Shown: one piece after another, positions 1 to 11,214 of the stretch
Layout: each line of letters starts with the position of its first letter
How positions within the stretch are numbered: the stretch's first letter is position 1
NCBI GenBank assembly: GCA_026713205.1
Contig: JAPOOY010000119.1
Coordinates: 1-11,214 of the forward strand
From: Bdellovibrionales bacterium
GTDB taxonomy: Bacteria; Bdellovibrionota; Bdellovibrionia; Bdellovibrionales; UBA1609
Length of the DNA: 11,214 nucleotides
Reading direction: 5' to 3'
Notes under the pieces: model-generated
Databases searched by the model: none
What the model was told of the DNA's origin: nothing
What the model saw: the letters and a program-made list of their open reading frames with translations, nothing else
Program-made: the position numbers and the translations under genes

Positions 1-198
1 GATCGTGTTTGAAAATTCAGGTTATTTAACAAATAACCGTTGCCATTTTCAGAAAGTCTCTCTATTTTTTCAGGCAGGCCATCCTGGCCTGCGATAATTC
101 TGCCATCCTGGCAGAAAGCATTCAAAAATAGAGAGACTTTCTGAAAATGGCAACGGTTATTTGTTAAATAACCTGAATTTTCAAACACGATCAGTATA
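1..198. repeat. Perfect 69-bp inverted repeat with twin apical hairpins (repeat-family member A)
   Basis: Positions 1-69 and 124-192 are exact reverse complements. Each arm begins, from the outside, with GATCGTGTTTGAAAATTCAG and contains its own small hairpin GGTTATTT-AAC-AAATAACC (20-38 on the left). The 54-nt loop (70-123) holds two further hairpins, GCAGGCCA-TCC-TGGCCTGC (74-92) and TTCTGCCA-TCC-TGGCAGAA (98-116), which share the core CCATCCTGG. Outside the right arm the sequence runs into GTATA (194-198), as in other family members. The left arm starts at base 1, so the repeat may extend beyond the window. Both ends are of the GATCGTG type, so this copy is a symmetric inverted dimer of one element end. 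Confidence 0.92.
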
Positions 199-225
199 TC
201 ATAGGGTATGTCGCTTTATTCTAAA

Positions 226-260
226 TTTGATTCATGAAAATTCAAACCGGAAGAGTATAA
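226..260. repeat. Solo CCGG-type end of the repeat family
   Basis: Reading outward, the segment ends TTCAAACCGG-AAGAGTATAA. Its complement TTATACTCTTCCGGTTTGAA matches the CCGG-type terminus of the copies at 7154-7247 and 11035-11214. No matching internal sequence is seen to its left other than the palindrome at 1-198, so it is either a fragment or the right end of a composite 1-260 element. Confidence 0.6.
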
Positions 261-264
261 AGGG

Positions 265-340
265 TTCAAAAGTGAGTTCGGTTTTAACACAAATGCGGCG
301 GGAAGTCGCTCTGTGACAAAACGCCTGTCTGGATTTTTTA
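265..340 (-). repeat. Decayed copy of the 59-nt repeat core, reverse orientation
   Basis: Read on the minus strand, positions 332-274 align without gaps to the 59-nt core of the 2337-2563 element with 49 of 59 identical bases (counted by eye). The palindromic arms have largely decayed; about 6 bp of pairing remains between 268-273 and 333-338. The hairpin at the centre of the core can still form. The copy lies outside the element end at 226-260, so it is a remnant of a rearranged or partly deleted element. Confidence 0.7.
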
Positions 341-345
341 AGCAC

Positions 346-483
346 ATGAAAGGACAGATACTCTTTCAAATGGGAAAAAACTCAACTGAAAAAGCATGGA
401 AAGACTGGAAGGCTGTCTTGCGGGAGTTTTTGTTATATGTTATTCCTGCGGAAAGGCGATCTTTTAAAGGGGAAAAGCTGTGA
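346..483 (+). CDS. Small ORF or truncated gene end overlapping aspS start, unknown function
   Basis: An ATG at 346 opens a 45-residue frame beginning [16 protein letters not shown] and ending in a basic tail. Its TGA stop overlaps the aspS GTG start (GTGA), an arrangement typical of translationally coupled genes. The frame stays open upstream to about 238, through the decayed repeat core, with a GTG at 313 as another possible start. No clear Shine-Dalgarno lies before 346. I do not recognise the sequence. It may be the 3' end of a gene whose 5' part was replaced by the repeat block at 1-340, or a small leader gene of aspS. Confidence 0.4.
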
Positions 484-2246
484 GCCGGATAGTTAATTGG
501 AGTCGTACTCACCGATGTGGTGAGATTCGTAAATCTCATGAGGGTCAGAAAGTCACTTTAAACGGGTGGGTTCGTGGTTTAAGAAATCATGGCAACCTTT
601 TGTTTGTTGATTTGTGGGACCGAACGGGTATGACACAGGTGGTGTTTGATCCCTCTCATTCCAAGGAGTTGTCCGGTGGAAAGTTCCATTATGATGCGGT
701 CGTAGCGGTTTCAGGAGAAGTGAAAGAGAGACCGGAGGGAATGAAAAATCCAAAAATCGCAACGGGAGATATGGAGGTTTTAATGGATAAAGGCCTCTTG
801 TTTTCAGCTTCCAAAACACCTCCTTTTCGTACAGGAGACAAAGTGAATGAGGATCTGGCCCTTAAGTATAGGTATCTGGATCTTCGGCGAAGAAAAGATT
901 TAAGAGAAAATCTGGAAATTCGCGCCCGTGTTTTAAGGGTGATGCGAACAATGTTGGATCAGGAGGGTTTTTTTGAAATAGAAACCCCTCTTCTCTATAA
1001 GAGCACTCCGGAGGGGGCGCGGGATTATCTGGTGCCTTCCCGTATTCAGAAAGGCCGGTTTTATGCTCTTCCTCAAAGTCCTCAGACTTTAAAGCAGATT
1101 TTAATGGTTTCGGGATGGGATCGTTATTATCAAATAGCTCGTTGTTTTCGGGATGAAGATCTGCGTTCCAACCGTCAGCCGGAGTTTAGTCAGTTGGATA
1201 TGGAAATGAGCTTTGTTAAGGAAGAGGATGTCTTTCGTATTACTGAAAAAATCCTTAAAGCTGTTTGGAAGGAAATTAAAAATGAAACAATAGGGGATAT
1301 TCCCCATTTGTCCTGCCAGGAGGCTTTGGATCGTTTCGGAACGGATAAGCCTGACTTAAGGAATCCCCTGGAACTGAAGACACTTTCTCCTGAAATTATT
1401 CAAAAATCCGATTTGAGAGTTCTGCAATCCGGTTTGGAAGAAGGAAATATTGCAAAAGGACTGTTTGTTCCGCAATTAAAGCTTTCCAGAAGTGAAGCGG
1501 ATCGTTTGCAGGATTTTGTTAAATCCCTTGGAGGGGGGGGAGTCCTATGGATTCAGCAAGCGGAAAAAGGGGAGTGGAAATCCCCGGTTGCAAAAAGTTC
1601 GGCCATCCCTTTAAAGGAACTGTTTCAGGCGGGAGGGGGTAAGGGGCCGGGAGTGTGTTTTTATTCCGTGGGGGAAATTTCCCTGGTCAATAAGATTTTA
1701 TCCTTATTGATGGGGCAATTTGCGGTTCAAATGAAGCTGATTAACGCACAGGAGACCCGTTCCCTTTGGGTGAAAGATTTCCCCTTATTTGAATACAATG
1801 AAGAGCGGAAAAAATGGATTTGTTGTCATCATCCCTTTACCCGCCCGCAAGAGGAGGATATCCCTCTTTTGGAGCAGAAAAACTTTTCTCAGGTAAAAGC
1901 TCGGGCTTATGATTTGGTTTGTAATGGTCAGGAAGTGGCTGGCGGCAGTATTAGAAATCATCAGGTGCAAATGCAGAGAAAAATTCTCTCTCTTCTGGGA
2001 TTGACGGAACAGGAAATGGAAGATCAATTTGGTTTTTTTCTTTCCGCTTTAAGTTATGGCGCTCCCCCCCATGGAGGAATTGCCTGGGGGTTGGATCGTT
2101 TAATTATGCTTCTAACGGGTTCGGACAGCATTCGGGATGTGATTGCTTTTCCTAAATCGGCCGGTGGCTCCTGCCTCATGTCAGAGGCGCCCTCCCTTCC
2201 TGCAGAAGAGGCTCTTACGGAGCTGGGATTGACTGTTTCAGACTGA
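480..2246 (+). CDS. aspS: Aspartyl-tRNA synthetase, predicted non-discriminating type
   Basis: This cytoplasmic class IIb synthetase charges tRNA(Asp) with aspartate. At 588 residues it has the usual bacterial length. An OB-fold anticodon-binding domain (about 1-105) is followed by the catalytic core with [13 protein letters not shown] (176-188), the motif 2 loop [14 protein letters not shown] (223-236) and motif 3 GLDR (537-540). The bacterial GAD insertion lies at roughly 285-420. Start GTG 480 is supported by AAAGGGG about seven bases upstream and by an N-terminus that leads directly into the conserved RTH..GE motif. In the anticodon domain, His37 (RNHG) and Gly87 (RPEGM) occupy the positions that in characterised enzymes mark non-discriminating AspRS, which also makes Asp-tRNA(Asn) for amidation by GatCAB. 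The family assignment is certain; the specificity call is inference from alignment by memory. Confidence 0.98.
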
Positions 2247-2256
2247 AACAATTTTC
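2234..2256 (+). terminator. Possible weak terminator overlapping the aspS stop
   Basis: TGTTTCAG-A-CTGAAACA (2234-2250) is a perfect palindrome that includes the aspS TGA stop and is followed by ATTTTC. The stem is AT-rich and the T-run is short, so termination would be weak. The much stronger hairpin of the repeat at 2337-2563 lies just downstream and could serve instead. Confidence 0.35.
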
Positions 2257-2336
2257 TTTGGAAATATTTTAAAAATTAGAGTCTTCCCAGTGCTTCAAGA
2301 TAAACTGATATTTCAGGGTTTAAACTTCCGTTGTTC

Positions 2337-2563
2337 TTATATTGGTTCAGTTTGAGTTTTTCGGTTTTTCAGAGGAAAGAAAGATTACACCCTCCATTAA
2401 GGGAAGAAAGGGGGCAAAAGTTCAAACATGCGTTTTGCCACAGAGCGGCTTACAGCCGCATCTGTGTCAAAGCCGAACTCACTTTTGCCCCCTTTCTTCC
2501 CTTAATGGAGGGCTAACTTTATGTAAATGGAAAACCGCAAAACCCAAACCGGATTGGTGTATA
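2337..2563. repeat. Full-length palindromic repeat element (copy C)
   Basis: The outer ends are imperfect inverted repeats: TTATATTGGTTCAGTTTGAG on the left, and on the right the complement of TATACACCAATCCGGTTTGG. Inside, 2390-2421 and 2481-2512 form a perfect 32-bp inverted repeat (the left arm begins CCCTCCATTAAGGGAAG). It encloses a 59-nt core at 2422-2480. The core folds further into CACAGA-GCGGCT-TAC-AGCCGC-A-TCTGTG with flanking GTTTTG/CAAAGC pairing. The whole element fills the gap between aspS and the next gene and contains no convincing gene. Short frames reading through it are by-products of the palindrome. It could act as a bidirectional terminator or be transcribed as a structured RNA. 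Confidence 0.9.
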
Positions 2564-2639
2564 TTTTTCTACCGGAAAAAATTATACGAGTTAAGCTCAT
2601 AAACATGGTGAAAGAAAGGCCCGTTTAGCCCTGAGCTGT

Positions 2640-2819
2640 GTCTTTTAATTTTGTTCATTTCCAAGGAATATTTTGCTGTGGGAGAGGGATAAATCAGCCG
2701 ATAAAGTTTAATGGAGTGTGATCTATCAGGATTTGATTTTGAATGATGGAAAAGGTGTTTTGATAAAAGATTCATACTCTCATGAGGGAGTTCATCTGTA
2801 CATTGAGGAAAATCCTTAA
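2640..2819 (+). pseudogene. Possible decayed ORF, unknown
   Basis: One frame reads FPRNILLWERDKSADKV, then a TAA, then continues as WSVIYQDLILNDGKGVLIKD and on to a TAA at 2817. The composition looks protein-like on both sides of the internal stop, and the distal part has a GTG at 2718 (33 codons). It ends 24 bases before the next gene's preferred start. I do not recognise it. Because it is short, interrupted and lacks a clear ribosome binding site, I treat it as a possible gene remnant; chance is a real alternative. Apart from this and the repeat element I see nothing in 2247-2837. Confidence 0.22.
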
Positions 2820-2843
2820 ATTTTAAACTGAAGGAATATGAAG

Positions 2844-4115
2844 ATGATTTTAAAGAAAATGCGGCGGAGACAAGTAAATTTCTCATTAGGAAAGTTATTT
2901 CGTTACAGTTGTGTTTGTCTCTGTTTGTTTGTTCATTTCTTAGGATATTCTGGAACTGACCCAGAGTTAGATATGTTTAGTGATCCATTGCCTGATGAAA
3001 CGGAGCTTGGGAGTTGTAAGGAGGCGAAAATGTCTGCGGTGTCTGCTTGTTCCACGGGTGAAGTGATGGGAACTGTGGGAACTGCCATGCTGCCTATGGT
3101 TTCAGCCGCTTCGGCAATGGGTGAAGATGATACCAGTGAAGTGGTTGAAACACAGGGACAGGCCACACAGGCTGTGGGGGCCGTTAATGTGGGGGTGGGC
3201 GCGTATTGTTTAAAAAAAGTCACCAGTTGTGTGAGCACTTGTACAGAAGTGAGTGCGGCCTGCAAACAGTGTGATGATGTAAAGAAGGCAGCAACAGCAT
3301 TAGCGCCGGCGCCTGAATGTCCTCCTACTCCGGGCGCCGATTCGGTGACTTACGATCCAGCGGATTGTGATCTTGCTGAAGCGGCAATTACAGCTTGTGA
3401 AGAATTAAAGCAATCTGCCATAGCCGCCCTGGCACAAGGAGGGATTTTGGGTCTTGTGGGAGAAATGATGAAAAGAGCCGGTAAAGATATGAAGGATTCC
3501 ACAGAAATTACAGGCCCCCCACCTCAACAACCTCCTAAAGCCCCTTCGTCGTCGGATAACAATTCCCCTTTAAGTGTAGGTGTGGCGCCGCTTCATGCCA
3601 ATCAAGGGCCGGGTCAGTTTGCTCCGATAAAAACCACTCCGGGACAGCCGCAGGGGGGCGCTGCTCCACCGGAAGATCCCTTTATCAGTGAAGAAGAAGA
3701 AAAAAAACCTGCTCTTACTCCTTTATCGTCAAATAGTGGTTCCGGTTCTCTGGCAGGAACATCTTCCGGTAGTCCTGGAGGAGGAGGGGCTCCTGGTGGC
3801 CCTCCTTCCGGTGAAGGTGATAAAGATGGCAATGGAAAGAAACCTTTAAGCAGTCAGTATGGGGGAGCTGGAGGAGAGGGTTTTCTTTCCGGAAGATCCT
3901 CCCGAAGAGGTGGCAGTGGCAGCAGTTCTCGTAGCGGCAGAGGGTATCCGTCGGGCAGTGGAAAAAAGAAATCCGGCCAGGATCTAGCAAAAAAAGACAA
4001 ACTCAGAGCTAAGAGAAGCATCTCTCAGACAAAATCCCGTCATCAGAGTATTTTTGAAATCATGAGTGATCTCATTCAAAGTTTTTGCCGCGAAGGGCAA
4101 CCGGTTTGCGAATAA
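2844..4115 (+). CDS. Exported Cys-rich protein with Gly/Ser/Pro-rich tail, unknown function
   Basis: Two ATGs are available, at 2838 and 2844. AAGGA (2831-2835) lies only 2 bases before the first and 8 before the second, so 2844 is preferred (423 residues; numbering below counts from 2838). A basic N-terminus and the hydrophobic stretch VCLCLFVHFLGYSG (26-39) form a signal peptide. The mature part has an Ala-rich, probably helical region (about 58-220) with ten cysteines, among them C124, C131, C135, C142 and C145. A low-complexity Pro/Gly/Ser stretch (about 227-380) follows, then a basic segment and a helical C-terminus with two more cysteines (417, 424). Twelve mature cysteines suggest disulfide bonding in the periplasm or at the surface. 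The first half could be an assembly or adhesion domain and the tail a flexible linker, but no known family is recognised. It appears monocistronic, with repeat elements on both sides. Confidence 0.85.
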   Translation: MILKKMRRRQVNFSLGKLFRYSCVCLCLFVHFLGYSGTDPELDMFSDPLPDETELGSCKEAKMSAVSACSTGEVMGTVGTAMLPMVSAASAMGEDDTSEVVETQGQATQAVGAVNVGVGAYCLKKVTSCVSTCTEVSAACKQCDDVKKAATALAPAPECPPTPGADSVTYDPADCDLAEAAITACEELKQSAIAALAQGGILGLVGEMMKRAGKDMKDSTEITGPPPQQPPKAPSSSDNNSPLSVGVAPLHANQGPGQFAPIKTTPGQPQGGAAPPEDPFISEEEEKKPALTPLSSNSGSGSLAGTSSGSPGGGGAPGGPPSGEGDKDGNGKKPLSSQYGGAGGEGFLSGRSSRRGGSGSSSRSGRGYPSGSGKKKSGQDLAKKDKLRAKRSISQTKSRHQSIFEIMSDLIQSFCREGQPVCE

Positions 4116-4145
4116 TCTTTCCTTAATCGCCGTAATTTCCAATTC

Positions 4146-4274
4146 TTATATCGATTTGGTTTAAGTTTTGCGGTTTCCGCTTACATAAAATTAGCCCTTT
4201 CTTTTCTTAAGGGAGAGTGTAATCCTTCTTTCATCTGAAAAATCTCAAAATTCAAGCCGGAGCAGCATAGTATA
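4146..4274. repeat. Core-less repeat element (copy D)
   Basis: Reverse-complemented, this segment aligns with the outer parts of the 2337-2563 element: TTATATCGATTTGGTTTAAG on one end and the complement of CTGCTCCGGCTTGAATTTTG on the other. The TTTCATCTGAAAAA and TTACATAAAATTAGCCC segments also align. The 59-nt core and one palindromic arm are absent. The remaining arm, about CCCTTTCTTTTCTTAAGGG, joins directly to the distal flank at a GGG. This is what a deletion across a GGG microhomology in a C-like element would leave. Confidence 0.8.
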
Positions 4275-4284
4275 TGGCTATAAT

Positions 4285-4299
4285 GTGAAAAATTTTCAC
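4285..4299. promoter_or_regulatory. 15-nt palindrome upstream of the sigma-like gene
   Basis: GTGAAAA-A-TTTTCAC is a perfect dyad about 180 bases before the sigma-like gene. It could be an operator, but AT-rich dyads are common by chance here. A TATAAT at 4373-4378 further down is a possible -10 box without a convincing -35. The rest of 4300-4478 is AT-rich with no other recognised feature. Confidence 0.25.
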
Positions 4300-4478
4300 T
4301 GTTTTTAGTCTATTTGTGTTTTTGATATATAAGACTTGCAGTTTTTAAATTTATTTGTATATTAAAATTTTTTATAATCTCTATTTCGTCAACAAATTTC
4401 TTTATGAGGAGAAGTTTGTAACATTGATGGTTGTTAGGGCGCTGAAGGGGATTGTAATTTTTATGACAGTTGGTATTA

Positions 4479-5453
4479 ATGAGATTCTTTTTGGTTCTGT
4501 TTCTTTTTTCTCCCATTAAATCCCTATCTGAATCTGATCCTTGTTCAGAAGCGTTTTCATCCTCTTCTTTAAGTCATGAGAAATACAGTTCACCGGTTTT
4601 GAAAAATGCAATGAACAGTATGGACTATAACAAAATTATTGCTGATTACCGCAGGCTTTCCAGGGCAGATGAAAGGACTTTATTTGAAGTTTATAACAAT
4701 GGGAATAAAAAAGATAGAGAAAGAGCTTTTCAGATTTTATTTTTATCCAATGTATATATGGTTTCTTATGTAGCAGGCAAATTTATGTGGAAGGCGGACT
4801 ATGCTGAATTACTGCAACAAGGCATGTTAGTTCTTTTTGATGTCATTCCAAAATTTGACAACACAGGAGAGTTTAGACATGTTAGATTTTCCGTTTATTT
4901 ACATAGAGCAATTTCTTCTCGGTTACAGAGGTATATAGATCGATATCTTATTCCTATTCCTATGGTATGGAGCAACAACAAAAGTGCGATCTATCAAGCC
5001 TTCAAAGTAAGAAAGCACAATGGTAATTTTAATCCTAATTCCTCTGACTGGCTTCAAGAATTTTCTGAAGAAAATCCACAACATTCCATTGAAAATATCA
5101 GGGCAGTAGCTCAGTATGTGTCACCACCAGCATTTTTAGGATATGATTCTCCCGCAAATAGCAGGGGCGAGGGTCTTATATTGGCGGAAGTGTTGCCGGA
5201 CAAAAAGATAAGAGGAGAAGAAGCAATAATAAACAAAATAGATTTTCAAAGAATTCGTGAGTGGGTTAAAGAGAGATTTCCTGATGAAATAGATCAAGCT
5301 ATTATAGAAGACAGGTTTTTTTCAGATGAACCGCAATCTAATACAGTTTTGGGAGATAGATTTTCTATAACGAAAGAGGCAATAAGAAAAAGATATAATA
5401 AAATAGTAGGACAGCTTCAGGAGCAGTTTGGAGAACAGTTTACAGGAAAATGA
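4479..5453 (+). CDS. Sigma-70-family-like protein with an N-terminal signal-peptide-like segment
   Basis: The frame opens at a TTG (4470), but the ATG at 4479 is the better start (324 residues; numbering below counts from 4470). Residues 82-160 resemble sigma region 2: AFQILFLSNVYMVSYVAGKF aligns with the region 2.1 helix, ADYAELLQQGMLVLFDVIPKFD with the core-binding region 2.2, and FRHVRFSVYLHRAISSRLQRYI with regions 2.3-2.4. Residues 204-245 resemble region 3, and 258-318 resemble region 4 with a helix-turn-helix at about 290-316 (ending ITKEAIRKRYNKIVGQL). The N-terminus from the ATG, MRFFLVLFLFSPIKSLSESD, looks like a signal peptide, which is unexpected for an RNA polymerase subunit. ATG 4611 would give a cytoplasmic protein that keeps all sigma regions, but it also lacks a clear ribosome binding site. 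A divergent sigma factor is likely; a non-transcriptional exported role cannot be excluded. Confidence 0.8.
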   Translation: MRFFLVLFLFSPIKSLSESDPCSEAFSSSSLSHEKYSSPVLKNAMNSMDYNKIIADYRRLSRADERTLFEVYNNGNKKDRERAFQILFLSNVYMVSYVAGKFMWKADYAELLQQGMLVLFDVIPKFDNTGEFRHVRFSVYLHRAISSRLQRYIDRYLIPIPMVWSNNKSAIYQAFKVRKHNGNFNPNSSDWLQEFSEENPQHSIENIRAVAQYVSPPAFLGYDSPANSRGEGLILAEVLPDKKIRGEEAIINKIDFQRIREWVKERFPDEIDQAIIEDRFFSDEPQSNTVLGDRFSITKEAIRKRYNKIVGQLQEQFGEQFTGK

Positions 5454-5536
5454 AAAGAGTGTTTTTCTATACCAGTTACGATGGATTTAATCTGTTGGCT
5501 TAATTTGTAGTTAATGTCTTGAAATTTCACCTTTCT
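5454..5536. other. Convergent intergenic region
   Basis: This 83-bp gap separates two convergent genes. On the minus strand, CACCTT and AAGGTG (5528-5551) flank the radical SAM stop codon and could pair into a short stem with a 12-nt loop, but no T-run follows. No strong terminator is visible for either gene. Confidence 0.3.
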
Positions 5537-6697
5537 TTATTCAATAAGGTGTTTATATTTTTTATCAATATATTTAACCTGTCTGAGATCAAGAGGATCC
5601 GTGCATCTGAATTTTTTGCAAATAACAGGTTCTTTAGGTGGTTCAAAATTATCATCTATGGAATAAATATTTCCTAAGGCTCCACCCTGAAAACAATTTG
5701 CAATAAAAATATCCCCATTGGGAGCAATTTTTAAAAGCCGAACCCCTGCATAGCATGTCCATCCGGTGAATTTTGTTTTTCCTTGATAGTTCAGATCGTT
5801 ATAGTAGTACTCCTCCTGTGCAATATCTCCATTATCTTTTTCTATAAATCCAATGAGCCATTTACGATTAGGGTTTATTTTTTTATAAAATTTCTCCATT
5901 GTTTTACGATCTTCTTCAGAATACCATTTTTGCTCTCTTTGAATTAATTCCTCTTTTTGACTGATATTATCCTGATTGGGAGCAACTTTTGTATTTTGAC
6001 TGATTGGGCTTGTGTCCGGTCTCTCCTTCCATTTATAAAATCCTTTTTTTGTTTTAACCTTATGACGATCTACAAAGTTTTCCTTTTGGGGGCGAATAAC
6101 CCTATATTCCACCTTTTGAAAATGGGAGGACAGCCTGTGAGACAAGTCGTTGATTTCTTTTGAAAAGCCGGGCACCACCATAAAACGCAAAATAAATGTT
6201 TTAGGGCGAATCTTCCCCGGTCCCCATCCTTTTTTTTCAGCAGGAATATTTCGGTTCCATTCCATTCTCCATTTTTCCAGAGCCAGGGCTTTTTCCGCAT
6301 ATTGATCCAACTGCTTGGATATATGTTCAAAATGAAGGCTTAATACAATATTATCCACTAACTCATACATCTGAAAAAGATAATCAAGAGACCGACTCCC
6401 GTTTGTACACACGGACACATCACCTTTTTTATCCTGTAGATATTTACAAAGCTTTAAAAAATCAGGGTTAATGGTAGGCTCTCCACCCGTTAAACTCCAA
6501 TGTATTTTTGTTCCATAAATTTGTGTGATTTTATCAACAAATATTTTCATTTTCTCAAAAGGAACATGAGACGAGTAATTGTCATGGATAAAATCCGCAC
6601 AGTAACTACAGGAGAAATTGCATCGTTTCCCCACATACCAATCTATGGTCATCATGTTTTGATCATGCTTGTATTTTGTAGCTACTAAACGACTCAT
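5537..6697 (-). CDS. Radical SAM enzyme with C-terminal auxiliary-cluster (Twitch/SPASM-like) domain
   Basis: The 386-residue protein carries the radical SAM motif CNFSCSYC (Cys26, 30, 33), which ligates the [4Fe-4S] cluster that cleaves S-adenosylmethionine. LTGGEPT (69-75) matches the SAM-binding GGE motif. The C-terminal part contains GWTCYAG (Cys315), NGDIFIANC (Cys335) and Cys360/Cys365. Four cysteines around NGD and LGNIY segments are the pattern of an auxiliary Fe-S cluster in peptide- and protein-modifying radical SAM enzymes. Between them (about 200-310) is a charged, variable linker. The ATG at 6697 is preceded by AGGG at a spacing of 6. The gene stands alone, converging with the sigma-like gene. 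No precursor-peptide gene is visible beside it, so the substrate is unknown. Family assignment is firm; function is open. Confidence 0.95.
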   Translation of the reverse strand: MSRLVATKYKHDQNMMTIDWYVGKRCNFSCSYCADFIHDNYSSHVPFEKMKIFVDKITQIYGTKIHWSLTGGEPTINPDFLKLCKYLQDKKGDVSVCTNGSRSLDYLFQMYELVDNIVLSLHFEHISKQLDQYAEKALALEKWRMEWNRNIPAEKKGWGPGKIRPKTFILRFMVVPGFSKEINDLSHRLSSHFQKVEYRVIRPQKENFVDRHKVKTKKGFYKWKERPDTSPISQNTKVAPNQDNISQKEELIQREQKWYSEEDRKTMEKFYKKINPNRKWLIGFIEKDNGDIAQEEYYYNDLNYQGKTKFTGWTCYAGVRLLKIAPNGDIFIANCFQGGALGNIYSIDDNFEPPKEPVICKKFRCTDPLDLRQVKYIDKKYKHLIE

Positions 6698-6839
6698 AGG
6701 GCACCCTGTTTAAGATATAAATATTTTCATTTTTCTGCTATTAGCGCTTTCCTGAATTTAAAGAAACTTTCTCTTCATTTCCTCATCATCCTTTCTAAAT
6801 ACAGAAATAGAAGAGACCACATCATCTTCTTTATATTAT

Positions 6840-7067
6840 CTCAAGTGTCTTTTTTATAAAACAAAAAAATTGTTTCACAAACCTTTTTATTCACTGATTA
6901 AAACGGTTATAAGCTGTTTTCCGGGGAGAAAGCTCTTTAGGAACATCTTTCCAGGGGCTTCCGTTCAAAGTTTCCATAAAATGACTTCCGTAATATTTTG
7001 ATCTTTTCCAGCGGTTTTCTTTTATAATGATTTGCAACTGTTCCTGAATAGGGTCAGAAAGTATCAT
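6840..7067 (-). pseudogene. IS5-type transposase N-terminal fragment, interrupted
   Basis: On the minus strand, ATG at 7067 opens a 58-codon frame, MILSDPIQEQLQIIIKENRW..., ending at TGA 6893-6891. ETLNGSPWKDVPKELSPRKT followed by AYNRFNQ matches the N-terminal domain of IS5-family transposases (pattern: NG...RTG.PWRDLPE.FG....Y.RF..W). The TGA sits exactly where the conserved Trp after RF is expected, as from TGG to TGA, and the frame continues IKRFVKQ beyond it. The usual charged segment before NG is shortened. No DDE catalytic domain and no terminal inverted repeats are visible, so the copy is dead and truncated. The rest of 6698-7138 is AT-rich and includes the upstream region of the radical SAM gene. 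Confidence 0.75.
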
Positions 7068-7138
7068 GAATCAATAGAAAAGATAACCTGGGTATGTTAT
7101 TGTTAAATAATTATTAGAAACAGCTCTCTTCAGTCATT

Positions 7139-9088
7139 ATGAACCAAAACAAATTATACCGATCGTGTTTGAATTTTCAGGTTTTTCAAATGAAGGGAGT
7201 TATTTTCTTTGAAGAAAAACCTGAACATTCAAACCGGAGGAGTATAACGCTATCATATCCAGTTAGAAAAAGTGTTTTTCTTTATGCTTTATTATTAAGT
7301 CTGTCTGCTTGTGTGTTACCTGTTAAAAAATTTAATATCTATAAATTAAAGAAACACATAGAAAAATCAAATCCAAAATTCGGGGGGGGGGTAAGAGATT
7401 TATCTTTTTTCCCTATAAACGGAACTCGTTTTCGTCTTTCAGAATTACAAAAAGAAGGTGTCAAAGCCGTTGTAATAATAATGAGGGAAAAGGATTGTCC
7501 CATATCTGAAAAATACGCTTCATACCTGATTCGTCTTGAAGAAGAATACAGAAAAAAAGGCATCAAATTTATTTATAATTATGTAGGTCAGATTGATAAG
7601 AGAAAAAATGCGGAAAAAGATTTAAAGAGATTTGGTTTTAGAAGTCCCTATGTGATTGATGTTAAACAAACAGTTGTCAATGAATTGGATGTGAAAACAA
7701 TCGGGGAAATTATTGTTCTCCTGCCTTCCAGACAAATTATTTATAAAGGTCCTATAGATAATCAATACCAATTAAAGTCTGCTGTTGGGCTGAAAGAAAA
7801 TTATCTTATAGATATTTTAGACTCCATAATTTCCGGCAAAAATGTTACTTCAAAAAAAATTCCGGCTTTTGGCTCAGACTGTATAATCAAGAGACCTGTA
7901 ATAAACAGAAAAGTATTCTGGAATGATGTAGCTCCCGTTATTCGGAAAAAATGCACGATCTGCCATAATCCTTCTGGTCCAGGGCCGATTGACTACATAA
8001 GTTATAAAGATGTAATTGGCCGCAGAGCTATGTTTAGGCATGTTATTGAAAAGGATCTCATGCCACCTTGGTCTGTAGATCCGAATACAGGTCCTTTGGA
8101 GAATGATCTGAGTTTAACTTTAAAGGAAAAAGCTTTAATTCTAAAATGGTTATCTGATGGCAGTCCAGGTCCCTCTAAAGGAAAAATACCACAGATTTTA
8201 TGGACAAAAGAAGAAAGCGTCAAACAGGTTCCTGATTATATTATCTCTCTTCCTGAAAAGGTATTAATCCCTGCGGAAGGAGCATTTAAGTATAAAAGAT
8301 TTATTATTCCTTCAAACTTTAAAGAGGACAAATGGATAAAGAATGTTAAATTTTTCTTAAAGCCAAAAGTTATTCATCATGTATTTTTGTATGTTCTGGA
8401 AGCATTTTATGATCCTTTAAAAAAAGGTATCCCTTCAAATATTCATAAATATTCAATAGCTGTTTTTGGTTCGGCTGGATCAATCAAAATAAATACAGAG
8501 CAGAAACGAAAAGTCGGATATAAATTGCCAAAAGGCTCTCATTTTATTTTAGAAATCCACTATGAACCTATAGGCAGGCGAATAATAGATGATTTTACCC
8601 AAATTCATATAAATTTTTTAGAAAAAAAACCTAAATACAAAATAGTAGCCTATTCCATTGCCGCATCCAACAATAGAGTAAATATCCCTGCCCGCGCTTC
8701 AAACTATAAAATAAAAGCTTCTTATAAGAATGAAAAAACAAAATTTCTTCTTTCTGTGCATCCACATATGCATTTGAGGGGAAAAGCCAATGCTATTTTT
8801 ATTACTGATCCTAAAGGAAAAAAAAGAAAAATCTTTGGTCTTGATCCTTTCCTTGTAAAATTTGAGAGAGCATATCATTTCAAAAATCCGATTAAAGTTC
8901 TCAAAGGTTCTGTTTTAGAATGCGTTAATTGGTTTGATAATAGCAAAAATAACTTCATCAACCCTAATCCGGATATAGATGTTGTTTATGGAAAATTCAA
9001 GAAAAACGAAATGTCTTTATGTCATTTCAGCTGGCTTGTTCCAATTGACTCATCAATCAAAAGTCAATGGATTAGAGTTCCTTATTAG
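7139..9088 (+). CDS. Lipoprotein fusing redoxin, cytochrome c and PHM-like copper domains
   Basis: The frame encodes 649 residues from ATG 7139. A signal peptide ends at a lipobox LSAC with Cys58, so the protein is probably membrane-anchored and faces the periplasm. Residues 81-235 form a peroxiredoxin/thioredoxin-like domain with Cys120 in KDCPISEKY. Residues 257-345 form a c-heme domain with CTICH (272-276) and a candidate axial Met308 in MPPW. Residues 385-645 resemble the type II copper, ascorbate-dependent monooxygenase (PHM/DBM) fold. His413-His414 and His474 (LEIHYEP) fit the CuH ligands; His543 and His545 (HPHMHLRG) and Met625 (NEM) fit the CuM ligands. All six expected copper ligands therefore seem present. 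Redox chemistry is likely; the substrate is unknown. The start is uncertain: a repeat element (7154-7247) covers codons 6-36, and ATG 7190 would give a shorter signal peptide. Neither ATG has a good ribosome binding site. Confidence 0.9.
   Translation: MNQNKLYRSCLNFQVFQMKGVIFFEEKPEHSNRRSITLSYPVRKSVFLYALLLSLSACVLPVKKFNIYKLKKHIEKSNPKFGGGVRDLSFFPINGTRFRLSELQKEGVKAVVIIMREKDCPISEKYASYLIRLEEEYRKKGIKFIYNYVGQIDKRKNAEKDLKRFGFRSPYVIDVKQTVVNELDVKTIGEIIVLLPSRQIIYKGPIDNQYQLKSAVGLKENYLIDILDSIISGKNVTSKKIPAFGSDCIIKRPVINRKVFWNDVAPVIRKKCTICHNPSGPGPIDYISYKDVIGRRAMFRHVIEKDLMPPWSVDPNTGPLENDLSLTLKEKALILKWLSDGSPGPSKGKIPQILWTKEESVKQVPDYIISLPEKVLIPAEGAFKYKRFIIPSNFKEDKWIKNVKFFLKPKVIHHVFLYVLEAFYDPLKKGIPSNIHKYSIAVFGSAGSIKINTEQKRKVGYKLPKGSHFILEIHYEPIGRRIIDDFTQIHINFLEKKPKYKIVAYSIAASNNRVNIPARASNYKIKASYKNEKTKFLLSVHPHMHLRGKANAIFITDPKGKKRKIFGLDPFLVKFERAYHFKNPIKVLKGSVLECVNWFDNSKNNFINPNPDIDVVYGKFKKNEMSLCHFSWLVPIDSSIKSQWIRVPY
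7154..7247. repeat. Short complete repeat element (copy F) inside a gene's 5' end
   Basis: This 94-bp element has one end of each type: TTATACCGATCGTGTTTGAA on the left, and on the right the complement of TTATACTCCTCCGGTTTGAA. The interior extends the inverted repeat with TTTTCAGGTTTTTC against GAAGAAAAACCTGAAC. It lacks the 59-nt core. It lies in frame within the first codons of the redoxin-cytochrome-copper lipoprotein, before the signal peptide's hydrophobic segment, and contains an in-frame ATG at 7190. Confidence 0.85.
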
Positions 9089-9184
9089 AGCCTGTCTCAT
9101 GAATACAAAAGCTGTGGAAAAAGTGGACTAAAATAAGTCTAAGTTTAGCTGGAGATGTATGAGGTATTTATGAGACAAGCTCTA
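9086..9184. mobile_element. 95-bp MITE with 19-bp terminal inverted repeats and TA target duplication
   Basis: The ends GAGCCTGTCTCATGAATAC (9088-9106) and, complemented from the right, GAGCTTGTCTCATAAATAC (9182-9164) match at 17 of 19 positions. TA flanks both ends (9086-9087 and 9183-9184), as expected for duplication of a TA target by IS630/Tc1-mariner-type transposition. The interior has no coding capacity. The left TA plus the element's first G form the TAG stop of the upstream lipoprotein gene. This element is unrelated in sequence to the TTATAC repeat family. Confidence 0.75.
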
Positions 9185-9233
9185 GTTGTAATGGAAGGAG
9201 TTTTAGACCTGTAGGGTTTTGTTGCATATCAGA

Positions 9234-9272
9234 CAAATTATACCAATCGTGTTTGAATTTTCAGATTTTCTA
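9234..9272. repeat. Solo GATCGTG-type end of the repeat family (copy G)
   Basis: TTATACCAATCGTGTTTGAA (9238-9257) followed by TTTTCAG matches the left end of the element at 7154 with one difference. The preceding ACAAA is also shared. No partner end is seen nearby, so this is a truncated copy. The remaining sequence to 9390 shows no gene. Confidence 0.7.
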
Positions 9273-9390
9273 TTGAAATCAAGCTGTCTGGTTGACATGG
9301 GGGACAAGTACCCTAAAATTATCCATGATCTTATTATTTCAGGACACTTTTCTATTGCTTTATTCAACTAAATTATAAATTTTTCTATTT

Positions 9391-10146
9391 CTAAGTCAAA
9401 TATGCCAGCCAAGCCCATAAAGGCATTGTATGGTAAAGGAAAAGATAAAATCCTTTAAGCTTTGTGCAGTTAGGATAAAACTTTTTTCGGACTTGGCTGA
9501 ATTGAGATATAGAGTCCAATTCCTCCGGATTCATAGAGCCAATATATTTTGGTTTTATCTCATCATAAAAAGTCCAATTTACCTTTTCCCCTCTTTCCGG
9601 TCGGAAGGGATAATCAATAAACATTGTGAGGGTGTTATTTTGAGTGCTGAAAATATACTTTTTAACCATTAGAATCTGAACTGAAAAAGAAGTCCATGTG
9701 GGATATTCACCAAAGCGATAAAGTTTAGCATACCAAGACCGATCATGCTTATCTTCAATCAATTTTCCAGAAGGCAATTGGCTGACTGAAATTATATCCT
9801 CCAAGACAAAGGAAACAACAATCTCCGTTTCCGCCTTTATAACTTTATAAGCTCCAATTTTCGGTATTAGTGGATCGTGGTATTCATAAAGCAACATTTC
9901 CCGTTTTGTGTCCGCTTGAGTCCAATTATTATCCATATAAAGGGTGTCTCGTTTTATCCATTGATTTATACTTTCTTTAGAGAAAGAAAAAGATTGAAAA
10001 CGATTTATCGTGACTTCTCCAGGATTAAACGCAAAGGTTTTTTCCCTCAGCCCTTCCTTATCTTTGCATTGATACACATCTTCACCGGAGCAGGCATTGA
10101 TAAAAAACAGGAGGAACAAAATAGATAAAACATTTTTAAGAGGCAT
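9391..10146 (-). CDS. Predicted lipoprotein, unknown function
   Basis: The 251-residue product begins MPLKNVLSILFLLFFINAC, a short lipoprotein signal peptide with lipobox INAC and Cys19 as lipidation site. The mature domain is mixed alpha/beta in appearance, rich in aromatic and charged residues, with a possible disulfide between Cys27 (YQCKD) and the Cys in YPNCTK near the C-terminus. A hydrophobic stretch, FYLFLYHTMPLWAWLAYL, closes the protein and could pack on or enter the membrane. No family is recognised. The ribosome binding site is weak (GAGTGAG about 6 bases upstream). It is transcribed leftward, away from the repeats at the right edge, and has a long 5' intergenic region. Confidence 0.8.
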   Translation of the reverse strand: MPLKNVLSILFLLFFINACSGEDVYQCKDKEGLREKTFAFNPGEVTINRFQSFSFSKESINQWIKRDTLYMDNNWTQADTKREMLLYEYHDPLIPKIGAYKVIKAETEIVVSFVLEDIISVSQLPSGKLIEDKHDRSWYAKLYRFGEYPTWTSFSVQILMVKKYIFSTQNNTLTMFIDYPFRPERGEKVNWTFYDEIKPKYIGSMNPEELDSISQFSQVRKKFYPNCTKLKGFYLFLYHTMPLWAWLAYLT

Positions 10147-10261
10147 TACAAACTCACTCTATGTATTTTGTTAATTATAATTATTTTTGGTAACAAAGTC
10201 TCTAACTTTTCAGAGAAAACAATTTCCATAGAAGAGGTTTTCAGTGAAATAGAATTTTCAA

Positions 10262-10298
10262 AAAATGACTCTCCTTGATAATTCGTAGGAGTGATTTT
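10262..10298 (-). terminator. Imperfect hairpin with T-run on the minus strand
   Basis: AAAATGACTCTCCT and AGGAGTGATTTT can pair, with a small bulge and one mismatch, around an 11-nt loop. Read on the minus strand the right arm runs into CATTTTTTG. This would terminate leftward transcription from the 88-aa gene before it reaches the lipoprotein gene. The rest of 10147-10555 is AT-rich, with only a 35-codon frame at 10357-10464 that I do not support as a gene. Confidence 0.35.
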
Positions 10299-10555
10299 CC
10301 TGGTCTCACCTTAACAATATCCTCAATACTGACACCTTAAGTTATAAGACATTTTGATGGAGGTGACAGGTGGGCAGAAAAAATGCTCAAAAGAAGGTAA
10401 AATTGGAAAAATCCAGTTAAATCAAAAATTAACTTTCCATACTTTTTCCACGGTTTCCATCTAATTACTGTATCAATAACAGCGAATCATTAAAAAATTA
10501 GAAAAGCAGTTCTACAAAAGCTTTTTGTGCTGTAAAAATCACAAGGGAAGTTGGA

Positions 10556-10822
10556 TTACTTTAATACTAAAGCCAGGTTTCCATTTTCAGAATCTGTCTT
10601 TTTCTGTGTCGTTTCCAGGACAGCAACGGCTTTTTTCTGGCGTAAAATATTATAAAGTTTTTGCACATCTTGTGTTAAATTGGTTTGAAAGTCATTTGTC
10701 GTATTCTTCTGCACATTCTTTTTAAATACAGAGACATAATTTTGAGAAGTACTAAAAGCGGAGAAACCAAATAAACTGGATAGAATAAATATAAGAGTAA
10801 TGGATAATTTCATTGTTTTCAT
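10556..10822 (-). CDS. Small exported protein, unknown function
   Basis: The 88-residue product starts MKTMKLSITLIFILSSLFGF, a clear signal peptide with probable cleavage after SAFS. The mature part of about 64 residues is polar, Lys/Gln/Asn-rich, cysteine-free and probably helical (VQKLYNILRQKKAVAVLET). I recognise no family. Start could be the ATG at 10822 or the one at 10813. Neither has a Shine-Dalgarno sequence. A TATAAT lies six bases before the first ATG, which would place the transcript start at or next to the start codon. Confidence 0.65.
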   Translation of the reverse strand: MKTMKLSITLIFILSSLFGFSAFSTSQNYVSVFKKNVQKNTTNDFQTNLTQDVQKLYNILRQKKAVAVLETTQKKTDSENGNLALVLK

Positions 10823-10828
10823 AATTCT

Positions 10829-10834
10829 ATTATA
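10829..10834 (-). promoter_or_regulatory. Candidate -10 box for a leaderless transcript
   Basis: TATAAT (read on the minus strand) ends six bases before the ATG at 10822 of the small exported protein. With a usual 6-7 base distance to the start point, transcription would begin at the start codon. No good -35 hexamer is seen; the region 17 bases upstream is a T-run. Confidence 0.35.
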
Positions 10835-10960
10835 TCATGATTTATCATAGAAAAAAGGAGCTTAACATACTCTTAACAGAAGAATTAAAAATAGCAGATT
10901 TTGTTATTTTTCGGTCTGTGATTTTGGCATGGCACAGTGTAAAATGTTAAGGTTTTGTTA

Positions 10961-11010
10961 ATTTTAAGTTATTTGTTAAATAACCTAAAATTTCAAACAC
11001 GATCATTATA
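10961..11010. repeat. GATCGTG-type repeat end with internal hairpin (copy H)
   Basis: ATTTTAAGTTATTT-GTT-AAATAACCTAAAAT (10961-10991) forms a 14-bp stem with one mismatch. It is followed by TTCAAACACGATCATTATA, the complement of a GATCGTG-type end. The end and the hairpin match the outer 38 bases of the palindrome at 1-192 closely. No opposite end is seen, so it is a half-element. Confidence 0.8.
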
Positions 11011-11034
11011 AGCATAAAACTAGGTTATTGCATC

Positions 11035-11214
11035 TTATACTCCTCCGGTTTGAAATTTTCCGGTTCTTCATAAGAAAAAATGCTTACACCCTTTATAACA
11101 GACTATAGGGGTCAAAGCAGGTCAAAAATTCAAACATGCGTTTTGCTTTAGTGCGACTTACAGCCGCATCTGTGTCAAAGCCGAACTCATTTTTGACCCC
11201 TATAGTCTGTTATA
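11035..11214. repeat. Palindromic repeat element with 59-nt core, cut by window end (copy E)
   Basis: TTATACTCCTCCGGTTTGAA (11035-11054) is a CCGG-type end. TTACACCC (11083-11090) follows, as in copy C. Palindromic arms lie at 11094-11129 and 11189-11214: TATAACAGACTATAGGGG against CCCCTATAGTCTGTTATA, plus TCAAAAAT against ATTTTTGA, with a 10-nt insertion in the left arm. The core at 11130-11188 is identical to that of copy C at 54 of 59 bases. The arm sequences of C and E are unrelated. The distal end lies outside the window. Confidence 0.9.

Follow-up and report, generated by a model that had tools for sequence, protein, structure and literature searches.

The window, i.e. the whole stretch of 11,214 nucleotides that was analysed, is contig C85 of a 1.51 Mb draft genome in 302 contigs (G000). 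It holds two copies of a composite palindromic element, together with a degenerate third core and a core-less outer hairpin (Table 1). From the outside inwards, element 1 is built from an outer imperfect inverted repeat (TTATAC..GGTTTGAATTTTC), an internal loop whose two sides read TTACACCC and GGGCTAA, the arms, and a core with its own apical hairpin, and it extends beyond the interval that an earlier sequence-only reading had marked. That reading correctly described the perfect arms of element 1, an inverted repeat of 32 bp around 59 nt for which ~6e-13 occurrences are expected by chance within the window. The close agreement of the two cores, read in register by eye, and the presence of TTACACCC ahead of the arms in both copies were also confirmed. 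The arms of element 2 are self-complementary, again as it had described, with an insertion in the left one; the pairing comprises 23 bp (11094–11116 with 11192–11214), and the contig ends inside the right arm. The apical stem of element 2 is broken, as judged by eye. The core-less hairpin with its arm stub is probably a deletion derivative.

Table 1. Coordinates of the element copies and their parts in the window
Feature	Position	Strand	Description
Composite element 1, whole	2337..2564	+	All layers from the imperfect outer inverted repeat through the internal loop (TTACACCC / GGGCTAA) and the arms to the core; ends set by eye
Left arm, element 1	2390..2421	+	32 bp, perfect complement of the right arm
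Conserved core, element 1	2422..2480	-	GAGTTCGGM ... ACGCATGTYTGA; wobble pairs of the minus strand exceed their opposite-strand counterparts
Right arm, element 1	2481..2512	+	Perfect 32-bp pairing with the left arm
Composite element 2, arm family B	11035..11214	+	Ends at the contig end, inside the right arm
Core, element 2	11130..11188	-	54/59 identical to core 1 (read by eye)
Third, degenerate core copy	251..338 (approx.)	-	Arms not paired
Core-less outer hairpin with arm stub (CCCTT..TTAAGGG)	4141..4270	.	Probable deletion derivative

Further hairpins were seen in the window. The outer repeat (TTATACCGATCGTGTTTGAA / TTCAAACCGGAGGAGTATAA) also occurs without the core at 7154–7247, 4141–4270, 9238–9272 and 10968–11011 and has an asymmetric internal loop of its own; these core-less repeats are possibly a second hairpin family in like style. 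At positions 1–198 lies a separate hairpin, whose arms pair perfectly over 69 bp and whose loop is of another kind (two GCCATCCTGGC hairpins); this loop region has 8 matches in G000, its own site counted, and 0 in five relatives.

The core is abundant in the window genome and patchily present in its relatives; the carriers are kin of the predatory bacterium Bdellovibrio. A 17-base core piece, searched with at most two mismatches, occurs 153 times in G000 (85 and 68 by strand), compared with 1 and 0 for the reversed control. The same pattern was found 61 times in G001, 10 times in G002 (one of these matches is not an element), 35 times in G004 and 54 times in G016, a clear excess in these four genomes among the 38 relatives searched. 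G003, of the same genus, gave no match to the pattern and none to the covariance model. Among named genomes, the exact core pattern was found solely in Bdellovibrionales bacterium RHO3_bin_33. A covariance model built on 38 copies has matches in 27 of the 140 genomes of the order. With a broader model (31 copies), matches were obtained in 32 of the 368 phylum genomes. Of these carriers, 31 belong to the order, where they are spread over four families, and the single match outside the order is marginal (E 1.9e-4). As the large model searches used stricter filters and scored limited candidates per genome, the copy numbers from these searches are lower limits. Overall, copy number ranges from none to 153. 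Tandem arrays were observed at L064 and L065 of G001 (spacing of 95–129 bp) and at L142 of G004 (184 bp). No element was found in phage or plasmid records, nor in viral contigs, and no autonomous version with a gene between the core halves was recognised among the loci up to L204, for which distant 3′ halves were listed.

Two sets of copies were used in the following. Pairing of core halves dropped 34 of 195 halves that had no partner half, and 144 of 161 copies, namely those with 45 nt on both sides, were kept; these come from five genomes, including G000. For the genomes with few copies, 74 elements were chosen from 87 matches, 13 duplicate, nested, partial or weak ones having been dropped by hand.

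Read on the bottom strand, opposite to that of the sequence-only reading, the core has the form Y-RAGTTCGGM-stem-ACGCATGTYTGA-R. Recurrent variants of its 3′ half (CAAATTCGTGCTC or CAAATCGTGCTC; CAAGGGCCTAACTC) are common to several copies (L040, L058, L154 and L160 in G000; L085, L086 and L091 in G016). By eye, copies of G016 such as L099, L105 and L106 also contain short CCCGCGAAAGCGGGAATC-type repeats inside the core, between the apical hairpin and the 3′ half. The stems of the core covary: 122 double-changed cells were counted compared with 48.6 in shuffles, and the score was reached by 0 of 500 shuffles. This count was made on a structure that we drew ourselves, and a one-column slide of the 3′ partners gave 117 cells with a score of 0.32, against 0.40. 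RNAalifold returned no structure for alignment A2.

The mismatches of the arms reveal a strand preference. Within the inner 25 bp of 69 of the 74 low-copy elements, G–T wobbles on the bottom strand outnumber A–C mismatches by 51 to 9. Many of these wobbles are inherited and the counts allow for descent through the per-genome sign count alone, so the safer figure is the latter: 11 of 15 genomes lean towards G–T and 1 towards A–C. Beyond the inner 25 bp the numbers are 20 and 23 (by subtraction), i.e. without bias. Over the whole inner arm of the 144 copies from the five other genomes the direction is the same (76 vs. 33). We interpret this pattern as a sign that the bottom strand is read in folded form at the inner stem and that the outer arm is free of structural selection. 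The one-strand wobble excess, the covarying core stems and the conserved internal loop would also suit an account in which the arms are complementary solely through selection for RNA (or single-stranded DNA) structure, with stepwise G–U compensation and copies that spread as complete units. Conversely, the wobble asymmetry is absent beyond 25 bp, although the arms there are long and nearly perfect.

Arm identities were compared for copies with at least 18 bp of inner arm and 50-nt flanks (62/69, 24/28, 14/19, 7/9 and 15/19 copies); across the five genomes, the inner arm is shorter than 18 bp in 21 of the 144 copies. Over the first 30 bp of arm, the 62 copies of G000 show a mean between-copy identity of 0.67–0.90, compared with 0.36–0.54 for shuffled arms and 0.98–0.99 within a copy. 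The arms form two main families (A and B) plus some odd ones, and several core variants are found with both families. The two window copies thus do not have unrelated arms, as had been claimed, and a gapped alignment of the arms of elements 1 and 2 (32 bases vs. 27 available) gives 18 matches. Otherwise the original observation largely holds, and it is general, with near-perfect pairing of the arms within a copy. In G000, the arms of different copies are related but diverged, and a change on one side tends to come with a matching change on the other.

This joint change is apparent from the substitutions. Family A (24 copies) contains 87 paired double changes (39 distinct) vs. 11 single-side changes (10 distinct), with 2 double changes that are unpaired. 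For family B (26 copies), the numbers are 43 paired double (19 distinct) vs. 18 single-side changes (17 distinct), giving 130 paired double vs. 29 single changes for both families. Orientation relative to the outer sequence could be assigned for 59 of the 69 copies of G000, and 8 of these 59 have an inverted core. The joint changes and the core inversions support the earlier proposal that one arm serves as the template from which the other is renewed, as does the finding that 28 of 58 distinct double changes are transversions, without a possible G–U step. The latter result speaks against selection for structure with stepwise compensation, an account with which the sharing of arms between copies in the high-copy genomes is otherwise in line. 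By eye, one copy (L021, contig C118 of G000) is chimeric, its left arm belonging to family B and its right arm to family A, due to either recombination between copies or assembly error. More generally, some inversions or chimeras in draft assemblies could be assembly errors.

In the low-copy relatives, the arms differ between loci. Beyond 10 bp, between-copy arm identity is at the shuffled level in the groups g29, g56, f1low and G032, and within-copy identity in the same groups is mostly 0.85–1.0 over the next 15 bp, dropping to 0.6 in G032 (3 copies). Copies of g48 are above the shuffled level at 10–15 bp (0.72 vs. 0.49). A common inner stem is clear in two of these five low-copy groups (g29 and G032) and, by eye, also in G102 and G017. 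Some arm sequence is common to copies in G027 (L206 and L223), in G101 (L205 and L224) and in G133, and L332 of G032 has no paired arm. The outer arms reach up to ~100 bp and are mostly locus-specific. The 74 elements have a median of 33.5 matched arm pairs, with 25 elements at 40 or more and the longest at 91 and 96; in L337, the 91 pairs include zero mismatches.

A number of these arms contain the ends of neighbouring genes. The 3′ end of a neighbouring gene or tRNA falls 1–27 nt inside the palindrome in 20 of 90 cases, a set in which three distances (−188, −134 and −123) look like ORF artefacts and were kept; ORFs were called crudely (at least 100–120 aa) and some of the 20 overlapping ones may be spurious. 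All four tRNA 3′ ends lie inside the palindrome, with overlaps of 12, 5, 3 and 4 nt. Outside that set of 90, we read no tRNA overlap for the copy behind tRNA-Gln in G004 (L142). In L214 (G089), the final 18 nt of a LysRS-like gene form part of the arm, and the alignments of the encoded protein to the five best matches among solved relatives reach residue 395–399 of 400. We take this protein to be EpmA. Similarly, the arm of L230 holds the last 16 nt of a neighbouring gene, presumably mutS2, just past the residues common to a relative. As a gene or tRNA tail is unlikely to arrive with the element, the opposite arm should be the inverted copy of the tail. G031 carries the element at the tRNA-Phe site, whereas 8 of 8 other genomes have none within 400 nt (1/9 occupied). 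No before/after pair with homologous intergenic sequence was found, and the direction of copying is therefore read from a few gene and tRNA tails. The suggestion of an inverted duplication of flanking sequence gains support in these relatives, where some arms include inverted copies of gene or tRNA 3′ ends. Locus-specific arms that include such tails do not agree with selection for structure as the sole cause of complementarity, which we regard as quite unlikely.

The low-copy elements are concentrated at gene ends. Placement was counted for 62 of the 74 elements (G133 and arms below 18 bp left out), 60 of which had a gene for the distance test. Of the 45 elements flanked by genes on both sides, 26 lie between convergent neighbours, compared with 92 of the 501 gaps between genes that were counted in parts of three genomes. 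Where a gene end lies within 150 nt, the nearest is a 3′ end in 45 of 48 cases, and 31 of these 45 genes read the core strand. Overlap of more than 30 nt into the nearest gene was seen in 0 of 51 elements, vs. 3.6 expected from permutation, and the number of elements within 25 nt of a gene is not above permutation (p 0.15). Arm length and the distance of the closest gene are weakly correlated (51 elements: Spearman 0.31, p 0.03; all 60 elements: 0.25, p 0.056). This placement could be explained by selection against harm or by a landing preference. A canonical intrinsic terminator was considered and is not supported, a T-run following the arms in the sense of the gene in 5 of 58 gene–element pairs vs. 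4 of 58 controls.

Both the strand of the neighbouring genes and the strong 3′-end bias, as well as the occurrence in four families of the order, are compatible with a vertically inherited host signal at gene ends that is not mobile, such as an mRNA 3′ hairpin or a nucleoid or replication site. The patchy distribution, with no match in G003 of the same genus and a tRNA-Phe site filled in a single genome, is difficult to reconcile with such a signal, as are the wide range of copy numbers and the tandem and nested copies, and its probability appears as low as that of structure selection, if not marginally lower.

The convergent neighbours and the 3′-end bias also bear on the possibility that the core inserts at the tips of older long palindromes, e.g. 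bidirectional terminators between convergent genes, with the arms representing the old stem. This possibility is favoured by nesting, i.e. by a second core, in opposite orientation, in the apical loop of the first (L205 and L224 in G101, L214 in G089). Long palindromes without a core do exist: surveys of 400 kb each in G031 and G075 found 4 and 15, respectively (5 of the latter with arms of at least 30 bp), and shuffled sequence gave none in any survey. The stretches surveyed hold none of the core copies of G031 and G075, each of which has 2 model matches in the whole genome. On the other hand, the core-less palindromes of G075 are unlike its core elements in their arms, as 11 of 15 belong to three shared-arm families (by eye) and 12 of 15 have loops of at most 9 nt. 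In 400 kb of G017 the core is present in 5 of 6 long hairpins, leaving one without it, and insertion of the core into ready-made palindromes appears unlikely in this genome, less clearly so elsewhere. The T-runs at control level do not suggest terminators either, and old stems would leave the joint change of the arms and the inversion of the core unexplained. Overall, such an origin of the arms seems rather unlikely. In G017 (L356:4530–4767), we also observed a palindrome with 70-bp arms and without a model match whose loop still holds CCGACATGCGTTGG, perhaps a diverged core.

Our preferred reading, which we consider moderately probable, is that of a dispersed hairpin with an inherited core and with arms that are made and repaired by template switching with the local flank. 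Copying between arms and flank is in itself well supported. The inherited part would be the core, which folds strand-specifically into a hairpin with an apical stem and an asymmetric internal loop that is conserved; in several genomes, some 10–18 bp of inner stem may be inherited with it. In low-copy genomes, the element sits mostly directly behind gene 3′ ends, and its long arms would for the most part not be inherited cargo. After or during insertion, the replication machinery would fold back at the hairpin and copy one flank onto the other, making each arm an inverted copy of local sequence. The same fold-back copying may repair mismatches on both sides at once and sometimes invert the core. 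In a few lineages, including G000, one core-plus-arms form would have been amplified to tens to ~150 copies, the arms of which then drifted together. Since the presence of the element is patchy, its copy number variable and its copies nested, we infer that it is mobile, presumably with the help of an enzyme that acts in trans and recognises the single strand in its folded form. The agent of copying would be template switching, and selection would limit the spread into genes.

Tentatively, this may amount to a mobile element consisting of hardly more than a loop, which generates the inverted repeats around it from the host DNA wherever it lands, copying of the adjacent flank being primed by the folded core. 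Each insertion would then come to lie within a long host-derived palindrome that sometimes includes the tail of a neighbouring gene. Palindromic repeat families are usually recognised by their shared arms; as the low-copy genomes share mainly the loop, elements of this kind are easily missed. They would provide a record, natural and replicated many times, of how palindromes grow and are repaired in bacteria, in which gene and tRNA tails mark the original arm, and they point to a factor that reads one folded strand.

Several components of this picture have precedents: template switching is known to repair arms and to invert loops, and both REP elements and nested palindromes of organelles have been described. 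Homogenised arms and inverted cores are taken as signs of template switching because inversion of the loop or spacer and homogenisation of the arms are its published marks (PMC8604942; PMC8794818). Both arm homogenisation and spacer inversion were found here, and single cases may include assembly error. The likeness to quasipalindrome correction extends to multi-base compensatory changes and stem extension; the relevant sections of these reports describe hairpins and RNA genes, whereas a dispersed repeat family with a conserved core is the feature of the present case (PMC8794818; PMC8604942). Long perfect inverted repeats occur in mitochondrial genes of Nematomorpha, and the authors think that they are actively kept identical, possibly by template switching; the account of these repeats differs from ours in that it mentions no shared loop or repeat family (PMC6649704). 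Dispersed intergenic hairpins are further represented by organellar palindromic repeats, as outlined for Volvox, where they are often nested (PMC2670323), and for the RHE of sponges (PMC2800124). According to these outlines, the Volvox repeats differ in being mutually alike (>50% identity) with loops of 3–5 nt, and two of the sponge repeat types in having conserved stems. In the literature searched, mostly open-access papers, no dispersed repeat family was found that combines a conserved core with arms derived from the host, and to this extent the earlier remark that no standard repeat family has such a layout holds. Rfam gave 0 matches in the window, and at five other loci the gathering score was reached by a tRNA only.

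A strand-specific hairpin with conserved unpaired bases, location at gene 3′ ends and high copy number in some genomes are properties that a diverged member of a known single-strand system (REP/RAYT, an IS200/IS605 MITE or an integron attC) would have. The attC sites of integrons carry R boxes (GTTRRRY / RYYYAAC) and are served by the IntI integrase. REP and REPIN sequences are, like the present elements, palindromic and dispersed, and the elements described here are likewise extragenic, as judged from the nearest 3′ ends with crudely called ORFs. TnpAREP is described as binding the folded single strand of one orientation and needing mismatches in E. coli REPs (PMC8266576), and REP families with alternative complementary stem residues are on record, in which most GTAG stems measure 6–9 bp and have a GTAG foot (PMC3733652, for the families treated there). 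In contrast, the arms here extend to ~100 bp, the conserved part is the middle, and neither an excess of the foot nor, in 8 of 9 genomes, a Y1 gene was detected: GTAG or CGTC stands at the arm base in 12 of 69 elements vs. 15 of 69 control positions 50 nt away. The Y1 transposase (PF01797) was found in 1 of 9 genomes, several of them 80–94% complete, as one copy at a contig edge of G000, and PF01797 is absent from G001, G002, G004 and G016. Membership of such a system is thus very improbable.

Retron msr-msd or msDNA-like repeats were rejected as well. RVT_1 is present in 5 of 9 genomes and not in the carrier G001, and none of the five matches has a core within ~1.5 kb. By our reading, the reverse transcriptase genes of these five genomes differ from one another. 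Neither Y1 transposases nor a shared reverse transcriptase fits as the mobilising enzyme. At two of the loci inspected (L194 on contig C142 of G000 and L195 on contig C29 of G002), a reverse transcriptase lies beside an Avd-like small protein, an arrangement that we take to be a diversity-generating retroelement.
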